Shown here piece after piece: positions 1 through 34,347 of a stretch of DNA of 34,347 bases. The stretch lies in NCBI GenBank assembly GCA_025359245.1, contig JANYGW010000060.1, forward strand, positions 1 through 34,347, given 5' to 3'. The first letter of the stretch is position 1; each line of letters starts with the position of its first letter. Under the pieces are notes generated by a model, which was given only the letters and a program-made list of their open reading frames with translations, made no database searches and was not told the DNA's origin. The translations under genes and the position numbers were made by a program. This DNA comes from Massilia sp. (GTDB lineage Bacteria; Pseudomonadota; Gammaproteobacteria; Burkholderiales; Burkholderiaceae_D).

Positions 1-2
1 CC

Positions 3-608
3 GCGCTGCTCAACCGCAGCACCAGCACCATCGTCAACCAGGTCGACGCGATGAAGCGCATGGTCGACGACTTCCGCGACTACGCCAAGGCGCCGCCGGC
101 GGTGCTGCAAAAGCTCGACCTCAATTCGCTGATCGACGAGATCCTGCACCTGTACCTGGCCGGCGACGGCAGCGATATCATTCATGCCAGCCTGGCCAGG
201 CACCTGCCGCCGGTGATGGGCGACCCGACCCAGCTGCGCCAGGTGATCCACAACCTGCTTGCCAACGCCCAGGATGCGATGAACGACCGCGGCCCGGATG
301 CGCCGCCGGCGCGTATCGACGTCACTACCGAGGCGATCCACTACAAGGGCGCCGATGGCGTGGCCGGCACCGCGGTGCGGCTGGCGATCGTCGACAACGG
401 CCCCGGCTTCGCGCCCAAGATCATGGCGCGCGCGTTCGAACCGTACGTCACGTCGAAGGTGCGCGGCACCGGGCTGGGACTGCCGATGGTCAAAAAAATC
501 ATCGACGAACACGGGGGGCGGATCGAGATCCAGAACCGCACCGACGGAACTGGCGCGTCGGTCCTGATTTTGCTGTTAAAGTTATGTACGGATAGTGTAT
601 TGGCTTAA
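3..608 (+). CDS. NtrY-like sensor histidine kinase, C-terminal part (5' end outside window)
   Basis: The frame is open from base 3, so this is the 3' part of a longer gene. What remains is the end of the dimerisation region (KRMVDDFRDYAK, typical of NtrY-type kinases) and a complete HATPase_c domain. The N box is QVIHNLLANAQDAM, the G1 box is VDNGPGF, and the G2 box is GTGLGLPMVKKIIDEHGG. The phospho-accepting histidine and the sensor/HAMP part lie upstream of the window. By family it autophosphorylates and passes phosphate to the response regulator encoded 85 bp downstream; the signal cannot be read from this fragment. The last residues (about ILLLKLCTDSVLA) follow the catalytic domain and look unconserved. 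NtrY assignment is by motif resemblance and by pairing with an NtrX-like receiver. Confidence 0.85.
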   Translation, partial: ALLNRSTSTIVNQVDAMKRMVDDFRDYAKAPPAVLQKLDLNSLIDEILHLYLAGDGSDIIHASLARHLPPVMGDPTQLRQVIHNLLANAQDAMNDRGPDAPPARIDVTTEAIHYKGADGVAGTAVRLAIVDNGPGFAPKIMARAFEPYVTSKVRGTGLGLPMVKKIIDEHGGRIEIQNRTDGTGASVLILLLKLCTDSVLA

Positions 609-637
609 CGCGGCAATCACGCATAGAATACGGGCTG

Positions 638-665
638 TTACCGGCATGCGCAGCATGCCTGGTAA
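638..665 (+). repeat. Long stem-loop between kinase and response regulator genes
   Basis: TTACC-GGCATGC, a GCA loop, then GCATGCC-T-GGTAA form a 12-bp stem interrupted by one bulged T. No T-run follows, so it is not a standard Rho-independent terminator. It lies in the 85-bp gap of an otherwise operon-like pair and could be an mRNA processing or stability element or a partial terminator. A weak promoter-like pair (TTGGCT at 600-605, 18 bp, TAGAAT at 624-629) lies just upstream and could give the regulator its own start. Function is inferred. Confidence 0.55.
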
Positions 666-693
666 AACGAGCCAAACAGGAAGGCACACATAG

Positions 694-1413
694 ATGGCGA
701 ACATACTCGTAGTTGATGATGAAATGGGCATCCGCGAGCTCCTCTCGGAAATCCTGGGCGATGAAGGCCATGCGATCCAGCTTGCCGAAAATGCCCAGCA
801 GGCGCGCGACGCGCGCCTGGCCGGCGCTCCGGACCTGGTCTTGCTCGATATCTGGATGCCCGATACCGATGGCGTGACCCTGCTCAAGGAATGGCAGCGC
901 GATGGCTTGTTGACCATGCCGGTCATCATGATGTCGGGCCATGCGACGATCGATACGGCGGTCGAGGCGACCCGCATCGGCGCCTTGAACTTCCTCGAGA
1001 AGCCGATTGCGCTGCAAAAGCTGCTCAAGGCGGTCCAGCAGGGCCTGACCCGGGCCCAGGAGGCGGTGCGCGCGCCGGCCATCGCGCCGCGCCCGATGAT
1101 GGCGCCGCAGCCCGAGGAAAGCGCACTGACGGCCTCGTCGATGTTCTCGACCCAGGCGGCGCAGTCGAGCATGCCGGTGCGGATCGGCGGCATGCCGGCC
1201 GGCGAAGGCCACGGCTTCTCGCTCAGCTTCGACCTGCCGCTGCGCGAGGCGCGCGACGCGTTCGAACGCATGTATTTTGAACATCACCTGGGCCGCGAAG
1301 GCGGCAGCATGACGCGCGTGGCCGAGAAGACCGGCCTCGAACGCACCCACTTGTACCGCAAGCTCAAGCAGCTCGGCGTCGAGCCGGGCAAGCTGGCCAA
1401 AAAAGGCGGGTGA
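694..1413 (+). CDS. NtrX-like response regulator: receiver plus Fis-type HTH, no AAA+ domain
   Basis: A 239-residue protein. Residues 1-115 form a receiver domain with the acidic pair D8/D9, phospho-acceptor D52 (LLDIWMPD), S81 (MMSGHA) and K103 (EKPI). An Ala/Pro/Met-rich linker (about 120-195) leads to a Fis/HTH_8 DNA-binding domain near 205-235 (MTRVAEKTGLERTHLYRKLKQL). Canonical NtrC/NtrX regulators carry a sigma-54-contacting AAA+ ATPase of about 230 residues between these domains. It is absent here, with no Walker A or GAFTGA motif, so activation of sigma-54 promoters in the usual way is unlikely. The start has a purine-rich upstream stretch (CAGGAAGG). The kinase gene just upstream is the expected partner. 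The next frame starts inside the TGA stop (GTGA). Confidence 0.9.
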   Translation: MANILVVDDEMGIRELLSEILGDEGHAIQLAENAQQARDARLAGAPDLVLLDIWMPDTDGVTLLKEWQRDGLLTMPVIMMSGHATIDTAVEATRIGALNFLEKPIALQKLLKAVQQGLTRAQEAVRAPAIAPRPMMAPQPEESALTASSMFSTQAAQSSMPVRIGGMPAGEGHGFSLSFDLPLREARDAFERMYFEHHLGREGGSMTRVAEKTGLERTHLYRKLKQLGVEPGKLAKKGG

Positions 1414-1856
1414 GCTCGAGCGACGCAGATCTGCCTTGCAAGGCAGATCCGTTACGCAGGGACGCGGCAGGCCGCGTCAATTCCCCGCTTCCACCGCTGG
1501 GCCGGGTGCGCGCCACGCTTGTGATCGGCGCCACGCCGGCCGCGCGCGAAGCGCTGGTCGCCGCCACCTTGCTGGCCGGCCAGCGCAGCGCGGTCATCCT
1601 CGAAGGCGTGCCCGACGGGCGCCTGCTGCTTGATCCTTCCGACAATCTTCTGTTGCACCGGGTTACATCTGCTTGCTTTTGCTGCACCGGCAATCTCGTT
1701 TTGCGTGTAACATTAAACCGGATACTGCGTTTGCGCCCCGATCGGCTGTTGATCGGCGTGGCAAGCGTGGACCACCTTGATCAGTTGCGATCGTGGCTGC
1801 AGACCCCGCCATACGATCAGCTGTTGGAACTGACCCCGGACCTCATCGGCACTTGA
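1410..1856 (+). CDS. Degenerate COG0523/CobW-like (G3E GTPase) protein
   Basis: The longest reading starts at a GTG overlapping the regulator stop by 4 nt and gives 148 residues. A GTG at 1506 (giving 116 residues) may be the true start, because the first 32 residues resemble no domain and are encoded across two perfect palindromes. The conserved part resembles the N-terminal half of CobW/YjiA proteins: a beta strand and loop RATLVIGATP where a P-loop is expected, EGVPDG, the metal-site motif C89-F-C91-C92-TGN, and RILRLRPDRLLIGVAS. The Walker A lysine and glycines (GxxGxGKT) are replaced by GATPAAREA, and the NKxD region and C-terminal domain are missing. GTP hydrolysis is therefore improbable. 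It may be a metal-binding remnant or regulator; the function is unknown. Confidence 0.6.
   Translation: MSSSDADLPCKADPLRRDAAGRVNSPLPPLGRVRATLVIGATPAAREALVAATLLAGQRSAVILEGVPDGRLLLDPSDNLLLHRVTSACFCCTGNLVLRVTLNRILRLRPDRLLIGVASVDHLDQLRSWLQTPPYDQLLELTPDLIGT
1428..1478 (+). repeat. Two perfect palindromes in tandem after the response regulator gene
   Basis: Positions 1428-1449 are a perfect 22-bp palindrome (GATCTGCCTTG followed by its reverse complement CAAGGCAGATC). Positions 1461-1478 are a second one, GACGCGGC-AG-GCCGCGTC. In RNA they would fold into two adjacent strong hairpins beginning 15 nt after the regulator stop codon. No T-run follows the second (AATTCCCC). They may end or protect the kinase-regulator mRNA, or act as a protein-binding dyad. 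Their presence argues that this stretch is not coding and that the CobW-like gene starts further down. Confidence 0.7.
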
Positions 1857-1927
1857 AAGCGGTCCGGTAAGCCCCACCTTCGTGTGACACAGCGAAGTGG
1901 AAAGTCTGATCGAGCGAAGGAGCTAGC

Positions 1928-2185
1928 ATGAACATGATCTACAACAGCGAGCAGTACAGCGTGGTCGAATTCGGCGTCGATCATAACCTCGAAGCCTTGC
2001 GCTTCGGCGGTTACGAGATCGTCGACAAGTCCGGCCGCCGCGAAGCATTTATTGGCGGAAAACTTGCCCAATCATTCAGGCGGGACGTCAACAACCTGAT
2101 CGCCAGCGAGCCGACGATGGAAGAAATCGACGAGTTCCTTGGTTCCTACGATTCCTTGATGAGTCAACCAGTTCTGCTGCACTGA
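1928..2185 (+). CDS. DUF3567 family protein
   Basis: An 85-residue protein beginning MNMIYNSEQYSVVEF, with FGGYEIVDKSGRREAFIGG in the middle and EEIDEFLGSYD near the end. This is the DUF3567 (BTH_I0359-type) family, found almost only in betaproteobacteria, with no established function. It is soluble, with no signal or membrane segment, and acidic at the C-terminus. A good Shine-Dalgarno (GAAGGAGC) lies at a suitable distance before the ATG. The 71-bp gap upstream contains an imperfect hairpin (CCACCTTCG/CGAAGTGG) but no clear terminator. It serves here as a taxonomic marker as much as a functional call. Confidence 0.85.
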   Translation: MNMIYNSEQYSVVEFGVDHNLEALRFGGYEIVDKSGRREAFIGGKLAQSFRRDVNNLIASEPTMEEIDEFLGSYDSLMSQPVLLH

Positions 2186-2192
2186 GCATCAC

Positions 2193-2214
2193 GGGGAGGC
2201 CCGCTGGCTTCCCC
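2193..2214 (+). repeat. Stem-loop between DUF3567 and amidotransferase genes
   Basis: GGGGAGGCC, loop CGCT, GGCTTCCCC form a 9-bp stem with one G-U pair. It lies 8 nt after the DUF3567 stop and about 26 nt before the next ATG. No T-run follows, so its role as a terminator is uncertain. Confidence 0.4.
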
Positions 2215-2240
2215 TGTCGTGCCCATGGTATTCTGATGGC

Positions 2241-3005
2241 ATGTGCCAACTTCTCGGAATGAATTGCAATGTCCCCACCGACATTGTCTTTAGCTTTACC
2301 GGCTTCGCCATGCGTGGCGGCCGCACCGATACCCACCACGACGGCTGGGGCATCGCCTTTTTCGAGGGCGCCGGCGTGCGCCATTTCGTCGACCACCAGG
2401 CCGCGGTCGAGTCGCCCGTCGCCGAACTGATCAAGCGCTATCCGATCAAGTCGCGCAACGTCATCGCGCACATCCGCAAAGCCACCCAGGGCCACGTCGC
2501 GCTGGAAAACTGCCACCCCTTCGTGCGCGAACTGTGGGGCCGCTACTGGGTGTTCGCCCACAATGGCGACCTGAAGGACTTCGCGCCGACGCTGAACGGC
2601 GCCTTCCGTCCGGTCGGCACGACCGACAGCGAACAAGCCTTCTGTTTCCTGCTGCAAGAGCTGCGCGCCCGCTTCGGCGACCAGGCGCCGGCCCTGCCGG
2701 TGTTGCGCGCGGCGCTGGCCGAACTGGTGCGCGCCATCGCCAGCCACGGCACCTTCAACCTGATGCTGTCGGACGGTTCGGCCCTGTTCGTGCACTGCTC
2801 GACCAGCCTGCATTACGTGGTGCGCCAGTATCCGTTCGTCACGGCCAAGCTGTCCGACGAGGATGTGACGGTCGATTTTTCGCAAGTGACGACGCCGCAG
2901 GACCGGGTCGCGATCATCGTCACCGAACCGCTGACGACCAATGAAAGCTGGACCAAATTCGAACCCGGTGAGCTCAAGGTGTTCGTGGACGGCATGCCGG
3001 TCTAG
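2241..3005 (+). CDS. Class II glutamine amidotransferase, YafJ-like
   Basis: A 254-residue protein starting M-C-Q-L-L-G. Cys2, exposed after removal of the initiator Met, is the expected N-terminal nucleophile that hydrolyses glutamine to glutamate and ammonia. Other family marks are the DGWGIAFF segment, the R-K-A-T-Q-G motif of the glutamine pocket, and FAHNGDLKDF. The protein is a stand-alone GATase_6/YafJ-type domain; no synthetase domain is attached, so the ammonia acceptor is unknown. The start is fixed by the need for Cys at position 2. There is no good Shine-Dalgarno; a TATTCT hexamer at 2228-2233 would place transcription near the ATG, so a very short or absent leader is possible. 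Confidence 0.85.
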   Translation: MCQLLGMNCNVPTDIVFSFTGFAMRGGRTDTHHDGWGIAFFEGAGVRHFVDHQAAVESPVAELIKRYPIKSRNVIAHIRKATQGHVALENCHPFVRELWGRYWVFAHNGDLKDFAPTLNGAFRPVGTTDSEQAFCFLLQELRARFGDQAPALPVLRAALAELVRAIASHGTFNLMLSDGSALFVHCSTSLHYVVRQYPFVTAKLSDEDVTVDFSQVTTPQDRVAIIVTEPLTTNESWTKFEPGELKVFVDGMPV

Positions 3006-3123
3006 CCGCCCTGTATTGACGTTGGTAAAACAACTCCACCGCGCGCGCCAATCCGTTACCGAATTGCAAGAATTTCGGTTACATTAGCGTTTATTGTAAA
3101 AAATCAATATCAATGGACGCCTG

Positions 3124-4398
3124 ATGAGCAACCGCAGCTTCGCCGATCCGCAGTCCGCCCCCGTGCGCGACTTCTATTTGGGACGGCAACCTATCCTCGA
3201 CCGCAACCAGGCCCTGTTCGGCTATGAGATGCTGTTTCGCTCGACCGCGTCCGGTCCGGCCAACATCGATACCGACATGGCGGCGACCGCCAACGTGATC
3301 GCGCACACGGCCCACCTGGGCCTGGAAAAAGTCATCGGCGACGCGGTCGGCTTCCTGAACGTCGACGCCGAAGTGATCATGAGCGATATTTTCGTGTTCC
3401 TGCCGCGCGACCGGGTGGTGCTCGAGATCGTCGATTCGATGCCGGTGACGCCGGCCGTGCTGGCCCGGATCGCCGAGCTGACCAGCCACGGCTTTCGCTT
3501 CGCGCTCGACGACGTGGCCAGCGACGCACCCGACGTGCAAGCCTTGCTGCCGCTGATCGACTACGTCAAGCTGGACCTGCGCGACATGCCGCACTCGGCG
3601 CTGATGCGGCTGACCGCCACGTTCAGGCAGGCCAACAAGAAGCTGATCGCCGAAAAGGTGGAAACGCGCGCAGAATACGAAGCGTGCCTGGCGCTGGGCT
3701 TCGATTACTTCCAGGGTTTTTATTTCGCCAAGCCGGCGGTGATGAGCGGGCGCAAACTGTCGCCGTCGCAGCTGGCCGTCATGGAGCTGATGACCCTGAT
3801 CACCTCGGACGCCGACAATATCGAAATCGAGCGCGCGGTCAAGCGCGACGTGACGCTGGCGCTGAACCTGCTGCGGCTGGTCAATACGCCAGGCCTGGGC
3901 ACCGGCTACCGCATCGATTCGCTGTCCCAGGCGGTGATGGTGCTGGGCCGGCGCCAGCTGCAGCGCTGGCTGCAGATCATGCTGTACGCCGAGCCGGCGC
4001 GGCGCGGCCAGAACCTGACGCCGCTGCTGATGCTGGCCACCACGCGCGGACGCATGCTCGAACTGCTGGCCCAGCGCCTGCGTCCGGGCCAGCGCAATAT
4101 CGCCGATGTCGCTTTCACGGTCGGCATCATGTCGCTGATGGACACGCTGTTCGGCATGTCGATGGCGGAAATCGTCACCCAGATCCCGGTCATCGATGAA
4201 GTGGCCAGCGCGCTGCTGCACCGCAGCGGCTTTTTCGGCGAGCTGCTGCACCTGTCCGAATGCATCGAGCGCATGGAAGAGCATGAAGACCTGGTCGCGC
4301 CGGCGCTGCGCGAACTGGCCATTTCGAGCGACGAACTGGTCGAACTGGAAATGGCCGCCTTCGAGTGGAGCGACACCGTGGTGCGCTACGCCATCTGA
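3124..4398 (+). CDS. EAL-HDOD signalling protein with degenerate EAL domain
   Basis: A 424-residue cytoplasmic protein of the YuxH type. Residues about 17-215 form an EAL fold and about 215-400 an HDOD domain (ALNLLRLVNTPGLGTGYRIDSLSQAVMVLG). The EAL signature is altered: EML (YEMLFRS) in place of EAL, DDVA in place of DDFG, and AEKVE in place of AEGVE, although the fold-typical QGFYFAKP end is kept. Cyclic-di-GMP hydrolysis is therefore unlikely; a ligand-sensing or scaffold role in signalling is more probable. The 118-bp gap upstream is AT-rich and holds an inverted pair TTACA (3079-3083) / TGTAA (3095-3099), a possible operator. The ABC ATPase gene begins 19 bp after the stop and may be co-transcribed. 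Confidence 0.85.
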   Translation: MSNRSFADPQSAPVRDFYLGRQPILDRNQALFGYEMLFRSTASGPANIDTDMAATANVIAHTAHLGLEKVIGDAVGFLNVDAEVIMSDIFVFLPRDRVVLEIVDSMPVTPAVLARIAELTSHGFRFALDDVASDAPDVQALLPLIDYVKLDLRDMPHSALMRLTATFRQANKKLIAEKVETRAEYEACLALGFDYFQGFYFAKPAVMSGRKLSPSQLAVMELMTLITSDADNIEIERAVKRDVTLALNLLRLVNTPGLGTGYRIDSLSQAVMVLGRRQLQRWLQIMLYAEPARRGQNLTPLLMLATTRGRMLELLAQRLRPGQRNIADVAFTVGIMSLMDTLFGMSMAEIVTQIPVIDEVASALLHRSGFFGELLHLSECIERMEEHEDLVAPALRELAISSDELVELEMAAFEWSDTVVRYAI

Positions 4399-4417
4399 AC
4401 CCTGATCGGATCGACGC

Positions 4418-5356
4418 ATGACGCTGCTGCTCGATGTACGCACGCTGTCGAAGTCGTATGCTGAGCGGCGCGCCGTCGACGGCGTGTCGTTCCAGGTCCA
4501 GGCCGGGCAGACGGTCGGCCTGATCGGCCCGAACGGGGCCGGCAAGTCGACCACGGTGAGCATGCTGTGCGGCCTGCTGCGCCCCGACGCCGGCAGCGTC
4601 GAACTGGACGGCGTGGCGATCGGCGCCGGCCCCTCGGAGGTCAAGCGCAAGATCGGCTACGTGCCGCAGGACCTGGCGCTGTACGAAGCGCTGTCGGCGC
4701 GCGAAAACCTGCGCCTGTTCGCGGCCCTGTACGGCATCAAGGGCGCGCCGCTGAAGGCGCGCTGCGACGCCGTGCTGGCGCTGGTGAATTTGTCCGAACG
4801 CGGCGCCGACAAGGTCATCACGTTTTCGGGCGGGATGAAGCGGCGCCTGAATATCGCCGCCGCGCTGATGCACGACCCGCAATTGCTGATCCTCGACGAG
4901 CCCACGGTCGGCGTCGATCCGCAAAGCCGCAATGCCATCTTCGACACGCTCGAGCAGCTCAAGGCGATGGGGCGTTCGCTGATCTACACCAGCCACTACA
5001 TGGAAGAAGTCGAGCGGCTGGCCGATCACATCGTCATCATCGACCATGGCAAGGTGCTGGCCGACGAGAGCCCGGCCGCGCTGTATCGGCGCTTGCCGTC
5101 GCAGGCAGCGCTGCGCATCGACCTGGCCGAAGCCGCGCCGCCGTCGCTGCGGGCCGGCATTGCCGCGCTGGCGGGGGTGAGCGCGGTCAGCGCCGACGCG
5201 GGCGGCCTCGACGTGCTGCTCGGCGCCAGCGCCGACGCGCTGCCGGTAATGGCCTGGCTGCACAGCCAGGGCTGCCGTCCGCTCCATTTCGCCACCGCCC
5301 GGACCAAGCTCGAAGACATCTTCCTCAATCTGACCGGGCGCTCGCTGCGCGATTGA
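4418..5356 (+). CDS. ABC-2 type exporter, ATP-binding subunit
   Basis: A 312-residue ATPase with Walker A GPNGAGKS (37-44), Q-loop YVPQDLALYEALS, signature FSGGMKRR, Walker B LLILDEPTVGVD and switch histidine in YTSHYMEE. The C-terminal extension (about 220-312) contains the LEDIFLNLTG motif common in ATPases of drug, polysaccharide and Nat-type ABC-2 exporters. It powers the permease encoded immediately downstream (1-nt gap). The substrate cannot be deduced. Confidence 0.92.
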   Translation: MTLLLDVRTLSKSYAERRAVDGVSFQVQAGQTVGLIGPNGAGKSTTVSMLCGLLRPDAGSVELDGVAIGAGPSEVKRKIGYVPQDLALYEALSARENLRLFAALYGIKGAPLKARCDAVLALVNLSERGADKVITFSGGMKRRLNIAAALMHDPQLLILDEPTVGVDPQSRNAIFDTLEQLKAMGRSLIYTSHYMEEVERLADHIVIIDHGKVLADESPAALYRRLPSQAALRIDLAEAAPPSLRAGIAALAGVSAVSADAGGLDVLLGASADALPVMAWLHSQGCRPLHFATARTKLEDIFLNLTGRSLRD

Positions 5357-5357
5357 C

Positions 5358-6638
5358 ATGACTGCCTTTATCGCGCTGGTGCGCAAGGACCTGCTGCTGT
5401 TTTTCTCGAACCGGCGCGCGCTGCTGGTCAGCCTGGCGCTGCCGATCGTCATGGGGACTTTTTTCGGCTACCTGTTCGGCGGCTCGGGCAAGATCGAAAC
5501 GTCGGGCATCGCGGTGGCGCTGGTGCAGCAGGATGCCAGCGCAACGGCGCGCAAGATCGGGGCGCGACTCAAGGCCGACAGCGCGCTGGTGGTCAGCGAG
5601 CAGGGCCTCGACCAGGCGCGGCGCGAAGTCGGCAAGGGCAAGCAGAAGGTGGCCATTGTGATCCCGCCCGGCTTTGGCGAGACGGCCGGGGCGGCGCTGT
5701 TCGGCGCCGGCGCCAAGCCGCAGATCGTGCTGCTGTACGATCCTTCGCAGCCGGCGGTGCTGGCGATGGTCAAGGGCATGCTGACCCAGCATGTGATGCA
5801 GGTGGTCAGCAATGAGATGTTCAACGGCCAGGCCGGCCAGGACCTGACCGGCAAGAGCATCGCCGCGCTGGAGCAGAAGAACGATCCGGACAGCCTGGCG
5901 CTGAAGGACATGCTGGGCAGCGTGAACCGATACCAGAAGCGTCCGCAAGCCGCAGGTGCGACCAAGGCGCAGGGCGGGATGTCGGTGCCGTTTTCAACCA
6001 GGGAAGAGCAGGTCAGCGGCGGCAACAAGGTCGCTGGCTATAACGGCTACGCGCATTCGTTCGCAGGCATGGGCGTGCAGTTCATCCTGTTCATGGGGAT
6101 CGAGATCGGCATCGGCATTTTGCTGGCGCGTCAGAGCGGGATCTTCAACCGCCTGCTGGCGGCGCCGGTGAGCCTGCAGACGGTGCTGCTGGCGCGCGCC
6201 GTCTCGGCGGCCATGATTGCGCTACTGCTGCTGAGCAGCATGTTCGCGTTCGCGGTGCTGGTGCTGGGCGTACGCATCAGCAACCCGGTCGGCTTCGCCG
6301 GCGTGGCGCTCGCCTTTGCGCTGCTGACGGCCAGCTTCGGCCTGTTCATCGCCGCGTTCGGCAAGAACCCGGAGGCGGCGCGCGGCATTTCGGTATTCGC
6401 CACGCTGATCATGGTGATGCTGGGCGGCGCGTGGGTGCCGTCGTTCATGTTCCCGCCATGGGTGCAGTCGGCCGCGATGCTGGTGCCGACCAAATGGGCC
6501 ATCGATGGCTTCGATGCGATGACGTGGCGCGCACAGGGACTCGAGGTGGCGCTGCCGACGATCGTCGTGCAGCTGGGATTTAGCGCCGTGTTCGCGCTGC
6601 TGGCGATCTGGAAATTCAAGCGCGAACAGCGCGCCTGA
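5358..6638 (+). CDS. ABC-2 type exporter, permease subunit
   Basis: A 426-residue inner-membrane protein. One N-terminal transmembrane helix (about 20-38, ALLVSLALPIVMGTFFGYLF) is followed by a large periplasmic region (about 45-235). A cluster of five or more helices runs from about 238 to the end (FILFMGIEIGIGILLA, ALLLLSSMFAFAVLVLG, GVALAFALLTASFGLFIAAFG and others). This is the ABC2_membrane_3/YhgE-like layout. Partner of the preceding ATPase; the stop-to-start distance of 1 nt implies translational coupling. The AARGISVFATLIMVMLGGAWVP stretch is typical of the ABC-2 family. Substrate unknown. Confidence 0.9.
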   Translation: MTAFIALVRKDLLLFFSNRRALLVSLALPIVMGTFFGYLFGGSGKIETSGIAVALVQQDASATARKIGARLKADSALVVSEQGLDQARREVGKGKQKVAIVIPPGFGETAGAALFGAGAKPQIVLLYDPSQPAVLAMVKGMLTQHVMQVVSNEMFNGQAGQDLTGKSIAALEQKNDPDSLALKDMLGSVNRYQKRPQAAGATKAQGGMSVPFSTREEQVSGGNKVAGYNGYAHSFAGMGVQFILFMGIEIGIGILLARQSGIFNRLLAAPVSLQTVLLARAVSAAMIALLLLSSMFAFAVLVLGVRISNPVGFAGVALAFALLTASFGLFIAAFGKNPEAARGISVFATLIMVMLGGAWVPSFMFPPWVQSAAMLVPTKWAIDGFDAMTWRAQGLEVALPTIVVQLGFSAVFALLAIWKFKREQRA

Positions 6639-6646
6639 CATGACAA

Positions 6647-6664
6647 CGCGGACCGAAGTCCGCG
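6647..6664. repeat. Perfect hairpin between convergent genes
   Basis: CGCGGAC, tetraloop CGAA, GTCCGCG form a 7-bp GC-rich stem in the 49-bp gap between the ABC permease (plus) and the SPW protein (minus) genes. No T-run follows on either strand, so it is at best a weak or factor-assisted terminator. Confidence 0.4.
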
Positions 6665-6687
6665 CTGCCAATAGCGGCGCCGGCGCC

Positions 6688-7059
6688 TCAGCCCGGCGTG
6701 CCGCCTGCCCATTGGCGGTGCAGCTCCGGGTCGCTGCGCAGTTCCCACAATGCCAGCAAGACGACGGCTGCGCCGACGATGACGCTATTGCCCCGCATGG
6801 CGCCGCGGTCGGCCAGCGCCGGCACCCACGGCGATAGCGCCACCCATAGCCCGGCCAGCAAGTTGATGATGACGGCCCAGGCGTAGGTTTTGTACAGGTC
6901 GAACGCGGCCAGTGCGCCGATGACTGTACCGGCGATGCAGGCGTTGATTGCGATCATCGAGTCGCTGGGATAGCCCAGCACCCAAGGCGAGATGAACAGC
7001 CACACGCCCAGCAGCAGGATGAGCTGATCCTGCCAGCGCTTGGAGAAATGGATAGCCAT
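6688..7059 (-). CDS. SPW-repeat small membrane protein
   Basis: A 123-residue protein with four predicted membrane helices. Two copies of the SPW signature (S24-P-W26 in FISPWVLGY, S76-P-W78 in ALSPWVPAL) sit at the ends of helices 1 and 3, as in the SPW repeat family (PF03779). The internal symmetry suggests a duplicated two-helix unit. Function of the family is not established. The start has a strong Shine-Dalgarno (GAGGAGG) 5 nt before the ATG. It is transcribed in the same direction as metH, but a terminator-like hairpin lies between. Confidence 0.85.
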   Translation of the reverse strand: MAIHFSKRWQDQLILLLGVWLFISPWVLGYPSDSMIAINACIAGTVIGALAAFDLYKTYAWAVIINLLAGLWVALSPWVPALADRGAMRGNSVIVGAAVVLLALWELRSDPELHRQWAGGTPG

Positions 7060-7086
7060 AGTGCCTCCTCAAGTTAACGCGGCGCG

Positions 7087-7129
7087 AAAACGAGGGCAGA
7101 CGGGCGCGGCGCCGATACGGCCCGCCCTC
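7087..7129 (-). terminator. Probable terminator after metH
   Basis: Read on the minus strand, GAGGGCGGGC pairs with GCCCG(TCT)GCCCTC across a GC-rich loop, followed by G and four T residues. It starts about 43 nt after the metH stop and would separate metH from the SPW gene. The T-run is short, so the call is moderate. Confidence 0.5.
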
Positions 7130-7171
7130 AGGCGTTAGGCAAGCTGCCGCGAAAAAAGTTCGGCGCCCCTG

Positions 7172-10945
<3,774 letters not shown>

Positions 10946-10994
10946 CGTTGTGCTTTCTGTGGAACGTCACGGCCGGGCTCGGACCGGGTCTAAA

Positions 10995-11000
10995 ATTATA
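10995..11000 (-). promoter_or_regulatory. metH: Candidate -10 element of metH
   Basis: Minus-strand TATAAT, 50 bp upstream of the metH start codon. No good -35 hexamer lies 16-18 bp further up, so an activator may be needed. The surrounding DNA carries two copies each of GCCGGGCTC (10972-10980, 11034-11042) and CCGGGTCT (10984-10991, 11061-11068), alternating. Confidence 0.35.
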
Positions 11001-11125
11001 CGTCAACCAGCCAAAAGGGTTGTGGAGGGGGATGCCGGGCTCTTGCTAGAAGGCAACCTGCCGGGTCTGGAAGCGCTTCTCAGTTGCATTCATATAAATA
11101 TTATTGTTTTTTGTGCCTTTCTTTT

Positions 11126-11202
11126 GTATCTTTATGTAATTTCTAACCGGTTTGATACACGGCGATACAATTCGCCCCCTGCTTGCAATCTCCACGATAC
11201 AT
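11126..11202. promoter_or_regulatory. AT-rich regulatory region with repeated GATACA boxes
   Basis: The 311-bp gap between metH and the BrnA-like gene contains no credible gene. Its centre (about 11080-11230) is much richer in A+T than its neighbours. It carries GATACA at 11155-11160, 11165-11170 (exactly 10 bp apart) and 11197-11202, and the inverse TGTATC at 11126-11131. The second copy lies inside a dyad GGCGA-TACAAT-TCGCC (11162-11177) whose centre resembles a -10 box. This arrangement fits an autoregulatory operator for the downstream antitoxin-like gene, by analogy with BrnA; it is not shown. Confidence 0.4.
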
Positions 11203-11256
11203 ACGGCGACGACAATACTATCTATGCGGCAACACACGCCGTTTGGGGAATTATTG

Positions 11257-11490
11257 ATGAACGAAGATTTTCACGCCACCTGGCCAGAACAGGCCATTAT
11301 GAATACAGATACCGACACCCAGCAGCGCCACGCCAGCAATGTGCCAATGAAACAGATCGTGACGATCCGGCTGGACGTCGACATGCTGAACTGGTTCAAG
11401 GCCGCCGGCCCTGGCTACCAGACCCGGATCAACCAGATCCTGCGCGAGCATATGGCAGAGCAGCGCACGCCGCACGGCGCCGCCGAATAG
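11257..11490 (+). CDS. BrnA-like antitoxin, without a partner toxin
   Basis: A 77-residue protein. The C-terminal half, VTIRLDVDMLNWFKAAGPGY followed by QTRINQILREHM, matches the ribbon-helix-helix core of the BrnA antitoxin family (PF14384), which binds DNA as a dimer and neutralises the BrnT ribonuclease. In a typical system brnT lies directly upstream of brnA; here the upstream 311 bp holds no toxin-like frame and fmt follows in convergent orientation, so this is an orphan. Start at 11257 is chosen because GGGGAA lies 7 nt before it; a longer frame from 11152 would run through the repeat region. It may act only as a DNA-binding regulator. Confidence 0.75.
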   Translation: MNEDFHATWPEQAIMNTDTDTQQRHASNVPMKQIVTIRLDVDMLNWFKAAGPGYQTRINQILREHMAEQRTPHGAAE

Positions 11491-11509
11491 TTGGCAGCGC
11501 ATTCCGGTC

Positions 11510-12466
11510 TCAGTCGAAACTGAGTCCGGCCAGGGGGAAGCCCTTGAGGAACTCGGCCGCAGGCAGACGCTTGCCGCCGGGCTTTTGCAATTCCGTCAGG
11601 CGCAAGGTGCCGCCCTTGCAGGCCACCACGATGCCATGCTGCGCATCGGCGGCCAGCACCTGGCCGGCCAGCGCGTCGCTGCCGGCATCGATGACGTCGG
11701 CGCCCCAGATCTTGATCACCACGCCATTGACCTCGGCGTGCGCCCCCGGAAACGGATTGAAGGCGCGGATCTTGCGCCCCAGTTCAGGCGCCGGGCGCGT
11801 GAAATCGAGTGCCGCTTCATCCTTGCTGATCTTGGCGGCGTAGCTGACCCCCGCCTCGGGCTGGGGCGCGGCCGCCAGCTTGCCTTCGGCGCGCAAGGTC
11901 AGCGCCTGCACGATCATGGCGGCGCCCAGCCGCGCCAGCCGGTCGTGCAGCGTGGCGGTGGTGTCGCGGGCCCCGATCGCGACCCGTTCGGCCAGCAGCA
12001 TCGGCCCGGTGTCGAGTCCTTCTTCCATTTCCATGATCGTCACGCCGGTTTCCAGGTCGCCCGCCTCGATTGCGCGGTGGATCGGCGCGGCGCCGCGCCA
12101 GCGCGGCAGCAGCGAACCGTGGATATTGATGCAGGGCTTGATGGCCAGCGTGCTGCGCGGCAGGAGCAGGCCGTAGGCGGCCACCACCATGACATCGTAA
12201 TCGGTGGCCAGCAGGCGCGCGTGGGCGGCCTGGGCCTGGGCCGCCCGTTCCGGATCCTTGCTGTCGGTGCGCAGCGACAGCGGCTGCAGCACCTCGATGC
12301 CGTGCGCCAGCGCGTATTGCTTGACGGCCGAGGCGTGCAGCTGCAAGCCGCGCCCGGCGGGGCGGTCGGGCTGGGTCAGCACCAGCGGAATGGCGAAGCC
12401 AGCCTGGTGCAGCGCTTCCAGTGCCACCGCGGCGAACTCGGGCGTGCCGGCGAAGATGACTTTCAT
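11510..12466 (-). CDS. fmt: Methionyl-tRNA formyltransferase
   Basis: A 318-residue enzyme that formylates initiator Met-tRNA using 10-formyltetrahydrofolate. The N-terminal Rossmann-like catalytic domain opens with [19 protein letters not shown]. The family signature [20 protein letters not shown] is intact, and [12 protein letters not shown] follows. The C-terminal OB-like domain (about 210-318) binds tRNA ([13 protein letters not shown]). It lies 4 bp downstream of def, the usual operon order def-fmt, coupling formylation with later deformylation. Length and motifs are normal. Confidence 0.97.
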
Positions 12467-12470
12467 CGGC

Positions 12471-13013
12471 TCAGAAACGCCGTCCGGCGGCCTTCAGCGC
12501 GGCCTCGCGTTCGATGCCGCGGCCTTCCTTGAGCATCTTGGCCTTGATCCGGTTGCGCTTGAGCGGCGACAGGTAGTCGACGAAGACCTTGCCCAGCAAA
12601 TGTTCCATTTCGTGCTGGATGCACACGGCCAGCAAGCCGTCGGCCTCCAGCTCGAACGGCTGGCCGTCGGCGTCGAATGCGCTGACCTTGACCTGGGCCG
12701 GGCGTTCGACGCCGTCGTAGATGCCGGGCACCGACAGGCAGCCTTCGTCGTAGACCTGCTTTTCGGCGCTGGCCCAGACGATGGCCGGGTTGATGAACAC
12801 GCGCAGCTGGTCCTTGGTGTCGGACGTGTCGATGATCACCAGTTGCTCGTGCACGTCGACCTGGCTGGCGGCTAGTCCGACACCGGGCGCGTCGTACATG
12901 GTCTCGGCCATGTCGGCGACCAGTTTGTGGATGCGGTCGCCGAATTCGGTGACCGGTTTGGCAACCTTGTGCAAACGTGCATCGGGATAGCGGAGAATAT
13001 TAAGTATTGCCAT
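12471..13013 (-). CDS. def: Peptide deformylase
   Basis: A 180-residue metalloenzyme removing the formyl group from nascent proteins. All three motifs are present: [13 protein letters not shown] (metal-binding Cys) and QHEMEH (two metal-binding His and catalytic Glu). The start [11 protein letters not shown] is typical of the family. First gene of the def-fmt operon. It diverges from the LysM-dprA-smg genes across a 280-bp region containing an inverted repeat TTGTTG/CAACAA (13061-13066, 13083-13088). No clear Shine-Dalgarno precedes the ATG. Confidence 0.97.
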
Positions 13014-13128
13014 ATGTCTTATTAACTCAGTAACAATTCAGGTGATTTTTTGCTTACTTTTTGTTGGAAGAATGCTCAATTACAACAAAAACGCAACAGT
13101 GCGACAGGGGGCTGGAACGCGGTTTTTC

Positions 13129-13157
13129 TTGCTACTTCAAGGATTTATGTGCAGAAT
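13129..13157 (+). promoter_or_regulatory. Candidate promoter for LysM-dprA-smg
   Basis: TTGCTA (13129-13134), 17 bp, CAGAAT (13152-13157): each hexamer matches the sigma-70 consensus at 4 of 6 positions with ideal spacing. It would give a leader of about 130 nt before the LysM gene. Speculative; no other feature is evident in the stretch 13089-13293. Confidence 0.25.
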
Positions 13158-13293
13158 TTGATCCAGTTCGGCAAGCTTGGCCCCAGATTGATCGGTAGGG
13201 TGGCGTTAAATCGTTGTCTCTTGCGCTCTGGCTGGCCAGGTAATGAGTCCAGCTAGCAATTCCGTGTTAATGCCGCACTTAACGGACATCTCA

Positions 13294-14394
13294 ATGAAAA
13301 ATTTTAGCACAGTCAGCGCCCGCATAGCAGCCGCAGCGCTTTTCACCGGCCTGCTGGCCCTGCCGGCCCAGGCCGCCACGGTATGCGAATTCCGCCCGAA
13401 TGCCCCCGACCAGCACCTGGTGGTCAAGGGCGATACCTTGTGGGATATTTCCGGCAAGTTCCTCGAGCACCCGTGGTGCTGGCCCCAGGTGTGGGGCATG
13501 AACAAGGAAGAAATCAAGAATCCGCACTGGATCTATCCGGGCCAGATCGTGTATTTCGACCGCCTCAACCGGCGCTTGTCGCTCAACAAGCCGGGTTCCG
13601 GCGATGGCGGCGGCGCCAATGGCACCGTGCGCATGTCGCCGCAGATCCGCACCGAAGGCCTGGGCGTCGATGCGATCGCCTCGATTCCGTCGTCCGTGAT
13701 CGAGCCGTTCCTGTCGCAGCCGCTGGTGGTCGAAGCCGACGAAATGAGCGGCGCGCCGCGCATCATCGCCGCGCGCGAAAGCCGCATCTTCCTGGCCAAG
13801 GATGAAAAAGTCTATGTGCGTGGCCCCCTCAAGGGCATCACCTCGTTCCAGGTCTACCGGCCCGGCATTCCGCTGAAAGATCCCGGCACCGGCAAGCTGC
13901 TGGCCTACGAGGCGGCCTACCTGGGCACGGTCAAGCTGCATGCCGAAGCGAAGGCCGGCAGCGACGTCCACACCTTCATCGTGTCCGACTCGAAACAGGA
14001 AATGGCCGTCGGCGACCTGCTGATGCCGGCCCCGCCTACCGCGGTGCGCAACTATGTGCCGCATCAGCCCGACCGCGCCATCAGCGCGCGCGTGCTCGGC
14101 ATCTACTCGGGCGTGTCGTACGCCGGACAGAACCAGGTGATCAGCATAAACCGCGGCAGCCTTGACGGGATCGATATCGCCTCCGTGCTGCAGCTGTACA
14201 CTCTGGGCAAGACCGTCAAGGACGCCACCGCCAGCAAAGGCCGGTTCGGCATGAGCACCACGATGGTCAAGCTGCCCGACGAGCAATCCGGCACCCTGTT
14301 CATTTTCCGCACCTTCAAGCACATCTCGTATGGCTTGATCATGCAAGTGACGGATCCGGTCGAAGTCGGCGACGTGGTCAAATCACCGGAGTAA
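13294..14394 (+). CDS. Exported LysM-domain protein
   Basis: A 366-residue protein from the chosen ATG, which places a clean signal peptide at the N-terminus (MKNFSTVSARIAAAALFTG, then LLALPAQA cleaved before ATVCEF). Upstream in-frame starts at 13243 and 13270 would bury it. Residues about 43-90 form a LysM module (LVVKGDTLWDISGKFL ... WCWPQVWGMNKEEIKNPHWIYPGQIVYF), a peptidoglycan-binding fold. The rest, about 270 residues, has no motif I can name; it probably sits in the periplasm. A LysM gene directly before dprA is a conserved betaproteobacterial arrangement, but no functional link to DNA uptake is established. Gap to dprA is 7 bp. Confidence 0.88.
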   Translation: MKNFSTVSARIAAAALFTGLLALPAQAATVCEFRPNAPDQHLVVKGDTLWDISGKFLEHPWCWPQVWGMNKEEIKNPHWIYPGQIVYFDRLNRRLSLNKPGSGDGGGANGTVRMSPQIRTEGLGVDAIASIPSSVIEPFLSQPLVVEADEMSGAPRIIAARESRIFLAKDEKVYVRGPLKGITSFQVYRPGIPLKDPGTGKLLAYEAAYLGTVKLHAEAKAGSDVHTFIVSDSKQEMAVGDLLMPAPPTAVRNYVPHQPDRAISARVLGIYSGVSYAGQNQVISINRGSLDGIDIASVLQLYTLGKTVKDATASKGRFGMSTTMVKLPDEQSGTLFIFRTFKHISYGLIMQVTDPVEVGDVVKSPE

Positions 14395-14401
14395 TATCGC
14401 C

Positions 14402-15502
14402 GTGCAAGACACGGACCCCGCAGCTAGTCATTGGCTACGCCTGGCACACACGCCAGGCGTGGGTCCGGTCACGGTGCAGCGCCTGCTGCAACATTTCGAT
14501 CATCCCCAGGACATTTTTTCAGCCGGCCACGCAGCGCTCGCTGCACTCGTGTCCGACGCCAGCGCGCGCGCGCTGTGCACGCCGCCCGACGACGGCGGAC
14601 GCGACGCCATCGCACGCGCGCTGGCCTGGCAGCAACTGCCCGCGCATCAGCTGCTGACCCTGGCCGACCCGCGCTATCCGGCCCTGCTGCGCCAGATTCC
14701 CGATCCCCCGGTCGTGCTGTACGCAGTCGGCCGGATTGCCTTGCTCGACGCGCCAGCGGTGGCCATCGTCGGCAGCCGCAATGCGACCGCGCAAGGGGTG
14801 GCCAACGCGGGCGCGTTCGCCCAGGCGCTCAGCGGCGCCGGCCTGACCATCGTCTCCGGCATGGCGCTCGGCATCGACGCCGCCGCGCATGAGGGCGGCT
14901 TGCTGGGCGCCGGCTCGACCGTGGCGGTGGTCGGCACCGGCATCGACCGCATCTATCCGCGCAGCAACCAGCAGCTGGCTTACCGTATTGCCGAGCACGG
15001 CTGCATAGTAAGCGAGTACCCACTCGGCATGCGTCCGCTGGCCGCCAATTTCCCGCGCCGCAACCGCTTGATCAGCGGCCTGGCGTGCGCGGTGCTGGTG
15101 GTCGAGGCTGCCGCCGGGTCCGGTTCGCTGATCACCGCCCATGTCGCCAACGAGCAGGGGCGCGACGTGTTTGCGATTCCCGGTTCGATCCATGCGCCGC
15201 TGGCCAAGGGCTGCCACAAGCTGATCAAGCAGGGCGCCAAGCTGGTCGAGTCGGCCGCCGACCTGCTCGACGAGTTGCGCATGGCGCCGCTGGCGCGCAT
15301 GGCCGAGCTGCAAGAGCCGGCCTGCGGCGGCGAATTCATGGCGCTGCTCGACGCGCTCGGCCACGGCCCGGTCGGCACCGACCGCCTGGCGGCGCTGACC
15401 CGCACCCCTCCGGGCTTGCTGGCCGGGCAATTGCTGGCGCTGGAACTGGCCGGCCACATCGAAAGGTTGCCCGGCGGATTGTTCCAGCGCGTCCATACGT
15501 GA
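14402..15502 (+). CDS. dprA: DNA-processing protein DprA (Smf)
   Basis: A 366-residue protein from a GTG start. By family, DprA binds incoming single-stranded DNA during natural transformation and loads RecA. An N-terminal helix-hairpin segment (WLRLAHTPGVGPVTVQRLL) precedes the Rossmann-like core with AIVGSRNATAQG, VSGMALGIDAAAHEGGL, VAVVGTGIDRIYPRSN and GSIHAPLAKGCHKLIKQGA. A C-terminal winged-helix DML1-like domain (about 305-362) ends the chain. An intact dprA suggests transformability but does not prove it, since the uptake genes are not in the window. smg follows after 48 bp. Confidence 0.95.
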   Translation: MQDTDPAASHWLRLAHTPGVGPVTVQRLLQHFDHPQDIFSAGHAALAALVSDASARALCTPPDDGGRDAIARALAWQQLPAHQLLTLADPRYPALLRQIPDPPVVLYAVGRIALLDAPAVAIVGSRNATAQGVANAGAFAQALSGAGLTIVSGMALGIDAAAHEGGLLGAGSTVAVVGTGIDRIYPRSNQQLAYRIAEHGCIVSEYPLGMRPLAANFPRRNRLISGLACAVLVVEAAAGSGSLITAHVANEQGRDVFAIPGSIHAPLAKGCHKLIKQGAKLVESAADLLDELRMAPLARMAELQEPACGGEFMALLDALGHGPVGTDRLAALTRTPPGLLAGQLLALELAGHIERLPGGLFQRVHT

Positions 15503-15550
15503 AGTGCGCGGCACTTGTGTCCGAGCGAGCTTAACTGATAGAGTAGAGCC

Positions 15551-16015
15551 ATGTTCGATATCCTTGTCTATCTTTACGAGACGTACTACCGTCCGGATGC
15601 CTGCCCCGAGCCGGCCGCCTTGGCGCGCAAGCTCTCTGCGGTCGGCTTTGACGATGTCGAAATCTCCGAGGCGATCGTGTGGCTCAACGACCTGACCGAA
15701 ATGGCCGGGGCCGAGCCGAGCGCGGCGTTCTCGTCGTCCGGCACCCGCTTCTATGTCCAGCAAGAGTACGACGCGCTGGGCAGCGCCGCGGTCGGCTTCA
15801 TCCAGTTCCTCGAAAGCGCCAAGGTGCTTTCGCCCGTGCAGCGCGAAATCGTCATCGAGCGCGCGCTGGCGCTGGAAGAGTCGCCGGTGGGCCTGGGCAA
15901 GCTCAAGATCATCGTCTTGATGTTGCTCTGGAGCCAAGGAAAAGAGCCGGACGCGCTGATGTTCGACGACCTGTTCGGTTCCGACGACGAGCAAGCCCCG
16001 CGCCTGCTGCACTGA
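15551..16015 (+). CDS. smg: Smg family protein (DUF494)
   Basis: A 154-residue soluble acidic protein with the family N-terminus [13 protein letters not shown] and the segment [15 protein letters not shown]. Smg proteins have no settled function; they lie next to dprA and a topoisomerase gene across beta- and gammaproteobacteria, as here. Part of the LysM-dprA-smg cluster. Confidence 0.93.
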
Positions 16016-16241
16016 TTTACCCCGGCCGTTTTGCCCCATAAGCAACGCAAACCGCGGCTGGCGCCGGTTTGTCGGCGCGCGCATGCAGAGCCCACTTGCA
16101 GATTTCCCGGCAACCCGCTTATCATTGGCCGCGCAGCGGATTGTTACAATTCGTGTATCAGAACGACAAAATTTCGATGCTTGCGGCCGAGCATGTATGA
16201 TGCGCGTGCCGAACCACCTAATTAGTACGACGAGAAACCAT
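16016..16241 (+). promoter_or_regulatory. smg-topB intergenic region with probable topB promoter
   Basis: This 226-bp gap has an AAACCG/CGGTTT inverted repeat (16049-16054, 16065-16070), perhaps a weak terminator after smg. A promoter-like pair follows (TTGCAG 16096-16101, 18 bp, TATCAT 16120-16125). A frame continues open upstream of the topB start but lacks any domain, so the region is read as non-coding. Confidence 0.3.
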
Positions 16242-18932
16242 ATGACAAAAACCCTCATCATCGCCGAGAAGCCCTCCGTCGCGAACGATATCGCCAAGAC
16301 GCTGGGCGGCTTCACCAAGCACGATGAGTACTTCGAATCGGACGAGTATGTCTTGTCGTCGGCAGTCGGCCACCTGCTCGAGATCGCGGTGCCGGAAGAG
16401 CACGACGTCAAGCGCGGCAAATGGAGCTTCGCGCACCTGCCGATGATCCCGCCGTACTTCGCACTCAACCCGATCGCCAAGACCGAGGCGCGCCTGAAGG
16501 TGCTCAATCGCCTGATCAAGCGCAAGGACGTCACCGCCCTGATCAACGCCTGCGATGCCGGGCGCGAGGGCGAACTGATTTTCCGTTTGATCCAGCAGAA
16601 CGCCAAGGCCAAGCAGCCGGTCCAGCGCCTGTGGCTGCAGTCGATGACGCCGGGCGCGATCCGCGAAGGCTTCACCAAGCTGCGCAGCGACGAAGAGATG
16701 CTGCCGCTGGCCGACGCGGCGCGCTGCCGCTCGGAAGCGGACTGGCTGATCGGCATCAACGGCACCCGCGCGATGACAGCCTTCAACTCGAAAGAGGGCG
16801 GCTTCTACCTGACCACCGTGGGCCGCGTGCAGACGCCGACCCTGTCGATCGTGGTCGAACGCGAAGAGAAGATCAAGCGCTTCGTGTCGCGCGACTTCTG
16901 GGAAGTGCGCGCCGAATTCGTGTGCGCCGCCGGCTTCTACGAAGGGCGCTGGCTGGACCAGTCGTTCAAGAAGGACGAGAACGATCCCGAGCGCCGTCCC
17001 GAGCGCTTGTGGAGCAAGGCCGCGGCCGACACCATCGCCATGGCCTGCAAGGGCCGCCAGGGCGCCGTCACCGAGGAATCGAAGCCGACCACCTCGATGG
17101 CGCCGGCGCTGTTCGACCTGACGTCGCTGCAGCGCGAGGCCAACGGCCGCTTCGGCTTCTCGGCCAAGAACACGCTCGGCCTGGCCCAGGCGCTGTACGA
17201 AAAGCACAAGGTATTGACGTATCCGCGTACCGATTCGCGCCACCTGCCGGAAGACTACATCGACACCGTCAAGGAGACGATGGTCGGCCTGGCCGAGAAC
17301 AACAACTATCACCAGTTCGCCAAGCAGATCACCGACAAGGGCTGGGTCAAGCCGAACAAGAAAATCTTCGACAACACCAAGATCTCGGATCACTTCGCGA
17401 TCATCCCGACCACGCTGGCGCCGAAGAATTTGTCGGAGCCGGAGCAGAAACTGTACGACCTGGTGACGCGCCGCTTCATGGCGGTGTTCTTCCCGCCGGC
17501 CGAGTTCCAGGTCACCACGCGCTTTACCGAAGTGTCGGGCCACCAGTTCAAGACCGAAGGCAAGGTCATGACCAATCCGGGCTGGCTGGCGATCTACGGC
17601 AAGGAAGCGTCGACCGATAGCGACAAGGACGACAACACCGGCGGCAACCTGGTCCCGGTGGCCAAGGGCGAGAAGGTGCATACCGAATCGGTCACGGCCA
17701 ACGGCCTGGTCACCAAGCCGCCTGCGCGCTACACCGAGGCGACGCTGCTGTCGGCGATGGAAGGCGCGGGCAAGCTGATCGACGACGACGAGCTGCGCGA
17801 CGCGATGGCCGGCAAGGGCCTGGGCACGCCAGCGACGCGCGCCGCCATCATCGAGGGCTTGCTGGGCGAGCGCTACCTGCTGCGCGAAGGGCGCGAACTG
17901 ATGCCGACCGCGAAAGCATCGCAGCTGATGACGCTGCTGCGCGGCCTGGGCGTGAACGAACTGACCGCGCCCGAACTGACGGGCGAATGGGAATACAAGC
18001 TGTCGCAGATGGAAAAGGGCAAAATCTCGCGCGAGGAATTCATGCGCGAAATCGCCCAGATGACCCAGATCATCGTCAAGCGCGCCAAGGAATACAACAA
18101 CGACACGATCCCGGGCGATTACGCGACATTGACGACGCCGTGCCCGAATTGCGGCGGCGTGGTCAAGGAAAACTACCGCCGTTTTGCCTGCACCAAGTGC
18201 GAATTCAACATGAGCAAAACGCCGGGCAGCCGCCAGTTCGAGATCGCCGAAGTCGAAGAACTGCTGGAGAAGCGCACCATCGGGCCGATGCAGGGCTTCC
18301 GCTCGAAGATGGGGCGTCCGTTCGCGGCCATCCTGCGCATCGTGCGCGATGAAGAGATCAAGAACTGCAAGCTGGAGTTCGACTTCGGCCAGAACGACGA
18401 CGATGAAAACGCCGAGGGCGTCGACTTCACCGACCAGACGCCGCTCGGGCCGTGTCCGAAGTGCGCTGGCGGCGTGTTCGAAATGGGCCTGTCGTATGTG
18501 TGCCAGAACAGTGTCGCCAAGCCGAAGACGTGCGATTTCCGCAGCGGCCGTATCATCCTGCAGCAGGAAATCCTGCCCGAGCAGATGGTCAAGCTGCTCA
18601 ACGACGGCAAGACCGACCTGATGCCGGGTTTCGTGTCGCAGCGCACGCGCCGTCCGTTCAAGGCCTTCCTGGTCAAGGGCAAGGACGGCAAGATCAGCTT
18701 CGAGTTCGAAGAGCGCAAGGCCAAGCCGGGCGCCAAGGTCAAGGCCGCGGCGGTAGCCGATCCGGAAGAGGGCGACGAGGCGGCACCAGCCAAGAAAACC
18801 GCTGTGAAGGCGGCCGCCAAGAAGGCGCCGGCCAAAAAGGCGGCCGCCAAGAAGGCGCCGGCCAAGAAAGCGCCAGCGAAAAAAGCCGCCGCAAAAAAAG
18901 CGCCGGCCAAGAAGGCCGCCGCAGCAGAGTAA
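16242..18932 (+). CDS. topB: DNA topoisomerase III with histone H1-like tail
   Basis: An 896-residue type IA topoisomerase. The Toprim domain is at the N-terminus (MTKTLIIAEKPSVANDIAKT; NACDAGREGELIF supplies metal ligands). The catalytic tyrosine is Tyr327 in LTYPRTDSR. Two C-terminal zinc-ribbon modules follow (CPNCGGVV...CTKCEF and CPKCAGG...CQN...C). The last 50 or so residues are an almost pure repeat of AKKAPAKKAAAKKAP type, a lysine/alanine tail like that of histone H1 and absent from E. coli TopB; it probably binds DNA nonspecifically. The start at 16242 is fixed by the family N-terminus. In E. coli the gene near dprA-smg is a topA-like fragment; here a full topB occupies that place. 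Confidence 0.95.
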   Translation: MTKTLIIAEKPSVANDIAKTLGGFTKHDEYFESDEYVLSSAVGHLLEIAVPEEHDVKRGKWSFAHLPMIPPYFALNPIAKTEARLKVLNRLIKRKDVTALINACDAGREGELIFRLIQQNAKAKQPVQRLWLQSMTPGAIREGFTKLRSDEEMLPLADAARCRSEADWLIGINGTRAMTAFNSKEGGFYLTTVGRVQTPTLSIVVEREEKIKRFVSRDFWEVRAEFVCAAGFYEGRWLDQSFKKDENDPERRPERLWSKAAADTIAMACKGRQGAVTEESKPTTSMAPALFDLTSLQREANGRFGFSAKNTLGLAQALYEKHKVLTYPRTDSRHLPEDYIDTVKETMVGLAENNNYHQFAKQITDKGWVKPNKKIFDNTKISDHFAIIPTTLAPKNLSEPEQKLYDLVTRRFMAVFFPPAEFQVTTRFTEVSGHQFKTEGKVMTNPGWLAIYGKEASTDSDKDDNTGGNLVPVAKGEKVHTESVTANGLVTKPPARYTEATLLSAMEGAGKLIDDDELRDAMAGKGLGTPATRAAIIEGLLGERYLLREGRELMPTAKASQLMTLLRGLGVNELTAPELTGEWEYKLSQMEKGKISREEFMREIAQMTQIIVKRAKEYNNDTIPGDYATLTTPCPNCGGVVKENYRRFACTKCEFNMSKTPGSRQFEIAEVEELLEKRTIGPMQGFRSKMGRPFAAILRIVRDEEIKNCKLEFDFGQNDDDENAEGVDFTDQTPLGPCPKCAGGVFEMGLSYVCQNSVAKPKTCDFRSGRIILQQEILPEQMVKLLNDGKTDLMPGFVSQRTRRPFKAFLVKGKDGKISFEFEERKAKPGAKVKAAAVADPEEGDEAAPAKKTAVKAAAKKAPAKKAAAKKAPAKKAPAKKAAAKKAPAKKAAAAE

Positions 18933-18943
18933 TCTGGCCTGCG

Positions 18944-18983
18944 AAAAAAAAGCCGCGAACCTTTGACAGTTCGCGGCTTTTTT
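18944..18983. terminator. Bidirectional Rho-independent terminator
   Basis: A run of A (18944-18951), the arm GCCGCGAAC, an 8-nt loop CTTTGACA, the arm GTTCGCGGC and a run of six T (18978-18983). The stem extends through A-T pairs and works in both directions. It serves topB (plus) and the CoaD-HD gene (minus), whose stop codon overlaps the T-run. Confidence 0.92.
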
Positions 18984-20106
18984 ATCTTAACGCGGCGATT
19001 TCGCGTGCCAGGTTATCGCGCGCCGACGCGCCGTACAGGTCGCGGAAGTAGCTGTCGGCGTACAGGGCGCCAGTGTTGGCCAGGCCGAGGAAATGCGCCA
19101 GCACGGTGCGCCTCCCGGACCGGTAAGCGGCTTCGCCGACGTGACTGTATTCGATGCGCACCGAGCGCGCATAGGTGTCGTAGACGTCGTCGTCCTGGCC
19201 CAGGATCGCCAGGTCGGCGCCCAGCATCACGTCGCGCAGGCGCTGCGCGTGCGCGCCGGGATGGGCGTGTTCGGTGGCCCGGATCAGCGCAGCGGGTTCC
19301 TGCGCGGCCGTGTCGCCGTCCAGCCCGGACGCCAGCCACAGGCGCGCGCTTTGCTCTTCGTTGGACAGGCCGCCCAAGGTCCCGCCGTACACGGCATCAT
19401 GAAACCAGAACGCCTTCTTGAGGACGGCGATATCGTCCGCACTGGCGCCGGTATTGGCAGCCCACACCGCGATTTCGGTCAGGCCGTGCACCAGGTGGTC
19501 GAGATTGTGATACGCGCGGACCGGCGCGCCGTACGCCGTCTCGCCGGTCAGCCGTTCGAACCATGCATCGGCAGCGGCGTGACCGTCCGGCCACAGGCTG
19601 TCCCAGTCCTTGCGCAGCCAGTCGAGTATCCACGCCGCGTAGGCCGGGGCTGGCATGAACTGGCGCGTGCTCCAGTGCCAGCCGACCGGTCCCTGCAAGC
19701 CGCGCACGAAGCTCGAGCTGACCGAGCCGAGGTCGCGCGGCGGCATCACGAACAGCGTCTTGGCGCCGTGCAGGACGTCGACATTGGCTTGCTGGATCAG
19801 GTTCTCGTAGTCGAAGTCGGACGTGTTGCGGATGCCGCGGATCAGGAAATCGATGCCCTGGCGCTTGGCCGCGCGGGCCGTATAGTCGCCGCGCACCAGC
19901 ACCACGCTGACGTTGCTCCAGCCTTTCGCGGCGACGCTGCGTTCGACGATCTGCTTGCGCCGCGCGGCGGAAAATTGCGGCTTCTTGAACGGATTTTCCG
20001 ACAGCAGCACCACCACCTCATCGGCCAGTTCGCGCGCCTCCTGGATGACCCACATGTGGCCGTTGGTGATCGGGTCCAGGGTTCCCGAGAAGGCGATTTT
20101 TTTCAT
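18982..20106 (-). CDS. Phosphopantetheine adenylyltransferase (CoaD-like) fused to an HD-type hydrolase domain
   Basis: A 374-residue two-domain protein. Residues 1-160 are a CoaD-type nucleotidyltransferase, joining 4'-phosphopantetheine and ATP to dephospho-CoA. It keeps GTLDPITNGH (T9-H17), the KKP segment (41-43), LIRGIR (88-93) and SVSSSFVRG (128-136). Residues about 165-374 match the COG4339 family of predicted metal-dependent HD phosphohydrolases: AYHNLDH (H200, H204), FWFHDAVYG (H236-D237), NEEQSA (E250), TEHAHPG (H280) and LGADLAILG (D298). Bacterial CoaD is normally about 160 residues and stands alone. The start overlaps the coaE stop (ATGA), so this and coaE, the next enzyme in CoA synthesis, are translationally coupled. 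It may be the only CoaD or a second copy; the HD substrate is unknown. Confidence 0.88.
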   Translation of the reverse strand: MKKIAFSGTLDPITNGHMWVIQEARELADEVVVLLSENPFKKPQFSAARRKQIVERSVAAKGWSNVSVVLVRGDYTARAAKRQGIDFLIRGIRNTSDFDYENLIQQANVDVLHGAKTLFVMPPRDLGSVSSSFVRGLQGPVGWHWSTRQFMPAPAYAAWILDWLRKDWDSLWPDGHAAADAWFERLTGETAYGAPVRAYHNLDHLVHGLTEIAVWAANTGASADDIAVLKKAFWFHDAVYGGTLGGLSNEEQSARLWLASGLDGDTAAQEPAALIRATEHAHPGAHAQRLRDVMLGADLAILGQDDDVYDTYARSVRIEYSHVGEAAYRSGRRTVLAHFLGLANTGALYADSYFRDLYGASARDNLAREIAALR

Positions 20107-20720
20107 GTGCTGCTCCAGCGTGCCAGGTAAGCGGCGTGCAGTTGCGCGGCGAGCGCAGGGACTTCTGTTGCGGGGCCGTGGTTGACGATGACGTCGTCGG
20201 CCAGCGCCAGATAGGCGGCGCGCGGCGGCTGCATCGCCATGATGCTGGCCGCCTGTTCGCGCGACCAGTCCGGATTGCGCAAGGCGATGCGCGCCAGACG
20301 CACGTCATTGGCGGCGTCGATCACCAGCACGCGCGCGGCGGGAATCTGCTGGTCGGCTGTCAGCGCCGATTCCCAGATCACGTAGACCGCCTTCTGCGCC
20401 TGCGTCCAGCGCTGCGCCTCGGCCAGCACCCACGGGCGCAGGATGGACTTGAGTTCTTCATTGACCCCGGCGTCGAGCGCGAACAGCGTGCGCAAGCTGC
20501 CGCGCGCCAGGCGGCCATCGGGTGTCATCGCCTGCGGGAAGGCCAGCGCAATGGCGTGCGTGGCCGGATGCGCAGGATCCTGGTGGATCGTGCGCGCGAG
20601 CGCATCGGCGTCGATGCAGGGCACGCCCAGCTGCGCGAAAGCGCGCGCGAAGGTCGATTTGCCGCTGCCGATGCCGCCGGTGAGGGCCAGCACCCTGGGT
20701 TTGTCTTGAGGAAGAGTCAT
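20103..20720 (-). CDS. coaE: Dephospho-CoA kinase
   Basis: A 205-residue P-loop kinase catalysing the last step of CoA synthesis, phosphorylation of the ribose 3'-hydroxyl. Walker A is GGIGSGKST (15-23), followed by CIDADALAR in the substrate region and RIALRNPDWSREQA near the lid. The start MTLPQDKPRVLALTGG is chosen from the family N-terminus; a longer frame runs upstream through the operators and into the TetR gene and is rejected. There is no obvious Shine-Dalgarno. In many proteobacteria coaE lies next to pilD or yacG; here it forms a two-gene CoA operon with the CoaD-HD gene, controlled from a region shared with tetR. Confidence 0.93.
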   Translation of the reverse strand: MTLPQDKPRVLALTGGIGSGKSTFARAFAQLGVPCIDADALARTIHQDPAHPATHAIALAFPQAMTPDGRLARGSLRTLFALDAGVNEELKSILRPWVLAEAQRWTQAQKAVYVIWESALTADQQIPAARVLVIDAANDVRLARIALRNPDWSREQAASIMAMQPPRAAYLALADDVIVNHGPATEVPALAAQLHAAYLARWSST

Positions 20721-20727
20721 ATTTATT

Positions 20728-20743
20728 TGGTTGATTGACCAAT
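20728..20743. promoter_or_regulatory. Operator-like dyad 1, in front of coaE
   Basis: TTGGTT-GATT-GACCAA, arms of 6 bp with one mismatch and a 4-bp spacer. It lies about 8 bp upstream of the coaE start codon, where bound protein would block transcription or initiation. Nearly identical to the dyad at 20786-20801. Confidence 0.7.
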
Positions 20744-20779
20744 AAATGAAGCTTAGCCAAAACCCCAAGGGAAAACAAG

Positions 20780-20801
20780 TATAATTTGGTCGGTTGACCA
20801 A
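20780..20801 (+). promoter_or_regulatory. tetR -10 box joined to operator-like dyad 2
   Basis: TATAAT at 20780-20785 abuts the perfect dyad TTGGTC-GGTT-GACCAA at 20786-20801, 13 bp before the tetR start. A repressor bound here would cover the transcription start, as expected for TetR autoregulation. With dyad 1 the consensus is TTGGTY-GRTT-GACCAA, the copies 58 bp apart. Confidence 0.72.
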
Positions 20802-20814
20802 CTTAGGGGACGGC

Positions 20815-21432
20815 ATGGCCAGGAAGACCAATTCAGAGCAGCGGCGGGCGGAAATCGTGATGGCGCTGCTGGCCACCATGGCCGGGCACGGCTACGAAAA
20901 GGCGACCATCCAGCTGATTGCCAGGGAAGCGGGCCTGGCGCCCGGGCTGCTGCACTACCATTTCAAGACCAAGGCCGAGATATTGCTGGCGCTGGTCAAG
21001 ACGCTGGCGGCCATGTCGCGCCAGCGCTATCTGGCGCTGGCCGACAACGCCGAGGGCGCCACGCAAAAACTGGCCGCGTATATCCATGCGCGGCTCGGCC
21101 TGGGCGAGGGCGCCGACTTGAAGGCGGTCGCCGCGTGGGTCGTGATCGGCGCGGAAGCGGTGCGCCAGCCGGAGGTGCGGGCGGTCTACCAGGATGCGGT
21201 GCGCGAGGAGATGGCGCTGCTGCACGAGCTGTTGTCGGCCTGTCTTGCGGAGCAGCGCAAAAGCACGGCTGCCGTGCCGGCGTTGGCCGCCGCCGTGCTG
21301 GCCATGATGGAAGGCGCATTTCAGCTTGCCAGCGCCGCGCCCGGGGTCCTGCCGCAGGGCTATGCCGCGCAGACGGCGCTGGCGCTGGTCGAACGTTTCA
21401 TCGCCGCCGAAGCTACTTCAGGTCTTCGGTAG
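20815..21432 (+). CDS. TetR/AcrR family transcriptional regulator
   Basis: A 205-residue repressor-type protein. The N-terminal HTH (about 8-55) reads EIVMALLATMAGHGYEKATI...REAGLAPGLLHYHFKTKAEIL, typical of TetR; the rest is the helical ligand-binding and dimer domain, closest in feel to BetI-type C-termini. Start ATG 20815 has AGGGGA 5 nt upstream. It is divergent from coaE, and two 16-bp dyads lie between them, so it probably controls both itself and the coaE-CoaD-HD operon. The ligand is unknown; a CoA thioester or CoA precursor would fit the context but is only a hypothesis. Its 3' end overlaps the convergent neighbour by 20 bp. Confidence 0.9.
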   Translation: MARKTNSEQRRAEIVMALLATMAGHGYEKATIQLIAREAGLAPGLLHYHFKTKAEILLALVKTLAAMSRQRYLALADNAEGATQKLAAYIHARLGLGEGADLKAVAAWVVIGAEAVRQPEVRAVYQDAVREEMALLHELLSACLAEQRKSTAAVPALAAAVLAMMEGAFQLASAAPGVLPQGYAAQTALALVERFIAAEATSGLR

Positions 21433-22081
21433 AAAAGTACACGGTGCCGATCACCCGGGATCCCGGCACGGCGCGCTGCAGCGCGGCGGCGGCCGGCTCG
21501 TCAAGCGCGTGTTTGTTCACGTTGAACGACTGGTGCGGCGCCGTGCGCGGCGTGGCGATGGCGACGATATGGTCGAAGTCGGGGCGGCTGTCGATCTGCT
21601 TGACCAGGTAGCGTTGGGCGCCGCCGCCAAGCTGGATGTAGCGCGCCGTTGATGTCTGCGCGGGCTGCGCCGCCAGCTGGCGGAACAGCAGCACCTGTTC
21701 GACGATGACGCCGGCCCCCGCGTACTGCGTCTTGCCGCCCTGTTCGAAATGCCCCTGCACCAGGTCGGCCTTGAAGCGGCGCAGTGGATGGGCGGCGCCG
21801 GGCGCCAGGCGGTCGAGTTCGAATTTTTCGGGCGCCAGCGTCCACAACGCCGCCTTGCCGTCGAGGCGCGCACGCAGCGCCCGGTCCTGCGCCTGGTCGG
21901 CCAGGCGCAGCTTCAGGAGCACCTGGTAATCGTGCGGCGCATGGAACATCGGCAGGTGCGACGCGTACAGGCCGTCCTTGCCGCCGAACAGGGCCATGCC
22001 ATGCTCGCCATAGGTGGGGTTGGCGGCAGCGGCCAGGCCGGCCGCGCACAGCAGGACCAGCAAGGCGATCAGCTGCTTCAT
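21413..22081 (-). CDS. Exported protein of unknown function
   Basis: A 222-residue protein with a clear signal peptide (MKQLIALLVLLCAAGLAAA, cleavage near AAA-NPTYG). The mature part begins with YGEHGMALFGGKDGLYASHL and continues PMFHAPHDYQVLLKL, a motif-like stretch with several His residues; no enzyme motif I can name follows. It is probably periplasmic. The start codon lies 1 nt after the stop of the oxidoreductase gene, so the two are translationally coupled. Its stop overlaps the end of convergent tetR by 20 bp, with no room for a separate terminator. Confidence 0.8.
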   Translation of the reverse strand: MKQLIALLVLLCAAGLAAAANPTYGEHGMALFGGKDGLYASHLPMFHAPHDYQVLLKLRLADQAQDRALRARLDGKAALWTLAPEKFELDRLAPGAAHPLRRFKADLVQGHFEQGGKTQYAGAGVIVEQVLLFRQLAAQPAQTSTARYIQLGGGAQRYLVKQIDSRPDFDHIVAIATPRTAPHQSFNVNKHALDEPAAAALQRAVPGSRVIGTVYFSTEDLK

Positions 22082-22082
22082 G

Positions 22083-23105
22083 TCAGGCCCGTACCAGCAG
22101 CTTGCCGCGATGCTCGCCCGTGAACAACGAGTTGAGGGCGGCGGGCAACTGGTCGAAGCCGTCGATCACGGTTTCCTCGAACACGATCTCGCCGGCCTTC
22201 ACCCAGGGCGCGACGATGCGCGTCATTTCATCCATGCGGTGCACATAGTCGCGCGCCAGGATGCCCTGCATGGTGGCGCGCTGGTACAGCATGTGGTGCA
22301 GCAGGCGCGGGCCGAGATCGGGCGCATCGAGGCCGCCGCTGTACTGGCTGATCTGGCCGCAGATGACGATGCGCGCGCGCCGGTTGATCAGCGGGATCAC
22401 GGCATCGGTGACCATGCCGCCCACGTTGTCGAAGTAGACGTCGACGCCGCCCGTCATGGCCTTCATCGCCGCGCCCAGCGCATCGGCGTCGCTGAAGGCC
22501 TTGTAGTCGAGCGTCCAGTCGGCGTGCAGCACGTCGCGCAGCCACGCGCATTTGTCCGGGCCGCCGGCGATCGCCAGCACGCGCGCGCCGTGGCGCTTGG
22601 CGAACTGCACCACCAGCGAGCCGACCGCGCCGGCAGCGCCGGATACCACCACCACTTCGCCCGCGTGCGGCCGGCCGGCTTCGGTCAGGCCGAACCAGGC
22701 GGTGCGGCCGGGCATGCCCAGCACGCCCAGCGCGGTGGTCACCGGCGCGATACCCGGGTCGATCGGCGTGAGGTCGGAAGCGGCAACGCGGGCGTGGGTT
22801 TGCCAGCCGCTGTAGCTGCGCACCCAGTCGCCCGGCGCGAAGGCGGTGTCGAGCGAAGCGATCACCTGCGCGACCACGCCGCCTTGCTGCACCACGCCCA
22901 GCGGGTGCGGTTCGGCGTCATAGGTCGGCTTGCCGGACTGGCCGATCCGCATGTAGGGATCGACGCTGAAGTAGCGCGCCTCGATCAGCACCTCGCCGGC
23001 GCCGAGCGCCATCTCGAGCGGCTGCTCGCGCAGCGCATAGTGTTCGCTGCCGACGGTCGCTGCGGGGCGCTGGCGGTAGATCCATTGACGATGGGTGGTT
23101 TGCAT
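22083..23105 (-). CDS. NADP-dependent zinc-independent MDR oxidoreductase
   Basis: A 340-residue member of the medium-chain reductase superfamily, of the PTGR/CurA/leukotriene-B4-dehydrogenase-like group. Marks are FSVDPYMRIGQSGKPTY near the N-terminus, GMPGRTAWFGL, the Rossmann loop VSGAAGAVGSLVVQFAK and VYFDNVGG. No structural or catalytic zinc cysteines are present. Such enzymes reduce the carbon-carbon double bond of alpha,beta-unsaturated ketones or aldehydes with NADPH; the substrate here is unknown. AAAAGGA precedes the ATG. Divergent from a LysR regulator 92 bp away, which may control it. Confidence 0.93.
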   Translation of the reverse strand: MQTTHRQWIYRQRPAATVGSEHYALREQPLEMALGAGEVLIEARYFSVDPYMRIGQSGKPTYDAEPHPLGVVQQGGVVAQVIASLDTAFAPGDWVRSYSGWQTHARVAASDLTPIDPGIAPVTTALGVLGMPGRTAWFGLTEAGRPHAGEVVVVSGAAGAVGSLVVQFAKRHGARVLAIAGGPDKCAWLRDVLHADWTLDYKAFSDADALGAAMKAMTGGVDVYFDNVGGMVTDAVIPLINRRARIVICGQISQYSGGLDAPDLGPRLLHHMLYQRATMQGILARDYVHRMDEMTRIVAPWVKAGEIVFEETVIDGFDQLPAALNSLFTGEHRGKLLVRA

Positions 23106-23197
23106 GGGATTCCTTTTCAGAGTGCACCATGCTACTTCGCGCGATCGGTCTGGTAAAGCAACTTATAATCACGTTTTGTGTCCAATCTGGAAACCAA

Positions 23198-24100
23198 ATG
23201 AACCTGACCGACTTGCGTATTTTCGTCAGCGCTGCGCTGCGGCCATCGCTGGGCGCGGCCGCCATCGAGATGCACCTGACGCCGTCGGCCGTGTCGAAAG
23301 CGCTGCGCCGGCTTGAAGAGAACCTCGCGACGCCGCTGTTCGACCGCTCGGCCAAGCAGTTGGTGTTGAACGACAGCGGGCAGCGCCTGCTGGGACGCGC
23401 GCGCCATTTGCTGGCGCTGGCGGACCAGGCGCGCGCCGACGTGATGGGCGAGCGCGCCGCCGTCGATTGCCGGCTGGGCGGGCCGGCGCTGCTGCTGTGG
23501 CGCCACGGCCAGGCGGCCAGCGCGGCGCTGCGCGACTGGCCCGATGCGACGCTGCGCATGCAGGCCATGTTCGAAGACGAGGCGCTGGCGGCGCTGGCGC
23601 GCGGCGACATCAACGGCGCGATCGTCACCGGCGAAGCGATCGCCGGACGCAGCGAGCACTGGTCCGAGACGTGGGCGGCGACCTCACTGGGCGAATTGAA
23701 CCTGCAGCTGGTGGCCAGCCGCCGCCATCCGCTGGCGCGCCGCAGCAAGGCAACGGTCATCAAGGCAAGCAGCGCGCAAGTGCTCGAGCACGACTTCGCC
23801 TGTCCGCCGCGCTCGCTGTTTTGCGGCGTGCAGCGCGGCGGGCGCTCGGACGGCTGGCGCGACGACCAGCTGCCGCGCAAGATCCGCTACTGGACCGACG
23901 ACCTGCAGCTGCTGCTCGGTTTCGTCAGGTCGGGCACGGCGCTGGCCTACCTGCCGGATTTCGCGCTGGCCGAAGCCGACCTGGTGCGCATCCACGTCAC
24001 CGACTGCGCTTTCATCTGCACCGAACAGGCATGGCTGGTGTGGGACCGCGGCAGCGCGGCGCAGTGGCAGCAGCAGCTGGCACTGGCGCTGGCCGGGTAA
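23198..24100 (+). CDS. LysR family transcriptional regulator
   Basis: A 300-residue protein with an N-terminal winged HTH (about 1-60: MNLTDLRIFVSAALRPSLG, HLTPSAVSKALRRLEE, TPLFDRS) and a C-terminal effector domain of the LysR type. A start at 23129 is possible but gives 23 unconserved residues; 23198 is chosen from the family N-terminus. TATAAT at 23164-23169 is a candidate -10. It is divergent from the MDR reductase gene, the standard layout for a LysR and its target. Confidence 0.9.
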   Translation: MNLTDLRIFVSAALRPSLGAAAIEMHLTPSAVSKALRRLEENLATPLFDRSAKQLVLNDSGQRLLGRARHLLALADQARADVMGERAAVDCRLGGPALLLWRHGQAASAALRDWPDATLRMQAMFEDEALAALARGDINGAIVTGEAIAGRSEHWSETWAATSLGELNLQLVASRRHPLARRSKATVIKASSAQVLEHDFACPPRSLFCGVQRGGRSDGWRDDQLPRKIRYWTDDLQLLLGFVRSGTALAYLPDFALAEADLVRIHVTDCAFICTEQAWLVWDRGSAAQWQQQLALALAG

Positions 24101-24160
24101 GCTTCCCCAAAAGAATCATTGCCGGTTATTATAGATAAATGTTTAACTTTAGGATCCGCC

Positions 24161-26206
24161 ATGCGCCATTCGCCGTCCCTGCTTGCCGCCCTGTGTTTTT
24201 CGCTGGCCTTGCCTGCCGCCGTGGCGAGCGCGGCGACGCCGTCCAGGCAGCAGGTCGATGCCCTGTTCGCGGACTGGAACAAGCCTGATACGCCGGGCGC
24301 CGTGGTGGCGGTGCTCAAGGATGGCAAGACGGTTTTCCAGGGCGCGTACGGCATGGCGGACATCGAGCGCGAGGCCGCCAACAAGGCCGCGACCAGCTTC
24401 CACATCGCCTCGGTATCGAAGCAGTTCACCGCATTTGCGATCCACCTGCTGGCGCAGGACGGCAAACTGGGGCTCGACGACGACGTGCGCAAGTACCTGC
24501 CCGAGATGCCCGACTACGGTGCCCCGATCACCATCAACCAGCTGCTGCACCATACCAGCGGCCTGCGCGACCAGTGGAACCTGCTGGCGCTGGCCGGCTG
24601 GCGCCTGGACGACGTGATCACCGAAGGCGACGTGTTCGATATCGTGCGGCGCCAGAAGCGGCTCAATTTCGCGCCCGGCAAGGAGCACCTGTACTGCAAT
24701 ACCGGCTACACGCTGCTCGGAATGATCGTCAAACGCGTCTCCGGCCAGTCGCTGCCGGCGTTCACCCAGGCGCGCATGTTCGGCCCGCTCGGCATGGTGC
24801 ACACGCAGTTCCATGACGACTACCGCAGCCTGGTGAAGGGACGCGCGTCGTCGTACGTGCGCGGGCCCGACGGCGCCTATCAATATCTCGCGCTGTCGTA
24901 TTCGAACGTCGGCGCGACCAGCCTGTTTACCACGATCGAGGACCTGGCGCGCTGGGACCAGAATTTTTACGATGGCCGGGTCGGCGGCATGGCCATGCTG
25001 GCCCAGATGCAGGCCAAGGGCAAGCTGGGCAACGGGCGCGAGATCGGCTATGGTTCGGGGCTGGGGCTGGGCGATTACCGCGGCCTAGACGTGGTCGAGC
25101 ACGGCGGCGCCGATGCCGGCTTTCGCGCCAACCTGATGCGCTTTCCGAAGCAGCATTTTTCGGTGCTGATCTTGTCGAATGCGGGCGACCTCGATAGCGG
25201 CAAGCTGGCGCGCGACGTGGCCGAGCTGTACCTGGGCGACGTGATGAGCGCCGCGCCGCCGGCGGCCAAGAGCGCAGCGCCGGTGGAAGTGAAGATCGCG
25301 CCGGCCAAGCTGGACGCCTTTGTCGGGCAGTTCGCCTTGACGCCCAACTTCCTGCTGCAGTTTACGCGCGACGGCGACCGCCTGATGGTCGAGGCGACCG
25401 GGCAAGATCAGCTGCCGGTATTCGCTTCAGGCGAGCGCAGTTTTTTCATCAAGGCGGCCGACGCCGAATTCATCTTCGACGCGCCAGGCCAGGACGGCGT
25501 GGTGGGCGGCGGCATCCTGCGCCAGCATGGACACGACCAGCCGGCCAAACGGGTGCAGCCTGCGGCGGCGGATGCATCGCAGCTGGCTGCGCGCAGCGGC
25601 GAATTCTACAGCGAGGAATTGCATGTGCTGTACACGCTGGCGACCAGGAACGGCAAGCTGATGCTGCGCCATCCGCGCGGCGAAATGGCGCTGCAGCAGG
25701 AATCCGACAACGTCTTCAATGGCGGCTTTCCGATCGGGCGCCTGGAGTTCCGCTGCCTGGCCGGGCAGGGCTGCAACAGCTTCGCGATTAATAATGGCAG
25801 GGTGCGCAAGCTGGTGTTTTCCAAGGTCAGCATCAAGCCGGTCGGACCCGATGCGATCGGCGCCGAATTCGACGCGCCGCCGGTATTTGCCGATACCCCG
25901 TTGTTCCTGCGCGGCAGCATGAATCAATGGTCGGCCAGGGACCGGATGCTGCCTGCGGGGCCGGCTTCGTACGCGGTCAAGCTGATGCTCGAAGTGGGCG
26001 TGCATGAGTTCAAAATCGGATCGGAAGACTTTACGGCAGTCGACCTCGGGGCCTTTGCCGGCGACGATGCGGCGGCGCCGAACAAGCCGAAACAACTCGA
26101 CGCGGTCGGCGCCAACCTGAAGCTGACCGTGCCCGTCCGCGGCAGCTACGTGTTCACGCTTGACACCAGCGACGCGCGGGCGCCCCGGCTAACGATCAGG
26201 AACTGA
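24161..26206 (+). CDS. Exported serine beta-lactamase-like hydrolase with C-terminal beta-sandwich-like module
   Basis: A 681-residue protein with signal peptide 1-24 (cleaved after AVASA). Residues about 27-370 are a class C beta-lactamase/esterase (DD-peptidase-like) domain: SxxK with Ser84-Lys87 (SVSK), YxN with Tyr178-Asn180 (YCN), and HGG at 314-316 (VEHGGADAGF) in place of KTG, usual in esterase-type members. Residues about 390-570 resemble the beta-barrel region often found after this domain. The last 100 or so residues (ADTPLFLRGSMNQWSA ... SYVFTLDTSDARAPRLTIRN) look like the X25/E-set module of pullulanases, an unusual pairing that may bind carbohydrate. Antibiotic hydrolysis should not be assumed. 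AGGATC precedes the ATG. Confidence 0.88.
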   Translation: MRHSPSLLAALCFSLALPAAVASAATPSRQQVDALFADWNKPDTPGAVVAVLKDGKTVFQGAYGMADIEREAANKAATSFHIASVSKQFTAFAIHLLAQDGKLGLDDDVRKYLPEMPDYGAPITINQLLHHTSGLRDQWNLLALAGWRLDDVITEGDVFDIVRRQKRLNFAPGKEHLYCNTGYTLLGMIVKRVSGQSLPAFTQARMFGPLGMVHTQFHDDYRSLVKGRASSYVRGPDGAYQYLALSYSNVGATSLFTTIEDLARWDQNFYDGRVGGMAMLAQMQAKGKLGNGREIGYGSGLGLGDYRGLDVVEHGGADAGFRANLMRFPKQHFSVLILSNAGDLDSGKLARDVAELYLGDVMSAAPPAAKSAAPVEVKIAPAKLDAFVGQFALTPNFLLQFTRDGDRLMVEATGQDQLPVFASGERSFFIKAADAEFIFDAPGQDGVVGGGILRQHGHDQPAKRVQPAAADASQLAARSGEFYSEELHVLYTLATRNGKLMLRHPRGEMALQQESDNVFNGGFPIGRLEFRCLAGQGCNSFAINNGRVRKLVFSKVSIKPVGPDAIGAEFDAPPVFADTPLFLRGSMNQWSARDRMLPAGPASYAVKLMLEVGVHEFKIGSEDFTAVDLGAFAGDDAAAPNKPKQLDAVGANLKLTVPVRGSYVFTLDTSDARAPRLTIRN

Positions 26207-26217
26207 GATCAATGGCA

Positions 26218-26230
26218 CCCCCCGGGGGGG
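26218..26230. repeat. C6-G7 palindromic tract between convergent genes
   Basis: Six C followed by seven G, within GGCA...GGGCAGGTCTGAC. It lies in the 72-bp gap between the hydrolase (plus) and the permease-peptidase (minus). It resembles the core of the small GC-rich intergenic palindromes (REP-like, often with a GGTCTGAC or GTCAGACC word) dispersed in related genomes. It may act as a terminator on either strand. Confidence 0.4.
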
Positions 26231-26278
26231 CAGGTCTGACATTCGAGCACCCCGACGGAATCTGGCATCGCTGTTGCT

Positions 26279-29200
26279 TTATTTTCCGGCGCCCTGCTCG
26301 ACGTCGATCATGTTGTCGGCAGGCTTGCGATCGATCAGCTTGTTGTCCGGATCGATGCCGGCCCGCGCCGGCCGGCCATTGACGACCATCGTCACCGTCA
26401 CGTCCTTGGCATCGACCAGGCGGCGCTCGCGCAGCAGCGCGTTGCCGTCCTTGTCGTCCACCCCGAAATCGATGAAGTCCTTGAGCGGCGCTTCCTTTTC
26501 CTCGCCCAGTTCACCGGCCCGCATCTTGCCGGCGCTCGCCTTGAGCGTGACGACGTATTTGCCATCGGCGCGCCGCGTGGCGTTCGCGGCAATGGCGCGG
26601 TTCTCGTACAGCACCATCGATTCGAACAGGTCGTCGATCAGGTAGGCCTGTTCCGGCGTGGTTTCCTTGCGCAGCGCGTCGACCAGCACCGTCACGCTCG
26701 GGTAGGGCGCGCCGTGGTAGGCGTAGCGCGCCAGCAGCTCGCGCAGCACGCGGTTGATGCGCGCCTCCCCCAGCACGTCCTGCAGCTGGTACATGGCCAG
26801 GCTGCCCTTGCGGTAATGGATGTAGTCCTGGCTGTCGTTCCCGGCCAGCGGCAGCTCGCGCTTGCTTTCCAGCGCGCGTCCCAGCAGATAGCGGTCCAGG
26901 TCATAGCGCAGGAAACGGCGCATCTTGGCCGGGCCCACCGCTTGCTTCATCACCATCAGCGCCGAATACTCGGCCAGCGTTTCCGACAGCACCGAGCTGC
27001 CGCGCGTGTTGGAGGGGACGATCTGGTGCCCCCACCACTGGTGCGCCACTTCGTGCGCCGTCACGTAGAAGGGGTAGTCGATGTCCTTCGGGTTCTTGTC
27101 GTCGACCTTGGCGATGAAGCCCATGCTTTCCGAATACGGGATCGTGCCCGGATACGATTGCGCGAACATCGCGTAGCGCGGGAATTCGACAATGCGCAGC
27201 AGCTTGTGCTGGTAGGGGCCGAAATTTTTCGCGTTGTAGTCGAGCGCCGCCTTGACGCCCCTGGCCATGCGGTCAAGGTTGAATTCGTGCCCCGGATGGT
27301 AGTACAGGTCGATCGTCACATCCTGCCAGCGGTCGTGCCGCACTTCATAGCGGGCCGACTGGAAGGCGTAGAAATTGAGGATCGGCTTGTCCATCCGGTA
27401 GTTGAAGTAGCGCCGTCCGCCGGCCACCCATTCCTTCTCCAGCGTGCCCGGGGCGATCGCGATCTGGTCCGGGCTGGTGCTGACGACGGCGTTGAAATTG
27501 ATCCAGTCGGCGTCGTTGGCCAGGATGCTGTCGGCCAGGCCGCGTGGATCGTCGGCGGCCAGCATGCGCGCGCGCGGCGCCAGGCCGTGCCGCTTGCGGT
27601 CGCGGTCATCGCTGATTTCGACGTGCTCCTGGTAGCCGATGTGCGGCAGCGTGTCGTTGTTGAAGAAGGTGCCGTTGCCCAGCACCGGGGTGCTGCTGCC
27701 CATGCCAAGCAGGCCTTTCGGCTCGAAATCGAGCTCGAACGCCATCAGCATCCGCGCGCCGGGCGCCAGCGGCGTCTCGAGCCGGTAGCTGTAGAAGCCG
27801 CGCTGCTCGTCGGCCAGCACCATCCGGGTCTTCTGGCCGAACGCCAGTTTGACGTCGGGGCCGTGTTCCTGGCTGATGAACAGCTGCGACACCGGCCACG
27901 GGCTCTTGTTTTCGAGCTGATAGGTGCCGCGCACCTTCAGGCGGCGCTGCTCGGGCACGATGTCCACTTTCAGGTCGACGTCGGTGATGCGCGGCTGCGG
28001 CACCGCCGCGAACTGCTTGTAGCGCGCTTCGTACTGGGCGCGCTGGGCGTCGAGCTGGTACGCGGTCTGGAAGTCGCCCAGCACGTGCAGGTTGTAATAC
28101 AGCCACGCGCCGGCGCCGCCGAACAGTCCCAGCCCGATGCCGAAGCTGACCAGCACCGGCAAGCTCAGGTTGCGGCGCGCCAGCTGGATGCGGCTCCCCA
28201 GTTCGGCGTTGTAGCCGCGCGGCCAGAACACCAGCGACAGCACCATCAGCAGCATGGCGGCGCCGGCCCAGTACAGGTCGAACCACAGCTCGCGTCCCAG
28301 GAAATGGCCCCAGCCGTTCATGGCCGAGTAGACGAATTCGGGCGCCGAGCCATACAGGATCATCGGGTGGTCCAGGCCCAGCGAATCGAAGGTCAGGCGC
28401 GCGACGTAGTACAGGATCATCGCGAAGTAGGCCAGGTATTTCTGGTTGATCAGCACCTGCAGCGCGATCGCCAGCACCGCAATGATGGCGAACTGCGGCA
28501 GCTGCAGCAGGAACAGCGACTGCAGGTACAGCCCCGGCTCGAACGTGAAATAGCCGCGGAAGATCTGGATCAGCATCCCGCACAGCATCGCCACGAACAG
28601 CATCAGCGCCTGCAGGCCGACCAGGGCGAACAGCTTGGACAGCAGCGGCAGCCAGCTTGGCAGCGGCAGCGCGTCGAGCATCTGGGCCACGCGCGCCTCG
28701 CGTTCGCGCCACACCAGTTCGCCCGCATAGAAGGTCGTGACGATCAGCAGGAACAGCGAGAAGGTGCCGCTGACCACTTCGAGCACCTTGTAGGTGACCG
28801 GATAGGTCCTGGTGCCGAGCAGCCCGCCCATGTTGATCGAGGCGGCGAAGATGGCCAGCACGGCGGCCAGCACGATGACGATGAAGTAGACATCCTTGAC
28901 CGATTCGCGGAAATTGAGCCAGCTGGCCTTGCACAGCAGCAGGGCCATGTTGCGGCCGGCGAAGTTGGGCCTTTCGGCCGTGTCGACCGCCGCGTGCGAC
29001 AGCTGCAGCGCCTCTTCGCCGACGCCGCGGTGCGCCGAGCGGCTGTCGATGGTGCCGACGAAATGGAAGCGCCAGTAACCGAGCAGCAGCACCACCAGGC
29101 TGAAGCCGCACCAGATCGCGCGGTTGAGCAGGTACACGCCCTCGAACTGCACGCTGCGGCTATTGCGTTCGACGATGGTCCAGTATTCGGTCATGCGGAT

Positions 29201-29866
29201 CAGCGCGGTGGTGCCGAACGGGTCGATCAGCGCGGCGAAGGTCTTGTAATCGAGGTCGCGCGCCAGCGTGGGCGCGACGATATAGCCGATCATCATGACC
29301 ACGCTGGCGACGTACACCGGCAGCATGCGGCGCGTCAGCGCGGCCAGCACGAAAAAGATCGAGCCGAAAATGAACAGGTTGGGCAGGACCAGGAACAGGT
29401 AGGGCCGTACATACATCCACAAGCCGGGCGGCCCCAGGCGTTCCGGTTCGATGCCCGGGATGTAGGTGCCCAGCCAGGCGCCCAGCAGGATGCTGGAAAA
29501 GACCACGGCCAGGGTCGACACCGCGCCCAGAAAGCGCCCGAACACATAGTCGTGCTTCTTGATCGGCGCGCTGAAGAAGAAGTGGTGCATATCGTATTCG
29601 AAGTCCTGCTGCACCGAGCGCCCCATCATGGCCGCCATCACGATCACGCCGAAGCAGCCGAGGTAGGCGACCGTGATCGACACTGAAAACGGGGCATTGA
29701 TGAAGGTCTTCGAACCGAACGAAACGAAGGCTTCCTTGAACACGCCGCCGGCGGCGGCCATCCACAGCATTGCCAGCGCCAGGAACATGCTGAAGTAGAC
29801 CCAGGTCGAGAGCAGCTTGAGGCGCTGGCGCGCTTCGAACAGGGCGATTGCCAACATGGACGCCAT
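26279..29866 (-). CDS. ABC transporter permease fused to M1 family metallopeptidase domain
   Basis: A 1195-residue protein. The N-terminal 700 or so residues form a double ABC-2 permease with about 12 helices in two sets (first from [20 protein letters not shown]; second from [20 protein letters not shown]). The C-terminal 450 or so residues, after a final helix, resemble an M1 aminopeptidase: zinc site HEVAH (938-942) and E962 in LSETLAEY. The usual GAMEN exopeptidase motif is represented only by PYSESMGF, and the spacing from HExxH to the Glu is 19 rather than 18 residues. The peptidase part would face the periplasm. Start 29866 is chosen because the open frame above it overlaps the ATPase gene. 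The partner ATPase ends 2 bp before it. Substrate unknown. Confidence 0.9.
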
Positions 29867-29868
29867 CC

Positions 29869-30759
29869 CTAGCAGTTGCTGGCCGCGCTGTGGCGTCCGG
29901 CGATGGTGGCGAAGTAGACATCCTCGAGGTCGGCCTGGGCTTCCTCGAAACCGTCGCCGGGGTCGCCGTCGGCGTACACGTGGATCAGGGTGCGCCCGGT
30001 CAGCAAACGGGTCGAGATGACATCGTGCTCGCGCTGGAAGTGGGCCAGGTCGGCCTTGGTGACGAAGCGTTCCCAGATCTTGTCGCCGATGTCGTCGATC
30101 AGCTTTTGCGGCTCGCCGCACAGCAGCACGTGGCCCTTGTTGATGATCGCCATGTTGGCGCACAGGTCCGACACGTCCGACACGATGTGGGTCGACAGCA
30201 GCACGGTCTTGTCCTCGCCGATGTCGGACAGCAGGTTATGGAAGCGCACCCGCTCCTGCGGGTCGAGGCCGGCGGTCGGCTCGTCGACGATGATCAGCTG
30301 CGGGTCGCCCAGCAGGGCCTGGGCGATGCCGAAGCGCTGGCGCATGCCGCCCGAAAAGCCGCCCAGGCGCTGGTGGCGCACCTCGAACAGGTTGGTCTGC
30401 TGCAGCAGGCCGTCGACGACTTCGCGCCGGCGGGCGCGGTGCGACAGGCCCTTGAGCACGGCGAAATGGTCGAGCAGCTCGTAGGCGGTCACTTTCGGAT
30501 ACACGCCGAAGTCCTGCGGCAGGTAGCCGAGCAGGCGCCGGATCTCGTCCTTTTCGTCGAGCACATCGAGTTCGCCGAAGAACACCGAGCCCGAATCGCA
30601 TTCCTGCAAGGTGGCCAGGGTGCGCATCAGGGTCGACTTGCCGGCCCCGTTCGGGCCGAGCAGGCCGAACATCCCGGTGGGGATGGTGAGGCTGACCTTG
30701 TCCAGGGCCACCACGCCGTTGGCGTAGGTCTTGGACAAATTGCGGATGCGTAACTCCAT
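29869..30759 (-). CDS. ABC transporter ATP-binding protein, partner of the permease-peptidase
   Basis: A 296-residue ATPase: Walker [10 protein letters not shown]-loop [16 protein letters not shown], signature FSGGMRQR, Walker [13 protein letters not shown] and H-loop LLSTHIVSD, plus a C-terminal extension ending [11 protein letters not shown]. Start 30759 has AGGAG/AGGA just upstream. Two base pairs separate it from the permease-peptidase gene, so the two form one transporter. The 185-bp region upstream is AT-rich near 30820-30842 (minus-strand TATAAA) and probably holds the promoter. Confidence 0.94.
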
Positions 30760-30944
30760 TCCTGACTCCTGATCCGTGGATCCTGTATTGCGAGGGCGGC
30801 GCGCGGCCGGCACACTTCTTTATAGTTGCATTGTATTAAATTTGGCGCTGGCCGTGCGGCCTGTTGCGACACACGGCAATTTGAGCGGCCCAGAGTGCGC
30901 AAACCGGGGAGCAGGGCGCATCGGCCATGGGAGCGCGCCGCGGG

Positions 30945-32141
30945 CTAATTGCGGAACAGCACTTCTTCGCGCGTGAACCACCAGCGGCACCAGGCCAGCA
31001 GCGCGCCGGCGATCAGCGTCGTCGAGAGCAGGATGGCGAAGAACATCCGGTAGTCCATCGTGCCCTTGACCAGCTCCTTCATCGCCAGCGAGACGTTGGT
31101 CAGCGGCACCATCGACCAGAACCAGTTCAGCTCCACCCCCGGCAGCATGGCCAGCACGATCGGCACGATCACCAGCATCATCAGCGGCGAGATCATGCCG
31201 GCCGCTTCCTTGTAGCTCTTGGCGTAAATCGAGACCGACAGCAGGATCGAGGCGAAGATCGCGGCGGTCGGCACCAGCATCAGGGCCACCATGGCCAGGT
31301 CGCGCGCGCCGATGGCCCGCACCATCATCGCCAGGCCGCCTTCGAAGCGGTTGCCGAACACGCCCAGCAACAGCCCCATGCTGGCCACCATCAGCAGCGC
31401 CGACGTCAGGCCCACCGTGAACAGCACCAGGAACTTGGCCAGCACCAGCTGGGTGCGCGGGATCGGCGCGAGCAGCAGCGTTTCGAGCGTGCCGCGCTCC
31501 TTTTCGCCGGCGCCCAGGTCGATCGCCGGGTACATGGCGGCCATCAGGCACACCATCAGCAGTATGTACGGCAGGAAGCCGCCGACCACCGCCCCCATGC
31601 GCTCGCGCGTGCCGGCGGTCGAGATTTCCTCGAGCCGGATCGGGTTGAGCGCGAAGCGCAGTTCGGCTTTGCTCATTTTCATGGCCGACAGCGCCGCCTC
31701 GCGCAGCGCCGCATTGTGGGCGTCGATGACGGCGGCCACGCGCTTGCGGGTCAGGTCGACCGCCACCGCGTTGTTGTAGTGCAGCGCGACGTCGGCCTGG
31801 CGGTGCGCGCCGAGCGCCTGCTCGAAGCCGGCCGGGATCACCAGCGCGAACTTGATCCGGTCCTTGGCGATGGCCTGCCTGATCGCGTCCGGGGCGGCCA
31901 GCGCGACTTCGCGAAAGCCTTTTTCGCGCGCGAAGCGTTCGACCAGCTGCGGCGCGTTGTCCTTGCCAAAGATGGCGTAGGTCAGCTCGGCACGTTCGGA
32001 TTTCTTGAACATGGTCGAGGTCAGGTAGCCGAAGCTGCCGAAGATCAGCGGCATCGCCACGATCGGCACCAGCACGGTGAAGATGAAGGTCTTGCGGTCG
32101 CGCAGCAGCTCCAGCATCTCCTTGAAATACACGATCCACAT
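30945..32141 (-). CDS. natB: NatB-like ABC-2 permease
   Basis: A 398-residue inner-membrane protein with one N-terminal helix (TFIFTVLVPIVAMPLIFGSF), an extracytoplasmic region (about 45-190) and about five C-terminal helices. The GEKERGTLETLLLAPIPR segment is characteristic of NatB/ABC2_membrane_3 permeases, which in Bacillus export sodium with NatA. The natB symbol is by resemblance and the substrate here is untested. The start lies 1 nt after the stop of the upstream ATPase gene. Confidence 0.85.
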   Translation of the reverse strand: MWIVYFKEMLELLRDRKTFIFTVLVPIVAMPLIFGSFGYLTSTMFKKSERAELTYAIFGKDNAPQLVERFAREKGFREVALAAPDAIRQAIAKDRIKFALVIPAGFEQALGAHRQADVALHYNNAVAVDLTRKRVAAVIDAHNAALREAALSAMKMSKAELRFALNPIRLEEISTAGTRERMGAVVGGFLPYILLMVCLMAAMYPAIDLGAGEKERGTLETLLLAPIPRTQLVLAKFLVLFTVGLTSALLMVASMGLLLGVFGNRFEGGLAMMVRAIGARDLAMVALMLVPTAAIFASILLSVSIYAKSYKEAAGMISPLMMLVIVPIVLAMLPGVELNWFWSMVPLTNVSLAMKELVKGTMDYRMFFAILLSTTLIAGALLAWCRWWFTREEVLFRN

Positions 32142-32142
32142 G

Positions 32143-32922
32143 CTATTGGTCCTCGTTGATGACGCGCACGAAGGCGTCGTACAGGTCGGCGCTGCCGCCG
32201 AGCGCGCGCAGCTGCGCCACGCTGCCGCTGAAGGCGGTGGCGCCGCGGTTGATGATGCAGACCCGGTCGCACAGTTTTTCCACTTCGTGCAGGTGGTGGG
32301 TCGAGAAGATCAGCGGGATGCGCAGCGCCTTGTAGCTGGCGATGAAGTCGAGCAGGATCTTGGCCGACATCACGTCCAGCCCCGTGGTCGGCTCGTCGAG
32401 GATGACGATTTCCGGTTCGTGGATGACGGTGCGGGCGATCGCGCATTTCTGCTTCATGCCGGTCGAGAGCTGGTCGGCGCGCTTGTGGCCGTATTCGTGG
32501 ATCTGCAGCTGCTCGAACAGCATGTCGCAGCGCTGCTTGAGGCGCTGCGGCGCCATGCCGTGCAGGCGCCCGAAATATTCGACGTTCTCGCGCGCCGTCA
32601 GGCGTCCATACAGCCCGGTACTGCCCGATAAAAAACCGATGCGCTGGCGCGCCTGCAGCGGTTCGGCCAGGATGTCGATGCCATGGATGAAGGCGGTACC
32701 GGCGTCCGGGCGCAGCGCGGTCGAGACGATGCGCAGGGCGGTGGTCTTGCCGGCGCCGTTCGGGCCGAGCAGGCCCAGCACTTCGCCCGGCGCGCACTGG
32801 AACGAGACGTCGCGCAGCGCGTGGAACCAGCCGTCGCGCTCGCGCACATCGCGCGCACGCGCGCGCCGCTCCTTGTGGACCGGCATCGCAAAGCGCTTGG
32901 CCAGGCCTGTTACTTCGATCAT
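32143..32922 (-). CDS. natA: NatA-like ABC ATPase
   Basis: A 259-residue ATPase starting [11 protein letters not shown]. It has Walker A GPNGAGKT, an atypical Q-loop region ([18 protein letters not shown], lacking the usual Gln), signature LSTGMKQK in place of LSGGQ (common in NatA proteins), Walker [13 protein letters not shown] and H-loop IFSTHHLHE. An insertion rich in Arg ([15 protein letters not shown], about 17-31) lies before the core strand. It drives the NatB-like permease encoded 1 nt downstream. It is transcribed away from the small gene at 33025 across a 102-bp spacer. Confidence 0.9.
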
Positions 32923-33024
32923 CAGGGGGTTCCCATCCTTAAAGTGTGAGGGTAGCATGCAAAAAAACGCCTTAGCAAGCCGCACAGCGCCACAAAACCG
33001 GCCGGAATTGTGGATAATGGCCGC

Positions 33025-33483
33025 ATGGATGACGTCCTTAAACAAAATATACTGGCAGTGACCCGCCGCGGTCACGGCGCCGCCGAGTCGGTCGACTGGT
33101 TTCGCGTCGCCCTCGGCCTGCATTACCTGACCGGCCTGATGACCGAGGAAACGCTGGACTTCAAGAAGATCGACAAGGATTTTAACCGCTTCATCTACCA
33201 TTCGATCGGCAAGGGCCACAGCATCACCAGCGTGCTGCAGTTCATGAGCGGCGAAAAAGTGGTGCCGGTGGTCGATTCGGCGCGCTTCAAGGCCGCCTTC
33301 GCCGAGCATTGTCCGGCGGTCCCCACCGATACCATCGCCTTCCTGCTGTCGCTGAACCTGGGCGTGGCGAAGAATATCTCGAAAGTCGACATCGGCGGTG
33401 CGCTGCTGGACTGGATCGAACGCCAGCCGTCGCCGCGCCCGCAGGCCGACCAGCGCGCGGGACCGGGCGCGGACGTCCTATAA
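33025..33483 (+). CDS. Conserved-looking protein of unknown function
   Basis: A 152-residue protein I do not recognise. It is soluble with mixed helices: [20 protein letters not shown] near the N-terminus, [20 protein letters not shown] in the middle, and a Pro/Arg-rich low-complexity end ([14 protein letters not shown]). No signal peptide or membrane helix is seen. ATG 33025 is preferred over a GTG at 33010. It is divergent from natA and followed 27 bp later by coq7, whose -10-like TATAAT overlaps its stop codon. Confidence 0.65.
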
Positions 33484-33489
33484 TAGGAC
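33475..33489 (+). promoter_or_regulatory. Perfect dyad around TATAAT upstream of coq7
   Basis: GTCCTAT-A-ATAGGAC, 7-bp arms around a single base, containing TATAAT at 33479-33484 and the stop codon of the preceding gene. The ATG of coq7 is 27 bp past the TATAAT. No good -35 is seen at 17 bp. It may be a regulated promoter whose -10 box is also an operator. Confidence 0.45.
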
Positions 33490-33510
33490 TTTCCACGCAG
33501 CGAGCATCCC

Positions 33511-34155
33511 ATGTCGGCACACCGTTCCATCAATCCCCTGGACCACCTGATCGTCGGCATGGACAAGGCCCTGCGGGTGATCGCCGGCGTGGCCAAGGCG
33601 TCGCGCCCGACCCCGTCCGCGCACGCCGCCGACGGCCAGCTCGACGCGGCCGAACAGCGCCACAGCGCCGGCCTGATGCGGGTCAACCATGTGGGCGAGG
33701 TGTGCGCGCAGGCGCTCTACAACGCCCAGTCGCGCTTCGCCAAGAGCGATGCGATGCGGACCCAGTTCGCGCAGGCGGGGCGCGAGGAAGAAGACCACCT
33801 GGCCTGGACCGCGCAGCGGCTGGCCGAACTGGGCTCGCAGCCATCGCTGCTCAATCCCTTGTGGTATGCCGGCGCGTACGCGCTGGGCGTCGCGGCGGCC
33901 CAGCTGGGCGACGCGCGCAGCCTTGGCTTCGTCGTCGAGACCGAGCGCCAGGTCGAAGATCACCTGGCCGGGCACCTGGACCAGCTGCCGCCGCAAGACG
34001 CCAAGTCGCGCGCGATCGTGGCCCAGATGTGCAGCGACGAGGCGGCGCACGGCCAGGCCGCCAGGGACCTGGGCGCCATGGAAGCGCCGGCGCCGGTCAA
34101 GGCCGCGATGGCGGCCATGGCCAGGGTGATGACCAGTACCGCGTATTACATCTGA
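33511..34155 (+). CDS. coq7: 2-polyprenyl-3-methyl-6-methoxy-1,4-benzoquinone monooxygenase (Coq7)
   Basis: A 214-residue diiron carboxylate enzyme hydroxylating demethoxyubiquinol, the penultimate step of ubiquinone synthesis, at the inner membrane. Iron ligands are in [33 protein letters not shown] and [11 protein letters not shown], so two Glu and two ExxH-type motifs are intact. Length is standard for the proteobacterial form. Its Shine-Dalgarno is weak. The presence of coq7, in place of the flavin enzyme UbiF used by E. coli, is common in betaproteobacteria. Confidence 0.96.
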
Positions 34156-34167
34156 CCTTTCGGCGGC

Positions 34168-34347
34168 CTAGCCTTCGACGATTTCGAAGGTATGCGTGAT
34201 CTCGGCCGTCTTGGCCAGCATGATCGAGGCCGAGCAGTATTTGTCGTGCGACAGGCTGACCGCGCGTTCGACCGTGGTCTGGCGCAGGTTCTTGCCGGTG
34301 ACGACGAAGTGGAAGTGGATCTTGGTGAACACCTTGGGGTCGGCATC
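34168..34347 (-). CDS. OsmC family protein, C-terminal part (5' end outside window)
   Basis: The last 59 residues of a gene running off the window, convergent with coq7 (12-bp gap). It reads DADPKVFTKIHFHFVVTGKN, then AVSLSHDKYCSASIMLAKTA and a stop after EIVEG. The KIHFHFVVTG strand and the S-x-x-K-Y-C-S-A-S helix with its reactive cysteine are signatures of OsmC/YhfA proteins, thiol-dependent hydroperoxide reductases or relatives. Only the second redox-active cysteine is inside the window. Confidence 0.88.
   Translation of the reverse strand, partial: DADPKVFTKIHFHFVVTGKNLRQTTVERAVSLSHDKYCSASIMLAKTAEITHTFEIVEG

Follow-up and report, generated by a model that had tools for sequence, protein, structure and literature searches.

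What does an HD-type phosphohydrolase do on the same polypeptide as phosphopantetheine adenylyltransferase (PPAT, CoaD)? The question is raised by one gene in the window, i.e., the 34,347-nucleotide stretch of Massilia sp. DNA that was analysed here (contig JANYGW010000060.1). A preliminary description had proposed that this gene encodes an intact CoaD and an HD domain in one chain, and had tied the HD domain to CoA precursors.

The fused gene and its neighbour coaE2

The ORF reading of the window gives a 374-aa frame that is uninterrupted across 18982–20106 on the minus strand. The preliminary description gave no strand; the present analysis places the gene on the minus one. The features of the locus are:

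18982..20106, minus strand: CoaD–HD fusion gene, 374 aa (ATG 20106–20104, stop 18984–18982)
19612..20106, minus strand: PPAT (CoaD) half, residues 1–165, assigned by TIGR01510 score, fold, tree and residues
Subtype of the CoaD half: GxxGW after the SSS motif, with T9, H17, K41, R90, R93, D97, E101, N108 and S130–S132
18985..19611, minus strand: HD phosphohydrolase half, residues 166–374, assigned by phrog_19425, alignments and fold matches to viral HD proteins
20103..20720, minus strand: CoaE2 (second dephospho-CoA kinase), located upstream of the fusion and about 205 aa long; 20720 is a chosen start, and the longest ORF begins at 20879
20103..20106, minus strand: ATGA, the 4 nt in which the coaE2 stop overlaps the start of the fusion

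The CoaD half scores 115.5 bits against TIGR01510 (pantetheine-phosphate adenylyltransferase; equivalog cut-off 103.3) over residues 6–139. In the predicted structure of the fusion (pLDDT 92.9, pTM 0.90), it matches E. coli CoaD 6b7a with a TM of 0.91 (target length); a model built from eight close sequences had reached pLDDT 64. T9, H17, K41, R90, R93 and S130–S132 of the fusion correspond to T10, H18, K42, R88, R91 and S128–S130 of E. coli and H. pylori PPAT, for which residue roles have been described (PMC12784347, in excerpt). In E. coli numbering, K42, R88, R91, S128 and S129 are found in all 30 cellular fusion rows, and T10 and H18 in 29, the exception (L036) being a match without the first 16 positions. 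The equivalent of Asn106 and the phosphate-side residues are also retained in the fusions. Score, predicted fold and aligned residues thus support the intact CoaD that had been proposed from T9–H17, K41–K42, R90 and the SSS motif.

Residues 166–374 are an HD phosphohydrolase half, whose activity is predicted. The PHROGs family phrog_19425 (‘phosphohydrolase’) matches residues 190–371 (5.9e-19), and stand-alone homologues can be aligned with this half. It is all-helical in the predicted structure, with no strand beyond residue 120 and helices from residue 143 on, and has fold matches to the viral HD proteins A0A8S5UI08 (E 2.0e-4) and A0A8S5RY74 (E 7.6e-4). In a PDB fold search, the best 50 of 972 matches listed only PPATs and no solved HD protein. 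An alignment of 26 diverse members has H200, H204, H236, D237 and D298 as invariant positions, with E250 conserved in at least 90%; H280, also listed at first as a candidate metal ligand, is not among the conserved columns. H...HD...D is the mononuclear phosphatase motif of the HD superfamily (PMC8177086, in excerpt).

The profile searches for the residue 165–374 region, in which the lack of any HD-family match would have counted against the preliminary description, divide by database. Pfam gave zero families for residues 166–374 alone, even at E 5, and NCBIfam, searched with the whole protein at E 1, gave no match inside the HD half. PF01966 (Pfam HD) is matched by 3 of the 26 HD-family members (best E 2.3e-4), the window domain not being one of them. 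As PHROGs, the motif shared with homologues and the fold all indicate HD, the Pfam miss is read as a limit of sensitivity; a hit to the Pfam HD model does not in itself define the superfamily.

The two-domain frame is common to seven named-genome loci and to 25 of 145 whole genomes of the host family, and median dN/dS is 0.20 for the CoaD half and 0.44 for the HD half (187 pairs, which are non-independent). A frame kept across genomes with these dN/dS values indicates a fusion beyond chance. The recurrence of one frame in so many family genomes rules out an artefactual or sequencing join of two genes, and, with a single ORF and both halves recognised, confirms that the protein is a genuine fusion of a CoaD half and an HD half, as first described.

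The preliminary description had also asked how widespread the fusion is and whether its genomes keep another coaD. The 25 fusion genomes belong to 8 of the 44 genera, and 24 of them have a second CoaD match; among the matches listed, at least 17 of those 24 are CoaD-only (for G019, G037, G040, G067, G106, G120 and G144 the second match lies beyond the rows listed). The lone fusion genome without a second match (G044) is 68% complete. Given these second matches, and a canonical coaD where shown, the fusion is an extra PPAT; a sole or replacement CoaD is ruled out.

The product of coaE2 matches PF01121 (E 3.3e-33) and TIGR00152 (88.7 bits, cut-off 65.55), and a canonical coaE lies elsewhere in the same genome (C113, 156 bits). 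The ATGA overlap suggests that translation of coaE2 and the fusion is coupled; an identical 4-nt overlap is present at two Undibacterium loci (L006 and L007). A second CoaE was found in 4 of the 145 genomes, adjoining the fusion in all four, and none was seen in 21 of the 25 fusion genomes. A conserved operon beyond coaE2 is ruled out by differing fusion neighbourhoods: at three loci (genera g6 and g40) the genes ahead of the fusion encode a DegP-like protease, a response regulator and a sensor kinase, and other genes are found elsewhere.

Repeated joining of HD domains to CoaD or CoaE

Relatives in phages, viruses and a plasmid show several other arrangements. CoaD–HD fusions are present in the 462-kb phage LR756500.1, which also has a CoaE (114 bits), and in the 113-kb virus G896, together with CoaB- and CoaC-like genes on one strand. 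The order is reversed (HD–CoaD) in virus L158. A Variovorax plasmid carries a CoaE–HD fusion overlapping CoaD, and in virus L134 a CoaD–CoaE fusion overlaps a free HD gene and is directly preceded by a RelA/SpoT-type HD gene; the L134 CoaD does not fall within the fusion-CoaD clade of the tree. In L072, an NMN adenylyltransferase–Nudix gene (430.6 bits, cut-off 397) is located 1.2 kb after a CoaE–CoaD pair. Scores fall below the NCBIfam cut-offs for the reversed L158 CoaD, for the CoaE portion of the L134 protein and for the viral CoaB and CoaC. In large-phage genomes, co-occurrence of this HD with CoaD/CoaE stands at 5 of 9. Bacterial contamination probably accounts for some of the ‘phage’ records that contain coaD, and counts of phage records play no part in the argument.

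A tree of the HD domains was built from 52 of 63 rows, 11 near-copies of the cellular fusion being excluded; it has long branches, and its deep forks are poorly resolved. The group of CoaD- or CoaE-linked HDs was named before the tree was seen, and its single origin was rejected by the AU test (25 linked rows versus 27 others, p 0.0022). The linked HDs thus lack a common clade of their own, so joining happened repeatedly. Several arrangements, in HDs that are not one clade, make the link between HD and CoA stronger than one fusion would, and the proposed tie of the HD domain to CoA precursors is upheld, at the level of gene linkage, by an HD family that is fused to or located beside CoaD or CoaE. 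The paired synthesis and removal of an intermediate, or the repair of precursors, that the preliminary description also put forward would be possible uses of this link.

Many members of the family stand alone, so the HD can function with no adjoining CoaD. An HD-only match is present in 14 of the 145 family genomes, none of which has the fusion. Stand-alone plasmid HDs show 31–38% identity among the 20 matches listed of 123, and for six of them no CoaD or CoaE lies within 4 kb. No common theme was seen among neighbours of stand-alone HDs in plasmids and phage records, four of these records being unannotated. Searching viral contigs for nothing but the HD motif turned up 19 HD genes, of which two are CoaD fusions and 17 are without CoaD or CoaE in the stretch examined. 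A viral scan with the L134 HD as query matched only itself, and an order-wide search with the Variovorax CoaE–HD at E 1e-32, run without a positive control, gave 0 of 399. Plasmid records label the stand-alone phrog_19425 HDs ‘NMDAR2C subunit’, ‘metal-dependent phosphohydrolase’ or hypothetical.

Candidate reactions of the HD half

On the basis of the domains, the conserved ligands, the gene linkage and the repeated joining, the HD half is somewhat more likely than otherwise (probability about 0.55) to act in CoA metabolism at the CoaD/CoaE steps. The fusion would be an accessory enzyme with two activities, serving the final steps of CoA synthesis and belonging to a mobile type that large phages carry as well: the CoaD half would be a PPAT moving AMP onto a 4′-phosphopantetheine-like substrate, and the HD half a metal-dependent phosphohydrolase acting on a metabolite of the CoA pathway. 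Dephospho-CoA is the product of CoaD and the substrate of CoaE. Since CoaD is the HD partner in some replicons and CoaE in another, and dephospho-CoA is the sole pathway-specific metabolite that the two share, molecules of the dephospho-CoA/CoA type are the likeliest substrates, a choice of low confidence; they might be cut at the phosphoanhydride or the 3′-phosphate. CoaD and CoaE2 would rebuild what the HD dismantles, so that the module would recycle CoA species or set their level. NMN adenylyltransferase–Nudix fusions, for which the same role is proposed in NAD metabolism, would be a parallel by analogy.

Eukaryotic PANK4 has a 4′-phosphopantetheine phosphatase domain. With PANK4 as precedent (PMC9633907, in excerpt), the HD half might instead serve damage control, dephosphorylating damaged or wrong 4′-phosphopantetheine (oxidised or S-acylated) before CoaD makes dead CoA. 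Its fusion to an enzyme consuming 4′-phosphopantetheine is consistent with this role, as are the monophosphatases included in the HD family (PMC8177086, in excerpt); however, HD joined to CoaE, which does not handle 4′-phosphopantetheine, is left unexplained, and damage control is considered rather unlikely.

The solved proteins nearest to the HD half by sequence are YedJ, BH2835 and YpgQ (best E 0.0017). This set includes a (d)NTP pyrophosphohydrolase, which makes a plain nucleotide substrate possible; YpgQ, a weak sequence relative, cleaves (d)NTPs. The HD might therefore be a general hydrolase of nucleotides (alarmone, dNTP or defence signal) used in phage counter-defence, its joining to CoaD or CoaE reflecting the way accessory genes cluster in large phages rather than one pathway. 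HD hydrolases of jumbo phages have been proposed as counter-nucleotide enzymes (PMC7824862, in excerpt), and the RelA/SpoT-type HD just before the L134 CoaD–CoaE and the many stand-alone family members would fit. This proposal is doubtful, as CoaD and HD share one chain in three settings or more (the cellular fusion with G896; LR756500.1; L158) and the CoaE fusion is a fourth, a pattern that, with HDs not in one clade, is hard to obtain from clustering alone. Also, PADLOC-DB 2.0.0 models match none of the four proteins searched (0 families at E 0.001), which rules out a known anti-phage defence protein.

The pocket of the CoaD half raises the possibility that the fusion works outside CoA metabolism. 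At E. coli positions 7, 11, 37, 73, 74, 102 and 103 the fusions are unlike all 47 reference PPATs, at position 104 they are unlike 46 of the 47, and at position 105 the change is present in 29 of 30 fusion rows. Positions 37, 73, 74 and 102 are S, Y, T and I in all 30 rows, and 105 is T, A or I; the references have A/G/T, L/F, L/M/V, M/L and M/I/V/L, respectively. Positions 37, 73, 102 and 105 presumably line the pantetheine arm, and the changes suggest that the CoaD substrate may not be 4′-phosphopantetheine. In the fusion protein, S36, Y75, T76, I104, Q105 and Q106 are candidates for contact with this arm. In the tree, the fusion CoaD does not group with its genome's own canonical CoaD and sits on a long stem (2.05 changes per column) followed by strong constraint. 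The changed pantetheine-side positions, the second coaE with its overlap and the phage relatives are absent from the preliminary description.

The changed positions, the constraint after the long stem and the kept canonical coaD would be consistent with an adenylyltransferase for another phosphate, of which the HD removes the product or a by-product. The adjoining CoaE2 in the window and the CoaB/CoaC-like genes beside the phage sister point to CoA chemistry instead, as do the retained Asn106 equivalent and phosphate-side residues, and a role off CoA is judged unlikely. A more elaborate version, very unlikely as a whole, is a mobile CoA-remodelling module of large-phage origin, domesticated in Oxalobacteraceae: CoaD2 with its changed pocket and CoaE2 would make a CoA variant or private pool, and the fused HD would destroy ordinary CoA or dephospho-CoA, switching host carrier-protein/acyl chemistry in infection or stress.

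Recycling of carrier proteins, in which the HD half would, like AcpH, free 4′-phosphopantetheine from holo-acyl carrier protein for recapture as CoA by CoaD (with CoaE), is highly improbable. In its favour, AcpH belongs to the HD family and, as a phosphopantetheinyl hydrolase, yields the substrate of CoaD (PMC8557913, in excerpt), and a search at E 1e-10 gave no AcpH match in the genome of the window (81.7% complete). Against it, hhalign with five AcpH sequences (Prob 0.5, E 0.13) and a Pfam search in which PF04336 was not matched rule out the HD as an AcpH relative, and released 4′-phosphopantetheine is reported to be excreted and not recoverable (PMC8557913, in excerpt).

Comparison with known systems

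AcpH (PF04336) is likewise an HD hydrolase and releases the CoaD substrate, but has no profile similarity to the fusion HD. The stand-alone phrog_19425 HDs have the same domain and ligands, and differ in being unfused and, at the six plasmid loci read, in lacking a CoaD or CoaE neighbour. Bacterial PPAT/CoaD (TIGR01510) has the same fold and adenylyl-transfer residues, and the fusion scores over its cut-off; unlike it, the fusion has a 209-aa C-terminal hydrolase, is an additional copy and has changed pantetheine-side positions.

In snow viromes, coaD and coaE are reported to rank with the most abundant auxiliary genes, their purpose being not known (PMC11097641, in excerpt). These are likewise viral genes for CoA synthesis, and the excerpt of PMC11097641 mentions no HD partner or fusion. 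The present locus gives a handle on the presence of CoA genes in large phages, with CoaB-, CoaC- and CoaD-type genes sharing a strand in one virus, and an uncharacterised HD family of bacteria, plasmids and phages gains a candidate pathway, the CoaD/CoaE end of CoA synthesis.

The closest parallel in design is NMN adenylyltransferase–Nudix of bacteria and phages, which likewise combines a HIGH-type adenylyltransferase with a phosphohydrolase; in phage NAD systems, the adenylyltransferase has either Nudix or a P-loop kinase as its fusion partner (PMC7824862, in excerpt). The fusion described here would concern CoA rather than NAD and has an HD rather than a Nudix domain, so the likeness is one of analogy between non-homologous hydrolases. 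With this fusion, the NAD-type pairing of an adenylyltransferase with a hydrolase or kinase is extended to CoA.

Domain composition and spread of the fusion

The CoaD-HD fusion is real, conserved and functionally telling. It is encoded by a single ORF of the window, and its ATG overlaps the stop codon of CoaE2 by 4 nt.

18982-20106, minus strand: CoaD-HD fusion gene, 374 codons
20103-20720, minus strand: CoaE2, second dephospho-CoA kinase (TIGR00152, 88.7 bits; cut-off 65.55)

Residues 1-165 are phosphopantetheine adenylyltransferase (PPAT, CoaD), with TIGR01510 at 115.5 bits (cut-off 103.3) and Pfam CTP_transf_like at E 1.2e-13; in an AlphaFold model of the fusion (31-row alignment; pLDDT 92.9; pTM 0.90), this half matches the E. 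coli CoaD fold with a TM of 0.91 by target length. Residues 166-374 are, as judged from sequence, an HD phosphohydrolase. The preliminary description had placed CoaD and an HD domain in one chain, which is borne out by the single gene, TIGR01510 and a match of the second half to phrog_19425 'phosphohydrolase' (PHROGs, 5.9e-19); Pfam gave no match to this half even at E 5, and none of the NCBIfam matches lies in it. The nearest solved relatives by profile are all weak (YedJ 3gw7, E 0.0017; BH2835 3dto, 0.012; YpgQ 5dqv, 0.18), and HD phosphohydrolases among predicted viral structures match the fusion model at E 2.0e-4 and 7.6e-4.

In 26 diverse relatives, H200, H204, H236, D237, S253, D298, E319 and R332 are invariant and E250 is kept in at least 90%; H280, another of the metal-ligand candidates first proposed, is not conserved among them. 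The mononuclear phosphatase motif is given as H...HD...D in the accessible part of PMC8177086. In 187 non-independent pairs of 30 sequences with HD synonymous differences of 0.03-0.55 per site, the CoaD half has a median dN/dS of 0.20 and the HD half one of 0.44; the higher dS values approach saturation. Purifying selection acts on both halves and is stronger on the CoaD half.

As to its spread, the fusion is present in 25 of 145 genomes drawn from the window's family (8 of 44 genera). A second match occurs in 24 of the 25, CoaD-only in the 17 among the matches listed (those of the other 7 fell outside the listing), indicating that these genomes keep another coaD; the sole genome without one is 68% complete. 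An HD-only match was seen in a further 14 of the 145, in every case without the fusion. Seven named carriers, all Oxalobacteraceae with proteins 66-79% identical to the window fusion, are Massilia rubra, M. mucilaginosa, M. aquatica, Undibacterium pigrum, Undibacterium sp. TS12, a Herbaspirillum MAG and Oxalobacteraceae bacterium CAVE-383. Among 399 order and 398 phylum genomes, draws containing few members of the family, only the window's own genome matched across both halves.

The window's genome (81.7% complete) also has canonical coaD (C196, 185 bits) and coaE (C113, 156 bits), the latter 37% identical to CoaE2. Scoring 21 candidates per genome at E 1e-10 gave a second CoaE in 4 of the 145 family genomes, each time beside the fusion (G000, G016, G111 and G138), and in none of the remaining 21 fusion genomes. 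It precedes the fusion in five of the seven named loci, and the two Undibacterium loci share the 4-nt overlap of the window. The gene pair thus brings kinase, adenylyltransferase and hydrolase together at the final two steps of CoA synthesis.

On the opposite strand, 16083-18932 encodes a protein resembling topoisomerase III (PF01131, PF13342). Its tail, AAKKAPAKK, is rich in lysine and alanine and matches HC2 histone-like protein at 15.4 bits, far under the cut-off of 40; the MTKTLIIAEKPS start comes 53 codons after the first ATG of the ORF.

Other arrangements of CoaD, CoaE and HD

The HD family has been repeatedly recruited to CoaD, and the same parts occur in several arrangements.

Arrangements of the same parts in virus and plasmid records
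(a) LR756500.1, 462-kb uncultured phage: CoaD-HD, one 386-aa ORF (TIGR01510 128.7 bits; phrog_19425 8.4e-29)
(b) IMGVR_UViG_3300045115_000211 (G896), 113 kb: CoaD-HD, 398 aa (TIGR01510 123.7 bits); same strand, CoaB-like gene 5.6 kb downstream (PF04127, 102 bits) and CoaC-like gene 7.3 kb downstream (PF02441, 94.6 bits)
(c) IMGVR_UViG_3300035661_000234 (L158): HD then CoaD, the reverse order, 396 aa (CoaD 59 bits, below cut-off)
(d) Variovorax sp. SRS16 plasmid 2: CoaE-HD, 405 aa (TIGR00152 65.7 bits; phrog_19425 5.9e-29)
(e) IMGVR_UViG_3300028666_000024 (L134), 169 kb: CoaD-CoaE, one 375-aa ORF (CoaE part 38 bits, below cut-off)

A separate CoaE (114 bits) is present in LR756500.1, and none was found in the 113-kb G896 record. 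The best NCBIfam models of the G896 CoaB- and CoaC-like genes are CoaB/CoaC models, yet below equivalog cut-offs; a PTH2 gene lies between the two genes. On this contig (L244, 2315-4297 and 15715-18599), CoaB-like, PTH2, CoaC-like and NAD-dependent DNA ligase genes surround CoaD-HD.

On the Variovorax plasmid, CoaE-HD overlaps a stand-alone CoaD (154 bits) by 4 nt, and the plasmid search places this CoaD beside a 'dephospho-CoA kinase' in four Variovorax records, one of which was read. About 4-7 kb away from this pair there are type I-E CRISPR genes and a gene for DpdB (DGQHR) (L061, 6787-16477). NZ_CP119142.1, filed as a plasmid, is a 2.17-Mb Neisseria gonorrhoeae record and probably a chromosome given its size.

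In L134, the CoaD-CoaE ORF overlaps a free HD gene by 11 nt; immediately before CoaD-CoaE stands a second HD gene, of RelA/SpoT type (3464-3982; PF13328 40.4 bits; best family TIGR00691). CoaE and CoaD are neighbours, with no HD in the stretch read, in virus records L072, L131 and L135, the last with an incomplete CoaD. In a tree of 52 HD domains, a single clade of CoaD/CoaE-linked HDs is rejected (AU p 0.0022).

Candidate reactions and the CoaD subtype

Besides ATP, dephospho-CoA is the metabolite common to CoaD and CoaE. That a single hydrolase family has been joined more than once to one or other of two consecutive enzymes suggests a substrate common to both, and the favoured reading is that the HD domain hydrolyzes dephospho-CoA or CoA, a tentative assignment from domain arrangement with a probability of about 0.3. 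If so, the module of CoaD, CoaE2 and HD would both build and unbuild CoA species.

Removal of damaged 4'-phosphopantetheine by HD would suit a chain with a phosphopantetheine adenylyltransferase half and is rather unlikely; HD is also joined to CoaE. About equally doubtful is a general nucleotide hydrolase. Four HD-signature motif scans of a viral collection gave 27 distinct loci, 19 confirmed by the HD profile; 2 of the 19 are CoaD fusions, and the other 17 have no CoaD or CoaE within the stretch examined. Nine of the 19 records, chosen by the author and many of them fragments, were searched whole, giving raw counts of four with CoaD, two with CoaE and five with either. Six stand-alone plasmid HDs have neither gene within 4 kb. 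The link of HD to CoaD is therefore not universal.

A changed substrate of the CoaD half is less probable still. The adenylyl-transfer residues are kept in 30 cellular fusion rows, one of which (L036) lacks the N-terminus. The fusions have F, L, S, Y, T, I and Q at E. coli positions 7, 11, 37, 73, 74, 102 and 103, differing from 47/47 reference PPATs; position 104 is Q, unlike 46/47, and position 105 is T, A or one I, differing in 29/30 rows. Positions 37, 73, 102 and 105 presumably also line the pantetheine arm. In a tree of 101 CoaD domains (the L158 CoaD being too weak for inclusion), the fusion CoaD falls in a clade (99/96), most members of which have a motif like SSxxVKGLxGPxGW, with stand-alone CoaDs of other order families, four phage CoaDs, the LR756500.1 fusion and a Variovorax plasmid CoaD; the genome's canonical CoaD and that of L134 fall outside. 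Fourteen order genomes with a listed fusion-type stand-alone CoaD, two of them (G170 and G197) with rows in the tree, each showed just one PPAT at E 1e-20, located where that CoaD lies, suggesting that this kind is the sole PPAT there. Contact roles of T10, K42, position 74 and R88 are described in the accessible part of PMC12784347.

PPAT is apparently split into two subtypes inside one order, and the fusion subtype seems to replace the canonical type in families f5, f21, f27, f41 and f51 (loci L042-L060). Two phage records look like bacterial contamination: CAKLQH020000004.1 (L142), with rtcB, thiG and rpoH beside the match, and MG065691.1 (L148), whose coaD clusters with the E. coli-like sequences in the tree.

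The G896 and window fusions share L11, T74, A75 and I102. T74 is otherwise in no reference and no other phage or plasmid row listed; the other three each occur in at least one other row. As their CoaDs are also sisters (83/81, with a long-branch warning and a partial G896 sequence), the two fusions may have common ancestry, which the 52-domain HD tree does not resolve. Holo-ACP recycling by HD, the weakest alternative beside hydrolysis of dephospho-CoA or CoA, is highly improbable.

Comparison with known systems

The open-access library searched yielded no paper on COG4339, on a phosphopantetheine adenylyltransferase-HD domain fusion or on a bifunctional pantetheine-phosphate adenylyltransferase/phosphohydrolase. 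In their accessible parts, PMC8093824 notes coaD in phage, PMC11097641 counts coaD and coaE among virus auxiliary genes of unknown purpose, and the jumbo-phage survey PMC7824862 contains no mention of pantetheine, coenzyme, coaD or coaE, also inside words. The CoA-synthesis set of the G896 virus is larger than these portions of the phage papers mention.

The closest precedent is in phage NAD systems, where NMN adenylyltransferases are fused to a Nudix hydrolase or a P-loop kinase (PMC7824862, accessible part); L072 has an NMN adenylyltransferase-Nudix gene (430.6 bits; cut-off 397) 1.2 kb after its CoaE-CoaD pair. The CoaD-HD fusion differs in probably serving the CoA pathway instead of NAD and in using HD instead of Nudix. 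Adenylyltransferase-hydrolase fusions were already known in NAD metabolism with Nudix; what is new is such a fusion in the CoA pathway with HD.
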